Part shown: positions 1 through 64,000 of the stretch, piece after piece
How positions within the stretch are numbered: the stretch's first letter is position 1
How the letters are laid out: each line of letters begins with the position of its first letter
Source of the DNA: Craspedostauros australis
Lineage: Eukaryota; Bacillariophyta; Bacillariophyceae; Mastogloiales; Achnanthaceae
Direction: 5' to 3'
Assembly: GCA_026770025.1 (NCBI GenBank)
Contig: JAMXDE010000006.1
Span: 2,362,001-2,426,000, forward strand
Length of the DNA stretch: 64,000 nt
The notes under the pieces: generated by a model
The model's database searches: none
Seen by the model: the letters and a program-made list of their open reading frames with translations, nothing else
Told to the model about the DNA's origin: nothing
Made by a program: the position numbers and the translations under genes

Positions 1-61
1 GGATACCACGGAAGCGTCCGCTCCATCGCTGTCAACGTCGCCGACGCCTCCATCATCATCA

Positions 62-2672
62 ATGACAACGCCTGCTCGCTCCATGCCCTCCGATTCCTTG
101 CGCACGACCACCGCAACGCGCCATGGTGACCAAAGCCCGCTGCCAAGCCGCCAGGTGCAAGCACCTGGATCATCGCAACGATGGAATGCGCTGAGATGGA
201 ACTCACTCATGAAGCTATCGATCGTGCTTCTGCACGTTGCGGCCGTGGCATGCTTCATCTTTGGATTCGTTTGGAGAATGGGGTTCCACACAGGCGAGGA
301 ATGTGACATGACCTACTCGAGGTTTCGGTTTCTGGAGGTGGATATGAGCACAACGATACCGGCACATTCTCCGAAAGGATCTATCGACCATAAACCGAGC
401 TGGTCAGACTCGCCGCTCGCGCAGCAGTACCGGCTCTTCAAGTTCATAGATCACCGCAATCCGAGATACTCGATCATACGCAATCAGAAGCTGTTGCAAT
501 CCGCTGATGCGGATGCATGGTGCGCCGGGTTCGTGGAAAATGAAACCACTGGAGAGATGGAACCGTTGCCGCGCTCTTCTGGCCATATCGTGATGTTCAT
601 TCCAGGCCACTGGGGATCGCATGATCAAGCACGGTCGCTGGGGGCTCATGGAGATCGTATGACCGGAAGGTCCGTCAGTGTCACGGACGTTCTCAAGATG
701 CTTCGAACAAGCAGCGCAACCAGCGGCAATGCAACCGACGAAGACGATTTTGTGTACGAAGTGTACGCGGCCGATTTTCATGAACAAGGCAGCGCGTTGC
801 ACGGCGAGTTCTTCGAGGCACAAAGCAACTTCGTGGCCGCATCCGTCCGCCATCTCGTCGTACGTCAATGCTGTTGTTGAGGTATCATTTCGGCCTTATC
901 CATGTGCTGTGGGAAACTACGATCGTCCGTTTCATTGGGCAACTGCATGTATGTTCTCACCCTTCGTTTGTCTTTCCTCCATATCCTTTGTTTCTTTGCA
1001 GGCTACATGCAAGGTGTCAACTGTCTCCATCGTTGCGCACTCCATGGGTGGATTTGTTGCTCGGCACATGTATCATACGCACCCCGATCTTCGGGGTTAC
1101 ATCAACGACATCATCACATTGGCGACGCCACATTCCAATCCGCTCTACGCCTTTGATGCCACGATTTACAACATCTTCCGACAGATGTCAACTCCAATGA
1201 AAATATCATCGTCACAAGCAAACCAAGATGCGTCTGATGATGGGTTCATTGTGTCTATTGGCGGCGGGGTGCGAGATGAAATGATTCGCCATGAGGCTTG
1301 CGTGGTGCCTTCAATATCTGTTGGCGCAGCAGGCAAATCATCCCAAACGATGGCGTCGTCGTCGTCGAAAGCATCACACTTCATGTCGCTGCATGCAACC
1401 GACTTGACCGAGAGGGGCAGTCTGGGGATAGATCATCGAGCGATAGTCTGGTGCCACAGCCTTCTTGATCTTGTTCGATCCATGATTTGGGAGCTGGATG
1501 TGGTTGGTAGAAAGGCGAAGCTTTCCTCAACGGAGCGACAAGCTCGCATTCTGCGCTTGATTGGCTTCAAACAGCAGCAGTTCAAGAACCCACGACAGGA
1601 GCTGACTGCAGACACTTTCAAGTATGACGGTCGCATGCAACAGACGTTTGGAAGAATGAAGACGGTGGCGATGTACTCCGCAATGCTATACAATCTGCCG
1701 ATCCTGGTCGCTATCTACACGATGATTCTGATCTTCCATCGATCGCTCAGCTTCGTCGTCGAGCCACATGATGCGTCAATATGGACGAGGCATGCAATGC
1801 GAATCATCGCAGTCTTTGGAGTTGCGCGCGTTTTCATCGATGTGCGTTGGGAGGTCATCTCCATTTGGATCTTCGTGGCCAACACAATTGCGTTCCTGAT
1901 CCAAGCTGCCGTGTCCATCCTGATACAGAGCAGATGCGGACGGTGGCATGGCAGGATACTGGTGCAAGTATGCGTGTGTGGCGCAACCAGCATTACAATT
2001 TGGCAGACAGTCGTCCACTGTCTTCGGCGATTCGTCAAGGAGAAGCATCTGCAATCCGTCAACTTGGCGACGTCGTTTTGGTTGATCTGCTGGTGCATCT
2101 TCTTGGTGCTGTTCCCGTTCATCGCCACGGCTTGTTCGTCGGCAGATTCGCCGGCGCCATCAGTGATAGATAGGCAGCCACCCAAGGATGACGACCGGAC
2201 CGAGAAGCAGCAACGAATTGCGCGCATCCCGCAGCTGTCTTCGACAGCAACGCTCGCCAGCATGATGGTGATCATCGGGCCGTGCCTTTTGGCCGGCAAG
2301 GTTGCCGTCACTTTGGCCTACGGGAAGAACGATGGCAGCAGCGCCGCCTTCATTCCAATGGATCTCTGGGTCTCAACACTGCATCAATGTGTTCCGTCCA
2401 TGGTGTGCTGCATACTGCCGCAAGTTCGACGAAATGCAGTGACCGACACCACGTCGATGACAAAGGCGAGCGATTCTAGCAGAAGAACCACCGCGGCGAA
2501 GATACTGACCATGCTGATACCGATCCTTGTCGCACCATTCCTTCTGCAACGCGGCATGGGATTTCGGCTTGTTCTTGGTTTGCACGCCTGCTGCGCGATG
2601 GAGATCATCGCAAGTTGGCCCTGGCGAATGGGTGGGGTTGGATCAGGTCTGGACAAAGAAAAGGAATACTAA
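62..2672 (+). CDS. PGAP1/Bst1-like GPI inositol-deacylase (two exons)
   Basis: Predicted ER lipase that removes the inositol-linked acyl chain from GPI anchors before ER exit. Exon 1 is 62-859, exon 2 is 1002-2672, and the phase-0 intron 860-1001 starts GTACGT and ends TTTGCAG; splicing gives about 822 residues. A membrane segment near residues 48-70 precedes a FIPGHWGS motif near residue 180, matching the family FIPGNAGS. The nucleophile motif AHSMGG lies just after the intron, followed by a GGGVRDE segment and DHRAIVWCHSLL, the family's acid and histidine regions. The last 300 residues carry several hydrophobic segments, as in PGAP1. The frame stays open upstream of ATG 62 to the window edge, so the true start could lie outside. 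Family call is strong; exact substrate is inferred. Confidence 0.88.
860..1001 (+). other. Intron of the PGAP1-like gene
   Basis: Donor GTACGT at 860 and acceptor TTTCTTTGCAG ending at 1001. Removing it joins the upstream frame (which otherwise hits a stop at 878-880) in phase 0 to the frame carrying the AHSMGG lipase motif, matching the continuous order seen in PGAP1 proteins. Length is 142 bp. Confidence 0.85.
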
Positions 2673-3874
2673 ACTTGCACCGATCTATTCGTATGGCGGA
2701 ACACGTCGGGAGGAGTGAATACAGTATTCGACAGTGTACGAATACGAGGACTCTGCGGAGTAATAAGCTCCAGCCGTCATTGGATTGGAAGAAGAGCGAT
2801 CTTGGCGTTGGGATAGAATGCCAATAGGCCGATTTGAGGTTGATCACCGGTTGCAGTACCTACAACGTGTACGAGTTGAGCAGCATGGCACCACTGTCTC
2901 ACAAGTGTGGCGAATAGCAATCTGATGAATTTGGAGAGGTTTGGGTAGAATTCGGTCTAACTTGGCCAGCTGACTCGATCGACTACTATGCTCGTCTGTC
3001 CGACCATACGTCGCATGTGCAACGACAAGAACAAAATCGAAGCACTTGGCGTCACGTTCTGCCCTCGCACGGCATGTTTGGCCACCATCGGTGAATTTGC
3101 GGCCTTCTGTTTGACTCCAATCTCCGAACCCCGAATTTGCGCGGTGCGCGAGCGGCGAAGGTCCACAAGGGCTGCGCTCTCCTTCGGAGGTGTTCTTGAT
3201 CGTGCCCCTCTGTTTCTTCTTGTCCTCACCTTTCCGCGCCAACCGATGGATGAATTGGAGGGTTGATTGATGGATTGATGGATGAACGGATGAAGGAGAA
3301 GGAACAGGCTCTTCCACTTGTCTTTGATCACAAATGAATGCAACGGTAACTCCGACAGAAAGAGAACAACAGTGTAGTATCGTCATCATCATCGTCATCA
3401 TCATCGCCATCGCCATTAATCGTGACCAAAGCAACCGACAAGCACAAGCTTTGAACAGAGCAGCAGCAAGAAACATCGAGAGTCAAGACCAAAGCCAAAG
3501 CCAGGGCAAGGGCAAGGGCAAGACCAAAGCCAAGGCCAAAGCCAAAGCCAAGACCAAAGCAAGGGCAAGGGCAAGAGGGCGGTAGATCCATTGGCTGCAG
3601 CAAACGAGAAAGAGAAAACACTCTGTCTTGATCGCAGAACCTTTTGTTTCTCCCCATCGCAACTGCCTCGAAGTTCAATTGGCGCGATCCAGGTTGCGTT
3701 CCATTTGACAAGAAGTGCAAACCGAACCAACAGATTGGATTGGATTGAATTGGATTAGACTCGATCGTGCAGATAGGCGCACCAAAGCTTCTTTCTCGTC
3801 TTTCGTCATCACATTCGCATTGACAACAACCACACAAAAGTGAAAGCAATACCAACAGCAATACCAATAGCAAC
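2673..3874. other. Intergenic region with low-complexity DNA
   Basis: No convincing gene in 1.2 kb. It holds a GATGGATT-type run (3264-3295), a CATCAT run (about 3380-3415) and a hexamer-like CAAGGC/CAAAGC array. Short open frames over the array on both strands encode only repetitive Lys/Ala or Leu/Ala strings. Confidence 0.6.
3486..3583. repeat. Degenerate hexanucleotide array (CAAAGC/CAAGGC)
   Basis: About 16 consecutive six-base units alternating between CAAAGC, CAAGGC and CAAGAC are readable here. The period of six keeps both strands open over the array, giving spurious frames. It lies about 290 bp upstream of the mitoferrin-like gene. Confidence 0.8.
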
Positions 3875-5290
3875 ATGCATCCATCACAGCAACATCTGCA
3901 GCAACAACAGCAACAACTGGAACGACCAGTGCAACAACAACCGCAGCAGCAACAGCGACTGCAACCGCAACACCCAGAACCTCATCATCAGCAAGTGATG
4001 GCCGCCTCTGCGTCCGCCTCGACTCCGCAACCGATGCCTGCTTCTGCTGGAACAACTCCGGCCATGGAGGCGCAGGCGCTTCAGGAGGAAGATTTCGACG
4101 AGGAATGGGAAGAGTGGGATGGGAATTCTCCCTTCCTTCATCATTGCATCGCCGGCAGCTTGGCTGGCGTGGCTGAGCACGTCATGGTGTACCCGCTGGA
4201 CACTGTCCGAACGCACATCCAGGTATGTGCCGCCTGCGTCGATCACTCCATTCCGGGAAAGCCAAACGTTTCGGTCGCCTCGTCGTCGGCCATCAAGCAG
4301 GAGTGCCAAACTGCCGTCTCCAAGGCGTCAGCAGCCAGCGGTGGGGGATCCTCGGTGGCCAGGGCGGCCTCCAATGCGGCAGCCAGCGGTCGTCACCACC
4401 CCATGGCCAACTACGGCATGTGGCAGACGATGAGGTACCTCGTCAGCCAGCCCATCATCGTGGACAACGCCTCTTCCGCCACCGCGACATCGACATCCAC
4501 CGCGGCCAGAGCGGCGTCGGCTGAAGTTGCTGCATCGGTGCACCAGCAGATCATGGGCATCCGGAGGCTGTGGCGTGGCGTGCAGACCATCCTCATCGGA
4601 TGCATTCCGGCGCACGCCCTCTACTTCTCAGCCTACGAGGTCGTCAAGGCAGCCACGTTGGACCCAAAGACGCATGAGGCCACCGCCTACGGTTCCGCTC
4701 TGGCTGGTGCCGCAGCCACCTTGGGGCATGATGTCATCCTCGCTCCGCTGGACACCGTCAAGCAGCGATTGCAGCTTGGCCATTACCGCGGCTTGTCGCA
4801 TGCCCTGCAAACCATGGTGCAGAACGAAGGCTGGTCCAGTCTCTTCCGCAGTTTCCCTGTCACGTTCGCCACCAACGTCCCGTACGGAATGGTCATGGTC
4901 GGCACCAACGAATTCTTGAAGCAGCAATGGACGAACTCCGACGGCCACCCCAAACCCCTCACGCTGCCCGTCACGATGGGCGCCTCGGCCGTCGCAGGCT
5001 TCACGGCCGCCGCAACGACGACGCCGCTGGACCGCATCAAGACCTTCCTGCAAACGCAGCAGCTGTCACCCGTCTGCTCCATCGGCGTGCCACCGGAGGC
5101 ATGTCCCATGAAATCCTCCACGCCGCTCGTCACGGGATGGCAGCAGGCGGCGCGACGCATTTATCTCAACGAAGGTCTCGCGGGATTCTTCCGCGGCATG
5201 ACGCCTCGTGTTCTGTCGCACACGCCTGCCGTTGCCATTTCGTGGACGACCTACGAAACCGCCAAGCAGTATCTGCGGACGTTGGAGTAG
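3875..5290 (+). CDS. Mitoferrin-like mitochondrial carrier (SLC25 family)
   Basis: Predicted inner-membrane solute carrier of 471 residues, most like mitoferrins (MRS3/4, SLC25A28/37), which import iron into the matrix. The three carrier signatures are YPLDTVRTHIQ near residue 105, APLDTVKQRLQ near 290 and TPLDRIKTFLQ near 383. The stretch PAHALYFSAYE near 247 is characteristic of mitoferrins. The N-terminus is unusual, with about 35 residues dominated by glutamine, then an acidic segment before the first helix. A Ser/Ala-rich insertion of roughly 80 residues occupies the first matrix loop. An AATAAA lies about 100 bp after the stop (5392-5397). A different SLC25 substrate, such as S-adenosylmethionine, cannot be excluded. 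Confidence 0.82.
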   Translation: MHPSQQHLQQQQQQLERPVQQQPQQQQRLQPQHPEPHHQQVMAASASASTPQPMPASAGTTPAMEAQALQEEDFDEEWEEWDGNSPFLHHCIAGSLAGVAEHVMVYPLDTVRTHIQVCAACVDHSIPGKPNVSVASSSAIKQECQTAVSKASAASGGGSSVARAASNAAASGRHHPMANYGMWQTMRYLVSQPIIVDNASSATATSTSTAARAASAEVAASVHQQIMGIRRLWRGVQTILIGCIPAHALYFSAYEVVKAATLDPKTHEATAYGSALAGAAATLGHDVILAPLDTVKQRLQLGHYRGLSHALQTMVQNEGWSSLFRSFPVTFATNVPYGMVMVGTNEFLKQQWTNSDGHPKPLTLPVTMGASAVAGFTAAATTTPLDRIKTFLQTQQLSPVCSIGVPPEACPMKSSTPLVTGWQQAARRIYLNEGLAGFFRGMTPRVLSHTPAVAISWTTYETAKQYLRTLE

Positions 5291-5577
5291 AGTGCATGCA
5301 TGCGAGTACCAGAACCGCGATGGGATTAATCACCTCGTGGAAGGAAACACGGAACATCCAAGTACAGTTACACATTAATAATATCGTCTCGAATAAAGAG
5401 TTGGTTCTGGTCTAAAGGTATGCAATCAACCCTTCCTTCGCTTTGTCTCATCAATCAATCGCTGGTTCGTGAAGTCGTTCCTTCTTTGTCGCTCCACCAC
5501 TCTGGACATCGCAGTACAACTACACCATGTATTCGGACTTTAGTTTGCAACCTCAACCACCTTAAGTTTTCCAACAA

Positions 5578-6786
5578 TCACCCTGCAGCTTCGCACGGAT
5601 CCACCATCCAATCCATTAGCAACTCCTCAAACCGCTGCGGCGACGACACCGTCACGTCCGGCTGCACCATGAACTCGGACCGAATCCACTCGGACGACAA
5701 CCGCGCCGTCTCCATCAACGCTGCACGCAAGGGCCGATACGCGTCATCGCAGATGCGGATCTTGAATTTATCGCGCCGTCTCTGCTGCTTGGCCGTCTTC
5801 AGCACGACGTAATCGGGATTGGATCGCGGCACGGCCTGCGCCAACGCGGCATCGTCGCGCAATTGCAACGCCGTCGCAAGATCACGTCGCAATTGCGGAT
5901 CGCCGAGCTGCCGCATCTCATACAAGAAGACGGGATTCCGTACGCGCGAGGAACCCGACAGATACATCGGGTGTTGCGCGATCCATTGCGCCGGCACGAC
6001 GGACGTCTTCCACAGCGACGCCAAATGAATGTGAAAGAGGCCCTTCGCGGCGCCCAAACAATCCGTCTCGTTCCAGTGATAACAATCGTGCGTCAGCAAG
6101 TTGGCGTCGCCGTAGTAGCCGGGATGCACATTCGGAGGCAGGTTCTGGACCTTGAAGTTGTGCAACGATTCGAACCACGGCACGGGATGCCGGATGCCCA
6201 CGATCAACGTGGCCTGTGGAAAGAGCTCGCTGAGGTAGCGCAAGGAGTGCGGCGCGCGGATGTCGAGCGGGTTCTTGTATCCCATGGTAATTGTGGTGCT
6301 GCTGCTGTTCTGCTGCTGCGGTTGGTACAATGTCGTCCAGATGCGGTAAATGAGGAACTGCGGCGTCTGATTGATGAGGGCGAAGACCTCCTTGGGAAAG
6401 GTCCGGATCTGCGGATGCAGCGCCAACCAATCGGCCAGGGCGGTGGTGCCGCATTTGGGGAAGCCGATGATGGCGTACTGCAGAAGGAAGGATGGATCGC
6501 CGATGACCTTGCCGGTGTCGTAGTCGATGATGCTGAAGAGCCGTGCTTTGTTGGTGCTTGCTTGGGGTTGTGGCAGGTGGTTGCCGCTCATCATGTTGCG
6601 ATCATCACCGCCCATGGCAATGACGGCATGGGATGCATCGCCATGCTGCGCCAGACGGTAATGCAGGAAGCAGACGTTGCAGAGGCAGATGGCGAAGACG
6701 AGGAACAGGCCTGCCGCCAATCGTCGGACTCGTGTCTTCAAGCTCGCCAGTGCTCCAATCTGTCTGCGGGATGCTTCGTTGCTCAT
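5578..6786 (-). CDS. Golgi-type sulfotransferase (PAPS-dependent)
   Basis: Predicted type II membrane sulfotransferase of 402 residues that would transfer sulfate from PAPS to a carbohydrate in the Golgi lumen. The N-terminus has a basic stretch and a single membrane anchor near residues 23-43. The 5'-phosphosulfate loop reads FPKCGTTALADWL near residue 108 and the 3'-phosphate region GIRHPVPWFESLHNF near residue 193, in the usual order and spacing. The acceptor sugar cannot be read from sequence. It is convergent with the mitoferrin-like gene, with under 300 bp between the two stops. Confidence 0.85.
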   Translation of the reverse strand: MSNEASRRQIGALASLKTRVRRLAAGLFLVFAICLCNVCFLHYRLAQHGDASHAVIAMGGDDRNMMSGNHLPQPQASTNKARLFSIIDYDTGKVIGDPSFLLQYAIIGFPKCGTTALADWLALHPQIRTFPKEVFALINQTPQFLIYRIWTTLYQPQQQNSSSTTITMGYKNPLDIRAPHSLRYLSELFPQATLIVGIRHPVPWFESLHNFKVQNLPPNVHPGYYGDANLLTHDCYHWNETDCLGAAKGLFHIHLASLWKTSVVPAQWIAQHPMYLSGSSRVRNPVFLYEMRQLGDPQLRRDLATALQLRDDAALAQAVPRSNPDYVVLKTAKQQRRRDKFKIRICDDAYRPLRAALMETARLSSEWIRSEFMVQPDVTVSSPQRFEELLMDWMVDPCEAAG

Positions 6787-7336
6787 GTTCTCATGTTGTC
6801 GCTGCTCTAGTCGTACGTATGCTTGTCAGTTGGATAGGCATATGACTTCAGGACCAATATATTAGAATATAATATTATGTGTTGAGTACGGATCGGCAGG
6901 CTTTGGAGGCTGTCCGGCTCTGCTCAGCCCAATTGTTGAGTTGTTGAATTTATGGAGAAGTTGTCTTGTGGTTGCACGATTGTGGACATCTTCGGCATCC
7001 TGGATCGGGTGAAAGACGCAAGCAATTGTTCTCTTTCGCGCATGCAACTTCTCCAACGTGAATAGTCACAACAAGGCAGCACCGAGCGAGCACATGCCCG
7101 AACTCTGTCTGGAGGGAGTATTCCAACTGAAGTCACCAGCATCTCATGACACTCGACAAAGAGGACCAAACAGATAACAATGCTATAATGCGTTAATACA
7201 ATACTACTGCACTAGCATGTTGAGCTTCATTGGAAGCTATGTATCTTCCTTGATCATCTTCCATGATCACTCTCATCTTCTTCCATGTCGGGACTGTCAA
7301 ACACAAGTTGCTCCAACACTGTAGCAGCCAACTCCA
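6787..7336. other. Intergenic, no gene seen
   Basis: About 550 bp, AT-richer than the flanks, between the start of the sulfotransferase gene and the end of the rhomboid gene, both on the minus strand. It should hold the sulfotransferase promoter and rhomboid 3' UTR. I see no conserved element. Confidence 0.5.
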
Positions 7337-8461
7337 TCATCTTCGGCTGGGACGTATCGACCGCGACGGCGCCTGGCGTCTTTGGAATCGGTTGGTCGGC
7401 TTGTCCTTCCATCTCGTTTGCTGGTCAATTTCCGACGGTAGCGGAGCTGGTCCCGTGATCTTCTCCTTCATCGTTGTGAACGTCGAACCGACTTTCTCCG
7501 GAAGCGACTCGATGGGACGCGGCAAACGCATGATGGGATCGTCCACCAGACCCGTGGTGCCGTTCGGTAGTCGGAAGGCCTGCAATCGTGGTCCGAAAAA
7601 GTACGCCATGGCCGCGCCACCCACGAATCCACCAAAGTGCGCCCAATTGTCAATACCCGGGTTGATGAAACCGTAAAAGACGTTGATGCCGACGGTCTGC
7701 AGCAACCTCGTTGTCATCACCTCGCTGTACCGTCCGAACAGATGCTCGTTGCGCGCCAAGAAGGTGAAGTAGGCACCCAGGACACCAAACACGGCACCGC
7801 TGGCGCCCAGCGACGGATTCGGCACGTACAGCGTGCTGAAGATATTTCCCGCCACGCCCGCCGTGATGTACATGCTGAGGAAACGCCCCGCTCCGAACAA
7901 CCGCTCGACGTTGGGTCCCATCGACGTCAACGAGTACATGTTCATCATGAGATGCGGCAAGTTGCCGTGCAGGAACATCGGCGTGAACAAACGGTACAGT
8001 TCTTCGCCACGCAAAATGCGGTCGGAGTACTTCATGCCCCACTGCGTGAAGCCCGGTCTTGCGCTTTGGAAGAAGAACGCGACGATGTTGGCGAGCACGA
8101 GCACCGTGGTCCAGCTCGTGCCATCGTTTGGTCGGCGGATGCCCAGCAATTGGTGCATGGGGTACAGTCGCATGTACCGTCCGCGGCTCACGAGGGATGT
8201 CGCTGACAAGTCCACATTCTTGTCATCGTCTTCGTTTCCGCGTTTGATTCCCCACGTCCTGCGGCTGTTGGAATAATAGCGAGACGATGATGATGATGAT
8301 GATGATGCCAGTGTCGCACGCTGCGATGGAAACGCAGGTTGCGTTGCTGATGTCAGTGCCGACACCGAAGGTGATGCCAGCGGCACATTCTTCCGCGCAT
8401 GGGCGGATTGCATGCACATCAGCATGCACAGTGCGGCTTGTACGATGCCTCGTTTTCCCAT
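7337..8461 (-). CDS. Rhomboid-family intramembrane serine protease, signal-peptide type
   Basis: Predicted rhomboid protease of 374 residues that cleaves membrane substrates inside the bilayer. The core contains FLHGNLPHLMMNMYSL near residue 168 (HxxxN loop), the catalytic serine in SLGASGAVFGVLGAY near residue 219, and the catalytic histidine in NWAHFGGFVGG near residue 273. Serine and histidine are both present, so it should be active. The N-terminus (LCMLMCMQSAHA) resembles a signal peptide followed by about 80 Ser/Thr-rich residues, fitting plastid or endomembrane routing rather than mitochondria. No clear phenylalanine is seen at the cleavage site, so plastid targeting is only a suggestion. 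Confidence 0.87.
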   Translation of the reverse strand: MGKRGIVQAALCMLMCMQSAHARKNVPLASPSVSALTSATQPAFPSQRATLASSSSSSSSRYYSNSRRTWGIKRGNEDDDKNVDLSATSLVSRGRYMRLYPMHQLLGIRRPNDGTSWTTVLVLANIVAFFFQSARPGFTQWGMKYSDRILRGEELYRLFTPMFLHGNLPHLMMNMYSLTSMGPNVERLFGAGRFLSMYITAGVAGNIFSTLYVPNPSLGASGAVFGVLGAYFTFLARNEHLFGRYSEVMTTRLLQTVGINVFYGFINPGIDNWAHFGGFVGGAAMAYFFGPRLQAFRLPNGTTGLVDDPIMRLPRPIESLPEKVGSTFTTMKEKITGPAPLPSEIDQQTRWKDKPTNRFQRRQAPSRSIRPSRR

Positions 8462-8808
8462 CTTGGCTATGTTCGTGATGAGTGGAGATGAGATTGGTTG
8501 TTGTTGTTGCTGTTGTTGTTGCCATTGAGATTATGATCCGATGGGGATTTGCCGTAACATTGACAACAAACATGCCTCGAATTGCGCCAACGTGGAAAGA
8601 GCATCAACATCACCACGAGGAACACAAAAGTGCTTCATCGAACAAATTGAGTCATGCTGGTCGACAGTCTGAATAGTCCAAGTGGTCGGTTGGCGCCAAA
8701 TTACGTGGACGTTTTGGCGAACGAAACACTGAACAACGTGCCAGGACAAACACACGCGCTGCTGTCGGTGTTGTTCTTGCCTCCCTCCGACTTTCCACCA
8801 CGACGGTC
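8462..8808. other. Divergent promoter region
   Basis: About 350 bp between the start of the rhomboid gene (minus) and the GT92-like gene (plus). It holds a short GTTGTTGTTGCTGTTGTTGTT run near 8498-8520 and no gene that can be supported. Confidence 0.45.
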
Positions 8809-9607
8809 ATGTCGGCCACGAGACACGAGTGCGTAGTCGTCCACGATACGCACACACGTTCGTGCATACCCTTCCCTTCTATAGTATCGTGCACGATGAT
8901 ACCGACAAGGATACGGCAGCAACGACGATGGCTCAATCAAAGGAAGACTAAGATCAATGCAACGCAGCAACATGAAGGGCCTTGTGGCTGTGCGGCGCTG
9001 TGCTGCGGACAGAAGCGAACAGCTTCTCTGACCAAGTGCTTGCTGGTGTCCTCTGCCATCGTCTGCTTTGGCTGGATGGAGATGCTGCAGTACTCTCTCA
9101 TCGTTCCGGGGACACTGCAGGGCAAGGTTTGGGAGAATTCTGCCGGCGGAACGATGCATGGAGTTCCCCGACCCTCACAGGCAGAAACAATCCAAAGAAT
9201 GGCAGAGCACCAATCGGAGAGCCCAACTCATGATGATGACGCGAAAGCTCGTTCTTCCATCGCAAATGGCGGCGGCAGCATGTCAGCATGCCTGCTGGTG
9301 ATGGACGACACGGTCAAACTGACGGAATGGATGGCCTATCACTACACTGCTCTGCCGTTGGGCAACCTCGTCGTCGCCATCGATCCTCATTCTCATCATC
9401 CCGAGCGCATCGTGGAGGTACTGCAACGATGGAGGTCACTGGTCGATGTGACGGTGTGGAAAGCAGATGAAGAATGGATGGAGATTGGACCTGATGAATA
9501 CTGGCCGCAGAATGATCCGAATCCCGTGAAGGGACGGCGCGTCAAGGAGCATCGCAGACGACAGCGGACCTTCGTCTACACATGCATGCGGCATCTCAAG
9601 CGTTCTC

Positions 9608-9660
<53 letters not shown>

Positions 9661-10464
9661 GAACAGCCAAAGGATGAGGACCAATGGGTGCTGTTCACAG
9701 ATACGGACGAGTTCCTGATCTTCAACTACCTGCATCCACAGTCTGAGAACGCCAGCCATTACGACACGCTCGGCCGTGGCCATTGGAAGGACCATATTGA
9801 TATGGAGCGCGAGAAGGCATTGCCCATACGGCAGCAGCTGCCGTCCATGCAGTCGAACCCGAACATACTCTCGTTTCTGCGACGGTGGTTTGGTAGCACG
9901 CGCTGCCTTCATGTTCCCGGCCTGATCTTCTCCAGCTATGAGTCATCCGCGGAACTGGTGAACCGTGGCTTCGATGATGAAGGTACCGCAATGGGACGTG
10001 TGAATCCGATGCACCTTATGACGCTGCGGCATCGCAAGCATGCGAAACAGCGGACGGGATTGTTCAGCAAAGCAATGATCAACTTGCGGTACTTTGACAC
10101 TCCCGATAGCATCTCCATGGGCAAGGTCAAATCCATCCACAATCCCAACACGCAGCTCTGCGGCACCAACGGTCATACAGGCAGCGGAATGGACTACATC
10201 GCAAGTCCCTTCCGCCTGCAGCATTACATCGGCACACGAGAAGCCTACTTGGAACGCTCCGGTGACGTGCGGCAGACGCACAAGACTGCCGATAACTTCG
10301 CGCAGAAGAATTTAAAGGCCGCAGGAACAGAGGACGATGTCGAAACGGATGATGACATTCGTCCGTGGATCAAACATTTCGTCCGACAGGTCGGGGAAGA
10401 CGAAGCAAAACTGGTCTTGCTGGATCCGCTCGCTCGGGTGTATGGTTCGACTCTCTTCCCGTGA
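8809..10464 (+). CDS. GT92/DUF23-like glycosyltransferase with polyglutamine tract
   Basis: Predicted Golgi type II glycosyltransferase of 551 residues (522 if the internal ATG at 8896 is used). A single membrane segment lies near residues 75-95. The catalytic region starts with ACLLVMDDTVKLTEWMAYHY near residue 165, typical of family 92-like enzymes in algae. It has GNLVVAIDPHSHHPE and the metal-binding DTDEFLIFN near residue 299. An uninterrupted polyglutamine run, encoded by a pure CAG array, separates the two halves of the domain. The donor sugar and the acceptor are unknown. The family call rests on motif order only. Confidence 0.78.
9610..9657 (+). repeat. (CAG)16 microsatellite inside a coding region
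   Basis: Sixteen consecutive CAG codons for glutamine within the glycosyltransferase gene, followed by GAGGAACAG. The array is uninterrupted and in frame, so length changes would change the protein without shifting the frame. Confidence 0.95.
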
Positions 10465-11304
10465 ATTGTCTAGATCTTGGCAATGCCATGCGCGTGCGTT
10501 GTGCAATCAACGCGGATGACGCCGCCTGTTCGCGCAGTACCGAATTCCAACACTGCGAGTGCTACTATGTGCGCAAATCTCTCGCAACAATGCATGGCGA
10601 GGTGATGTCGGTGTTGGTGGAGTTGCCAGACCTTGATGGGCACGCCAGTTTTGCGCTCCGATAAAAACTCTGGTCGCCACTCGTCCTCTAGCATCGTGCT
10701 CCCACAGGTGACTATCCCATCACCAGTATCATCACCATCGGAGAAATGCAACGGCTATCCTCGATCTTTGCAGGTGGGCACAGAAACACGTGCCCATTGC
10801 CACGATACTTCAGGTTTGTTCTTGGAAGTACACTGGTTAGCGCGGTAGTCATACGTGATTCAATACTGGTGCAGAGCATGTGTGGACGAGTAGATACGTA
10901 CGAAGAAGTGAGCGCGATACATTGAGCTGCACCAGTAGGTCAGGCGTGCAAGAGTGCACTCTGCCTTGGTGGAGAAACACCGATTCTCACACCCGTCACG
11001 GATAACCGGGGTTGGGAGTTCCTCTCTACTACTACTTGCGAGTGTGTGCGAAATGGCGCGTTTGCTGTGTGCAATTCACAAACAACAACGTCTTTCTTGT
11101 GTCTGTCGTCGCCGATTGTCGCGTTTGTGGCAGCCTCGAACTATTTGTTGTGTGGTCTGTCGCATCCTCACACAATTCTGTGAAAACAAACAGCAAGCAA
11201 TCGCATCAACAGCAGCCAACAACCAATAACAAATTGTCTTACACTTACACCTCCCCCCTCTGTGACGCTGTGGCAGCTTCCATCCATCTGTCCATTCATT
11301 CACC
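10465..11304. other. Intergenic, no gene seen
   Basis: About 840 bp between the glycosyltransferase stop and the next plus-strand start. Open frames on both strands are short and show no family features. Confidence 0.5.
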
Positions 11305-12849
11305 ATGCGCATATCCATCGTCTTGCTCTCCCTCTTCACCTCAACTCCTCCAGTTCACGCTTTCAGGTATCATGAGATCACCGATGACGAGTACCTCCAG
11401 CTTGCCAGGACTGCGACGGCATTCTGCACGAACCACATCCAAGCCACACCACCACAGACGAACGGCGCCATCTCGTTTTCTTTTGCCGTCATAGATCCGC
11501 AACTGGAAGGGTCGTCTGCCGTGTGGAATTCCTACAATGAATGCTATGATCCAGCCAATACAAAGTGGATACCAAAGAGCGTCGTCGTCACATACGATCC
11601 TTCAGGCACTGCGAACATTGGCGCAAACCCTCCCCAGGACGTTCTGATACCGAGCATTGGAGCTGCACAAGTCAATTTCGACTGTGCTGGACGCGTGGGT
11701 GCCGTCTCCTGCCCAAGCCTCACCTGCACACCAGGCGACACTATGCTCGAGGAGATTGGCCTACCAGTCAACCATTTCGATGGTAGCTTCTGTCCCGCCA
11801 ACAGCTGGTGCAGGTTGACGTTTGGTGGCAAGGAGAGTGGCGAGAGGCAATGCGCTCTCTTCGCTCAGGAGGGTGAGGTTTGCGACCAGTTCACTCCCGA
11901 ATTCGATCAATCTCGCTGCGATCCATCGCTCACGTGCAATCTCCTGAATCCCAACCTTCCCGACATCGGTGGTCATTGCGCCACCCAATGTCAAGCTGAC
12001 AATGATTGTGGAGGCACTCATTGGTGCAGACCGGTCAAAGAAAGGACCTGGTTTGGGCCCAACAAACCAACGACGATTGAGCCACCGATCAAGGTCTGCG
12101 TGGCTTATCGTACAGACAATGAGAGCTGTGGCGATGGTGTGGCCGCATGGGAACAGGAGAACTGCCACCCATCGTTGAAATGCGATAAGAGCGACGACGG
12201 TACAGGCGCTTCATCTACCAACCTACCCGGTATTTGCAAACCAAAGACCACCGACAGCAGTCCAACGGAAACCACAGACACAGAAGGCTCTGGCAGAGAC
12301 GACAAGGCCCAGTCGAACGGACAGAGCGATGCCAGCGAAAGTGAGGACAGCATAACAAGCAGCCCAGACACCGCCAGCAACGCCGGCAGCCCAGATGATA
12401 CTTCTGATGGGTCCGTCACCAAATCCTCCGAGAACGCAACCGATTCAAATGATCTGCGGCAGATCTGGGTGCTCGCCATTGTAGGTATTACCCTGGCAAC
12501 CATCATTTCTCTGTTGGTCTGTACGTGCTGCTGCTCCAGGCCATCCGCAACCGAAACTCCAAAGATCGGTGAGCGCATGGACAATACCGACGACGAGAAT
12601 GACACGATGGATGAGGAACTTCCACCACCATCAGCATCGCCAAACACAAAAGCACGGAGCTCTCACGAATCTCATCACCGCAACGATGCCATGGTGAACG
12701 AGAACAACCATGACAGCACTGCAGGCACCCAAGCACCAAGCAAGTCGCTTCGTGCCGGTCAAGGCGACGGCGTTTGCGCAGATGTCTTGAACATGGAGAT
12801 CATCACGCCGAACCCCGAGTACGTCGCGCAGACCGAGCCCGTTGTCTGA
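11305..12849 (+). CDS. Unknown cysteine-rich type I membrane protein
   Basis: I do not recognise this 514-residue protein. It starts with a clear signal peptide (MRISIVLLSLFTSTPPVHAF). The ectodomain to about residue 310 has about 25 cysteines, including clusters such as CDQFTPEFDQSRCDPSLTC and CATQCQADNDCGGTHWC, which resemble disulfide-knotted extracellular modules. A low-complexity Ser/Asp/Thr-rich stalk of about 80 residues follows. One membrane helix (IWVLAIVGITLATIISLLVC) near residues 389-408 is next, ending in CTCCCS. The cytosolic tail of about 100 residues is acidic and polar. The layout suggests a cell-surface or cell-wall-associated protein; the function is not inferable. Confidence 0.8.
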   Translation: MRISIVLLSLFTSTPPVHAFRYHEITDDEYLQLARTATAFCTNHIQATPPQTNGAISFSFAVIDPQLEGSSAVWNSYNECYDPANTKWIPKSVVVTYDPSGTANIGANPPQDVLIPSIGAAQVNFDCAGRVGAVSCPSLTCTPGDTMLEEIGLPVNHFDGSFCPANSWCRLTFGGKESGERQCALFAQEGEVCDQFTPEFDQSRCDPSLTCNLLNPNLPDIGGHCATQCQADNDCGGTHWCRPVKERTWFGPNKPTTIEPPIKVCVAYRTDNESCGDGVAAWEQENCHPSLKCDKSDDGTGASSTNLPGICKPKTTDSSPTETTDTEGSGRDDKAQSNGQSDASESEDSITSSPDTASNAGSPDDTSDGSVTKSSENATDSNDLRQIWVLAIVGITLATIISLLVCTCCCSRPSATETPKIGERMDNTDDENDTMDEELPPPSASPNTKARSSHESHHRNDAMVNENNHDSTAGTQAPSKSLRAGQGDGVCADVLNMEIITPNPEYVAQTEPVV

Positions 12850-13385
12850 ACATCACCAGAGCACTCGTACCTCGGAGATTAGAGTTACCGATGTGGATTA
12901 GCATATGATACTATAGTGTAGAATCCTTTCTCCTACTAACCATGACTGCGAGGAAGTTAACATTGTTTAGGAGTCATAGTTCTGCGACGCCTTTGAGCTT
13001 CATCAAACAAAGTATCTAGCTTTATTCATTAGCCTCACACTGTTAGTCGTATTAGTCAACGAGACACACAACTTGAATGAAATTCAGCGAGGTCTTGATG
13101 TCGTGTGAGGTGTCGTTGGGACACATGCCACATGTTTCATTTGCACTCACATTTCTCATGTCTTTGACTCCAACGCACACACAGAAAGAGAAGCAACGCA
13201 AACGACGAAGCCCCAATGTCGCCAATCGACACGACAACGAAGCCATCTGCCTCCACCTCTCGTTGGTGAAACGACAAGTGTTCATCTTGATTGCATCCAC
13301 TCACAATCAACACGTCTTTGACATCCGAATACGCCACGGACTCCCACCGAAACACTGACATCAATCAAATCAAAATCGATCAACA
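12850..13385. other. Intergenic, no gene seen
   Basis: About 535 bp between two plus-strand genes. The sequence is AT-richer than coding DNA, and no conserved site was recognised. Confidence 0.45.
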
Positions 13386-14027
13386 ATGGCTGCCGTTTTG
13401 TGCCAAGGCCTCGGAGGCCTCTGCAACCAGATCAACAAGGTCCTGTGCCTGCCATGCAAGGCATGCGGCACCGGATGTGAATCCCTGTGCCAGGTGATCA
13501 TGTCACCCTTCTTCCCATACATGGCGTGCACCTTGGCACTGAACGTGCCAGGCATCGTGTTCGGCCTCAAGGGAATGGTCGACATTGGCGGGTGCTCCAC
13601 CCTGTCGAAGTGGCTGGTCATCAATGCGATAATGTGTGCGGTGCACATATTCGCATCTATACACATTGTGAACCAGATACGGGAGGAGGGCGGCGTGCCG
13701 CTGCTGCCCGTCGAGACGGGCGTGGGCACTGCCGACAACGCCGAAGCCACGAGAGCCGTGAAGACCGTCGACCAGACGCGCGGTGCGAACAACTCGATCC
13801 AGCGCATCAAGCACGTCCTGTGCTACGACAAGCTGGTCGCCGTGTACATCATCGCCTTCGTCTGCTGGATCATGTGGTTGGGCGTCGGTTTCAAGCGACG
13901 CGTGGAATACGACGGTGAAGGTTGCGATGACGACCTTCGCTTCATGGACATCGCCGTCGCTTGCGGCAACATTTACCTCATGGTCGTGGGACTGGCTTTC
14001 CTGTGCTCCCTTTGTTGTCTCAGGTAA
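13386..14027 (+). CDS. Unknown four-helix membrane protein with cysteine-rich N-terminus
   Basis: Unrecognised 213-residue protein. The first 40 residues contain eight cysteines (for example CLPCKACGTGCESLC) and no signal peptide, so they could be palmitoylated or bind metal. Four hydrophobic segments follow near residues 43-62, 77-98, 153-172 and 189-211, the last ending in LCSLCCLR at the C-terminus. The loop between helices two and three is about 50 residues and polar. The gene is a single exon with a normal ATG. It could be a scaffold- or tetraspan-like protein, but no signature of a known family is visible. Confidence 0.75.
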   Translation: MAAVLCQGLGGLCNQINKVLCLPCKACGTGCESLCQVIMSPFFPYMACTLALNVPGIVFGLKGMVDIGGCSTLSKWLVINAIMCAVHIFASIHIVNQIREEGGVPLLPVETGVGTADNAEATRAVKTVDQTRGANNSIQRIKHVLCYDKLVAVYIIAFVCWIMWLGVGFKRRVEYDGEGCDDDLRFMDIAVACGNIYLMVVGLAFLCSLCCLR

Positions 14028-14765
14028 TTGAATGACCCAGAGCGACTGTCAACAAACTATCTGTCTCATGGATTGAGTCAGGACGCACCACGACGCCAAA
14101 AAAGCAACCTGCACTATCCAACACCTTGCGTCCTCTCAACACGTGATATGTATTCCATCGAATATACGTAATACTGCAAATATATATCAAACTTGTCAAA
14201 TATTTTGTGTGCGGAGAATCAATACATGCAAAGATTCATGGAGTGGCGACCTTACGTCGTACATGTCGATAAGCTTCGTGGTGGGAATCATTGCAACACC
14301 AGCCCTGTTACGAACTTGTGTGCTTTCGCGCGCAAATCAAAAAACAACGGTGATTAACGGCCGTCGCGCATCCGAGGAAGATCCACAACCTTGGTTGAAT
14401 TCGCGAACTGGTTGCTCACAAGATTCGGTGAGAAAAACTTTGTGACTGCCGGTTTTGGAATAACCGTTTGGCAACCCATAGTCACATAGCTTATCTGGGT
14501 GGTAGGGTTACTCGAGTGTTATCGTGACCTCGTTATTCGTTCGACGCAGGTTGTATGAGCTGCACCTGTACCGTCATCAACACATGCGGCGAGCACCGCC
14601 AAGACGCCTATTGTTTGAGCACAATGTTATTCGTGCTCTTCAAGTTGCTGCGCATTGTAATAACGAAGGAACGGAGGAATGCCATGCTTTCTGACTATTA
14701 TTGTTATGCTGCGTGATGTGCAGGCAGTATGGACACCATGCCAATTTTGCACCCACGTTGTGAGA
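14028..14765. other. Convergent intergenic region, no gene seen
   Basis: About 740 bp between the 3' ends of the four-helix protein gene (plus) and the AAA/STAND gene (minus). It contains only short open frames and no recognisable RNA gene. Confidence 0.45.
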
Positions 14766-17700
14766 TCAACCTGACGCATCCGTCAACACGGAAACATCAT
14801 CGTCTTCGTGCTTTTCGCAATCGGTGTGGCTTTGATGCATCGTGCCGCTATGATCGTTGGGCAAGTACGACATGCCGCCCCCTCTCCCAGAACCGCTGCC
14901 CTTCGCCGAACCTTGCATCCATTTGGTCTTGTGATCGTTCACGTCCACTCCAGCCCGCCACTTCGATGATCGCCCATTACGTGACGATGATGCATCAGCC
15001 ATGGGCCCCATTGTGTTGTGGATGTCAACATCGACAACCCGTTTATGAGCATTCTTGTGGTCATCACCCTGAAGCTGCGCTTCGCCACGCTCATCTTCAA
15101 GGTTCAAGTACTTGGATCTGCGCTCTTGGATATCCTTGACCTTGACGGAGCAGCCCCAGTCTCTGTAGTATTGCACAGCACGTGCCATGTACTTACAGAT
15201 TGAATCATGGAGAGAGGTCTGCAAAGCGTACATGTTCGCGTTGCGCTTGCCGCGAGCGACTCTCTCGAGCGCTCGAATGAAGTGTTCGGCAGCCTGCTCG
15301 CAAGCAATGGCGCAATAATGAGTCAACGATGACTTCTGGGCCACGACGATGGCCACACCGTAGGCGTCTTCTGCGCGGCGGATAGTCGCGAGGTCGCATC
15401 CTTTGGCCTTCAAGGAGAGCCTCTCGGCCTTGAGCAACTGCAAGAGGCTCGTTGCATTGCTTCCCTTGGCGACGAAGGCTCTGGCAAGGCTGATTTGTCG
15501 CTTCAGCTCCTTCTTGTGTTTGGCCTTGCCTGTGGCACGGTACAAGGCAGACGAGGAGAGCCCTTGGGCGAGGATGACGGTTATCTCGTAGCAATAGTTC
15601 TTGGAGTGATCTGGTAAACCAAAGTACAGCTTGGTCATTTGCTGTGCGAGTTCGTATTTGCGCAAGAGGACGGTCGGCAACGGCAACGCAGAGTATCTCG
15701 GCATCAACCAATTTGCGTCACTGACATGTTTCTTCAGGTCCTGCTGTGTCTGTCCCTTGATGGCATCCCAATCGGTTGGTTGGTCACCAGTCAAGTATTC
15801 CGACGCCATCAATAGTGCCTCAGATAAGCCAGTGTTCATTTTGATATTGTAGACTTGGTATTGCTTGAGGACATTCTCCAGACTTCCCACCAAAGGCTGA
15901 AGCTTGCATCCAAAGTGAAACGCCAATATGTTGCGGTTTTGAAAGTTCATCAGTCCTAGCTCGAAGTTCCCAGATTCCATTCCAAGGGAATAGCCTTGGT
16001 CCAGGGCCTTGATGCATTTCTCATGGGGCTCGCTGCTTACGTAGATCGCTCCAGACGCGACGAAATGAACCCAAGCAATCTCTTCCGGCCCGCCTGCGAT
16101 TCGCAAGAGCTTGTGCGCAATGCCAGCACACCGCGCCACCAAACTTCGATCTTCGTTGCAGATATCGAAGATGACACTCAGCACCGCAAATGCTGGTGCA
16201 GAGTCATCGCAGATTCCATGTCGGAATGTCATGCGGATCTGTTTCAACGCGTGCACAAGCCATTGCAGCCAGGCACCCGAGAAGAAAGAACGGAATTCAG
16301 TTTCGTGGACGAACTTCATCGCCATGATTGTTCTGAACTCGCTTTGAACCGGGAGATTCAGAATTTTCTCGTCCGTGTTGTTCTTGAGGAAGGCCTTGAT
16401 CCGCATGAGATCATTCGTCACGTGGAAAAGGTAAAACCGTCGAGGAGACTCGCCCAAATTCCGCGCTACGGATACGCTCATTGAAAGAGACTCTGCCACC
16501 TTCTCCTCTCGTCCAAGTGCCTTGGCCATGACGAAGTAGGTCGGGAGCTTCTCGTCCAGCGTCCGCGCCTTCTTGATGATGGCATTGCCGATGTTGTGGC
16601 CGGTCTCGAAGTTTCCCAACGATAGCTCCACCTCCGACCGGCATCGGAACAGCTCCAGACACAGATCATAGTGATCCTCCCACGGATTGCGCACGCGTTG
16701 CAGCGCTAGGGATGCCTTCTGCAGGTAGGTGGCCGCTGACGACAGCGCGGCCATCTGGAGTGCCTTCTGGCCGACTTCGAGGTTGAAGGTGACGAGGAAC
16801 AGATGATCCTTGGTTGGCGTGCTGTTGAGATGATTAGCCGCAATGAAGAGCAGACTATCAACATCTCTGATGAGATGCTGATCATCTTGCTGCTGGTGGT
16901 GGTGGTGGTGGCGACGATGGTGGCTTGCATGCTTGGTGCCTGTAGGTCCTTCGGCATCGTTGTGTCCCTCTTGACCTTCCTCTTGATCGTCCTCTTGATC
17001 AGCGATCAATGTCGCTGCTGCTGTCATTTTGAACTTTTGGTATATGTCCAGGAGACAGTGACCAATCTGCAACCGGAGCTTGTTGCGGGCCTCGCCGAAA
17101 GGAATCAACCCATGAGCTGCCTGCTGGACGCGATCATGTGCGAAGTGATACCGACTGTCACCGATGGAGTTCGTGATGAGGCCCTCCAGAAGAGCCTTGT
17201 CCAGAACAGAGTGCAGTCGATCGATCGTCCATGCGGAAGCTTCCGGCATGGTCATCTGTGCGACTCCTCCTTCTGCTGTCACTCCTTCTCGTCCTCTTTG
17301 GAACATCATATCCAACCCGCCTTGATCATTCACATGCTGCAGCACCACCTGTAGCACATGGATATCGAAGGTTGATCGAATGTAGGATGCGACTGATAGA
17401 GCATATTGGAGATCGTGTGGTTGATCCTTGAGCTGCATCTCGATGATGGCCACGATGTTGTCACCGATGGGAAGATCACCACCGCCGCCGGTGGATTGAT
17501 TCAGATCCCATTCCCATCTCTTGGAGGTGCGATTGTGAAGGATGACGCCCCGTCTCTTAAGCTCTTCGATGGCCTGGAGCGTGAAGTAGACGTTGCCGTG
17601 GGTCTTGTTGTGGATCTTGGATACCAGCACCTTGAGGTCGTCGTCATCACGGGATCGAAGAAGGAGGCGAGACAGCCACTGGGTGCAGTCTGTCACGGAT

Positions 17701-19058
17701 AAATCACCTAGGGTGATCTGCTCCAGTTGTTTGATGCTCTGGTTGACATCGATGTTGACGTCATCCTGGGACAGCAGCCGGTCGAGAAACGATGTTTGCA
17801 AGGGTGCATGTGGCGAGAGCTCCATCGCTTGATGGTTGTGTGGATCTGTCTCCTGTCGGATCGCACCGAGCAACATGAAGTCGTTGAGACCAGTGTCGGT
17901 GAGAAGGGACGCCAGAAGATCCAGTCCGGCTGCGGATGACCATTGCAGATCGTCAAGGAAGAGGTAGACGGGTCGTTGCGGAGTGGAGATGGCCTTCATG
18001 AACTGGATGAAGATGTAGCAGAGCCGGTTCCATGCACTCTGGGAGTTAGCTGTGGCTGCGTTGATACTGGTATCTCCGCCAACGCCAACTATCTCCGACA
18101 TGGCGTGACCAAGCACGCTGTTGGTGGATACGGATCCATTGCTCAGGTCATTGTTGGATGTGGCACGCTGCACGCTTCTCTTTGATGGAGTTGATGTGCC
18201 GGTCATGACACTCGAGGATGATCCCACAGTGTCGGAGACCAGAACAGAGAGAGATGGGACGACCGCGATCAAGGTTGCCATGGCCGAGTGGGTCTGAACC
18301 GGAGTGCCGATACGCGTCTGGCTGACCGAGTCATCGTGAGTGATGTTGTCTTGGTCTTGGTTGGCGACGTCGGTGTCTGCGGCGAATGCGCTTTGTACGC
18401 ATCGTCGCACTCGCTCGAGCTCATCAGCAGACCCTTGCTGGAGCTGAGTCGCAAAGTCATCGAGTGCTTGGATGATGGCGGAGAATGGGTCTTTACTGCC
18501 AGTGTACTCGTCGTACTTTCCACGCATCACGTAGCAGCAGGAGCATCGTTGTTGTGCCTGCTGCGGATCTTGGTGCTCATCTGAGTGCTTGTTTGACTGG
18601 TCTCTGACCCCGCAGGAGCAGCATGTCTGATCGAGAAAGTGCTCAATGAGCAGGGACTTGCCTGTTCCGCTTGTTCCCCAAACCAAGGCAGCTGGGAAGA
18701 TGGGTTGGTTGTCGTGGATGCGCTGTCGGGTGTTGCGCAGATGCTGCAGCTCTTCGTCTCTTCCGAAGAAGAAGAAGTCATCGCTAAATTGATTCGGAGC
18801 GCGCGGAGGCGTCGATGCGAGCGTGGACGAAGACACAGAATCTGTTTCCTCAGTCTCACTCGACTTGGGAGCCGAGAGTCCGGGCATCGATAGGGTGATA
18901 GTGGAGCTGGCCTCCGTTGTCGTTGTCTGTTGCAGAGTGTCGGCTGAGGACGACTCCGTACATCCAGAGCTATCATAGGTGGTGCCCATGTTGGCCTTCA
19001 TGGTGGTACGAGTATTGAATTCTTTGTTGACGGTGCTCTTGGCTTTCTCAGTGTTCAT
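14766..19058 (-). CDS. Large AAA_16/STAND-type ATPase with helical repeat C-terminus
   Basis: Predicted signalling ATPase of 1430 residues from the ATG at 19058; the frame stays open to an ATG at 19322 (1518 residues), but that extra stretch looks non-coding. A FGRDEELQHLR motif precedes the Walker A loop VWGTSGTGKSLLIEHF near residue 130. Walker B is VYLFLDDLQWSS near residue 365. This order matches ORC/AAA_16 ATPases fused to signalling modules, for example the N-terminal part of some histidine kinases and MalT-like regulators. The second half (about residues 740-1330) is helical and resembles TPR-like repeats. No kinase, cyclase or DNA-binding domain is visible at either end. A histidine- and glutamine-rich linker lies near 16880-16910. 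The role is probably a signal-responsive switch; the ligand is unknown. Confidence 0.8.
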   Translation of the reverse strand: MNTEKAKSTVNKEFNTRTTMKANMGTTYDSSGCTESSSADTLQQTTTTEASSTITLSMPGLSAPKSSETEETDSVSSSTLASTPPRAPNQFSDDFFFFGRDEELQHLRNTRQRIHDNQPIFPAALVWGTSGTGKSLLIEHFLDQTCCSCGVRDQSNKHSDEHQDPQQAQQRCSCCYVMRGKYDEYTGSKDPFSAIIQALDDFATQLQQGSADELERVRRCVQSAFAADTDVANQDQDNITHDDSVSQTRIGTPVQTHSAMATLIAVVPSLSVLVSDTVGSSSSVMTGTSTPSKRSVQRATSNNDLSNGSVSTNSVLGHAMSEIVGVGGDTSINAATANSQSAWNRLCYIFIQFMKAISTPQRPVYLFLDDLQWSSAAGLDLLASLLTDTGLNDFMLLGAIRQETDPHNHQAMELSPHAPLQTSFLDRLLSQDDVNIDVNQSIKQLEQITLGDLSVTDCTQWLSRLLLRSRDDDDLKVLVSKIHNKTHGNVYFTLQAIEELKRRGVILHNRTSKRWEWDLNQSTGGGGDLPIGDNIVAIIEMQLKDQPHDLQYALSVASYIRSTFDIHVLQVVLQHVNDQGGLDMMFQRGREGVTAEGGVAQMTMPEASAWTIDRLHSVLDKALLEGLITNSIGDSRYHFAHDRVQQAAHGLIPFGEARNKLRLQIGHCLLDIYQKFKMTAAATLIADQEDDQEEGQEGHNDAEGPTGTKHASHHRRHHHHHQQQDDQHLIRDVDSLLFIAANHLNSTPTKDHLFLVTFNLEVGQKALQMAALSSAATYLQKASLALQRVRNPWEDHYDLCLELFRCRSEVELSLGNFETGHNIGNAIIKKARTLDEKLPTYFVMAKALGREEKVAESLSMSVSVARNLGESPRRFYLFHVTNDLMRIKAFLKNNTDEKILNLPVQSEFRTIMAMKFVHETEFRSFFSGAWLQWLVHALKQIRMTFRHGICDDSAPAFAVLSVIFDICNEDRSLVARCAGIAHKLLRIAGGPEEIAWVHFVASGAIYVSSEPHEKCIKALDQGYSLGMESGNFELGLMNFQNRNILAFHFGCKLQPLVGSLENVLKQYQVYNIKMNTGLSEALLMASEYLTGDQPTDWDAIKGQTQQDLKKHVSDANWLMPRYSALPLPTVLLRKYELAQQMTKLYFGLPDHSKNYCYEITVILAQGLSSSALYRATGKAKHKKELKRQISLARAFVAKGSNATSLLQLLKAERLSLKAKGCDLATIRRAEDAYGVAIVVAQKSSLTHYCAIACEQAAEHFIRALERVARGKRNANMYALQTSLHDSICKYMARAVQYYRDWGCSVKVKDIQERRSKYLNLEDERGEAQLQGDDHKNAHKRVVDVDIHNTMGPMADASSSRNGRSSKWRAGVDVNDHKTKWMQGSAKGSGSGRGGGMSYLPNDHSGTMHQSHTDCEKHEDDDVSVLTDASG

Positions 19059-19322
19059 TTTATGACATGCATAATCGTGACTTTGTTGATGGCGCTGCAG
19101 GTGCCGATACTGGAGACGTGACGCAGTTGGCGGCGTGTGATGAATCACCGGCCCCAGCGAAGGAACAATGTCATGACGGTCATCCGCGAGGGTGATGATG
19201 CAATCCGCGGCGCGTACATACTCGTAACGAGGATGCTGTGAGCCACAACCAACATCACCGCAATGCGGATGTGGCTTGTCAACTTCCCCGGGCTGATCCC
19301 AAGCAGAAGAACACAGGGTCAC

Positions 19323-20134
19323 AGCACAGAGCCATCAAGAGGTGTTGAAGGTTCCCTATGGTGGGTGTGTTCGCGTCTAATTGTTGTCTCGGCGGCCTGA
19401 GCATCCGTTCCAACGTTACGATACCCCTGAACTGGAATGGTACGACTACGAACGAACTATGTCATCAGCGCCACCTTGCGATCGAGAGCGCAACTGGCTC
19501 CTGCGAGCACTTCCGAACGAACTGGCATGATGCGGTTAGTGGACTGAATGGGCGGAGCGATTTTAGCTTGGGTCATCCCATCAGAATGGTATTCTCCCCA
19601 TGAGATCAATCGTTCTTCGTTGATTGACATGGTCATCGTTGTGACTGTCGTCGACAAGGAACCATGGAGTCCCATCGAGTTGTCGCGAGTTGTTGCGAGA
19701 AGCGAAAGAGAAAAAGTCGTGCGTTCTGTGTTCCCTTTAGTTCGGCGGTTCCAGAATGATGAAACAAGGAACGGTTTCGGAGCTCGGTTGTGACCCACTT
19801 GGGTGACAGGATCCGCAGTCTGTCCTGGAGTGGTGGCAACACACGAGCCGATTCAGGTAAGATTTCGCGCCAAAAGTGAATTTCAAGGAACTACATGGGA
19901 CACAATAAAGTGGAAAGTAGTCTGTCCTTTCGTGAACTTCAACTGCAACCACCCAAAACCACGAGCAACGGATTCGAATGCAAGAAATGCAAAGAGATAC
20001 AAGACAACAACCAAGTCTCACACTGCAAGCATTGACCCCACGCTCACACATCGCTCACTCGTACGCACACGTACCATACCCATACGCGCAGGCATACACG
20101 CAGGCATACAAGTACTGATACACATTGCTGCACA
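19323..20134. other. Divergent intergenic region
   Basis: About 810 bp, plus up to 264 bp of upstream AAA-gene frame, between the divergent AAA/STAND and CS-domain genes. It should contain both promoters. A CATACGCAGGCATACACGCAGG repeat-like stretch lies just before the CS-domain start (about 20078-20108). No gene is supported. Confidence 0.45.
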
Positions 20135-21184
20135 ATGCCAGCTTCCTTCCTGTACGTGAGGATCCCACCCCAGCTGTCGGAAGCTGTGGAGGAAATCAAG
20201 GGCGACACATCCGGCGGCTTGACCGATGACTTCGTGATCACCAACGCCCGCAAGTACTTCGCCAAGTCCGCAGACAAGGAGGCACTGGCAAGCCAGATCC
20301 CGGACATTGACAAGCTCGAGGATTCGCAGAAGAAGCAGCTCGCCTCCCAGCTGCGCGAGCAGATCAAGGGCCAGGCAGCTCCCGGCGTTGCGGACAACCT
20401 CGCCAACCTCTCGGATGATGTGATCCTGTCCATGTACAAGGCATCGACCGCGCCGGGTGCGTCCAACTCCTGCGAGATCATCGCGCTGACCGTTCCCACC
20501 GAAGGCAACCAGCGCAAGGCGGTCAGCATGTACGCCAACAACAATGCCAAGGAGGACCCGTCGCAGCAGAATCTGCGTGCCATGGCGCTGATGCAAGGAT
20601 GCGGGCATCAGAACCGCACCCTCTACGGCGACGTCTTTGTTGCCAGATGTCACGACGATGAGATGAAGGACATATGGACACGCGTCGATTTCACGAAGGA
20701 GGACATCTCGCCTGAAAGCGAATGGTGCCGCAGTGCACGCGCTTCCGGCGGCGGGGGTGGAACGGGATCATCGTCGGCGCACTCGTTGTCGAATTCCATG
20801 ACGAAGACGTTGGGAGGCATGCCGCAGATGGTCTCGTCAGCCGATGGTGGTGCTGCAGCGTCGCAACAGCCGTCTCCGTCCATGGATGGCACGGAGATCC
20901 GAACGGACGAATACGCGTGGTCGCAAACCGACGATGAAGTGGAGGTGAAGTTCACCGCACCCGCAGGCACGAAGGGAAAGCAGGTCAAGATCAAGTTTCA
21001 GAGGAAGTCCATCGAGGTCAAGCTGTTGGATAAGACGGTGCTGGAGGGCAAGCTTGGTGGTACGATCATCGTGGATGATAGCACTTACACTCTACAGGAC
21101 GCGTCGGACAACAACCGTGAGCTCTGTCTCACCATGGCCAAGGACAGTCCGGGGAGCCTTTGGCTGGGCGTCGTTGTGCCCTGA
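20135..21184 (+). CDS. CS-domain (p23/NudC-like) protein
   Basis: A 349-residue soluble protein whose C-terminal 90 residues form a CS domain, starting YAWSQTDDEVEVKF near residue 259 and ending in the LWLGVVV strand near residue 345. CS domains act as HSP90-linked or NudC-type cochaperones. The N-terminal 190 residues (FLYVRIPPQLSEAVEEIK onward) form a charged, mostly helical region I do not recognise. A Gly/Ser-rich linker joins the two parts. No targeting signal is seen, so it is probably cytosolic. The client is unknown. Confidence 0.82.
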   Translation: MPASFLYVRIPPQLSEAVEEIKGDTSGGLTDDFVITNARKYFAKSADKEALASQIPDIDKLEDSQKKQLASQLREQIKGQAAPGVADNLANLSDDVILSMYKASTAPGASNSCEIIALTVPTEGNQRKAVSMYANNNAKEDPSQQNLRAMALMQGCGHQNRTLYGDVFVARCHDDEMKDIWTRVDFTKEDISPESEWCRSARASGGGGGTGSSSAHSLSNSMTKTLGGMPQMVSSADGGAAASQQPSPSMDGTEIRTDEYAWSQTDDEVEVKFTAPAGTKGKQVKIKFQRKSIEVKLLDKTVLEGKLGGTIIVDDSTYTLQDASDNNRELCLTMAKDSPGSLWLGVVVP

Positions 21185-21432
21185 GCACGTACGAGTAAAA
21201 CAGGAAGTATTTCTATGAAACTATTCTACAACATTGGGTGGCCCTATGAGGTGGCATCGCGCAAGTACGATACAACTGCGAGTGCAGTGGCATGCAAAGT
21301 AGCAAAGAGACTGCTTCCCACAAGATGTGTGTTGCTACATTGTGTTGCCATATTATTTGTGTCTGTGCATCACGCAGCTGTCTCTCTCTCTTTCTCCAGG
21401 GAACTTGACAACATGTATGGTTTCCCACTTCG

Positions 21433-23430
21433 TTAAAACAGAGGAAACTTGGGCATACCCCGATCCCGTTCCAACGCAGCACGCTTCACACCTTGCCACG
21501 CCAACCAACCCTGGAAGTAATTGATCCCCAGCATCAACGCTCTCGCTGCAAGCTTTTCGTACCATCGCCGCGGACGCTTGCGTCCGTTGGGCGTACCATC
21601 ATCGTCATCGTCATCATCTTCTAGCTCCATTGCCAAGCTGTCTTCGTCTTGGTACCGTTGCGTGATGACCATCATGTCTTGCAGCAGTCCATTCATTGCT
21701 ACAACATATTCAAAGTCGGCATCTCGGAGCAGATTGTTGGGTTGGCACAGCGTCGGAATAGCATCCTGCGCGGCAGCACGGAATCCTTCCGTGATGTGCT
21801 GGCATGCGTCACCCCATGCCTTGTACTTTGCCTCCCTACTCGTGCTCGTCTTTTGGCTCTTGTCCACGGCTTCGTTGATTTCTTCGATCATTCGCTCGTA
21901 TCGCCGACCGTAGAAATCCCGCAAGGAGCTGAGCTGCTGCATGTACAGGTATTGCAACTGTGATGCGATTTGCATCAGTTCCTTGTATATGGTTGCTACC
22001 GGCAGCATCGCAAGCTGTTGTTGCGCAGTCTCTAAAATCTGATTGGCAGTTTCACCAAATTCGATCATCGGCAGTTGTTGTTGGTGTTGTGATGGATCGT
22101 TTGGATCGGGCCCATCGCCTTCAACTTGTTGCAGCCAAAAGTCTTCTAATCTCGCTTCGAGTTCCGCGAGATGACGTTGTGCTGTCGACATCACATCTTG
22201 TATGTTGCTGCTGGTGTTGCCATCTAAATCCAACGTCGCAGTTGGTACAGATTGCTCCATTGAACCTGCTGATTCAGCTGCGGTGGCTTTGTGCATGATG
22301 GGGGTGACCGTGAATGCAGGCCTGCTACTCCCCTTTGAATTGCTCAGCACTTGATACACTTGTCCCAGTAACCGTTGAAATGTCGGAACGTCGTCGTACA
22401 ATTCGTTGGTGCCGCCCCAACCATCTTCAAGTTGCGAAACGATGGCGTCGCGCCAAAAATCGCCGTCGGAATCCGGCGGTGGTATCGTCGTATGCAATTG
22501 GAAATCGGCCGCAAGCCGCGAATTGATGGAGACCAATGGCTGCGAGGACGCCCATCGGCGTTGCCACCATTCTTGGATGTCCTTCTTGGTCTTTGTGTTG
22601 ACAGTCGCAGCGTGTGGTGGAGATGAAAGCATGAAGATCAATTTCCCGAATGGCTTGCTTGTGGATGACGTTGAAGAGGATGATTCAAGACCGTCGTTGC
22701 TGCTGCTGTCGTCATTCTTGCCATGGTCCACGGCTTCGTTCGACTGCTCTTGCTGAGATTGCTGCCTTCGTTGGATTCCGCGCACGATCGCTTGCACGGC
22801 GTGATCAATTTCATCTGGCTGCGTTTCTGTTGATTGCGCGTTCAACGGATCGTAGTGGGAAGGTGCAACAACGACCATGGAATTGGATAACAGAGCAATG
22901 CTTTCGATGAGGCCATGACGATCGAGACCTGCATTCGACCCATCGTCTGACATTTGCAACGTATCCTGGACAATTCCAATCGGTTTCCGATGCGCGTTGA
23001 GCAGCACGATGAGGAAACGATCGATGCTGCTTCCGTGCAATGGATTGCTGCTGTCCTTGTTGAGCTTCTCTGCAATCGCAGGGTCGAGCATGCCCTCCAG
23101 GTTCGTTGTGCTGGGATAGAGGATGGTCACCACACCAGCCACTGTCTCATCCGCAACGTCATCATCATGATCATGCTGAAACCCTCCCCTCAACGAGAGC
23201 GATTCATGGAGACTTCGAGATGGAAGAATGGAGGAGCGGGTGCTGTGCCTTGCCTTCCAAGTCGTCTTGGGCAGAATGGCGATCGGCTGCTTCCACGGTG
23301 TCGTTCCCTTCGCATGCGATGGCTGCCATGCACGATCCGACTTCGAACGCGATCGCGCTTGGGTGGTGGCAATCAGGCAGGCCGCGATGATCAAAGTCAG
23401 CATTCGAATTGATCGTGGTAGTTTCTCCAT
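21433..23430 (-). CDS. Unknown secreted or plastid-routed protein
   Basis: Unrecognised 665-residue protein from the ATG at 23430 (MEKLPRSIR), which places a signal peptide (MLTLIIAACLIATTQA) at the N-terminus; an upstream ATG at 23508 would hide it. A segment ending SLSLRGGF follows, a pattern common in heterokont preproteins. Residues 100-330 alternate Ile/Val-rich strands (FLIVLLNAHRKPIGIVQ, SMVVVAPSHYD) with helices, reminiscent of a Rossmann or GTPase-like fold, but no P-loop is visible. The middle (to about residue 560) is acidic and helical. It ends in a basic helix (WYEKLAARALMLGINYFQGWLAWQ). Function unknown. Confidence 0.72.
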   Translation of the reverse strand: MEKLPRSIRMLTLIIAACLIATTQARSRSKSDRAWQPSHAKGTTPWKQPIAILPKTTWKARHSTRSSILPSRSLHESLSLRGGFQHDHDDDVADETVAGVVTILYPSTTNLEGMLDPAIAEKLNKDSSNPLHGSSIDRFLIVLLNAHRKPIGIVQDTLQMSDDGSNAGLDRHGLIESIALLSNSMVVVAPSHYDPLNAQSTETQPDEIDHAVQAIVRGIQRRQQSQQEQSNEAVDHGKNDDSSSNDGLESSSSTSSTSKPFGKLIFMLSSPPHAATVNTKTKKDIQEWWQRRWASSQPLVSINSRLAADFQLHTTIPPPDSDGDFWRDAIVSQLEDGWGGTNELYDDVPTFQRLLGQVYQVLSNSKGSSRPAFTVTPIMHKATAAESAGSMEQSVPTATLDLDGNTSSNIQDVMSTAQRHLAELEARLEDFWLQQVEGDGPDPNDPSQHQQQLPMIEFGETANQILETAQQQLAMLPVATIYKELMQIASQLQYLYMQQLSSLRDFYGRRYERMIEEINEAVDKSQKTSTSREAKYKAWGDACQHITEGFRAAAQDAIPTLCQPNNLLRDADFEYVVAMNGLLQDMMVITQRYQDEDSLAMELEDDDDDDDGTPNGRKRPRRWYEKLAARALMLGINYFQGWLAWQGVKRAALERDRGMPKFPLF

Positions 23431-24000
23431 TGTCGTCTCAATTGCAATTGGTTTCTCTCTTGTGTCTCTGTTTGGGAGATGTGCATTGCACAGGGACTCA
23501 TGCCACACACAGATAGATCGTATCTATTGGGTATGCCATACAGTTGAGATGATCAGTGATGTTCTGTGGCCACCCACCAGTTTGGTTGGCCCGCGAAGGC
23601 AAAGATCCTTTTGATGTGTGTTGCGCCAAGATCGTGTTCGATTTCTGCGTGAATGGATCGAGACACGAACAAAATCGTCATGACCGTGACGTCAGCAGAA
23701 CACGCCAACGTTGTCCACAAAACCATCCACATCACCCCCAAACAACACAAGAACAACGCAGATCAACGCAACCACGCTGCAAAACACCAAACACGTTGCC
23801 TCTCTGTAACCAACGACACAATCTCAACAGACAGACTCCGAAAGCATTACACGATCTCCAACCATACAAATGAACTGAGCAATCGTATTTGTAATTGTAA
23901 TCGCACAGGTCGCTCACAAGGGAAGCCCTCTCCTCGTAATCTCTTCAGTTGTCACCCTTCTCGACAACAATCCAGTCCAGTTGGCACGTAGAACGAAGTC
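23431..24000. other. Divergent promoter region
   Basis: About 570 bp between the unknown secreted-protein gene (minus) and the ADP/ATP carrier-like gene (plus). No gene or repeat can be supported. Confidence 0.45.
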
Positions 24001-25191
24001 ATGGCGCAACCGATTTCTGTCGGAACGACGGTAGTTGCCGCAACGGCAACAGCAGCTGCGACGGTGGAGATGGAGATAGAGGTGTCACCGGGAGGCCCGC
24101 TGACTTCGCAATTGCCTCTTCTATCCGATCGCCAAGCACCCAGCGATCAGCATCAGAACGAACCACAGAAGCTGCACAGGCAACAGCGAAAACGGCAGGT
24201 TCCACGATGGAAGGACGCCGTGGCTGGAGCTTGCGCTGGTGCTTTCTCCAAGACTGCCATGGCGCCTGTCGAGCGCATCAAGCTGCTATTGCAGCTGCAA
24301 GGCTCAGCACCGCGTCCAGCGCGATTGTCCGCAGCGCCATCAGCGAGCGCAGCACAGAAAGGTGGAGCTGCCCTTCCTCCGCCCACTGCATGGTCCGTGG
24401 CAAGCACCATCTATCAGCGCGAAGGGCTGTTTGCATTCTGGAGAGGCAACATGCCCAACGTCTTGCGCACGGCTGGTCAGTCGGCATTGAATTTCGCGTT
24501 GATGGATTACTACAAAAGGCTGGCTCTGTCCATATCGCTGCAACATGCCGATTCATCGTCCCAAATGACAACTGCACCAGCCAAAATTGGCAGCAATAGC
24601 AACAGCAATGGTGCCAGCACCAACCGCAGACTATGGATCAGCTTCGTGTCCGGTGGTTTGGCGGGTGGAACTGCGACGACCATACTATACCCCATCGAGT
24701 TCCTGCGCACGCGATTAGCGATGGACCAAGGCCAAACGTCGCGTCAGTACAGCGGCATGCGAGACGTCGTCACGCAGATCTGGGCCAAGGACGGTGTGCG
24801 CGGTCTCTACCAGGGCTACGGCATCGCGCTGTGCGGTGGTGTCCTGCATCGATTCTTATATCTGGGCGGATACGACGCCATCAAATCCGTGTGGGACCAG
24901 CAGTCCTCCACGCCCATGACGTGGGGCGAGCGATTCCTCATTGCCCAATTCATCAGCGTCACGGCCGGCACCTTCTGCTATCCCATCGATTCCGTGCGAC
25001 GGCGTCTCATGATGCAGGCCGGCCGCTCGGTGCAGGAACGGCAGTACCAAGGATCGTTGCATTGCATCCGCACGGTGTTGGCGACGGAAGGCGCGCGAGG
25101 ATTTTACTTGGGCATCGGTCCCAATCTCGTGCGATCCATCGGTGGCGCGATGTTGCTCGTGGGATACGACGGCGTCAAATCGATGTTGTGA
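24001..25191 (+). CDS. ADP/ATP carrier-like mitochondrial carrier
   Basis: A 396-residue member of the SLC25 family. It opens with a 60-residue polar extension, then KDAVAGACAGAFSKTAMAPVERIKLLLQLQ near residue 70-98, a hallmark of ADP/ATP carriers. The first repeat continues with GNMPNVLRTAGQSALNFALMDYYKR. The second signature is YPIEFLRTRLAMDQ near 231. The third is YPIDSVRRRLMMQ near 327, close to the RRRMMM nucleotide-carrier signature with Leu in place of the first Met. It should exchange ADP for ATP across the inner membrane. The long N-terminus and the Leu substitution set it apart from the standard 300-residue carrier, so a divergent paralogue is possible. Confidence 0.84.
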   Translation: MAQPISVGTTVVAATATAAATVEMEIEVSPGGPLTSQLPLLSDRQAPSDQHQNEPQKLHRQQRKRQVPRWKDAVAGACAGAFSKTAMAPVERIKLLLQLQGSAPRPARLSAAPSASAAQKGGAALPPPTAWSVASTIYQREGLFAFWRGNMPNVLRTAGQSALNFALMDYYKRLALSISLQHADSSSQMTTAPAKIGSNSNSNGASTNRRLWISFVSGGLAGGTATTILYPIEFLRTRLAMDQGQTSRQYSGMRDVVTQIWAKDGVRGLYQGYGIALCGGVLHRFLYLGGYDAIKSVWDQQSSTPMTWGERFLIAQFISVTAGTFCYPIDSVRRRLMMQAGRSVQERQYQGSLHCIRTVLATEGARGFYLGIGPNLVRSIGGAMLLVGYDGVKSML

Positions 25192-25511
25192 ACATCCCGC
25201 AATCCGCATTTCAAGTCAATTCAATTTTGGGCGGTTTGATGAAACGACATTCTACCACCTTCGAGTCATGTGCGAAACAACGAGAAATTGTGTCGAATAG
25301 ATTACACTCCACGCTACGAGTATGTTCTCGGCGACGTCTGCTTTCTAAAAACGCCAAAGTAGAAGAACGTGAGCGCAACGTGGTTAATCCGCAGCTGTCT
25401 GGTTGAAAGAGTGAGATCAGCATCCTAGCCGTGCCTTAATCTTTCACCCGTTGTCACACTGCACGGCATCCACCCAAAGTGTGAGTTGGAAGGCCTCGCT
25501 TGCGATTGCGC
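25192..25511. other. Convergent intergenic, no gene seen
   Basis: About 320 bp between the 3' ends of the carrier gene and the UFD1-like gene. Probably the two 3' UTRs. Confidence 0.45.
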
Positions 25512-26504
25512 CTATTCTTGCGCCTCCTCCATCGCCTTCTGCCGCATCAACTTGCGCTTGAGGACTTCCTCCTTTGACGGCAGAAAATTGGTGGACAAGT
25601 CACAGTCCTGCACCTTGACGATGGGCTTCTTCTCGCCTCTGACGCCTGATCGCAGCTCCGCCACATCGAACCAGTATCGCTCTCCGTTGTAATCGAACGC
25701 GATCGTCGAGCCCTGCGTGAGGGAGGAGTAATGCCGCAGCTCCGTCTCCAGCACGGCCTGCGGGTTGTCAATGGTCTTGGCGAATTTGGACGAGTGCGGT
25801 CGCAGCAACGCCAACGAACCCGGTGGGGTCTTGGTGACCAGCTCGACGTCCACGACGTCGCGTGGTCGCAATCCCAACGCGCGCATCATCCACCACGGCA
25901 GGAAGACGTAGTTGGCCGGCGCCCGAAAATCCAATATCCCGCCGACGACTTCGTCCAGCGCGGATGCCGCCATGTCCTTCGGGACGTCCGCCACCCGCTG
26001 CGAGATTCCCACTCTGATGCTGCCGCCCTCTTCGGCGTCCACGCGCTTGACGGAGAACAGCCACGGCACTTCCGCGCCATTGAGTGTGACGGCACGCCAG
26101 AACAGCATCGGCAACGACATCTTGTCGCCCGTCTGCACGTGATTGTGAGAGAAATGTCCCATCGAAGGATTGAAGCGATCATCCAGCGGCATGCAGATCA
26201 ACCGCCGTCGCGTGAAGGACTGCGCCTGTGTCTCCGCGTTGGCTACCCACTGAGCATTGTAGTCCTCCACCTCCTGTTCCAGAGTGGCAATCTCCGATGC
26301 TTCATTCCAGTGTCGCATCATGCGTTGCACGAAGAGGTTCATCGATTTAGGAGGTCTCATGGCGGAAACCGCGGATGGTGCGCAAGCTATGCTCAGTACG
26401 CACAGCGCCATCATGGCCATGGCCGTCGTCGTCGTCCACATCTTCATCTGCGATCGTCTTGGGCTGCTATCCGTCGTGGTTGTCGTTGTTGGTATCGTCG
26501 TCAC
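25512..26504 (-). CDS. UFD1-like protein with signal peptide (probable symbiont-derived Ufd1, SELMA)
   Basis: A 330-residue protein whose core is a UFD1 domain: PMLFWRAV and VPWLFSVKRV, then VGGILDFRAPANYVFLPWWMM near residue 195, DVVDVELV, and NPQAVLETELRHYSSL. Cytosolic UFD1 works with NPL4 and CDC48 to extract ubiquitinated proteins. This copy has a hydrophobic N-terminus (MAMMALCVLSIACAPSAVSA, about residues 29-48) that reads as a signal peptide. UFD1 copies with such leaders act in SELMA, the ERAD-derived machine that imports preproteins across the second outermost membrane of complex red plastids. The residue after the predicted cleavage is Met, not Phe, as expected for periplastidal rather than stromal delivery. 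An ATG at 26447 would give a tighter signal peptide. Confidence 0.8.
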   Translation of the reverse strand: MTTIPTTTTTTDSSPRRSQMKMWTTTTAMAMMALCVLSIACAPSAVSAMRPPKSMNLFVQRMMRHWNEASEIATLEQEVEDYNAQWVANAETQAQSFTRRRLICMPLDDRFNPSMGHFSHNHVQTGDKMSLPMLFWRAVTLNGAEVPWLFSVKRVDAEEGGSIRVGISQRVADVPKDMAASALDEVVGGILDFRAPANYVFLPWWMMRALGLRPRDVVDVELVTKTPPGSLALLRPHSSKFAKTIDNPQAVLETELRHYSSLTQGSTIAFDYNGERYWFDVAELRSGVRGEKKPIVKVQDCDLSTNFLPSKEEVLKRKLMRQKAMEEAQE

Positions 26505-27337
26505 GCAATCTCTTCGTCAAAGCACCTCTATTTCGTGGAGAGTTGGACGGCTTTATTCTTTCCGAATGATGGTTCAATGAGATCGAACAGCAATGGAAGT
26601 CGAAGAAGAGGCAATGGAATCACAGTTGAGTACTCTGGAGATAGTGTAAAGCGTGGAGCATAGAATAGGTATGATACGATCGACAAGTGCCGATGTTGTC
26701 TTCTTGCTGTGTGTTGCAACGTGTTGGTTCCTCGCACGTTGTGTCGTTTGGAAACACGGTCGTGATCTATTGTGATGGCTGGGATCAACAATCGGGAACT
26801 TTCACGTGGAAGATTTTGGCATCTTCAACTTAGACTTCACATACAACGTCTGTCCAGCCATACGTCTGATAGAGAACTTCGTCTGCTGGTTCAGCCACAA
26901 TCGTATCGAATTCTCTCAGTACCAAACAACAAGAAGCAAAAAGAAAGAGTGATGAAGTCACTTTTCCAGCCAATCACATCACATCTTCGTGGAATGTAAT
27001 CGCATGAATCGAACACCACACAAATTCTCGACCCATCAAAGAAGAAAGACAGGACATCAACGACACCAATCGCGCGCGGGATCTTTTGTTGATTGCATCT
27101 TTCTGTCCAATCCACCCATGCACCGACTCACCTCCTCGATGTATCTGTTTGTGCAGATCTGGCATCGCGAGCGTATTGGCACTGTATACATTCAAACATA
27201 ACGTATTCTGCTACATGCGCACCCGTACCACACGTGTACAACGGTGGATCATAACTAGCACAAAGTATTATACAAGAAAGCGGAGTCTAGTAGCACTGCA
27301 ACCTCGAGCCCAGTCCAATCCTCTCATCCCATCCATC
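26505..27337. other. Divergent promoter region, no gene seen
   Basis: About 830 bp between two divergently transcribed plastid-related genes, the UFD1-like gene (minus) and the EttA-like gene (plus). Open frames reaching back to 27086 belong to the leader of the EttA-like gene and look non-coding. Confidence 0.45.
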
Positions 27338-29652
27338 ATGCGTTTCTCGGCAGGTTTGTCCGTCGTGATGGCCATCGCTGTGTTGGCGGCGACAGATCAA
27401 GCTGTCGCATTTCATCTGGGAGGGATCAACACCCAGAACCTCCTTTCCCCGTCTACTTCTTCTTCTTCCTCCTCCTCCTCTCTGCCACATGCGGAATCGC
27501 CATTTGGACACGCTGATGCTCATTCCAACGTTGCCAGACAGAATGCATGGCCACTGTTTGGAAAGAAGAAGAAAGGCGGCGGTGTTGGCGGCGGAAACAA
27601 GCGCCAGGCTCCACAAGAAAAGCAAAGTGTCAAGGATGCGCGCTTCGACGCCGCGACTCGTCAGTTCATGTTCACCATGGTCGGTCTGTCCAAGCTGCTG
27701 CCGGACAAGTCCAAAAAGATCCTCGATAACATCCATCTCAGCTTCTATCCCGGCGCCAAGATCGGCGTGGTCGGTTTGAACGGAAGTGGCAAGTCCACCC
27801 TGCTCAAGGTTATGGCCGGCATAGACAAGGAGTTCGATGGAGTGGCCCGGCCATTGCCCGGTGCCTCGATCGGATACCTGCCACAGGAGCCGAAGCTGGA
27901 GTATGACACGGTGCAGGAATGCATTGACGATGCTGTCAAATCTTCGCAGGCCGTCATTGACGAGTACAACGAAGTCTCCATGAAGTTGGCCGACCCAGAC
28001 ATCACCGATGATGAGATGGCGAGCACCATGGAAAAGCTGGAGGCGCTGAACGCAGACATCGAAGCCGGCGATCTGTGGGAGCTGGAACGTGTCGTGTCCC
28101 GCGCCATGGACGCCCTCCGTGTCCCTGCAGGTGACGCCAGCACCGCAACTCTCAGCGGAGGAGAAAAGCGCCGCGTCGCGTTGTGCCGGTTGCTGCTCCA
28201 GAATCACGATATGCTGTTGCTCGATGAGGTACGTGTGAACCCATAGCATGCATGCGCGGCTGTTATGACGAGTGGTTTGAGGCGGGGCGTATTCTCGCTG
28301 CTTTTGAAGTGCAATGGTGTTGGTGATTGGTAGTCACATCCCGTTGCTGCGATGGTGTTTTCTCTTCTTCCCTTTTGTCAACTCACACGCTCATGTCTCA
28401 ATCCGCTTCGCCTGCGTTGTGTTGCGTCGTGCCGCATCATCTGGCTTGTCTTTCTCATCAACTCACGATGCGCACTTGCTCATGCACACCACGCCACATT
28501 CTACTTCTCTCTCTCTCTCTCTCTCTTTGTCAAATGCACATGCAGCCGACGAATCATCTAGATGCCGAGAGCATTGCATGGCTGGAGCAGTTCCTGGAGC
28601 AGTTCAAGGGCACCGTCGTCTGCATTACGCACGATCGCTACTTCCTCAATAACGTCGCTGGATGGATTTTGGAATTGGACCGTGGTGCCGGAATCCCCCA
28701 CGAAGGTAATTACGAGACCTTTCTGGAGACCAAGAACAAACGTCTCACAGAAGAAAAGAAGGCGGAGACTGCCTCCGCCAAGGCCGTTGCCAACGAGCTG
28801 GAATGGATTCGCACCAACCCCAAGGCGAAGGGCAACAAATCTAAGGCCCGCTTGGCTCGCTACGACGAGCTTCTGGCCGCTGCCGCGCCGAAGGAGCTGC
28901 GCAATTCTGGACAGATCTATATCCCGCCCGGTCCGCGACTGGGCGATGTCGTCGTGGACGTCACCAACTTGCGCAAATCGTTCGGCGATCGCTTGCTGAT
29001 TGACAACCTTGATTTCTCCCTGCCACCGGCTGGCATCGTCGGCGTTGTCGGTCCCAACGGTGCTGGCAAATCGACGTTGATCAAGATGCTGACTGGGCTG
29101 GAGCAACCAGATGAAGGCGAAATCAAGATCGGCGAGACTGTGAAGATCGTGTCCGTGGGACAGGAGCGCATGGCGGTGCTGGATGACAAGAAGACCGCGT
29201 TCGAGGAAGTGTCGGAGGGATTGGAGGAGATCGAGCTGGGCACGCAGACCGTGCAATCCCGAGCCTACATGTCGTGGTTCGGATTCAAGGGACAGAGCCA
29301 GCAGTCCAGAGTCGCCAATTTGAGTGGAGGCGAACGCAATCGATTGCAGCTCGCCAAGATGCTGAAGGAGGGCGGCAACTTGATCATCCTGGACGAACCC
29401 TCGAACGATCTGGACGTGGAGGTGCTGCGTTCTCTCGAGGAGGGATTGCTGGAGTTTGCCGGCTGCGCACTGATCGTGAGCCACGACCGGTACATGCTGG
29501 ATCGCCTGTGCACTCACATCCTGGCATGCGAAGGCGACTCGAAGTGGCATTACTTCCCTGGCAATTACGCGGAGTACGAGGCCGATAAGATGAAGCGCCT
29601 TGGCCAGACCTCGGTGAAGCGAATCACGTACGCACCATTGATCAATGCGTGA
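27338..29652 (+). CDS. Plastid-targeted EttA-type ABC-F ATPase (two exons)
   Basis: Predicted stromal ABC-F protein of 665 residues, closest to bacterial EttA, which binds the ribosomal E site and gates translation by energy state. Exons are 27338-28228 and 28546-29652; the phase-0 intron splits the first Walker B motif between LLLDE and PTNHLDAES. The first cassette has GLNGSGKSTLL and LSGGEKRRVALCRLLL. The linker EGNYETFLETKNKRL fits the family P-site tRNA interaction motif region. The second cassette has GPNGAGKSTLI, LSGGERNRLQLAKML and LDEPSNDLD. The N-terminus is a signal peptide ending AVA|FHLG, with Phe at +1, the plastid-import signature. The second Walker B has Ser for the usual Thr (EPSND). 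Confidence 0.93.
28229..28545 (+). other. Intron of the EttA-like gene
   Basis: Starts GTACGT at 28229 and ends CATGCAG at 28545, 317 bp, phase 0. It contains a (CT) run at about 28507-28526 that supplies the pyrimidine tract. Retention would end the protein six codons past the junction. Confidence 0.9.
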
Positions 29653-29864
29653 GGCGGCAAGTGGAGAAGTGGCTGGGGTGGACTGGTGTGCTCCAACACG
29701 ACGAGTATCATATAGCACTAGCGTGGTCATAGTGCAGGAATTTCGCTTGATTCATCGATGTTGCTCAACTCTGCTCCATTCCCAGTGCTCAGTACATGCG
29801 TTCATGGATTATAGCATTATGTCCTTTAATTTTCTCTGGAGTAGAGTACTCTATGTACTCGTAT

Positions 29865-31370
29865 CTAGCTTCCGACCAAGACTTGATGGGATATGACAGA
29901 AATGCGCTCCTTGATCATCATCATGAGCGCGCTCTTCAACGCAGTGTGCAAGAGTTGCCACTGCGAGCCCTTGTAGAGTCCCCGCACGCCTCCCTGCTCC
30001 AAGAAACACCGTTTGAGACATTCCCACAGCGTCAACTGTTGCTTGCGCGCGCATGACGACGACGACCGCAAGGGCAACGACGTGGACGAGGTGACCATGA
30101 GCATGACTTTGGCACGGATGAGGGGATAGGTGGCGATCGTCGCCACGAATTTGGAGAACAGACCCAGCAGGAAGGCCTGTCCCATGGAAAGTCGGGCCGT
30201 GCTTGATGCGGCGATGGTGGATGCCGCAGTCCCATCGTGTGTCATCGATTCCAACCAAGCCGACTTGGCCGCGTCGTAGACCGTGTAATTGATGGCCGGG
30301 TTGGTGCAGAGCATGAGGGACGGCGTCAATCCCTTCCACAGCGATGCGATTTTGTAGGATGATGATGGCGACGACGATGCACGTGAAGCGGACGAGGCAT
30401 ATGACGACCGTGATGATCGGCGGACTCGGCGCTGCCGCGCGGTCGATCGACTCGCACGAGACTGGCGCCGGATCTGCGCGAAATCTGCTGTGATCTCAAT
30501 GGTGGGCTCCTCCTTCTTCTCATCCTCGAAGGACGAGGCGCTGCGGCCCTCCAATCGCTTGCGGTTCATCGTTTTGGGCGATAGCGGGAAGAAATCATCT
30601 TTCGAAAAGTGATGATTGGTCGCAGCGTCGCGTTCGAGCTGATCCCAGACCTGATCCATCTCCGCATGATGCACGTTTGTCGTCTGCTCCGTTTTATCAT
30701 CGTCGTCATCAATGGGATCGCCGGAGGCATAGCCATCGCTCTGGAACGTATCGCTTGCGTTGTTCTCATCGCCGGAATCTCGGGGTTCGCTATCAGCGTA
30801 CTTTTCCTCCTGAAGGCCGTGGTCGCAGTCGTAGTACAGTTCGGAGACCTCGCTCACGCTGCGCGTATCGTTGGCAGCGCAGTCGGTCATGCCGCGACTG
30901 TTGTTGCTTGATCTTGTGGCTTGGTTGCTTCTGGCATGTCGACGGCCGCGCCGGCTGCCTCCTGTGATCCTGTTGGCCGCCATGACGTCCAGCGGCAGAG
31001 TGAGCATGGTGTTGGCCATGGCCGAAAGAGCGGAAAGCAGAAGCCGCGCGGGAGCTGAAACACGCTCCGGACGGCCTCTGACACGCTGCCTTCTCTTCCA
31101 GGTCTGAACGATGAGGGAGTAGATGTAGAAGTAGGCGAAGGAGGAGAACGTGGTGTGCAGCGTCTTGACTTCGATGCCTGACAAGAGGCTGCCGCTGCGG
31201 CTGCGCTTGCTCATCTTCTTGGTTGGCGTCGGCGGCCCAGCCTGAGCGTTGGTCTTGATGACCTCGATGGGGTAGAACGCCCACAGCGCCAAGACGGAGC
31301 CCGTGACGCCCGCGATGGCATCTGCCAACGCCTTCCTTCGCGCCATGTCATTGCTGGCTGGTTGTCTCAT
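29865..31370 (-). CDS. Peroxisomal-type adenine nucleotide/NAD carrier-like protein with large insertion
   Basis: An SLC25-fold protein of 501 residues from the ATG at 31370 (MRQPASNDMARR). The frame is open further upstream to 31934, but that part is His/Cys-rich and looks non-coding. Signature one is FYPIEVIKTNAQ near residue 32. The second repeat has LPLDVMAANRITGG near 125. A highly charged insertion of roughly 200 residues (about 140-335) follows. Then comes SLWKGLTPSLMLCTNPAINYTVYD, whose NPAI motif is typical of the PMP34/PNC peroxisomal carriers. The third repeat has ATYPLIRAKVMLM. It would import ATP or exchange cofactors across the peroxisomal membrane. Substrate is inferred from the NPAI motif only. 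Confidence 0.68.
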   Translation of the reverse strand: MRQPASNDMARRKALADAIAGVTGSVLALWAFYPIEVIKTNAQAGPPTPTKKMSKRSRSGSLLSGIEVKTLHTTFSSFAYFYIYSLIVQTWKRRQRVRGRPERVSAPARLLLSALSAMANTMLTLPLDVMAANRITGGSRRGRRHARSNQATRSSNNSRGMTDCAANDTRSVSEVSELYYDCDHGLQEEKYADSEPRDSGDENNASDTFQSDGYASGDPIDDDDDKTEQTTNVHHAEMDQVWDQLERDAATNHHFSKDDFFPLSPKTMNRKRLEGRSASSFEDEKKEEPTIEITADFAQIRRQSRASRSTARQRRVRRSSRSSYASSASRASSSPSSSYKIASLWKGLTPSLMLCTNPAINYTVYDAAKSAWLESMTHDGTAASTIAASSTARLSMGQAFLLGLFSKFVATIATYPLIRAKVMLMVTSSTSLPLRSSSSCARKQQLTLWECLKRCFLEQGGVRGLYKGSQWQLLHTALKSALMMMIKERISVISHQVLVGS

Positions 31371-32326
31371 CTTCAATGCTCCCCGCTGTTGCTCTCCCCT
31401 GCTCCTCGTGAGCTCCTCCAAGCTCCTGTGCTCGTTTGCTTTGCTCTTGCCACTGTGTTTGTGGTTGAGACTCAGGACGCTGCCCTTGCGGTTTGGGATA
31501 CGAATGCCGTTCCAAATGTGACGATGACGATGGCGCTGACGATGGCGCTGACGATGACGATGATGCTGACAATGATGACAAGAAGCGATCACTGCGTGGG
31601 TTTGGATACTGTGCGCCTCGATGTTGTTGAGGCACGACACGCACTCCTCTTTCCGCCGCTTTCTGCAACTCTCAGTGAGGAGGAGCGAATCGTACGGAAC
31701 GAAGTCAACCCTGTCGCTCTTGTGGCTCTCGTGCCTTTGTTCTCCCCTTTCGTCATCGTATGCACAAGAGCAGCGCAAACAAGAACAAGCAAGAGACCAA
31801 ACAACCACGCGGCGAAAGTCGCAAGAGCGATTGAGATGGCGATTGACGAAAAGCCAGCAACATCCACGATAAATCTTCAACACCGTATTTGTCACACACA
31901 TGATTGGTCCACGTCTACAAACACACGACCACATGGACTACAAATGGAAGTTCGCATTCGTGACAACGTCATCATGTTTCCATGTCCGTGAATGATGAGT
32001 CATACATGACGTCATTGGTGGAACAACGACAGAAACGAAAAAGACGAAAAACACACGATTCTTGGAGGCAAGACCAAGGTGAACAGGAAGCACAAGACCA
32101 AACAGGTGCTTCGTGTTCTTGACAGATCGGCTTCGTGCGATGCTCCGCCTCAGCATTGGGCTCCTTCTCTCGCCGTCAAAAACTTCCACCAGTGCGCCTT
32201 CGTGCGAGCTACGCATGATAGGAATAGAATTGAGGCTGCGCAAGGTCACGAGAGCACTGCAATCAAACGAGTAGTACTCGAGGTCGTACTCTCATACGTA
32301 GTCGCGCTCGAACTCGTGGAGAGTGC
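31371..32326. other. Divergent intergenic region with GAT-rich tract
   Basis: About 955 bp between the carrier (minus) and COG4 (plus). A degenerate GATGACGATGGC-type array occupies about 31518-31580 and keeps frames open on both strands. No gene is supported. Confidence 0.5.
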
Positions 32327-35300
32327 TTGGGAAGCAGGATGGAGTCGCAGGAAAGACACGATGGCAGTCACAACGGGCACCAGCAGCAGCTGCCGCAGCA
32401 CCAATCGCATGACTCGCCGCAGTCTTTCCAAGAGGTGATCTCGTCGTTGCTGATGGCCACGGAAGAGCTGCGGCAAAGCGTCACGAAAACGGATGACATC
32501 ACGGCCAAGGCTGTGCTGTTCTGGAAGCACGAGCTCGAGGCATGTCTGCATTCCCTCTTCGTGGAGCTGCCATCCGCTGCAAACGGCGCGGATGGAGATG
32601 CCGCCATCCACGCCGACATGTTCAACCTCGTGTTCCGAAAGGTCGTGGCGGCCGCCAAGCTCGTCATGGACCATGCCTTGCAAAAGCCGGAATTGGATGA
32701 CCACCCAGCCAAGGACCCCACGTCCTCCACGCCGCCACCTGCGCACGATGCTGCGTTGGAGCGGGACTGTCAGGCGGCCGTGGCAAGGATTGTGGAGCTC
32801 CAATTTCATCTCATGCTGGACCCGTCCAATCCCGACAAGCCGAACAACACCCAGCAACGCAAGGAGAGAATCGATCAGATCATCGCGTCGTACCAATCCT
32901 ACCAAAGGCTGGTGCTGCGCCAGCGTGCCAAATACGCGATCGCTCGGTTGGTGGAGTATCGACAGCAGCAGAAGGAGTCGGCGATGCATTCCTTCGCCAA
33001 CGCGCACCATGACGACGATGACATGGACGATGACGACGACCCTTACACGACATCCTCGCACGTGCATGTGGCGACCGTCATCTTGGGACAAGCCAGCGCA
33101 TTGATCCATCCGTTGCTCATGTGGAGATCCAGCGTGCCGGCGCCACCGTCTGCGAGCAATAGTGACAGCCACAATGGCAATGGCAATGCAGATGAGGATG
33201 AGGATGTTCATTTCATCTACGAGATGTGTGATAAGACGATCGACGTGCTGGACGAGCAGGCTCAGACATTGACGCGGACTGTCACCACGTGGTTCTACGA
33301 GGACAAATCCATCGACGATTGGATGGTCAAAAGCTCTGCCTTTGATGCGCAATTGCAGCAGGCGGAGACCTTGAAACCGCAAGATCCCAGCAGTGTCATC
33401 GATCTGGACGATCTGGATCAAACGGTCGAAGAGATGGCCTTCATCGGACAGCTCGTGGCGCGTTATCTGGCCTTGATCGAGGATCAGACGTCCACGCAGC
33501 TGACTGTGTTGTCGAGGGACGTGCAGCCCGAATGGACCTGGAAATACGCCCTGCTCGAACGCTACTTGGCGATGCAGCAGTGGCAGTCGGCATTGCTGTT
33601 GGCCAATCCTGTTTCCATCGTCGTTGGAACCAACATCCAAGTGCCATCCGTCGTGGAAGACGCGCAGTACCTGTCCACCAAGTCGCTCGAACGTGCCGCC
33701 TCCACGCGTTCCGATCAGGCCATTGGGACTGTGGCGCACAGCCTTTCCACCTATGTTTGGTCCACGGACATAGTGCAGGGCGGTGGCGGAGTGTATCAGG
33801 CTCTGATCGAACAGAAAGGATGCTTCGCCGAGAGCATCAACGATGATCATGGCGACGGTGCAAACAACACGAACGATGCTGCGAACAATGCCCGATCCAA
33901 CGATGACGTCGAGGAGAAGACACCCCCGCGCAGCGGTGGATTCGCAGCAGCTTTGATGGGGGCGCTGCGAGATGATGGTCGAGACAAGAAGAAGAATCGC
34001 GCGGCCGCGCTCAAAAGCAAATCATCCATATCAACAGCGTCGAGCGGGAGCAAACCATCAAGCGCTCCATCATCTGGCAACCTGCTCAGCGCACTGTCCT
34101 CGTTCGGCATGACGGGCGCGTCAGAGAAGATGCAGCAAATGCGGCTGGAAACCACCTTGTGTTCATTGAATGGAATTCACTCGGCATCCACCGCATGCAT
34201 CGGACTCGTGAAGCTGCTGGATTCGTTGCTGGAAGAAGAAGATGATCATGACAGCGACGACGGCGGCAACAATGGCGCGAATGGAAATGATGATGGTGCA
34301 CGAGACGACCAACGCAAATCCAAACGCAGTGGCACCAATAACATGATCCAACTTGCACGCGAAGAGCTGGCCAGGTATAGCAAGACATACCAGCAGCTCA
34401 TGGAATCATCGGTGCAGCGTATTGTTGTGGAGTGGTGCGGCAAACCGTCGGACGCTGCAGTGTACAAGGGTTCATTCTGTCTTCCCGTTATCCGGTACAC
34501 CATGGAACGCGAGCAGTACGACATCTTCGACACCAATGCTTTGGCTGCGGCCGAAGACGATGCGCGCCTGGAAAAGATCCTACTCCATCCAATACAACAC
34601 TCGATACTGCTCAAGAACTTGGATAGGTGTGATGCCTCTATCCTCACAGCCATCTGCTCCGAACTCGCCTCGTCGCTCGTCGAGTTGTTCCTGGATTGCA
34701 TCCAAGTGACTTCGCACAACCACGCCATCCCACCAAAGCAATTCACTGATTGGGGCGCGATGCTCTTTGCCAAGCAGGTTCGCCTCCTGCAATCCTACCT
34801 GGGAAAGGCGATGCAGAAAGCAGCATCGTCGATCAGCGATATCCATGACGATGACACGCAACAGGTGGCGATTGGACACTTGTCGCAGTGGGAGCGGTTG
34901 CTGCAGGTCGTCACGGTGCTGCAACTGGAACGCCCATCGGATTGGTCTTTGTACCAAGCCACATCGATTTTGACGTTGGAGGAATTGGAACGTGCCATGA
35001 AGTTGCGTGTGGACTTTCGCAAGGATGCGATTGCTCGCATGGTGACGAGTCTCCAACCCAAACCCTCAGAAGTGGCACCACCAACGATGGATGAATCTAG
35101 GGATACGATGAATGCCGCATCCAGCACAGCACCGAACATGCAACCTGCTGCTTCATCGAGAGCACCGCCACCAACAATGATGGCAGCACCAACAGCAGCA
35201 ACTGTGGCACCACAAATCCAGCAGACCGCGTTGGCACCACCACCCGTGCAGATGATGACACCGCCTCCAATGTATAATCCGGCAACAGCAGCGGCAGCAA

Positions 35301-35530
35301 CAACAACTCCGATACAACAACAACAACAGCAGCAACGGCCCCCTCCGCGTCCGCCACAAGCAGCTGCACCGGTTTCTTCATTTTACTCTCAGCCACCTGC
35401 AATGCGTCCTCAACAGCCCACTACAACGGCTGGAACTCCATCCTTCCTGCCACCCCCACCACCGCCGCCTCCTCCAGCTCAAAACGGGTCATTTTTGCCG
35501 CCACCCCCGCCACCGCCACCACAAAGATAG
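32327..35530 (+). CDS. COG4: Conserved oligomeric Golgi complex subunit 4, with proline-rich tail
   Basis: A 1067-residue homologue of COG4, part of lobe A of the COG tether that captures retrograde vesicles at the Golgi. Matching segments include VVEDAQYLSTKSLERA near residue 441, the TTLCSLNGIHSASTACIGL region near 608, TDWGAMLFAKQVRLLQSYL near 806 and ELERAMKLRVDFRKDAIARM near 887, the conserved C-terminal end of the family. Acidic and glycine-rich insertions separate these blocks. Unlike usual COG4, which ends soon after the last block, about 155 further residues are rich in Pro, Ala and Gln, ending in two runs of nine and eight prolines near 1043-1065. The start could also be the ATG at 32339. 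No intron is needed. Confidence 0.85.
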   Translation: MGSRMESQERHDGSHNGHQQQLPQHQSHDSPQSFQEVISSLLMATEELRQSVTKTDDITAKAVLFWKHELEACLHSLFVELPSAANGADGDAAIHADMFNLVFRKVVAAAKLVMDHALQKPELDDHPAKDPTSSTPPPAHDAALERDCQAAVARIVELQFHLMLDPSNPDKPNNTQQRKERIDQIIASYQSYQRLVLRQRAKYAIARLVEYRQQQKESAMHSFANAHHDDDDMDDDDDPYTTSSHVHVATVILGQASALIHPLLMWRSSVPAPPSASNSDSHNGNGNADEDEDVHFIYEMCDKTIDVLDEQAQTLTRTVTTWFYEDKSIDDWMVKSSAFDAQLQQAETLKPQDPSSVIDLDDLDQTVEEMAFIGQLVARYLALIEDQTSTQLTVLSRDVQPEWTWKYALLERYLAMQQWQSALLLANPVSIVVGTNIQVPSVVEDAQYLSTKSLERAASTRSDQAIGTVAHSLSTYVWSTDIVQGGGGVYQALIEQKGCFAESINDDHGDGANNTNDAANNARSNDDVEEKTPPRSGGFAAALMGALRDDGRDKKKNRAAALKSKSSISTASSGSKPSSAPSSGNLLSALSSFGMTGASEKMQQMRLETTLCSLNGIHSASTACIGLVKLLDSLLEEEDDHDSDDGGNNGANGNDDGARDDQRKSKRSGTNNMIQLAREELARYSKTYQQLMESSVQRIVVEWCGKPSDAAVYKGSFCLPVIRYTMEREQYDIFDTNALAAAEDDARLEKILLHPIQHSILLKNLDRCDASILTAICSELASSLVELFLDCIQVTSHNHAIPPKQFTDWGAMLFAKQVRLLQSYLGKAMQKAASSISDIHDDDTQQVAIGHLSQWERLLQVVTVLQLERPSDWSLYQATSILTLEELERAMKLRVDFRKDAIARMVTSLQPKPSEVAPPTMDESRDTMNAASSTAPNMQPAASSRAPPPTMMAAPTAATVAPQIQQTALAPPPVQMMTPPPMYNPATAAAATTTPIQQQQQQQRPPPRPPQAAAPVSSFYSQPPAMRPQQPTTTAGTPSFLPPPPPPPPPAQNGSFLPPPPPPPPQR
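35425..35524 (+). repeat. Proline-codon runs at the COG4 C-terminus
   Basis: CCA/CCG/CCT codon strings encode two polyproline runs flanking an Ala-Gln-Asn-Gly-Ser spacer, just before the stop. The design FLPPPPPPPPP twice resembles profilin-binding segments of formins. Confidence 0.75.
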
Positions 35531-35962
35531 CGTCAGCATTATCCCCCTTGGTAGATGTACTTGTACGGGACGGTGGCAGGCTCGTCCAAATGACATGAAT
35601 TGGTACTATTTTTGCTTCACAATAACGTCGTAAAGATCAAGGTTGATACTGCAGCAAAATCTCTCTCTAGAGAATGTATAGGTACATCAAAGGATATAGA
35701 GCATCGTTTTCGTCATCGCAATGCACAGTACAAATGAACCGGGTTGCTTTCTTGGTTGTTTGTCTGGTTGGTATCATGTATTCGATTGCTAGATTATTGT
35801 CTGCATCAGTACACTGCGATGGTCGTACTTGATATGGCTGGACTTTGCGACTATCATACAATGGAAAGACAATGATGTCTCTCTACGAGCAGAAAGGCTT
35901 GAGTGTATGTCTTGCTCGCCATGGCGAACTAATGCGGGTATCCGTTGTCCATGCATACTGAT
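35531..35962. other. Convergent intergenic, no gene seen
   Basis: About 430 bp between the stops of COG4 and the next minus-strand gene. AT-rich; no element recognised. Confidence 0.45.
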
Positions 35963-36925
35963 TCATGCCACATCCAGATCCAGTTTGTGCACTTCCGTCC
36001 CATCCGTCAGTGGCCGGTACATCGTCCCATAGTTCACTTCCTCATCGTTGTCGTCAGGTTCCGCCCACAGGGATCGTTCTCTGCAGCATTCGTCGCTCAT
36101 GATCCGTATCAGGTAGTAGACGACGATACCAGGCATAACTCCCAGGATTCCAACGAGCAAGAACGGAGCAACATTGGTGTCCGCCTCGTGCGATATGGAA
36201 CTGAGGACGATGATCATGATGCACAAGGCGGAGATGGAGGATGTTGTGCCGCCCATGAATCGTGCAAGCCAGTATCTATCGTCGTAGTAGTCTACGGAAC
36301 CAAAGAGGACGGCGCCCAGCCCCGCGCAGGTCGCTGCGATGATCGCGAAATCTGCGGGGAATACCTGATTTGGACGCCACCGATGCGTGGATGCTCTCAC
36401 CGCAAAGATGAGGAGGGGCAGTACGCTGATGGACACGCCAACCCAGTGACGCCATGTCGTGGCAAGCAAGGAATTGAAGACCGAGCGGCAGCAGCATGGG
36501 CTATGGTGTTCCGCATTGTTGCGATGGTTCGTCCTGCGACTGTCGCTGTTGCTGTAGTTGGTGTTGACTGAGGCGGCGGTTGTCTTGACATCTCCGCCAC
36601 TGCCACTGTTACCGTTGTTACTCCGGCTGCTGGCATCGCTGTCAGTGTCCGTCTGGAGGCTGGAGAGAATGGTGATCTTCAGAATGCTGGAATCCAGCGC
36701 AAAGATTCGTTTCTGATTCAGTCCATCATTGTCGCCGTTGCGGCGGCCTTGCTGCTCAGGAGATGATGCATTTTGCTGTTGATGCTGATTCTGCAATGGG
36801 ACGCTTCCGTTTCCGTTGCTGTGAGAATCATGAGGATCCGTGAGTTCGATGTGATTGGCTTCCAGGTTGAGGGCAGTTGAGCTTTCAGGCTGGTGCTCTG
36901 CTTGAAGCAGCGGCGTGTAACGCAT
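35963..36925 (-). CDS. Unknown four-helix membrane protein
   Basis: A 320-residue protein with a polar, Asn/Ser-rich first half (about 140 residues) and a membrane second half. Helices lie near residues 163-180, 193-212, 224-242 and 249-270. The last pair (FMGGTTSSISALCIMIIV, then PFLLVGILGVMPGIVVYYLI) loosely recalls the two-helix core of TMEM230/TMEM134 proteins, where a Pro-Gly precedes a tyrosine in the second helix. That resemblance is weak. The C-terminus is acidic and ends near VHKLDLDVA. No signal peptide is visible. Function unknown. Confidence 0.7.
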   Translation of the reverse strand: MRYTPLLQAEHQPESSTALNLEANHIELTDPHDSHSNGNGSVPLQNQHQQQNASSPEQQGRRNGDNDGLNQKRIFALDSSILKITILSSLQTDTDSDASSRSNNGNSGSGGDVKTTAASVNTNYSNSDSRRTNHRNNAEHHSPCCCRSVFNSLLATTWRHWVGVSISVLPLLIFAVRASTHRWRPNQVFPADFAIIAATCAGLGAVLFGSVDYYDDRYWLARFMGGTTSSISALCIMIIVLSSISHEADTNVAPFLLVGILGVMPGIVVYYLIRIMSDECCRERSLWAEPDDNDEEVNYGTMYRPLTDGTEVHKLDLDVA

Positions 36926-37627
36926 GGTGGCAATGGATAGGGTAGGTAGGTTGCGAGATGGTGTGGGTATTGGTAGGAGGCGCTTGTGGTTGATGCTGCT
37001 GTGGATGGTGGAGAGACAAATGTTGTGAGGGAATCAACGGAGGTTGTTTGTGAGCGATGCAAGCGAAAAGCACGGGAAGAGAGTTGCTGGCGTCACCAAT
37101 GACACCGATAACGAAGCCGCGCAGGCGATCATTCCGAACGGCAACACGCTGGTCTGCAGGCAGCTGAACATTCGGTTTCAAATTGTTGACACCAAGGGAA
37201 ACAAGGAACAACGACAACGCGAACGGACACGCGACAGCAGCGTCTGTACCTGCGTCCCTCGCCACCAATTTTGAACGGAGAAACTTGTTTTCGGCGAAAT
37301 CGTTCAACACAAGTCTGTCCGTCGTTCCATCTGGTGTTCAGACCTGGTCGTGACTGAGGCCGTTGGTATCAAACCACGACTGGGAAACCGATGAACGCAC
37401 AAGTCACGACCAAGATTTCCGAAACTATCTTGGTCGTTGTGCATCACCGTGGATCACCAGCTTTGGATCATCGCCATTCGGCTGTGTTCGTGCCGCAAGA
37501 CAAGACTAAGATCTCATACTCGCACTCGTGGGTGATCAAGTCGAGCACGAGCTGCATAGCCGACGGCGTCAGAACAAGGAAAGGCAAGAACAGGACACAA
37601 CAAAACATCGAGAGGGAACGACGACCG
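36926..37627. other. Divergent intergenic region
   Basis: About 700 bp between the four-helix gene (minus) and the metallo-beta-lactamase gene (plus). The frame of the latter is open from an ATG at 37391, so the last 240 bp could be coding, but its composition does not look it. Confidence 0.4.
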
Positions 37628-38833
37628 ATGACGACCTACCTTCGACGAATGGCTGCGGCCTCTGTCGGCACGTTCGTTGCGACCAAGACAAGATGTGATG
37701 CTGCTGATGCTGCTACTGGTGCAACTGCGGACAAGGGCAATGTCGGCGAGAAGCATGAGGCTGATGCTCAATCGAGATTGCTCTTCTTGGGGACAGGCAG
37801 TTCCACGGGATGTCCACGCCCGCTGTGTCCTATGCTGTTTCCGCCGTCGTCGTCAACGCCGTCCAAAGGTTCTCCATCGGGAACCGCAAACGACGCGGTT
37901 CGCGAATTCTACGCCAATCGGTGTGATGTCTCGCGGTTGGCGAGCCAAGGGGACCCCAAAACCAACAAGAACTACAGAAACAACCCCTCTCTGCTTCTCA
38001 GTCACATTCATGCTGACAGCGATGCTGACAACAGCAGCAGCAGCAATAACGCTGTTTGGAAGCACGTCATCTTTGACGTCGGCAAGACCTTCCGCGAAGG
38101 CGCGTTGCGATGGTTCCCAGAACACCGAGTGCAGAGTCTGGATGCCATTGTGCTCACGCACGAGCACATGGATGCGGCTGGTGGTCTGGATGACGTTCGT
38201 GGATTCCAAGGACACACCGGCAAGGAAAAATCCGACAGCCATGCCATTCCAGTACATCTATCGCAGCACTGTCTCGAAGATGTTGCGGGACGTTTCACGT
38301 GGTTGTTCCCCAATCATCAAGCACCGACGAAGGAAGACAAGGAAAACAATGACAACAATCCGACCGTCAAACGTCACGTTGCCAGTCTCGGTGTCAGCGT
38401 ATTTGAGGCATTCAAACCATTCACGGCGGCAGGGTTTGAGATCACACCGCTGCCTGTGTGGCACGGCGCCGACCTAATCAGCTACGGGTTTTCATTCTCC
38501 CTCAAATCCAAATCTGGCGAAGCTACCAATATCGTCTACCTTTCCGACATCTCCCAGATGGTGCCTGAGACATTGGAGTACATCCACAACGAGCTCCCGC
38601 CCACGGACATTCTGATCGTCGATGCGCTCTTGCTCCATGGCGACAGCCATCCAGTCCATTTCACGCTGAAGCAATCCATCGAGACCGCCAAGCAAATAAA
38701 CGCCAAGAAGACATTTCTCGTGGGCATGAGCTGCGATGCCTTCCTGCCGCATGACGAGATGAATGCCAAGTTGCAACGGGAGCAAGACATTGATATCCAG
38801 TTGGCATATGATGGGCAGGCCCTGTACTTTTGA
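37628..38833 (+). CDS. PhnP-like metallo-beta-lactamase-fold hydrolase
   Basis: A 401-residue hydrolase from ATG 37628; an in-frame ATG at 37391 would add 79 residues. The fold starts with LLFLGTGSSTGCPRPLC near residue 52. The metal motif is LTHEHMDAAGGLDDVR near 176, followed by VWHGADLISYGF near 278, YLSDISQM near 304, and IVDALLLHGDSHPVHFT near 330. This set matches the PhnP/lactonase-like group, which cleaves cyclic phosphodiesters in bacteria. The motif HEHMDA has Ala where PhnP has His after Asp, a variant common in the plant-type members. A long insertion in the first 100 residues of the domain is family-atypical. The substrate in eukaryotes is not known. AATAAA follows at 38879. Confidence 0.82.
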   Translation: MTTYLRRMAAASVGTFVATKTRCDAADAATGATADKGNVGEKHEADAQSRLLFLGTGSSTGCPRPLCPMLFPPSSSTPSKGSPSGTANDAVREFYANRCDVSRLASQGDPKTNKNYRNNPSLLLSHIHADSDADNSSSSNNAVWKHVIFDVGKTFREGALRWFPEHRVQSLDAIVLTHEHMDAAGGLDDVRGFQGHTGKEKSDSHAIPVHLSQHCLEDVAGRFTWLFPNHQAPTKEDKENNDNNPTVKRHVASLGVSVFEAFKPFTAAGFEITPLPVWHGADLISYGFSFSLKSKSGEATNIVYLSDISQMVPETLEYIHNELPPTDILIVDALLLHGDSHPVHFTLKQSIETAKQINAKKTFLVGMSCDAFLPHDEMNAKLQREQDIDIQLAYDGQALYF

Positions 38834-39063
38834 ACACATCCACCCCAACGCTGTTGAAGAAAGAAGTACATCAACACGAATAAAGAATGTTGCAACTAAA
38901 GCTACGACTGAAGCATTCCTAATATTTCCATCGATCGATTCAACATCTCTACTCTTTTGAGCTGGCTATTTCATCTGCTTTAGAGTAGGGTGCTTGCTTA
39001 GATTATTCGTATTGGTCGATCGTTCGACGACTCTCCCTCCCTCCCGAGAGAGTGCTTTGAAAT

Positions 39064-39885
39064 TCATTTCGATTCGAGGTGCTCTTGATACTTCGCAATC
39101 GCCCCTTTCTCGAAACTCTTGATGGCGAAGTTGACGACCGTCTGGTTGATGGTGGCCGTCGCTGCATTCAGCACACCCTCCGGAAGCAGCCTCATTGGAG
39201 CGGGGAGCTTGCCACCTGATTCGAACGATATCTTCCCCGTCAAGCCCTTCCCGTCATCAGACGCGCGTAGCTCACCGACCACCTCAATCTCAATTCCCAA
39301 TGCCTCCGGAGATATCGACATGCCTGGGAGAATCTCGACTTGGGGATCGAATGCGACGGATTGCAACGCAAACACCGGCAGGTTGGGATCGTTCCGAACC
39401 AATCCGGTCCACATCTTGATGTCGACGGTGGGCGCGAGCTTCAGCGTGACGAACTGCAAATTCATGGTGCGTAGCCGGTAGATGGAATTCCCCAACTCCG
39501 TCGTCAGATCTTCATCCCAGATGGACATGGCCAACGACCTCTCATCCTTGAGCCACTCCACGATGGATTCTCGGTCGGCCTCGTCCCGAAGTTCGGTTAC
39601 CAACGCCGCGGTGGCACCGAACTTGATGTCGCCCTTGCGTCGTTCCAACGCAAAGTAGGGTCCGTCGCGTGACAGAAGTTCTCGCCGTCGAGACATGACC
39701 GTGTTCTGTGGCTTCGTTGTGGATGCAGACGACATGCGCAATGGTCCAACTGATGACACATGTCGCGATGATGTGTCCACTACGTCAGAAGGCAGGGTGG
39801 CTTGCGCAACATTCGTCGCAACGGGGGCAAATGCAACTGTGGAGCACCCCATGATGGCCACAAGGCAGAGGGAGCGGATCATCAT
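39064..39885 (-). CDS. Plastid-targeted DUF1997-like protein
   Basis: A 273-residue protein from the ATG at 39885 (MMIRSLCLVAIMGC). The signal peptide ends STVAF|APVA, an almost canonical ASAFAP motif for plastid import in heterokonts. The mature part (FGATAALVTELRDEADRES onward) fits DUF1997, a family widespread in cyanobacteria and plastids with a lipid-binding-like fold. Features include WDEDLTTELGNSIYRLR and a C-terminal helix INQTVVNFAIKSFEKGAIAKYQEHL. The family's function is not established. The open frame extends 79 residues upstream through Ser/His-rich repeats that look like leader sequence. Confidence 0.78.
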   Translation of the reverse strand: MMIRSLCLVAIMGCSTVAFAPVATNVAQATLPSDVVDTSSRHVSSVGPLRMSSASTTKPQNTVMSRRRELLSRDGPYFALERRKGDIKFGATAALVTELRDEADRESIVEWLKDERSLAMSIWDEDLTTELGNSIYRLRTMNLQFVTLKLAPTVDIKMWTGLVRNDPNLPVFALQSVAFDPQVEILPGMSISPEALGIEIEVVGELRASDDGKGLTGKISFESGGKLPAPMRLLPEGVLNAATATINQTVVNFAIKSFEKGAIAKYQEHLESK

Positions 39886-39937
39886 GACGGCGATGGAAGT
39901 TGTTGGAAAGGATGCCTTCAGGTGCCTGGCTTGGTTG

Positions 39938-39957
39938 ATGGATGGATGGATGGATGG
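39938..39957. repeat. Short (ATGG) tetranucleotide run
   Basis: ATGGATGG-type units repeated about five times in the leader of the DUF1997-like gene. Minor microsatellite. Confidence 0.8.
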
Positions 39958-40122
39958 AGAATTTGTGGATGGGTGAGCGATGGGTGAGTAATGCGTGATC
40001 GTTGCTTCATTGCGCACTTTGATAGAAAGGCATGGCATGATCCCAATGTTCGAACCAGGACACGACCCGCAATGCGTCAGATGCTCTGAGGTCGTACAAT
40101 AGGTGCGATGCACAAAGACCAT

Positions 40123-40758
40123 TGATGATGGTTTGTTTCGATGATGTGTGTCTGCGTTGCACGACTATTCCGCTTCTTTTCTTCATTCATTTGTTCGTTT
40201 TTCTGTTGTTGGCGTGTGCGTCATCGGCGTTGGACTTTTCCTGTTTCTGATTTTCGATCGAATCGGTCAATGAAGAACCATTGAATCTACGACCACATGG
40301 ACTGTATGTTTTGAAGATACCAACTTGACACGATATCACCCGGATGTGTCATGACGACCACAACAGCTTCTTGTTCCGCGTGTCGGAATCCGTCAACAGA
40401 ACGACGCAGTGTGTGTCATGCTGTGATCCACGGGGAGGATGTTGGCACTCTCTCGATCATCATTCCTCCTTTCTTGTGCCGTTCTTGTTCTTGTTCTTGT
40501 CCTCGTTTCCTTCGATTTCTGTGTCTCCTGTTCCGCGTTTTGTTCGGCGGTTGTTCCACACTCATTCCATCATCTTCGATCCACTCCATCACTCGGCATC
40601 CCATCAATAGCTCCATTCTTTCCGTCTCTCTCTCCCCATACCATACTATACCATACCATACCATACCATACCATACCATACCATACCATACCATACCATA
40701 CCATACCATACCATACCATACCATACCATACCATCTCCTTTGCCAATATCCACCCATC
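40123..40758. other. Divergent promoter region containing a pentanucleotide microsatellite
   Basis: About 640 bp before the chalcone-isomerase-fold gene (nearly 900 bp counting the leader of the DUF1997-like gene). It is pyrimidine-rich on the plus strand (TTCTTG repeats at 40480-40510) and ends in the CCATA array described separately. No gene supported. Confidence 0.5.
40637..40734. repeat. (CCATA)n pentanucleotide microsatellite
   Basis: About 19 tandem CCATA units with one CTATA variant near the start, ending 25 bp before the start codon of the chalcone-isomerase-fold gene. The minus strand reads TATGG repeats. Its place suggests it lies in the 5' UTR or core promoter. Confidence 0.97.
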
Positions 40759-41481
40759 ATGCCAATGCTCCGCAATCACAAGATCCGAGTGGCCGCCTTC
40801 GTCCTGTTCCTTGCCACAGCGACGAGGGGCAACGTCAATCATGATGGGAATGTCGGAGGCGGCGGAACAGCAGCGGTGCTGGCATCGCCAACAGCACCAG
40901 GATCCGTCTCCATCCACAGCTCGTCGCTTTCCGTAGAGGGCGTGCACCTGCCCGATTCGCACGTCCTGGACGGAGTCATGCTGCAACGCAACGGTCATGG
41001 CATTCGGTCCATCAACTTCTTCGGCTTTGAGATCAAGGCCTACGTGGCTGGACTGTACACAGAGGTGACGGTGAATTCGGAGGAGGACGTGCTGTCGTAC
41101 CTGGAATCCGGCAGTCCCATGATCTTCGATTGCACATTTCTCAAGAGCGTTGGACAGGGTCGTGTGACCTCAGCGTGGGAGCAGCAGCTGGAGTACAGCG
41201 TGACGCATCGGTACGACCACTACGAGAAGGACAGGGATCGGTTCATCGGCATGTTCGGTCCCATCAAGGCATACGGCAAGGAGATGATGCAGCTGATCGG
41301 CGACGAGACGGTGGTGTACGACCAAGGCCAGCGGAAGGGGTCCATCCCCGGCAGGGACTTTCAGCGTGCGTTCCTGAGTATGTGGTTTGGCGAGAAGGCC
41401 GTGGCGGACGATCTGAAGTGGGGTCTGCTGGGTGAACTGAATTCCAATAGCAAGATGAAGCTGGCCGTTGTGGAAGCATGA
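40759..41481 (+). CDS. Chalcone-isomerase-fold protein with signal peptide
   Basis: A 240-residue protein. The N-terminus (VAAFVLFLATATRG) is a signal peptide. The mature domain begins VEGVHLPDSHVLDGVMLQRNGHGIRSINFFGFEIKAYVAGLY, the opening strands of the chalcone-isomerase fold, with FLKSVGQGRV and FQRAFLSMWFGEKAV later, matching the non-catalytic bacterial/algal CHI-like group rather than plant flavonoid enzymes. Those proteins bind fatty acids or have no known substrate. The start ATG 40759 was chosen because it creates the signal peptide; the frame is open upstream to 40351 through the CCATA array. Confidence 0.82.
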   Translation: MPMLRNHKIRVAAFVLFLATATRGNVNHDGNVGGGGTAAVLASPTAPGSVSIHSSSLSVEGVHLPDSHVLDGVMLQRNGHGIRSINFFGFEIKAYVAGLYTEVTVNSEEDVLSYLESGSPMIFDCTFLKSVGQGRVTSAWEQQLEYSVTHRYDHYEKDRDRFIGMFGPIKAYGKEMMQLIGDETVVYDQGQRKGSIPGRDFQRAFLSMWFGEKAVADDLKWGLLGELNSNSKMKLAVVEA

Positions 41482-41891
41482 TGGGCGAGCAGAATTGGCT
41501 TGATTGCATTGCGCTCTGTTTGGCAGGGTTGCAAGTGTCAGTAGTGACACCAATCATTGCATGGTAGAGCAGAGCACAGCGAGTTGCCACCGCTACATAG
41601 ACAACAGATTCGAGGAACTGAAGTTCATTTGAGTGCTGAAGTTTAACAGAATTGTCATGGAACTGCAGCCCTATTTATGCTAGAGAAGAGTAGCATGACT
41701 ATCATTGAGCGTACTCACATGGTATGAATCTTCAGTTTGCTCCCAATCAAATGGAACGGAGCGGAGCCAAATGAAACCCAGGCGGCGTCACAAACAGTGT
41801 TGGCGTCAGGACGGTGAGAAAGTCAAAGTATAGTGCACTCCTCTTTCTTCTTGTTCCTTGCTTCATTTCGCCTGCTCTACTCTACTCTACT
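41482..41891. other. Convergent intergenic, no gene seen
   Basis: About 410 bp between the stops of the chalcone-isomerase-fold gene and TAM41, ending in a CTCTA pentamer run at 41876-41895. Confidence 0.45.
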
Positions 41892-43010
41892 CTACCTGCG
41901 CCTCAACAAACCTTTCGACAGCTTTGCTGCAGCATACTTGAACGATCTGCTGAATCCGAGAGTGAAGATGCCCTTCATGGATTGATATCTGGCTGGTTTG
42001 CCGACGGTGTCTTCCAGCTTGGACATCAGCCGTTGCTGCGCATCTCCACCGAACTTCGTTGCATTCGTTCTTGTTGGCATGTTTGCGTTTGCGTTTGCGT
42101 TCGTTAACGGTTTTCGACTCTCTGTCGATGCGGTTGATGCATGCACCGACGAATTCAAGGCCTGGAAGGAAGGCGGCAAGCATTCCCACAGGCAGCGCCG
42201 AGCCGCGCTGCTCTTGCAATCCCACTCCACGCCAGCATCGCTCAGCTGCAACACTCCCTGAGCTTCCAGCGTCTGCGTAATTGAAGATCGCCGATACATG
42301 GAGTGGAAGCGATCCAGCTGACCGGGTGCTTGGATCAGCTTCGTCACCTTCAATGGATCTTCTCCCCCAACCTTCATCCGAAAGTCGCCCGTGTAGCTTA
42401 ACGAAGCAATCTGCATGTACAGCTTGGACCATGGGGTGGTGCCACTCTGATCTCCAATATCCTTCGATGGACCTGCATCCGCGTCCTCATGATCGTTTCC
42501 ATCCAACAACAGCAGCGACGCCGCCACTGCCGACCGCAGGTTGGTCTCCTGCGCATCCACAAACTCGTCCGGCACCGGTGTCATGATCGGCAGCGTGGGC
42601 TTGTGCAACCGACCTGCCAGATACAGCGCGTTCCACTGCAACAGATCCGCTCGTAGATCATCCCATTGCACAATGCCGTACTTCATGGCCACGGGATCAT
42701 CCACCACGTGGAACAGAACCTTGGCATCGGGCAGCGACCGCTGCAGCGTGGTTGCCATGGCTGGACCTGACCAGCGCAGCCAGGGCGTGTAATGCTGGGG
42801 GTTCTGCTGGATGTTCTGCTCGTGGAAACGATGAGCATCGTCCACAACCAGGATCATGTCGATCATGCCGCCGGCATGCGCTTGCGCTTGGATGTTCTGA
42901 GAGAAGACGCCGGATCCGTATCCAAACGCATGCATCAGATGGTGCTGTGGGAAGTGCCCGATGATGTCGCTGAGCTCATCGTGGGATGCAAGCTGTCCCG
43001 CGTCCATCAT
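41892..43010 (-). CDS. TAM41: Mitochondrial CDP-diacylglycerol synthase (TAM41/Mmp37)
   Basis: A 372-residue homologue of TAM41, the matrix-side enzyme that makes CDP-diacylglycerol from phosphatidic acid and CTP for cardiolipin synthesis. Conserved nucleotidyltransferase blocks are FGYGSGVFSQ near residue 29 and DMILVVDDAHRFHEQNIQQN near 52. The NPQHYTPWLRWSGP and VKFHVVDD-type segments follow. WDDLRADLLQWNALYLAGRLHKP comes near 118, and the C-terminal KGIFTLGFSRSFKYAAAKLSKG closes the family. The N-terminus is short with no obvious presequence, so a few residues of a transit peptide could be missing or encoded by an unseen upstream exon. Confidence 0.92.
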   Translation of the reverse strand: MMDAGQLASHDELSDIIGHFPQHHLMHAFGYGSGVFSQNIQAQAHAGGMIDMILVVDDAHRFHEQNIQQNPQHYTPWLRWSGPAMATTLQRSLPDAKVLFHVVDDPVAMKYGIVQWDDLRADLLQWNALYLAGRLHKPTLPIMTPVPDEFVDAQETNLRSAVAASLLLLDGNDHEDADAGPSKDIGDQSGTTPWSKLYMQIASLSYTGDFRMKVGGEDPLKVTKLIQAPGQLDRFHSMYRRSSITQTLEAQGVLQLSDAGVEWDCKSSAARRCLWECLPPSFQALNSSVHASTASTESRKPLTNANANANMPTRTNATKFGGDAQQRLMSKLEDTVGKPARYQSMKGIFTLGFSRSFKYAAAKLSKGLLRRR

Positions 43011-43879
43011 CCTTCTGTTAGTGTCGCTGATGTGAACGTCAGTGTGATGCGGACTTCGATTGCAGATGTAGAATACAATACATAGACCGCTTGCTTCAAT
43101 GAGGAGTATGAATGTGATGGATTCGCTGTTGTTGGTCGAGGAGGAGGATTGTCAACGTCGCAGAACACAACGATGAGGAGCTGAAGTGATGCCGACGGAA
43201 CATTTCCGAGGCACATCATGCTTTGATGTTGTGGATTCGAGATCTAACATAGCGAAGCTAGAGACCATGAATTAAACATTGCAATCGAACACTGCCGTAC
43301 GTGAAGGTCGCACTCGTGCTATTAACGGAGCCTCTGGCTGATCTACACTCTCAACGCCTCGTCACAACTGAGACATTGAAGAGTGCGCCACCTTGTTTTG
43401 AACACAAAACACACCATTGATCAGTGCCCTAGCATGGTTGAGTTTCAATCTTCGTTTGACGGATTTGGTCCATCGTATGGCGGTCGCTAATAGAACAGCG
43501 GGCTCCCAAGCCATGCTTCAGAATCGATCTGTGGTTTCTGTAGCACCATACACTCACTTAGTCTTCCACACTATTGAGAATTCCGGCAGATCTGTTTCGA
43601 CTGATAGTGGAGCCACGGCGGCTCAGCCAAACAAGACGAACGATCAACAATCAACGATCAGGACGCACAGGCACAAGTACATGGTTTGATTAGGTATGCG
43701 ACTATATACGACCGTATCGCAAGAATGAATGGACGGCGACATTATCCATGTTCTGCATTACTATGTATTGTGTACGTTTGAGCACTGGAGGCTCCATTGG
43801 CAACCAACGATCGATAACCTGGAGACTATTGGTAGATCGTGCTCGCACCATGCACCATGTGCTCTTCTCCCACCACTTG
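43011..43879. other. Intergenic, no gene seen
   Basis: About 870 bp between the TAM41 start and the end of the next minus-strand gene. It holds only short frames. If TAM41 has a separate first exon with a presequence, it would lie here. Confidence 0.4.
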
Positions 43880-44830
43880 CTACGCCTTCAACTTGTAAGC
43901 CGCGATCACACTGAGCGCTGCAAGGCCACCAATGCCCGATCCCAGGCTCAATCCTTGCAACACTCCCAATTTGCCAGGGGACAATGCCATCGCCGTTGGG
44001 CCTCCTTTGGTCGCGGCCATCGTGAGTGCTGACACACCCAACCCGCTCCAAACACTCAAATCAAGCAGCCGGATGTCAAAGTCATTCCGGATCTCCTCCG
44101 CTCGCTGTTGAAGCGCATGGGTGGTCCATGGAATGTTGCCTGAATGCCCGCTGAGAATGCCGCTCGAATTGGCGCGTTGTTCTTCGTTGGGATCGGGATT
44201 CTGTTGGATCATCCAGATCAGCTTCGCTTCTGCCAACATCATGCAGGTGAACCCAGTTGCAAGCGTGACGGTTCCCACCGTTGCAGCAAAAGATGGGTAC
44301 GGTCGGAAGCCACCCATGTGCATCAGCGAGCCGGCGACAAGTCCGGCAGCGCTGGAGACATCGTAGGCTGTCCCGATGGTTTGGTACACAACTGCCAAGG
44401 ATGGTGGCGACGAGAAGAGATTGGCCACGGTGGCTCCGACCATGAACGGGGGTCGGGGTGACGCCTTTGATGGCGAACGCGTCGCGGGGTGCTGCCGAAC
44501 GCTGGTTTGGTACGAATCTTTCATGGCTGGATCCTGTTTGGCGCGTATGTCGGTGGAACTCTTCCAGCGTTGTTGCTGCTTCTGCGTCTGTTTCTGCTGT
44601 TGATGATGGTCATGGCGGCGACGATGGTGGCAGTGGTATGGCGGAGCCACAGAAGATGTTGGGGGCAAGGACGGTTTGAGGAACAGAGAGCGTTGCAACT
44701 GTGCAAAGGATGACGCCATTGGTGTGAATGTGAGAAGCAACGCAAGCACGAACGATATCCTTCGGCAAGAGATGGAAGGGATATCGCATCGGTGCCATGT
44801 CCTCACATTGGTGGTGGCTTGAGAAGTCAT
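43880..44830 (-). CDS. Unknown plastid-targeted membrane protein
   Basis: A 316-residue protein from ATG 44830. A signal peptide (FVLALLLTFTPMASS) is followed by FAQLQRSLF, with Phe right after the Ala/Ser cleavage region, the plastid-import pattern. About 100 basic, His/Gln-rich residues follow, then a membrane domain with helices near residues 140-160, 165-185, 195-212 and two Gly/Ala-rich hydrophobic segments at the end. I do not recognise the family. A 20-residue longer start at 44890 exists but would bury the signal peptide. Confidence 0.7.
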   Translation of the reverse strand: MTSQATTNVRTWHRCDIPSISCRRISFVLALLLTFTPMASSFAQLQRSLFLKPSLPPTSSVAPPYHCHHRRRHDHHQQQKQTQKQQQRWKSSTDIRAKQDPAMKDSYQTSVRQHPATRSPSKASPRPPFMVGATVANLFSSPPSLAVVYQTIGTAYDVSSAAGLVAGSLMHMGGFRPYPSFAATVGTVTLATGFTCMMLAEAKLIWMIQQNPDPNEEQRANSSGILSGHSGNIPWTTHALQQRAEEIRNDFDIRLLDLSVWSGLGVSALTMAATKGGPTAMALSPGKLGVLQGLSLGSGIGGLAALSVIAAYKLKA

Positions 44831-44843
44831 CGGCCAACGCTGA

Positions 44844-44884
44844 GCGTAAACACGGAGTGTAAATACGGAGTGTAAATACGGAAT
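44844..44884. repeat. 13-bp tandem repeat just upstream of a plastid-protein gene
   Basis: About three units of ACGGAGTGTAAAT (last one diverging to ACGGAATGTACAA) immediately 5' of the start at 44830. Could be a promoter or leader repeat; a computer scan of other promoters would be needed to say more. Confidence 0.7.
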
Positions 44885-44890
44885 GTACAA

Positions 44891-46265
44891 ATAAACACGA
44901 TCCTGTACCTACGCACTCGGTGTCGATGTTGTTTCTTCGTTTCCAATTCGTTGGCTTCACATTTTGTGATCACATCAACAAGGCATGCATCTGGTTGCAT
45001 TCCGATGTGACTGCACGAACGGGATGACATCCGCGTACTGCTCGACCCTCCTCCGCCATCTGCGAGCACTGTTCTATATAGTAGTGCCCATGTGAGATGC
45101 CAGATCACATCTTGTGTGTAGATGTTTCATGCTTTCCACGCAGGAACTGTGCCTCCTGGCGGTGCTCTCTCAGCATCCCAACATCTCGGAATGATTCGTG
45201 ATGGCGAGCCTCTACTACCGAAGTTGACGACGCTCAACCGGATGCGCCCCCAACCAACAACAAGAGAAGCGTCCCAGTTCGAATCACAAGATACCACAGC
45301 GGCCGCACACCCAGACCATCTGACAAGATGTTCCTCATACAAGACCTATTATCCACGACTGCATCACACTCAACCCACTGGCAAACAGCCGCATGCACCT
45401 GAACAAACATGCCTCTTCACACAGACATGTTCATTCCAAACGATAAACAGACAGGCGCATACGGACACTGGATCAAGCGGACAGACATGAGTTGTTAAAC
45501 GAACGTCCACATGTTGTCCGTATGCAAACATCAAACGACCACGTATAGTTTCGGAAGTATCGTTGATGGTATCGGAAAGGTATATTGGATGATTAATTGA
45601 CATAATATGTGACGTCGATTCGTGTTCCAATCCCGTTCGCCTCCACGAACATGTCGGAGGGAAACAAGACAACAGTAGCGATATCTGGATGCCAAGTTCT
45701 TGGCGGTGGTGGCGGCAACAGTTCTTCCATCATCATTGCCACGACCTGGATGATTGCGCTTCTCTTCGCGTTTTGCTTGTGTGACATACCACCATACACA
45801 CATAAATCGTACTCTACTATCCTCTTCTACACCAAGTAGGCATCGGAATCAGAGTGGTGTTCTGCCATGCTGAACAACCTTCTTGGTTGTTCAAGAATGA
45901 CCGCGAGATCAACCGTCTTCATGTTTCTCGGATGAAAGAAGGCATCTCCACTTGTCTTCCCCATCTCATCATCGTCTTCTCCATCTCCTCGTCATCCAAT
46001 GGCAATGTCACAGCACGCATTGCAAGTATTGGTACTTACTCTGGTCTGGGATGATCCAAGGATGTCTCACCATTGGCACGTTGCAAACTTCAGCGACTTT
46101 GCACCAGGCGTTCGAAGCCAACACTCCACATTCGAATAAGCTCATAACAATGCAATCCAAAGCTCAAGCAAACCAAACCAACCATCAATTCTCAATTCAC
46201 AACAATTCACAACAGTGCACATCTATTCTCAATAGGCAGACTGCTCGTAGTACCAACCGACAAAC
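44891..46265. other. Long intergenic region, no gene seen
   Basis: About 1.4 kb between the plastid membrane-protein gene and the start codon of the broken ABCG gene. Frames up to 122 codons occur but lack family features. It should contain the promoters of both divergent genes. Confidence 0.45.
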
Positions 46266-46323
46266 ATGACACCCAGCAACGAAAGTTATGAAGAGACAGT
46301 CGCCGACGTTGAGGTTCCCATGG
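46266..46323 (+). pseudogene. ABCG fragment 1 (start codon)
   Basis: ATG at 46266 opens MTPSNESYEETVADVEVPM. The reading frame continues exactly across the Copia-1 insertion when one copy of the CATGG duplication is discounted, entering ASSDGSKRVVD at 53058. This ties the start to the downstream pieces. Confidence 0.85.
46319..46323. repeat. Target-site duplication of Copia-1 (left copy, CATGG)
   Basis: CATGG directly precedes the left LTR and reappears at 53053-53057 after the right LTR. Five bases is the usual Copia length. Confidence 0.93.
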
Positions 46324-46849
46324 TGTTATCTCGGTATTGTACACAGCGAAATCACACGAGTCCTTCAAGAGAGATCAAGTCTTTCAGGACGAGGGTGACA
46401 AGCTGTTGAGTGAAGACACTGTTTGGGTTGAGTGACTTCTGATTCTATGTTATCTTCAAGGAGTTGTATCTCATGTTGCTGTCTTCAAGGTCAGCTCTCA
46501 GTCATTGCACCTCTACGATCTTGTTCTGATGTGGAGATGACCCATGATGTGGCGATGATGTCTTCTGTGTCGACGTCACTCATCACCGTTCCATGGCTCT
46601 GTCGATTCCACATTCCATTGATGATGCTTGAGGTCGTCGGGTGTGTTGTCATTTCAGGTTTAGTTGGGAAGTATATCAGGTCGAATTGGACATCACATGT
46701 TTGCCGGGTGGTGGCCAGACCGAATCTCTGATGTTCCCTAGTGTGTCCCTTATACCGAAATTCATGTGTCTGAGGAAAGCATCGTTTCAGCACATACAAG
46801 GACAGACTAATCAGAAAACGAATCAGGTGAATAAAGCGTTGTGCTAATA
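46324..46849 (-). repeat. Copia-1 3' LTR
   Basis: In element orientation it reads TATTAGCACAACGC ... GAGATAACA, with the polypurine tract directly upstream. By eye it matches the copy at 52527-53052 base for base. It starts with TA rather than TG. Confidence 0.94.
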
Positions 46850-46860
46850 CTCCCCGAAAC
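46850..46860 (-). other. Copia-1 polypurine tract
   Basis: GTTTCGGGGAG on the minus strand, directly before the 3' LTR. Second-strand DNA synthesis would start here. Copia-2 has the related TTTGGGGAG. Confidence 0.8.
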
Positions 46861-46874
46861 GTATCTTTTCGCAG

Positions 46875-49800
46875 TCACTTGTTGTGGTTGGGATCGGTGT
46901 TGCCCTTCCAGAACAACAGTGGTTGGATGAGGTCCCAGAAAACCGACCGTGGAAGGAATTTTGTGAGGATGTCGGCGATGTTCTGGTTTCCCTTGATCTT
47001 GATGAAGTACATCGTCCCAGCGGCGATGGCCGATCGGACTCGGTGGTAGGCCAGTGCGTTGTGTCTCTTGGATAGTACACTGGTTGGGATGGTGGAGGAT
47101 GTGACTACGCTCTGGTTGTCACCAAAGAGCCAGCTTGGGCCGTCCACAGGTATTCCCATTTCGCACAGCATCAGGCGGATGGATAGGATCTGTTCTGTTG
47201 CCAACCGTGCTGCCACGAACTCTGATCCGTAGGTGGCTGTCTCCACGGTGGACTGTCGCTTCGAGAACCATTCGATGGGCGTTTGGTTTATGAGATGCAC
47301 GATACCGGTTGCTGATTTCCCAGTCACCTTGCAGTGCATGAGATTCGCATCAACGAAAGTCGTGGTACGTACAGGTTTGCCTTTGGCTGTTGGTGCATCC
47401 GCTGGCAGCTCCTCTCGGTTGGGTCCGAACACAGAGTACATCCATTCGTGTTGTGGGATGTCGTAGTGTTCTTCATGGTTGGGGATTCCGGTTCGGAAGC
47501 GGATGGAGGCGTCTGGGTATTTTCGAAGGTACCCGTAGATGCGTTTCACCCTGTCCATGTGTCCTGCTCTTGGTGATGCACGGAAACGGGAGAGAGTCAT
47601 GACCGCCACGTGTATGTCGATCCTTCCCAGAGATACACACCATTGGAGTGCTCCGATCAACGACATGTACTTGGTTCGATCGATCTCCCCGAGTTCAGGC
47701 GTCGTATCGAGCTCAGGACTGTCGTCTTTGTCCATGGGGCAGCTGGTCTTGTTGGGTGGTCCGTCGAACATCTGTTCGTAGTTCGTGAGCATGCGTTTGA
47801 TGTAGGAACGCGCGCTGATTTTCATTGTGTCGTCGCTGTCTCTTCCGAAGTCTGCTCCTAGATGGTAGGAGATGGGGCCGACACCCTTGAGCTTGTAGCC
47901 ATACTGTGAAGTGAGAGTGTCGAAGAAGGAGCGTGGGTCAGACATGACCGCCATGAGATCGTCCACGTATACACATACGTATTCCCAGTGCGGACCTGCA
48001 TCACGCATCCATACATCAGGGTCAGACCTGTACTGCTGGAAGCCCATGTCTCGGAGAGTATCTGCCAGCGCTTCGTGGAAGCGAGCTCCGGATGTCCGGA
48101 GGCCGTAGAGCGCCTTGACAATCGTGAGCATGTGGCCTGCGTGCTCCCCGAACTCGTCGCCGGCTACGAAGCAGATCTTCTCCTTCGTGTAAGCCTCCAG
48201 GTAGGCGTTTCCAATGTCGCCGACCATGGTCTTGAGTCTGTTCAGTTCGCCAGCGAGTAGGGCGATTCGGAGTGACTGCAAGCTGACAACTCCGGCGTAG
48301 GAGGAGTCCTTGCATGGATCCGTCAGGTGGCCACCTGCCACACATCGTGCTCGGTGTCGGAGGTCGTGCTTGACCGCGTAGACCCATTGCAGCCGGATCT
48401 GTTGGTATCCGTCTGGAACGGTCTTGGTCTTGCCGAGCGATCGGAATGTCTCATATCCGAAGAGCTGTTCCATCTCGGTACGTTCTGCATCTGCCCAGAG
48501 CGTGTTGCCGTTGCGTTTGTCGAGGCGTACGGCTTCTTGGTGATTGCGTGGTACCTGGACACCAAACTGGTAGATGGGTGCGTTGGTGTGCTTCTTGGCC
48601 TTGTTGATAGAGGTCTTGCGCTCCATTCGAGCCTGTCGGTCAGAGAGCTTCTTCAGCCGTTTCCATCCAGGCTGATCGAGCAATCCGTTCTTTCGGCCGT
48701 ATGCCGCACATGATACAGGATCATCTTGCAACATGGTGGAGAGCGGTTTGGATGTTGTTGATCCGTCATCCCATTGTACAATGACATTGTATCGGGACCC
48801 CTTGTAGGTCTTGGTGTTCGGAGCGAGAGGTCCTTCGTGGCCGATGATGCCTTGGAATCCCCATACTCCGTCTTCGTCGTCTTCGTTGCGTTCGAGCTGC
48901 TGTTCGATGATGTCGGACAGCTGGACGTAGGAGATGAGTTCGTTGGTGGCTCCATCGTCGAAGGCGAGCAACATCTTGATTCGCTGATGGTTCGCTGCAT
49001 CCGCGTCATTGACGCGTTGGATGACTTCGGCCTTGACTCTCTGTCCGTCGCGATCGTACAGGAAGGTCTTGCCGATGAGATCCTCTGGTGTGAATCGAGG
49101 GATGGAGACTCTTGCCATGTCCGTCGTTCCAGGATCGGACTCCGCAGAAGCGAAAAGAACGGCGTCTCCGAGGGAATGTACAACTGGTTTCATTCCATCA
49201 GGCACTGGGACGTCGTCGTCAAGCTCCCCATCATCAGGTGGGTTCGTGTCCGAGCCGTCTTCCTCCCCAACGTCGGCCAGGGGAAAGTCGACACGCAGGT
49301 TGCGGGAGCCGTGTTCGTCGGCTGCACGGATCGAGGACCGAGGGAGGAGCTGTTGGGTGTCATCGTCCAACACCCAGAAGGTGAGTTCGTCACCCTTGTG
49401 GAGACAGGGTCCGGCCCATCTCCCCTTCCGCTCCTTGGACTGGCTGGGAAAGCCAGGTTTCTCAACGCGGTAGTACACCGGCTGCCACCAGCGGTAGGCA
49501 AGGAACTTGCTCACATCGGGACGGTGTCCGTAGGCTGCCTGCATCGGCGTGACGTTACCTGCCGTGCGCTGAGCCAAGTGGTTGAAGAGCACAATGACAT
49601 ACATGGTGCATATGAGCCAGAAGCGAGCAGGTGTGCCCGTCCTGTCCATGATGCCGTTCGTCATGCGCTTGATGTCTTGGATACGCCTCTCTGCGGCGTT
49701 CTGGTGCTGGTGCTCCGGTTCGCTCTGATGGTCAGCGATGGAGTACTGTCGGAGTATGTCTTGCACCTTGAATCCGATCTCGGATTTCGCGTTGTCGGAC

Positions 49801-52274
49801 ATCAGGAGATCAGGAGCTCCGTGACGCCGGATGAAGTCTTGGAGAGTGGAAGCGACTTGCTTCTCCGATGTCATGGGGAATCCTGCGGTGAAGCGAGAAT
49901 CCACGGCCACGTATACTTGCATCATCGTGCTGCCACCATGGCCTGGCACACCATCGTCGTGTGTAGGTGTGTCAGAGAACAACGTGTCCATGGCAACGGT
50001 CTCGTGGAGCCTGTCCACGTTCGCAGCAGGGAATCTGGTCTTGAAGTGCTTTCTCATGGTGAATCGCTCGGAGGTGCGGTACCATTGGGACGTGCACTTG
50101 AGAGTGTCTTGGACTCTTCTGACCGGGATCCATCCGAAGTACGGACGGAGGGCCTCATAGTCGATCGTCGGCTTCGCACGAGTGATAGCGCCCTGACTTG
50201 GGGCACCGGTCTCACTGGTGAACACTTCGATGGAGTCCGGTGAGTGGACGCCGTCGTCTGAGACACCATCTGAGATCCCGTCCAGCGAAGTGAACTCGTG
50301 GTCGAGAGTGGATGGGTCCCAGTCTTCGTCGGCAGTGAAATCCACGTGAGGGTACGTGTCAATCTCCCTGCGTGTGGGGGGCCGCATGTCCATGTAGGAC
50401 AGGCCCTGTCGGATGGAGAGAGGGACCACATGCCCATCAGGCACGATGATTGTCTGTCTCCCTCCAGGGAGTTCGCGAGGACGCTCGTTGACGTCGAGAC
50501 CGAATGCACCGAGCTGATTCGTCGAGTGAATCGTCTTGCCCTTGCCATAGAGGGCGTATTGGTGAAACTTCGCGATGATTGGTCCCTCGGTGGATATGAC
50601 GAGTCCAGCGACTGTTCCGATGTCCAGGTTGACGATTGCGGTGTCTCCAATTCCGCTGATGTCGGCGGTATGGTTGGTACGGCTGATGATAGTCACATCA
50701 TCGCCTGCCAATCCTCCATTCGCACCGCTGTCGATCAGGGAACCGGACTTCGCAACATCGATCTTGTTGAAGCTGTATTGCAGGACTGTGGCCTGAACAG
50801 CACGGTAGACCTTGCCCTGGATGATCACTTCGTCAGAAGTGTTGGTGTTGGTCGTGGCATTGGCCAGCATGCGCTTGATGGCATCGCCAGGGAGTTCGTC
50901 AGAACCGGCGCTGCCGGAGGTCGAGGTGGGCTTGGCTTGCCCACCACCCCCATTGCCAGTGGTGGATGTCTTGTTGGCCTGTCTGTTTGCTGCGTCCCTG
51001 GTGTACTTGGGGTCCCAAGTACCCTTGGACTGCATGTGGGCCTTCTTCTGATCCCATGTCATTTGCTTCCATTCGTTGTCTGGGATTCGCTTGTTCGTGT
51101 TCTTGTTCTTGGATTGGTTGGTCTTGTTCTCGTTGTTGCTTGCGTCCTTGCTTGCGTCCTTGCTTGTGTTGTTGACCCTACGCTTGGTCTTGTTGCGTGG
51201 GACGCGCAGGTCATTGCGCTGTGCGGATCTGCGCACAACACCAAGGAAGGCATCGAAGTCCAACCTGAAGTCGGCCTTTCCTGTCGCCAACGCCAAGTTA
51301 CTCTGGAGAGCATCGGCGTCGTCAAGGGAACGGAAGAGATCGGCGTCAGGGGTGATGGCCTCCTTGAGCCACTGGAGCTTCCAGTCCTCAGAGACAGGTG
51401 CATCCTGAATCTCTTCGAGGTCGTTGATCTTGCTGAGCCAGCTGTTCACGAAGGCTTCGCGGCTGCCGTTCCAGGAGTGGTTCAGCTTGAGGTTTCGGAT
51501 CTCCTCCTGGATCAGCTGGGCCTTGTTGGCTGCGGCTACTCCGGTCGCGTACTCCTCACGGAGCATGGTATACACCCCATGGCCATTCTCGTCATCGGCG
51601 TATGCCTGAAGACAGTTGCGGCTCTTCGTGGTTCTGAGGCAGTGGGTCAAGACGTAGAAGAGGAAAGTGCGCTGCTTGTCGAACAGCTCAGACTCATCTT
51701 GGGTCGGGAGGTACTCGGGGTCCACGACGTTCTTCACACCGTGCGCTGCAGCGGTGGCTCGAAGACGTCGATCAAAGACCATGAACTGGTCATCGCTCTT
51801 CAGGATCGGATAGTCGCTGAGGTTCCGCTTGATGCCTTTGTCGAAGGCAGCGGCTCCATCAGAGACAGGTTCAGGAGGTGGTGGTGTCACCATGGACGAT
51901 ATGGTGGGTTCGGGTTTCGGCATGGAGGCATCCACGCGCTTCTTGAGTTCAGCTCTCATGAAGGTCTGGAGCCTCGCAGCGTTCAGGTCAAGCCAGACGG
52001 AATCGCCGTCGCCAGCTTGCGCGTCATACCACATTGGGAGTGCGAGGATCTTGCGAATGTGCAATGCGGTCAATCGGCATGAGTACGGGTCTCCCGAGGT
52101 GGGAGTGATGTCGCGATGAAGACCGTCGAGGTCTTCCTTGGTGAGGAAGGTGAGGTCGTCAACGTTCTCCACCGCTGCGTCGATGATAACGCGACGATGG
52201 TCGGAATCGTCGGAGATACCCACGGCCTTGAGGACGTGGTTCAGTACGGTGATGGGTTCGGTGGGTTCTGTCAT
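46875..52274 (-). CDS. Copia-1 gag-pol polyprotein
   Basis: 1799 residues without a stop. Gag-like helical region to about residue 380, then a basic Asn/Lys-rich linker. The protease has LIDSGANGGLAGDD near 515. The integrase has its acidic residues in AMDTLFSD near 763, LLMSDNAKSE near 823 and EPEHQHQNAAERR near 854, a D-D35E arrangement. Reverse transcriptase spans about 1260-1500 with LQWVYAVKHDLRHRARCVAGG, GNAYLEA and the catalytic VYVDDL near 1436. RNase H has TTFVDANL near 1638, ETATYGSEFVAA and FGDNQSV. I see neither a CCHC knuckle in gag nor an HHCC finger at the integrase start. Gag and pol share one frame with no frameshift signal. Confidence 0.95.
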   Translation of the reverse strand: MTEPTEPITVLNHVLKAVGISDDSDHRRVIIDAAVENVDDLTFLTKEDLDGLHRDITPTSGDPYSCRLTALHIRKILALPMWYDAQAGDGDSVWLDLNAARLQTFMRAELKKRVDASMPKPEPTISSMVTPPPPEPVSDGAAAFDKGIKRNLSDYPILKSDDQFMVFDRRLRATAAAHGVKNVVDPEYLPTQDESELFDKQRTFLFYVLTHCLRTTKSRNCLQAYADDENGHGVYTMLREEYATGVAAANKAQLIQEEIRNLKLNHSWNGSREAFVNSWLSKINDLEEIQDAPVSEDWKLQWLKEAITPDADLFRSLDDADALQSNLALATGKADFRLDFDAFLGVVRRSAQRNDLRVPRNKTKRRVNNTSKDASKDASNNENKTNQSKNKNTNKRIPDNEWKQMTWDQKKAHMQSKGTWDPKYTRDAANRQANKTSTTGNGGGGQAKPTSTSGSAGSDELPGDAIKRMLANATTNTNTSDEVIIQGKVYRAVQATVLQYSFNKIDVAKSGSLIDSGANGGLAGDDVTIISRTNHTADISGIGDTAIVNLDIGTVAGLVISTEGPIIAKFHQYALYGKGKTIHSTNQLGAFGLDVNERPRELPGGRQTIIVPDGHVVPLSIRQGLSYMDMRPPTRREIDTYPHVDFTADEDWDPSTLDHEFTSLDGISDGVSDDGVHSPDSIEVFTSETGAPSQGAITRAKPTIDYEALRPYFGWIPVRRVQDTLKCTSQWYRTSERFTMRKHFKTRFPAANVDRLHETVAMDTLFSDTPTHDDGVPGHGGSTMMQVYVAVDSRFTAGFPMTSEKQVASTLQDFIRRHGAPDLLMSDNAKSEIGFKVQDILRQYSIADHQSEPEHQHQNAAERRIQDIKRMTNGIMDRTGTPARFWLICTMYVIVLFNHLAQRTAGNVTPMQAAYGHRPDVSKFLAYRWWQPVYYRVEKPGFPSQSKERKGRWAGPCLHKGDELTFWVLDDDTQQLLPRSSIRAADEHGSRNLRVDFPLADVGEEDGSDTNPPDDGELDDDVPVPDGMKPVVHSLGDAVLFASAESDPGTTDMARVSIPRFTPEDLIGKTFLYDRDGQRVKAEVIQRVNDADAANHQRIKMLLAFDDGATNELISYVQLSDIIEQQLERNEDDEDGVWGFQGIIGHEGPLAPNTKTYKGSRYNVIVQWDDGSTTSKPLSTMLQDDPVSCAAYGRKNGLLDQPGWKRLKKLSDRQARMERKTSINKAKKHTNAPIYQFGVQVPRNHQEAVRLDKRNGNTLWADAERTEMEQLFGYETFRSLGKTKTVPDGYQQIRLQWVYAVKHDLRHRARCVAGGHLTDPCKDSSYAGVVSLQSLRIALLAGELNRLKTMVGDIGNAYLEAYTKEKICFVAGDEFGEHAGHMLTIVKALYGLRTSGARFHEALADTLRDMGFQQYRSDPDVWMRDAGPHWEYVCVYVDDLMAVMSDPRSFFDTLTSQYGYKLKGVGPISYHLGADFGRDSDDTMKISARSYIKRMLTNYEQMFDGPPNKTSCPMDKDDSPELDTTPELGEIDRTKYMSLIGALQWCVSLGRIDIHVAVMTLSRFRASPRAGHMDRVKRIYGYLRKYPDASIRFRTGIPNHEEHYDIPQHEWMYSVFGPNREELPADAPTAKGKPVRTTTFVDANLMHCKVTGKSATGIVHLINQTPIEWFSKRQSTVETATYGSEFVAARLATEQILSIRLMLCEMGIPVDGPSWLFGDNQSVVTSSTIPTSVLSKRHNALAYHRVRSAIAAGTMYFIKIKGNQNIADILTKFLPRSVFWDLIQPLLFWKGNTDPNHNK

Positions 52275-52276
52275 CT

Positions 52277-52376
52277 TGTTCGGTTCGGTACGGAGAAGCG
52301 GATACGCTGTGCTCGGTGTGTTCGTTTGTTCGGTTCGTCACGGAGAAGCGGATACGCTGTGCTCGGTGTGTTCGTG
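52277..52376. repeat. 50-bp tandem duplication in the Copia-1 leader
   Basis: Two copies of a 50-bp unit containing GGAGAAGCGGATACGCTGTG lie between the primer-binding site and the gag start codon. The copies differ at about three bases (GGTA versus GTCA). Confidence 0.9.
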
Positions 52377-52509
52377 TGCGCTGCCTTGGGAGGCTCTTGT
52401 TGTTGTTCGGTTCCTGCTTCACGTCGTCACGTGATGCAGTTGGTTCGTTGCTGATGGGATCAGCTCGGTGGGTTGGAGGTGTTTTCACGCAGTCAGGTCA
52501 GGACGTAGT

Positions 52510-52526
52510 GCTTGCGACTGTTAATC
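52510..52526 (-). other. Copia-1 primer-binding site
   Basis: In element orientation GATTAACAGTCGCAAGC directly follows the 5' LTR. The complement GCTTGCGACTGTTAATC contains CTGTTAA, a seven-base anticodon loop with GTT (Asn), flanked by bases that can pair (GA with TC). The same 17 bases follow the Copia-2 LTR. Confidence 0.75.
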
Positions 52527-53052
52527 TGTTATCTCGGTATTGTACACAGCGAAATCACACGAGTCCTTCAAGAGAGATCAAGTCTTTCAGGACGAGGGTG
52601 ACAAGCTGTTGAGTGAAGACACTGTTTGGGTTGAGTGACTTCTGATTCTATGTTATCTTCAAGGAGTTGTATCTCATGTTGCTGTCTTCAAGGTCAGCTC
52701 TCAGTCATTGCACCTCTACGATCTTGTTCTGATGTGGAGATGACCCATGATGTGGCGATGATGTCTTCTGTGTCGACGTCACTCATCACCGTTCCATGGC
52801 TCTGTCGATTCCACATTCCATTGATGATGCTTGAGGTCGTCGGGTGTGTTGTCATTTCAGGTTTAGTTGGGAAGTATATCAGGTCGAATTGGACATCACA
52901 TGTTTGCCGGGTGGTGGCCAGACCGAATCTCTGATGTTCCCTAGTGTGTCCCTTATACCGAAATTCATGTGTCTGAGGAAAGCATCGTTTCAGCACATAC
53001 AAGGACAGACTAATCAGAAAACGAATCAGGTGAATAAAGCGTTGTGCTAATA
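52527..53052 (-). repeat. Copia-1 5' LTR
   Basis: Right-hand copy of the 526-bp LTR; in element orientation this is the promoter-bearing copy. It is followed by CATGG, the right copy of the target duplication (53053-53057). Confidence 0.94.
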
Positions 53053-53268
53053 CATGGCCTCCTCTGATGGAAGCAAGAGGGTGGTTGACACCAAAGCATC
53101 GAAGACCTCATCCAATCTCAAGGGATCGTCTGTGTTCAAGTTCCACGATATCGACTTCGTCATCGGAACTGGCAACAAGAAGAAGCACATCCTCAAGAAT
53201 GCCAGTGACAAAGTCAAACACAGCCGAGGCTTGGCCATCATGGGGCCTTCTGGCATGGGAAAGACCAT
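53053..53268 (+). pseudogene. ABCG fragment 2 (Walker A)
   Basis: Encodes a polar N-terminus, then FKFHDIDFVIGTGNKKKHIL and IMGPSGMGKT, the first strand and Walker A of an ABCG ATPase. It stops right after the P-loop lysine and threonine, where the solo LTR begins. A frame to 53281 runs only five codons into the LTR. Confidence 0.88.
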
Positions 53269-53904
53269 TGATAGAACGTAATCGAGTACGGGTAGGATAC
53301 CGCACCGAAAATGCAGAGTGATCAATTGGTAGTTGTTGGTGAGGAAATTGTTTGCTGATGTAGTTATTCGTATGAGTAGTAAACGGGTGAGCTCCAAAGA
53401 TTGAGCTCTTGGAACTGTGAGCATGGGGGAGGGCGTGCGGGCCTCATGCATATTCAGATGGAATCCAACACGGAGGTAACACAACAAATGTAAGTGCTAC
53501 TGCAAGTTTTCAAATTTGCAATAGTCAGGAAACAAACACCGCGATATGGCATGTTGTAGAATGTGGCGTGGCTCCTCACGATGTTGCTAGTAGAACGATC
53601 ACACGATTGGTCGTCTTCCATGTTGAGAAGGTCTGGATCCATTCACATTTATTGGGCCAAGACCGGAGTCTATCCTAACTGGATGGAAGCTCCTTCTCTG
53701 AATTCAGGATGGGTAAGAAAATTGGTTCCATGCTGTCCGAAAACTGAGGGAAAACGATTCATGTGACACGAAGGGCGACATAAAATGGACATGGCGTCAT
53801 GTCGCATCAAGATTCTCATCCAGCAGCGGAGAAACGGGAAATGGACTCTTTTCTGATTGGTCGACAGGAGCCACTTGTTTCAAAAATATAGCGTTGCGCT
53901 AATC
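53269..53904 (-). repeat. Diverged solo LTR related to Copia-2
   Basis: The reverse complement aligns end to end with the Copia-2 LTR. Shared blocks include TAGAACGTAATCG, AGGATACCGCACCG, TGTTGGTGAGGA, ACACCGCGATA, CACGATGTTGCTAGTAG and TTCTGATTGGTCGAC, with many substitutions between them. No polypurine tract or primer site adjoins it, so it is a solo LTR or fragment. Left flank ACCAT and right flank GCTGA do not match, so no target duplication is preserved; a deletion on the right side is likely. Confidence 0.85.
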
Positions 53905-54280
53905 GCTGAATACATGTGGGAGAGAGATTGACGATCGACTCATTGCCCTTCTCCACCTGTCTGGAAGGGTGTTGGGAATCACAGACACGTACTATGAAAC
54001 CGTGAACATCAGCACCGTGGCAGTAGCACACGACATGAACATCAGCAGCATGCCAGTCGCACACCACATGAAGAGAAGTGTACAAGCAGAACGTCGGATG
54101 CGAAGTTTGAATACAAAAAGGGAGATGAGAAATTGTGCGACTAGATGGAAATCTTGGTCTCATCATCAGCCATCGATAACAACAAACGATAACAACAAAC
54201 GATAACAACACAAAATAAAAATAAGCACAATCGATGTGAAACAAGGACTCTGAATTAATACCAGGCAGATTTCTTTACAG
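53905..54280. other. Unassigned DNA between solo LTR and ABCG fragment 3
   Basis: About 375 bp with no match to ABCG coding sequence that I can see. It contains a tandem ACAACAAACGATA stretch (54177-54210) and an A-rich tract, and ends in a plausible splice acceptor. It may be intron sequence or part of another degraded insertion. About 100 codons of the ATPase domain should have been near here and are absent. Confidence 0.45.
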
Positions 54281-54601
54281 ATACCATCCCCAGAACAGTT
54301 GATCGAATCATCCAAAAGATAGGCCTCGCCATTTGTGCTGACACCCGTTGTGTGAGTCCCAGCTGCGGGCAGCAGAGACGTCTTAGCATCGCTTTGGCAC
54401 TCGTCAAACAGCCAACCGTGCTCTTCCTTGACGAGCCAACATCATGCAAGAAAGCTCGCATGTTGCCAAGGAAAAGAACCTCATCATCGTGTGCACCATC
54501 CATCAGCCATCCACCAAGACTTCCAACGGATTCGATCAGGTCATGATCATGAGTCGTGGGCACCAAGCATTCTCGGGTGATGTCGATGAAGCGACGCCAT
54601 A
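54281..54601 (+). pseudogene. ABCG fragment 3 (signature, Walker B, H-loop)
   Basis: Reads TVDRIIQKIGLAICADT, then the altered signature SPSCGQQRRLSIALALV, then VLFLDEPTS. After a frame change at about 54438 it continues NIMQESS, IVCTIHQPSTKTSNGFDQV and MSRGHQAFSGDVDEATP. CTIHQPS is the H-loop region. TTTCTTTACAG ending at 54280 looks like a splice acceptor, so this may be an exon start. Confidence 0.85.
54597..54601. repeat. Target-site duplication of Copia-2 (left copy, CCATA)
   Basis: CCATA directly before the 5' LTR and again at 61788-61792 after the 3' LTR. Skipping one copy restores the ABCG frame ATPYFDRIG. Confidence 0.94.
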
Positions 54602-55231
54602 TATTAGCGCACGCTAAATCTCTAACAATAGCGACACCCGTCGACCAATCAGAAATATTCACTTTTCTTACCTTTTCCGTTCCGAACGGAAATTTTGGTC
54701 GAAAATCCGTTGCGTCAAATTTGTGTCGCATTTCGCGTCGCAAGAATCGTTTTCCCTCAATCACAGATCCAAAATGTCGCGGAAATTGATTTCTTGCCAA
54801 GATGAGCCAATCTGCCCAATCAGGACAGACTTGGATCTTGGGTGTGACACGTGCGAATCTTGCCATGACCTTCTCAAGTGAATACGATCAATCGTGTGAT
54901 CGTACTACTAGCAACATCGTGAGAAGACGTAATTCACAACACGGGCTATCGCGGTGTTTTGTTCATTGACCTTTTGCACCTCATCTTCACGCAGTAACAC
55001 GCACATTTGCCGTGTTGTCTCCGTGTTAATTTCACTTGCAAATTGCATGAGACCTGTCATGTCTCTCTCATGCTCACAGTTCTCAAGAAACCATCTTGTG
55101 AGCTCGACAGCATTCCTACTACCATACGAATAATACAGTAAACAAACACTCTCCTCACCAACAACAACGACTTGATCACTCTACGTTCTCGGTGCGGTAT
55201 CCTACGACCCATCTACGATTACGTTCTAACA
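54602..55231 (+). repeat. Copia-2 5' LTR
   Basis: Reads TATTAGCGCACGC ... TTCTAACA. A near-perfect inverted repeat TTTCCGTTC-C-GAACGGAAA sits at 54674-54692 in what would be U3. The opposite strand has an open frame shared with the other LTR copy that shows no family features. Confidence 0.94.
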
Positions 55232-55248
55232 GATTAACAGTCGCAAGC
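55232..55248 (+). other. Copia-2 primer-binding site
   Basis: GATTAACAGTCGCAAGC immediately after the 5' LTR, identical to the Copia-1 site although the LTRs themselves differ. Complementary to a tRNA-Asn(GUU)-like anticodon arm. Confidence 0.75.
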
Positions 55249-55551
55249 TTTCACCTACTGAATTGATTGCGTGACAATCCATCCATCCTTCATCCCTCGT
55301 CCATCCACGAGCGATCCCTTCACCTTCCATCACGTGACGACGTGATTTCGGCTTTCCTTCGGCTTTCTCGCATTCGCAGAACGCCCTCCTTTCGGTTCCC
55401 CTGCTGAGTCCGGGCCTTCCCACTCAGCCATCCAAGACTTCCTGCAGCACCCTCCCGCACCAGAAGACGATTCAGTCAGTGCACTCCAGCCTCAGCTACC
55501 CTTCAGCCTCCAGCATCCGCATCCACTCTCTCCATCCATCCATCGCCAATC
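55249..55551 (+). other. Copia-2 leader
   Basis: About 300 bp of untranslated leader, pyrimidine-rich, with a TCCATCCATCCATC run just before the gag start at 55552. No open frame of note. Confidence 0.5.
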
Positions 55552-58500
55552 ATGTCGACTCCTGAGATGGACCTCGCCACCTTGGATCACATCCTCGGTG
55601 TCATCGGCATCCCTTCGGACTCCACTCCTCGCGACATCATCGCCCATGCGGACATCGTCAGCCCTCTTGACCTTGTCTCGCTCACCGAAGATGATCTTCG
55701 CAGCTTCCAACTTCGCGATGAGATCGATGATGGCGAAACCATCGTCGCCGTACTCGGAGTGAACCACATCCGCAAGATCCTCAACCTTGGCAAGTGGTAT
55801 CTCACCCAAGCCATCCTTGACGACAACACCTGGAACGATCTCGATCGTACCTCGTTCATGGCGTTCACAGCTGAGCAGAACAACCCTTCCCTTCCGTCTT
55901 CGCACTCGCATTCGACTGCAAGCTCTCCCATTCCGTCTCCGATGGGCATGGGCCACCACACCACCCCAGCATCCGCATTCCGTCCGGTGCCTGAAGAACC
56001 TCCGCATGTGAACTTCGCATTCGATCCTTCGGCTTCGGTGCCTGATCCTGCCTACCCGCAACCGCCTGTGACTCCATCCATGGCACCCTCTTCCAACTTC
56101 CAAGGTGTCCAAGCCATGGAGCTTCCAGCTGACTACGTCAAGGAGTTCAGCAAGGCGACCAAGCGGGAGAGTCTGTCGCTCCCAACACTGAAGGACGACA
56201 AGCACTTCCTCACCTTCATGCGGACCTTCGAGACTCTTTCCTTCTCCCATGGACTCAACCACCATCTCGATATGGATTTCATGCCAGCACCCAAGGACGA
56301 GGCCTTCTTCGCGAGCCAGAATCGCTACCTCTTCGCCGTGCTCACTGAGCATGTCAAGACTTCCAAGAGTCGGCGCATCATCCGTGCCTACAAGAAGTCT
56401 TGCAATGGCCGTGCGGCCTACGCCGATCTCGTCGATAGCTACACCAGTGGCGTCGTCGGCGAGACTCTGTCCATCAAGTACAGAGATGCCATCGTCGCCT
56501 TCCGATTGGACCAATCTTGGACCAAGACCCGCGAGCAATTCCTCGATGCCTGGGAAACCAAGCTCGATGACATCGAAGAGCTCGATGATGCATGTGTCGA
56601 TGAGGCGGTCAAGCAGCAATGGTTGCGTACCGCCATCGGTCCCGATGTCGACTTGACTCGGGCCTACACCAACGTGAAGTCCAACTCCCGTCAACGTCAC
56701 AAGCAATCTCGCGGCTTCATCAAGGTTGGTGTCTCCTTCGAAGACCTCCTCGAGTTCGTTCGAGATGAGGCACAATCCCTCGACGCCAACCAGCCTCGCA
56801 CCACATCTCGGCGCAAGGTCAACAACACCAAGACCAGCGGCTCTGCTGGCAAAGGCAATGGCAAGGACTATGCCAAGGACGACCGTCGTTCCATTCCCAA
56901 TGACGAATGGCGTGAGATGTCCAAGGATCAGCGCAAGGCTTTCCTTGAGGCAAAGGGCAAGTGGCGCAAGAACAAGGGCAAGGGCAAGGCTGACTCCCAC
57001 CGAGCTGCCAACAACGCTGCCACATCTTCGGGCACCACCGACACTCCTTCCGCAACCCCGTCCGCTGGCAACACGGACTCTTCCAAGGCTGGTGACCAGT
57101 CCACTGCCATCGATCGCCTTCTCGCTCAGACCAAGTCCACCACTTCGTCTGACGATAATCCTCAACTGGTATACAAGGGCCAGACCTGGCGCCTTGCCAA
57201 CTCCACGGTGGTCCGGTACAGCTTCAACAAGCTTGTCAAGGACCACTCTGGCTCTCTCGTCGACAGCGGTGCCAATGGTGGCTTGGCTGGCGATGACGTC
57301 CTCGTTCTCTGCAAGACAGGACACACCGCCGACGTCAGTGGCATTGGTGACTCTGCCATCGCCAACCTCGACATCGGTACGGTTGCCGGTCTCATCCAGA
57401 CCACCGAAGGGCCCATCATTGGTAAATTCCACCAATACGCGCTCTACGGAAAGGGCAAGACCATTCATTCATCCAACCAGCTTGGTGCCTTCGGAATGGA
57501 TGTCAACGAACGCCCACGGAATCTCCCTGGAGGTCGCCAGACCATCATCACACCAGGAGGCCACATCATCCCACTGACTGTCCGGCAAGGCCTGTCCTAC
57601 ATGGACATGGCCAAGCCCACCCGCTCTGAACTCGACAAGTATCCACATGTCGACTTCACCGCGGACGACGAATGGGACCCTTCTTCCCTCGACCAGGAGA
57701 TGAACCTCGACGACGTCGACGATGATGACGCCGCAGCACTTCAGCGCCGCGAGAACAACTCTACCGTTCTCACGGCCTACACTGGTGCTCGCCAAGCCGA
57801 CATCGCTGACAACCCGGGCAGCATCATTGCCACTCGCAAGCCTGCCGACTACGAGGCTCTCCGTCCCCACTTCGGCTGGATACCAGCTCGTCGCGTTCGC
57901 GACACTCTTCGGTGTACCTCTCAATGGTACCGTACCGCCGAGCGCTTCTCCATGCGCAAGCATTTCAAGTCTCGGTTCCCAGCGGCCAACGTCGACCGTC
58001 TCCATGAGACGGTTGCGATGGATACGCTCTTCTCCGACACCCCTGCTCACGACGACGGGGTTCCCGGCCATGGCGGCTGCACCATGCTTCAGGTGTACGT
58101 CGCCCTCGACTCTCGGTTCACGGCCGGCTTTCCCATGCCATCCGAGAGCCGCATCTCCGACACTCTCCGTGACTTCATCCGACGCCACGGGGCTCCCGAC
58201 CTACTGATGTCCGACAACGCCAAGGCACAGATCGGTAACAAGGTTATGGAGATCCTCCGGCAGTATCACATCCGTGATCACCAGAGTGAGCCGGAACATC
58301 AACACCAGAACGGCGCGGAACGCCGGATCCAGGATATCAAACGCACAACCAACGGTGTGATGGATCGCACGGGTACTCCCGACCGCTTCTGGATGATCTG
58401 CACGCTCTATGTGGTTGATCTCTTCAACCACATCGCGCAGGTCACCGCTGGCTCCATCACCCCCCTTCAAGCCGCCTTCGGACAGCGACCGGACATCTCC

Positions 58501-61133
58501 AAGTTCCTGTCCTACCGATGGTGGCAACCTGTCTACTACCGGGTTGACAACCCCACCTTCCCCAGCCAGTCCAAGGAGCGCAGTGGACGCTGGGCCGGTC
58601 CCTGCCTTCACAAGGGCGACGACCTCACCTTCTGGGTCCTCGACGACGAGACCCAGCGACTTCTTCCTCGGTCTGCCATCCGACCTGCCGACGACTCTGC
58701 CACCCGCAATCTTCGTGCGGACTTCCCCTTCCCCATTGTTGGGGAGGACGATGGCTCTGATGCCATGAATGTGGCGAATGGGGAGCCAGACGACGACATC
58801 TCCGTCCCTCCTGACTCCGATCCCATCGTACACTCCCTCGCCGATTCCATCCTGGCTGACCGCCGCGGCACAGACCCTGAAACAGTGGGGAATGCCAAGG
58901 TCCACATCCCGAAGTTCTCTCCCGAGGATCTCGTTGGGATGACCTTCATCCACGAGAAGGATGGCCAGCAAGTCAGAGCGGAGGTGGTGCAAAAGGTCAA
59001 TGACCTTGACGCAGCCAACCACCAACGCATCAAGATGCTACTCGCACTGGCTGATGGGGAGACGCATGACCTCATCTCCTACGTTGAGCTCGCCGATATC
59101 ATCGAACGGCAACAGGAGCACAACGACGACCCCGATGCCAAGTGGGAGTTCGACTCCATCATCGGACACTAAGGTCCCCTCTCATCTTCCTCTCCCTCCT
59201 ACAAGGGATCCAGCTTCAACGTCATCGTCAAATGGGGAGACGGCTCCACCTCCACCGAACCCCTCTCCATCATGATTCAGGATGATCCTGTCTCTTGCGC
59301 TGCCTACGGCCGCCGCCACGAGCTGCTCGACGAGCCTGGCTGGAAGCGCCTCAAGCGCCTCGCCATCCGCACCAATCGTCTTGAGCGTCAGGTCCACAAA
59401 TCCAAGACCTTCAACCACGCTCCCACCTTCCAGTTCGGTGTCCAAGTCCCCCGCAACCACAAAGAAGCGCTGCGACTCGACGACAAGAACGGCAACACTC
59501 TCTGGGCCGACGCCGAGAAGAAGGAGATGGACCAACTCTTCGGGTACCATACCTTCAAGTCTCTCGGAAAAGGCGCCCCAGTCCCTTCCGGCTTCCAGAA
59601 GATCCGCCTCCAATGGGTCTACGCGGTGAAGCATGACCTCCGCCACAAGGCGCGTTGCGTCGCTGGTGGTCATCTCACCGACCCCTGCAAGGATGCATCC
59701 TACGCAGGTGTGGTCAGTCTTCGCTCTCTCCGCCTCTCCCTCCTCGCCGGCGAACTCAACGGCATCCCAACCTGGGTTGGAGACATCGGCAATGCGTATC
59801 TTGAGGCCTTCACTCAAGAACGCATCTGCTTCATCGCTGGTGACGAATTCGGTGACTTCGCTGGTCATACCATGCAGATAGTCAAGGCACTCTACGGCCT
59901 GCGCACATCGGGCGCCCGATTCCATGAGGCCCTCGCCGACACCCTTCGCGACATGGGTTTCCTCCAATGCCGCTCCGATCCCGACGTCTGGATGCGTGAC
60001 GCCAACTCCCATTGGGAGTACGTCTGCGTCTACGTCGATGATCTCACCGCGACGATGGCCGACCCCAAGGCCTTCTTCGACACCCTCTCTTCGAAGTACA
60101 GGTACCAGCTCAAGGGAGTTGGTCCTATCAAGTACCATCTCGGTGCTGACTTCGGCCGTGATCCAGACGGCACCCTCAAGCTCTCCCCGCAATCCTACAT
60201 CAAGCGGATGATGGAGAACTACGAACGCATGTTCGGCGAGCTTCCCCACAAGATGAGCTGCCCCCTCGACAAGGCCGACAGTCCGGAGCTCGACACCTCT
60301 TCCGAACTTAGCGAAACCGACAAACGCAAGTTCATGTCGCTCATCGGTGCACTCCAGTGGTGTATCTCCCTCGGACGGTTTGACATCTCTGTCGCCGTCA
60401 TGACGCTAGCACGCTTCCGCTCAGCGCCCCGCCAAGGCCATCTGGACCGCGCAAAGCGAGTCTACGGATATCTTCGCAAACACCCGGATGCTGCCATCCG
60501 CTTCCGCACTTGCGTTCCCCGCTTCGATCTTCACTACGAGGTTCCCAACCATGACTGGATCTACTCCGTCTACGGGAAGACCTCTGAGGAGATTCCGGAC
60601 GACATCCCCGAGCCGAAAGGCAAACCTGTCCGAACTACCACGTTCGTCGACGCCAACCTTCTCCACTGCCAAGTCACTGGCAGATCCGCTACTGGTGCTC
60701 TCCACATGGTAAACCAGACCCCCATCGAATGGTTCTCCAAGCGCCAAGGCACAGTCGAGACCGCCACCTACGGGTCCGAGTTCGTCGCTGCCCACAAGCT
60801 ACGGAGCAGATCATCTCCCTTCGCCTCGCTCTCCGCGAGATGGGCATTCCGATCGACGGCCCCAGCTGGATGCTGGGTGACAACCAGTCCGTCATCACCT
60901 CCTCCACGGTCCCTAAGAGCATGCTCTCCAAGCGCCACAACGCACTGGCTTACCATCGCGTCCGGTCCGCTGTCGCCGCTGGCATCCTCTACTTCATCAA
61001 GATCCCCGGAACGCAGAACGTCGCCGACGTGATGACGAAGTTCCTCCCATGGGCTGTCTTCTGGCCCCTCGTGAAGCCCATCCTCTTCTGGAAAGGGCAC
61101 ACTGAGTCCTCTTCCCTGACCTACAAGACCTGA
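55552..61133 (+). pseudogene. Copia-2 gag-pol, interrupted by a nonsense codon and a frameshift
   Basis: The first segment (55552-59172, 1206 codons) encodes gag, a protease with LVDSGANGGLAGDD near residue 570 and an integrase with AMDTLFSD near 824, LLMSDNAKAQ near 886 and EPEHQHQNGAERR near 916. It ends IIGH-stop, where Copia-1 has IIGHEGPL, so GAA has become TAA. The same frame continues with the reverse transcriptase (YVDDL at 60031) and RNase H start. At 60793-60797 five bases replace the expected six, shifting the frame; ATEQIISLRLAL then continues in the next frame to the stop at 61131-61133. A basic linker near residues 420-490 replaces any CCHC knuckle. Confidence 0.93.
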
Positions 61134-61148
61134 ATGTCCGGGACACGC

Positions 61149-61157
61149 TTTGGGGAG
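61149..61157 (+). other. Copia-2 polypurine tract
   Basis: TTTGGGGAG directly before the 3' LTR, comparable to the Copia-1 tract. Confidence 0.8.
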
Positions 61158-61787
61158 TATTAGCGCACGCTAAATCTCTAACAATAGCGACACCCGTCGA
61201 CCAATCAGAAATATTCACTTTTCTTACCTTTTCCGTTCCGAACGGAAATTTTGGTCGAAAATCCGTTGCGTCAAATTTGTGTCGCATTTCGCGTCGCAAG
61301 AATCGTTTTCCCTCAATCACAGATCCAAAATGTCGCGGAAATTGATTTCTTGCCAAGATGAGCCAATCTGCCCAATCAGGACAGACTTGGATCTTGGGTG
61401 TGACACGTGCGAATCTTGCCATGACCTTCTCAAGTGAATACGATCAATCGTGTGATCGTACTACTAGCAACATCGTGAGAAGACGTAATTCACAACACGG
61501 GCTATCGCGGTGTTTTGTTCATTGACCTTTTGCACCTCATCTTCACGCAGTAACACGCACATTTGCCGTGTTGTCTCCGTGTTAATTTCACTTGCAAATT
61601 GCATGAGACCTGTCATGTCTCTCTCATGCTCACAGTTCTCAAGAAACCATCTTGTGAGCTCGACAGCATTCCTACTACCATACGAATAATACAGTAAACA
61701 AACACTCTCCTCACCAACAACAACGACTTGATCACTCTACGTTCTCGGTGCGGTATCCTACGACCCATCTACGATTACGTTCTAACA
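61158..61787 (+). repeat. Copia-2 3' LTR
   Basis: Same 630 bases as the 5' copy by eye; followed by CCATA. Because 61157 is G and 54601 is A, the LTR start is fixed at the T of TATTAG. Confidence 0.94.
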
Positions 61788-63140
61788 CCATACTTCGATC
61801 GCATCGGATTTCCACTCCCAGAGGCCACCAACCCAGCCGATCACTTCCTTGATCTTGTAAATTCTGACTTCTCTGGTGACGAAGAAGCGGAGCACATTCT
61901 CAACCTTTGGGACCAGCACAAGTCGAAGAATGCGTTGTTCCACAGAGGTTCCACTCTTGACACAGAACTAATTGACAATGATGCCAACGACGACGAAGCG
62001 GCGGGCATGGGGAAGACCCAAGGCACCAGCTTCATGACAGAAATCAGCATCATGTTCAAACGCCATCTGCTATTGATCGGCCGTAATCCCATCTTGTATC
62101 TCGGACGTTGCCTCGTCTTCCTCATGATGAGCACGGTGATTAGCTTCGTGTTCTGGAATGCGCAAGACAACGAGTTCGATCAGCTGTACAACAAGATGTG
62201 GAGCCAGGTCTGGTTTGTGAGCATCTCGACCAAGAGTACGTGGTGAATGGCTCGAAGCCAAGAAACGAAATGAAATGAACTGAAATGGAAACCGAGACAC
62301 AACATATCTTTTGTGCATCTTCCGCCTTCTATTGCAACTGTCAATATGCGCATGCCAACGACTATGTACGAATAGGGCGGCAACGATGATGATGCTCACA
62401 TTGTCTACTCTATCCCATTCTACTCCATCCTACTCTACTTTACTCTGTGCCTACTCTACTCTGCTGCATTCCATATGATCTGAACGCGAACAGTGGGAAT
62501 CGTCGCGGTGTGCGCATTAAACAATGAGTTCAAATCCATTCAACAAGAATCGCAGAATGGAATGGTCTCCGCAGCCACCTATGTCATGGTCAAGTCCATC
62601 CTCGTCGTTCCCATCTTCATCCTCTTTGCGATCTTCTCCCTCCTTATTCCAGCATACGCCATCCACGGCTTGCCGTGGGAAGCGTTCGGCATACACATTA
62701 TTCTGTGCGCAGCCATCATGTTCGTCTTCGAGAGTGCTGCGGAGGCACTGTCCGTGCTGGTTGACGATCCGATCATCGGCATGATGCAATTCATGATCTT
62801 TTAGTCTGGAAGCTTCCTCTTCAGTGGCTTCCTCGTCCCTGAATCGGATCAGTACTGGCCATTGAAGTTGTTCTATTACATCATGCCGTATGGATACTAC
62901 ATCCACAGCATGATGTACACCATCTTACACGACACGGACTTCGACGATAGCCTGACCAGCGAAGAGGCGCTGGAGAAGCTACACAGGGTGTTCCCCGTTG
63001 TGGAGAACAAAGACAACGTGGGACAGGACATCGCCATCTTGCTGGCCATCGGCGCATTCTACAAGATCCTGTACATCGTGGCCGTCATGATCAACACCCG
63101 CAAGGTCGCTGAGGTTCAGGCACCGAACCAATCTCCATGA
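61788..63140 (+). pseudogene. ABCG fragment 4 (membrane domain)
   Basis: Continues YFDRIGFPLPEATNPADHFL from the H-loop piece, then the first helix (YLGRCLVFLMMSTVISFVFW). An intron (62236-62493, GTACGT...ACAG, phase 1) joins KM-GIVAVCALNNEF. Later come helices IFILFAIFSLLIPAYAI and IILCAAIMFVFESA. TAG at 62802-62804 replaces what is normally an aromatic residue before SGSFLFSGFLVPES. The final helix ends near 63110 and the stop is 63138-63140. Confidence 0.88.
62236..62493 (+). other. Intron of the ABCG pseudogene with TACTC pentamer tract
   Basis: 258 bp, GTACGT donor and GCGAACAG acceptor. Its second half (62398-62468) is a degenerate TACTC/TCTAC pentamer array. Splicing restores the ABCG frame in phase 1. 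Confidence 0.8.
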
Positions 63141-63756
63141 AGAAGCACCAACTGGACGCCTTCACGCACCATACACGCTGTTCCATTAATTGCGTGGCTC
63201 GTAGTACTCTGTACCATGTTGACATCACACCCACAGTGCTGCAATCAATCCCGTTCGACTCTAATCTACTCTACTCTGGTGCCATGCTCGTGTACTTGAG
63301 GCGCTCACATTGCATGTGCCCGTATCACGCGAGTGCATGGAGCCGGCTAACTTGACTCTCGCTCCCCTGTTGCGAACGGAATTGGCTTCCATGGTACCAA
63401 GTAGAATGGTACTCACGAAGGGATACTGCTTCTGGTTCAGTCCTCGAACGCAAAAACGAAAACAACGCAACACAACTGACGCACTTTTATTCGCCTGTTC
63501 GCAACATTTGGATTCTGAAACATTCACCACCAACCAAACACTTGCTTTGACACCTGCAGCCGAATGAACCTATGCGCAAATGTGTTGCGGACAAGGGTCT
63601 CCGTCACAGCGAGGAAGCGACCATGGCGATGATCACAAGAAAAGCTTGGTACCCGCACAATAACGAGAGACTGCGGAGTAGTCCATCTGCACCGTCATCA
63701 TCAGCGCCGTCAAACCCGTCGAACCCATCACACTCACAGAACGTAAGAGCAGCATC
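63141..63756. other. Intergenic, no gene seen
   Basis: About 615 bp between the ABCG pseudogene and the alcohol dehydrogenase start, including a short TCTAC pentamer run at 63262-63277. It should hold the dehydrogenase promoter. Confidence 0.45.
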
Positions 63757-64000
63757 ATGGCACCAAACATGAAATCAGTCCGTTACCACGGTGCCAACGA
63801 ACCACTCACCTTCGAGGATGTTCCCGTGCCCGATGAGCTGGCCGAGGATGATGTGCTCGTGAAGATCCATGCGGCCGCGCTGTGCCACACCGAGCTGCAC
63901 TTCAGCAATGGCACCCTCGATTTGGGCGTCAAGCCGATGACGCTGGGCCACGAAGCTGTGGGTGTGATCACCAAGGTGGGATCGAAGGTTTCCGAGAACC
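63757..64000 (+). CDS. Zinc-dependent alcohol dehydrogenase (MDR family), 5' part
   Basis: The first 81 codons of a medium-chain dehydrogenase/reductase; the rest lies beyond the window. MAPNMKSVRYHG is followed by the N-terminal GroES-like fold: DDVLVKIHAAALCHTELHF, whose Cys is a catalytic zinc ligand near residue 42, and MTLGHEAVGVI near residue 62, whose His-Glu pair is the second ligand motif. It would oxidise an alcohol with NAD(P). ATG 63757 or 63769 could be the start. Confidence 0.88.
   Translation, partial: MAPNMKSVRYHGANEPLTFEDVPVPDELAEDDVLVKIHAAALCHTELHFSNGTLDLGVKPMTLGHEAVGVITKVGSKVSEN

Follow-up and report, generated by a model that had tools for sequence, protein, structure and literature searches.

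Probable primer-binding sites of Copia-type elements in a diatom complementary to internal segments of tRNA-Asn and other tRNAs

Two retrotransposons on opposite strands of a 64,000-nucleotide stretch of Craspedostauros australis DNA (the window; part of contig C4) raise the question of which RNA primes their reverse transcription. The host is a diatom, as reflected by 88 stretches matching the silicon transporter family PF03842 in a profile search of the genome (best E 4.2e-249), and genome-wide searches covered 74.8 Mb in 90 contigs. Both elements, E1 and E2 (Table 1), are genuine Copia-type insertions, each with an identical LTR pair, a 5-bp target-site duplication (TSD) and a reverse transcriptase domain (RVT_2, PF07727) that Pfam recognised at residues 1286-1500 of the E1 product (E 3.6e-22) and in the E2 piece 59272-60795 (E 4.5e-22). 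The LTR pairs with their short TSDs and the RVT_2 domain are traits of the Pseudoviridae (Ty1/Copia); Pfam returned no match at all in the first frame of E2 and none to an integrase domain in E1 or that frame, and integrase-like motifs ahead of the reverse transcriptase were recognised by eye only. The LTRs of E1 and E2 differ, and both have the form TATTAG...TAACA (TATTAG...ATAACA for E1, read on the minus strand), with TA instead of TG at the 5′ end. Gag identity between the elements is about 29% and their pol DNA contains stretches that are 70-76% alike, so that E1 and E2 represent related families. The E2 copy is broken because a stop near 59170, absent in E1, closes its first frame and a frameshift lies near 60800. 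No relatives were found in viral contigs, either by pattern or by protein.

Table 1. Features of elements E1 and E2 in the window (PBS, primer-binding site)
Feature	Position	Strand	Basis or remark
E1, whole element	46324-53052	-	Identical LTR pair and TSD
E1 TSD CATGG (5 bp)	46319-46323 and 53053-53057		
E1 3′ LTR, 526 bp	46324..46849	-	Identical to 52527-53052; ends fixed by TSD
E1 polypurine-tract-like GGGGAG	46850..46855	-	Adjoins 3′ LTR; read from sequence
E1 gag-pol open frame, 1799 aa	46875..52274	-	Without internal stop
E1 PBS GATTAACAGTCGCAAGC	52510..52526	-	Complement of tRNA-Asn nt 24-40, A opposite G26
E1 5′ LTR, 526 bp	52527..53052	-	Identical to 46324-46849
E2, whole element	54602-61787	+	Identical LTR pair and TSD
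E2 TSD CCATA (5 bp)	54597-54601 and 61788-61792		
E2 5′ LTR, 630 bp, TATTAG...CTAACA	54602..55231	+	Identical to 61158-61787
E2 PBS GATTAACAGTCGCAAGC	55232..55248	+	Adjoins 5′ LTR
E2 first frame, 1206 aa	55552..59172	+	Gag and beyond, from likeness to E1
E2 reverse transcriptase frame	59272..61032	+	Frameshift near 60800, reading then departs from E1
E2 polypurine-tract-like GGGGAG	61152..61157	+	Adjoins 3′ LTR; read from sequence
E2 3′ LTR, 630 bp	61158..61787	+	Identical to 54602-55231

Directly after the 5′ LTR, with zero gap, both elements carry the same 17 bases, GATTAACAGTCGCAAGC, confirming at 52510-52526 (minus strand) and 55232-55248 (plus strand) the original prediction's observation of identical 17-mers beside differing LTRs. 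Within 3 mismatches, these two are the only matches in the window, where 0.14 would be expected, and two matches were reached in 1 of 100 shuffles. Genome-wide, 294 places, among them the tRNA genes, match the 17-mer with at most 2 mismatches, compared with 3 for its reversed control. Thirty of the 100 places listed, all of them exact, were read in context, and their flanks fell into three groups, A (E1-like, 9 places), B (E2-like, 15) and C (6), alike inside each group and unlike between groups. No LTR pair was found within the 3-kb loci of family C, and the two copies examined, out of six fetched, held no sense-strand open reading frame of at least 100 aa in their first 1.5 kb; the family is possibly non-autonomous, or else its leader may be long. 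LTR pairs were seen in E1, E2 and the families L079, L080, L082 and L083, a family of 1399 aa lying outside this sample; for family C, and for the Lys and iMet anticodon-arm sites described below, the junction suggests adjacency to an LTR. Neither LTR ends nor a PBS were assigned to a further family, L081, of about 2080 aa.

Genes for a matching tRNA are present in the same genome. A search with the anticodon-arm pattern of tRNA-Asn, with position 26 left out and one mismatch allowed (an intron-bearing gene would escape it), yielded five nuclear places, all five of them tRNA-Asn(GUU) genes identical in sequence. Against nt 24-40 of this tRNA (anticodon at 34-36), 16 of the 17 bases pair, including 14/14 at nt 27-40, and the sole mismatch is an A in the 17-mer opposite G26. 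The original prediction of a fit to the Asn anticodon arm with the primer 3′ end at base 40, which was said to fall if the genome held no tRNA-Asn gene with such an arm, is supported by five such genes; the alignment that it proposed gives a fit at 16/17, falling short of a perfect match by the A opposite G26. This mismatch, as well as further tRNA-arm sites in the genome, had been overlooked there.

Could the likeness to tRNA-Asn be accidental, with another RNA as primer or with self-priming? According to the available portions of two reports, certain Copia elements self-prime or are without a PBS (PMC6317226, PMC5445492), and family L079 has a palindrome in place of the PBS. However, when 2000 random 17-mers were compared with 1742 windows of an incomplete tRNA set (a somewhat generous control), the best pairing was 14/17 and none reached 16/17, and the arms of tRNA-Lys and initiator tRNA-Met (iMet) fit other PBS-like sites at the same tRNA positions; we consider an accidental likeness very improbable. 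Several other sources of the site were tried and rejected. The first 12 PBS bases for canonical priming by the 3′ end of tRNA-Asn are absent from the window on both strands. Plastid tRNA-Asn (contigs C83 and C89, plastid by tRNA content) does not fit, and the arm pattern had no match in contigs C83, C89 or C90. An isodecoder with T26, which could serve as template for the A, was found in 0/5 arm matches.

Both PBSs are complementary to an internal tRNA segment (tRNA-Asn nt 24-40) and follow the 5′ LTR without a gap, which is a trait of the genus Hemivirus. From this complementarity, the primer 3′ end would be C40 of tRNA-Asn and the primer, most simply, a 5′ part of that tRNA. The 17-mer is probably a Hemivirus-type PBS for such a 5′ fragment, cut after C40, and we propose that reverse transcriptase stops or misreads at G26. 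In the proposed mechanism, cleavage of nuclear tRNA-Asn(GUU) by a nuclease would fall within the 3′ strand of its anticodon stem, following C40, and the resulting 5′ fragment would anneal by nt 27-40, plus nt 24-25 beyond G26. Its 3′-OH would then start minus-strand strong-stop DNA right at the LTR edge. Plus-strand strong-stop DNA, later copying the tRNA portion carried by the minus strand, would reach G26, where reverse transcriptase may stop, giving a 14-nt PBS, or may read through, inserting A (sometimes T). The primer might instead be a short internal tRNA fragment of about 17-19 nt rather than the full 5′ half; in Phaeodactylum, the accessible part of one study describes ~19-nt tRNA fragments matching D loop and anticodon (9 cases, no known class; PMC4247016). 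Their relation to priming may be absent, and we judge this alternative improbable.

The base facing G26 is A in 100/100 of the listed exact places, a count fixed by the search pattern. With any of the other three bases at this position and the rest intact, 8 places were found. Five are the tRNA genes, and the other three are copies of the PBS, two of family A with C, the tRNA-matching base, and one of family C with G. These counts cover the exact places listed and the rest-intact variants rather than copies with further mismatches.

A second sequence, CGCTTCCTCTGCGCAACGT, comes after the LTR pairs of L080, L082 and L083 (frames of 1262, 1362 and 1360 aa, respectively) and is complementary to the D-arm of iMet, of which three genes were found and read. 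It pairs without a mismatch with G10 to nt 24, and the LTR-end CA continues this pairing to G26; since the tRNA is matched by this CA too, any nucleotide from 24 to 26 may form the primer 3′ end. Pairing breaks at G9 and then resumes. Of the 32 places retrieved with nt 9 unconstrained (control 0), 3 are tRNA genes with G, and the remaining 29/29 have T at nt 9, that is, an A in the PBS facing G9. Of these 29, 23 were read in context, and the flanks of 20 form two groups (11 and 9). The predicted primer, a 5′ fragment of about 24-26 nt, would be shorter than any half-tRNA primer known to us. Identity in the RT-RNase H region between E1 and each of L080, L082 and L083 is about 25%, and the Asn and D-arm groups are therefore old relatives.

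Furthermore, searches with the anticodon arms of tRNA-Lys(CUU) and iMet, in which nt 26 was left free and one other mismatch allowed, treat base 26 fairly and favour near-complete fits. The Lys(CUU) arm gave 20 places (control 0): 5 with G at nt 26 that coincide with tRNA matches (three were read as tRNA-Lys(CUU)), a commoner form of 13 with T at 26 (A in the PBS) and a rarer form of 2 with A at 26 (T in the PBS). The iMet anticodon arm gave 12 places (reversed control 2), comprising 3 tRNA genes and 9 others, and 9/9 of the latter have T at 26 (A in the PBS). All 8 Lys copies read (6/13 and 2/2) lie after TTTGACA, which is plausibly an LTR end, and all 5 iMet anticodon copies read (5/9) lie after CAATTA. 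Both Lys forms and the iMet anticodon form show full pairing at nt 27-40 and a break at G26. In the iMet anticodon form and the more frequent of the Lys forms, nt 25 is mismatched as well, so that nothing in these two points to read-through.

The guanines at which pairing breaks are positions that we take to be the usual sites of m2,2G (G26, made by Trm1) and of m1G (G9, made by Trm10), and by analogy with other eukaryotes both would be methylated in this diatom. The genome contains a single TRM match, encoding a protein similar to solved Trm1 (E 7.5e-38), and a single tRNA_m1G_MT match (TRM10-like), for which a tRNA guanine-9 N1-methyltransferase is the best relative of solved structure (E 1.5e-44). 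In yeasts, the consulted sections of two papers report high reverse transcriptase misincorporation at m1G9 and m2,2G26 (PMC4697793, PMC12140624); in the first of them, 9/36 of the G26-bearing tRNAs of fission yeast apparently escape Trm1, which counts against a methylated G26 (PMC4697793).

Half-tRNA-Asn priming would also hold if the break at G26 marked only a fixed 14-nt annealing footprint, beyond which the bases are unconstrained and inherited. In 5/5 types, PBS nt 15 is the first to mismatch (or nt 17 in the D-arm case, should its primer extend to G26), and because the break is always at PBS nt 15, a methylated-G boundary is confounded with such a footprint; families of one type also partly share descent, as with the pol likeness of E1 and E2. 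However, in the two types whose discovery presupposed no tRNA fit beyond the break, pairing resumes there at 2/2 nt (Asn) and 3/3 nt (iMet D-arm), 5/5 nt in all, which would occur about 1 in 1000 times by chance, given PBS types that are few and partly related. The rarer Lys form likewise resumes at 2/2 nt, a fit that the search pattern favoured, and the mismatching A is common to families with little gag identity. The renewed pairing argues against a fixed footprint, which we still regard as a serious rival, possible although on the doubtful side.

The base itself could also be kept by selection for annealing, if C pairs badly with m2,2G or m1G and m2,2G can pair with A. Opposite the break G (G26 or G9), every type carries A or T, and among the copies seen only the three described above depart from this. 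Inside the tRNA, m2,2G26 pairs with A44, and A44 is present in the tRNA-Asn sequence. Yet the D-arm sites have A opposite G9 throughout, and we know of no comparably stable pair of m1G9 with A; selection would, moreover, have to act on one pair close to the distal end of the duplex. We consider this explanation unlikely.

Taken together, a stop or misreading at a methylated G leads to a broader reading, which we put forward tentatively and doubt somewhat more than we believe: the PBSs may be genomic scars of tRNA methylation, with m2,2G26 or m1G9 as the plus-strand stop, A or T left by misreading, cuts ~14 nt downstream and a D-arm primer of ~24-26 nt. Among the titles and opening abstracts of open-licence literature, we found no link of PBS sequence to m2,2G or m1G and no report of half-tRNA priming in diatoms, and the word tRNA is absent from the main text of a diatom Copia study (PMC2806351). 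If the methylated-G reading is true, integrated retrotransposons would record which tRNAs are cut, where they are cut and which of their bases are methylated, and tRNA modification would be partly inferable from genome sequence alone. Trm1 and Trm10 would then be tied to transposition, as m1A58 methylation is to HIV-1 plus-strand transfer. A possible use is also suggested for the unclassified D-loop/anticodon tRNA fragments of Phaeodactylum. The break at a tRNA base that is often methylated is a hint that these Copia elements may be moulded by a chemical modification of the tRNA.

Drosophila copia, 1731 and Volvox Osser are primed by initiator tRNA-Met. So is yeast Ty5, whose internal tRNA cut is made by host RNase P according to the part of a review that treats it (PMC5371799). 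These elements belong to the genus Hemivirus, which is defined by priming from a short tRNA segment (PMC8515867) and in which cDNA initiation is described at nt 40 in the anticodon stem-loop; the same source finds that hemiviruses fall into more than one cluster by whole reverse transcriptase (PMC1181622). The diatom elements resemble them in being Copia-type, in the fit to a short tRNA segment and in the predicted start at nt 40, whereas the diatom sites fit tRNA-Asn and, elsewhere, tRNA-Lys(CUU) and the iMet D-arm. Among fungi, Helenus and its Copia partners have PBSs complementary to the anticodon loops of several tRNAs; in the text available, tRNA-Asn-GTT is predicted once, and another sentence lists Tyr, Ile, Asp and iMet (PMC10886601). 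Unlike the diatom elements, Helenus is fungal and itself non-autonomous, and methylated bases are unmentioned in the available part of that paper (PMC10886601). Half-tRNA priming and the prediction of an Asn anticodon loop are thus already known, and an Asn half is unusual; given the Hemivirus start at nt 40 and the Helenus prediction, the original suggestion of a distinct variant is not supported in the sense of a wholly distinct one. The link to tRNA cleavage under stress that it raised is conjectural.

As to modified bases, the plant Bianca lineage of Copia has, in the portion of the report consulted, a PBS that fits a modified base, inosine 34 of tRNA-Ile, and not the genomic A; it too involves a half-tRNA primer, with the inosine at the wobble position, whereas G26 and G9 in the diatom lie towards the distal end of the duplex (PMC6317226). 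In fungal FunCo1 Copia, as at the diatom Lys sites, the PBS can pair with an internal stretch of tRNA-Lys, although its PBS as stated in the available text is shorter (11 nt) and its host different (PMC5445492). A parallel for a stop at a modified base is HIV-1, in which m1A58 of tRNA-Lys3 determines where plus-strand strong-stop DNA ends, as the accessible part of one source describes (PMC13191261). HIV-1 uses the full 3′ end of the tRNA over 18 nt, whereas in the diatom the stop would be at m2,2G26 or m1G9 and the misread base would be kept in the PBS.

One ABC-transporter-like gene holds, within it or at its start, the Copia elements E1 (minus strand) and E2 (plus strand) together with a lone LTR of the E2 type, and was broken up by these insertions. 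The P-loop and ABC signature of this gene were identified by eye; the Pfam search returned a weak ABC2_membrane match that fell under its cut-off. The LTRs of both E1 and E2 open with TA (TATTAG) rather than TG. Within the leader of E1, a tandem pair lies immediately upstream of the start codon.

Features of the window and of other contigs of the same genome
Feature	Position	Strand	Remarks
ABC-transporter-like gene	window 53054-54601 and 61788-62246		
Lone LTR, E2 type	window about 53280-53900	minus	
Tandem repeat, E1 leader	window 52276-52375		2 x 50 nt, 96% alike
Copia RT (reverse transcriptase) matches	G000:C62 at 223421, 230019, 243226		
Copia copy L079	locus L079, 2300-8197 (contig G000:C39)		1499-aa frame

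Elsewhere in the genome, Copia copies are spaced at about one or two element lengths, the repeat at locus L081 being 7151 nt and the spacings in contig C62 being 6598 and 13207 nt; this spacing suggests head-to-tail arrays with shared LTRs. Silicon transporters account for 88 matching stretches genome-wide, 28 of them near full length and without stops, and the set is apparently large.

The putative primer-binding 17-mer that follows the 5' LTR of E1 and E2, complementary to tRNA-Asn(GUU) at 16 of 17 bases, is also present in family C, a third flank group beside those like E1 (A) and E2 (B). The first 1.5 kb of the family C copies L003 and L006 contain no sense ORF of 100 aa, and the family is possibly non-autonomous and mobilised by family A or B. 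A further Copia family was read in one copy, L079, its frame length recurring in 17 rows of the genome listing. The primer site of this copy has no tRNA match; in its place stands a 14-bp palindrome (A followed by CGTTTTAAAACGT) whose span takes in the final base of the 5' LTR, resembling the conserved hairpin site of fungal GalEa elements, as reported in PMC5445492.
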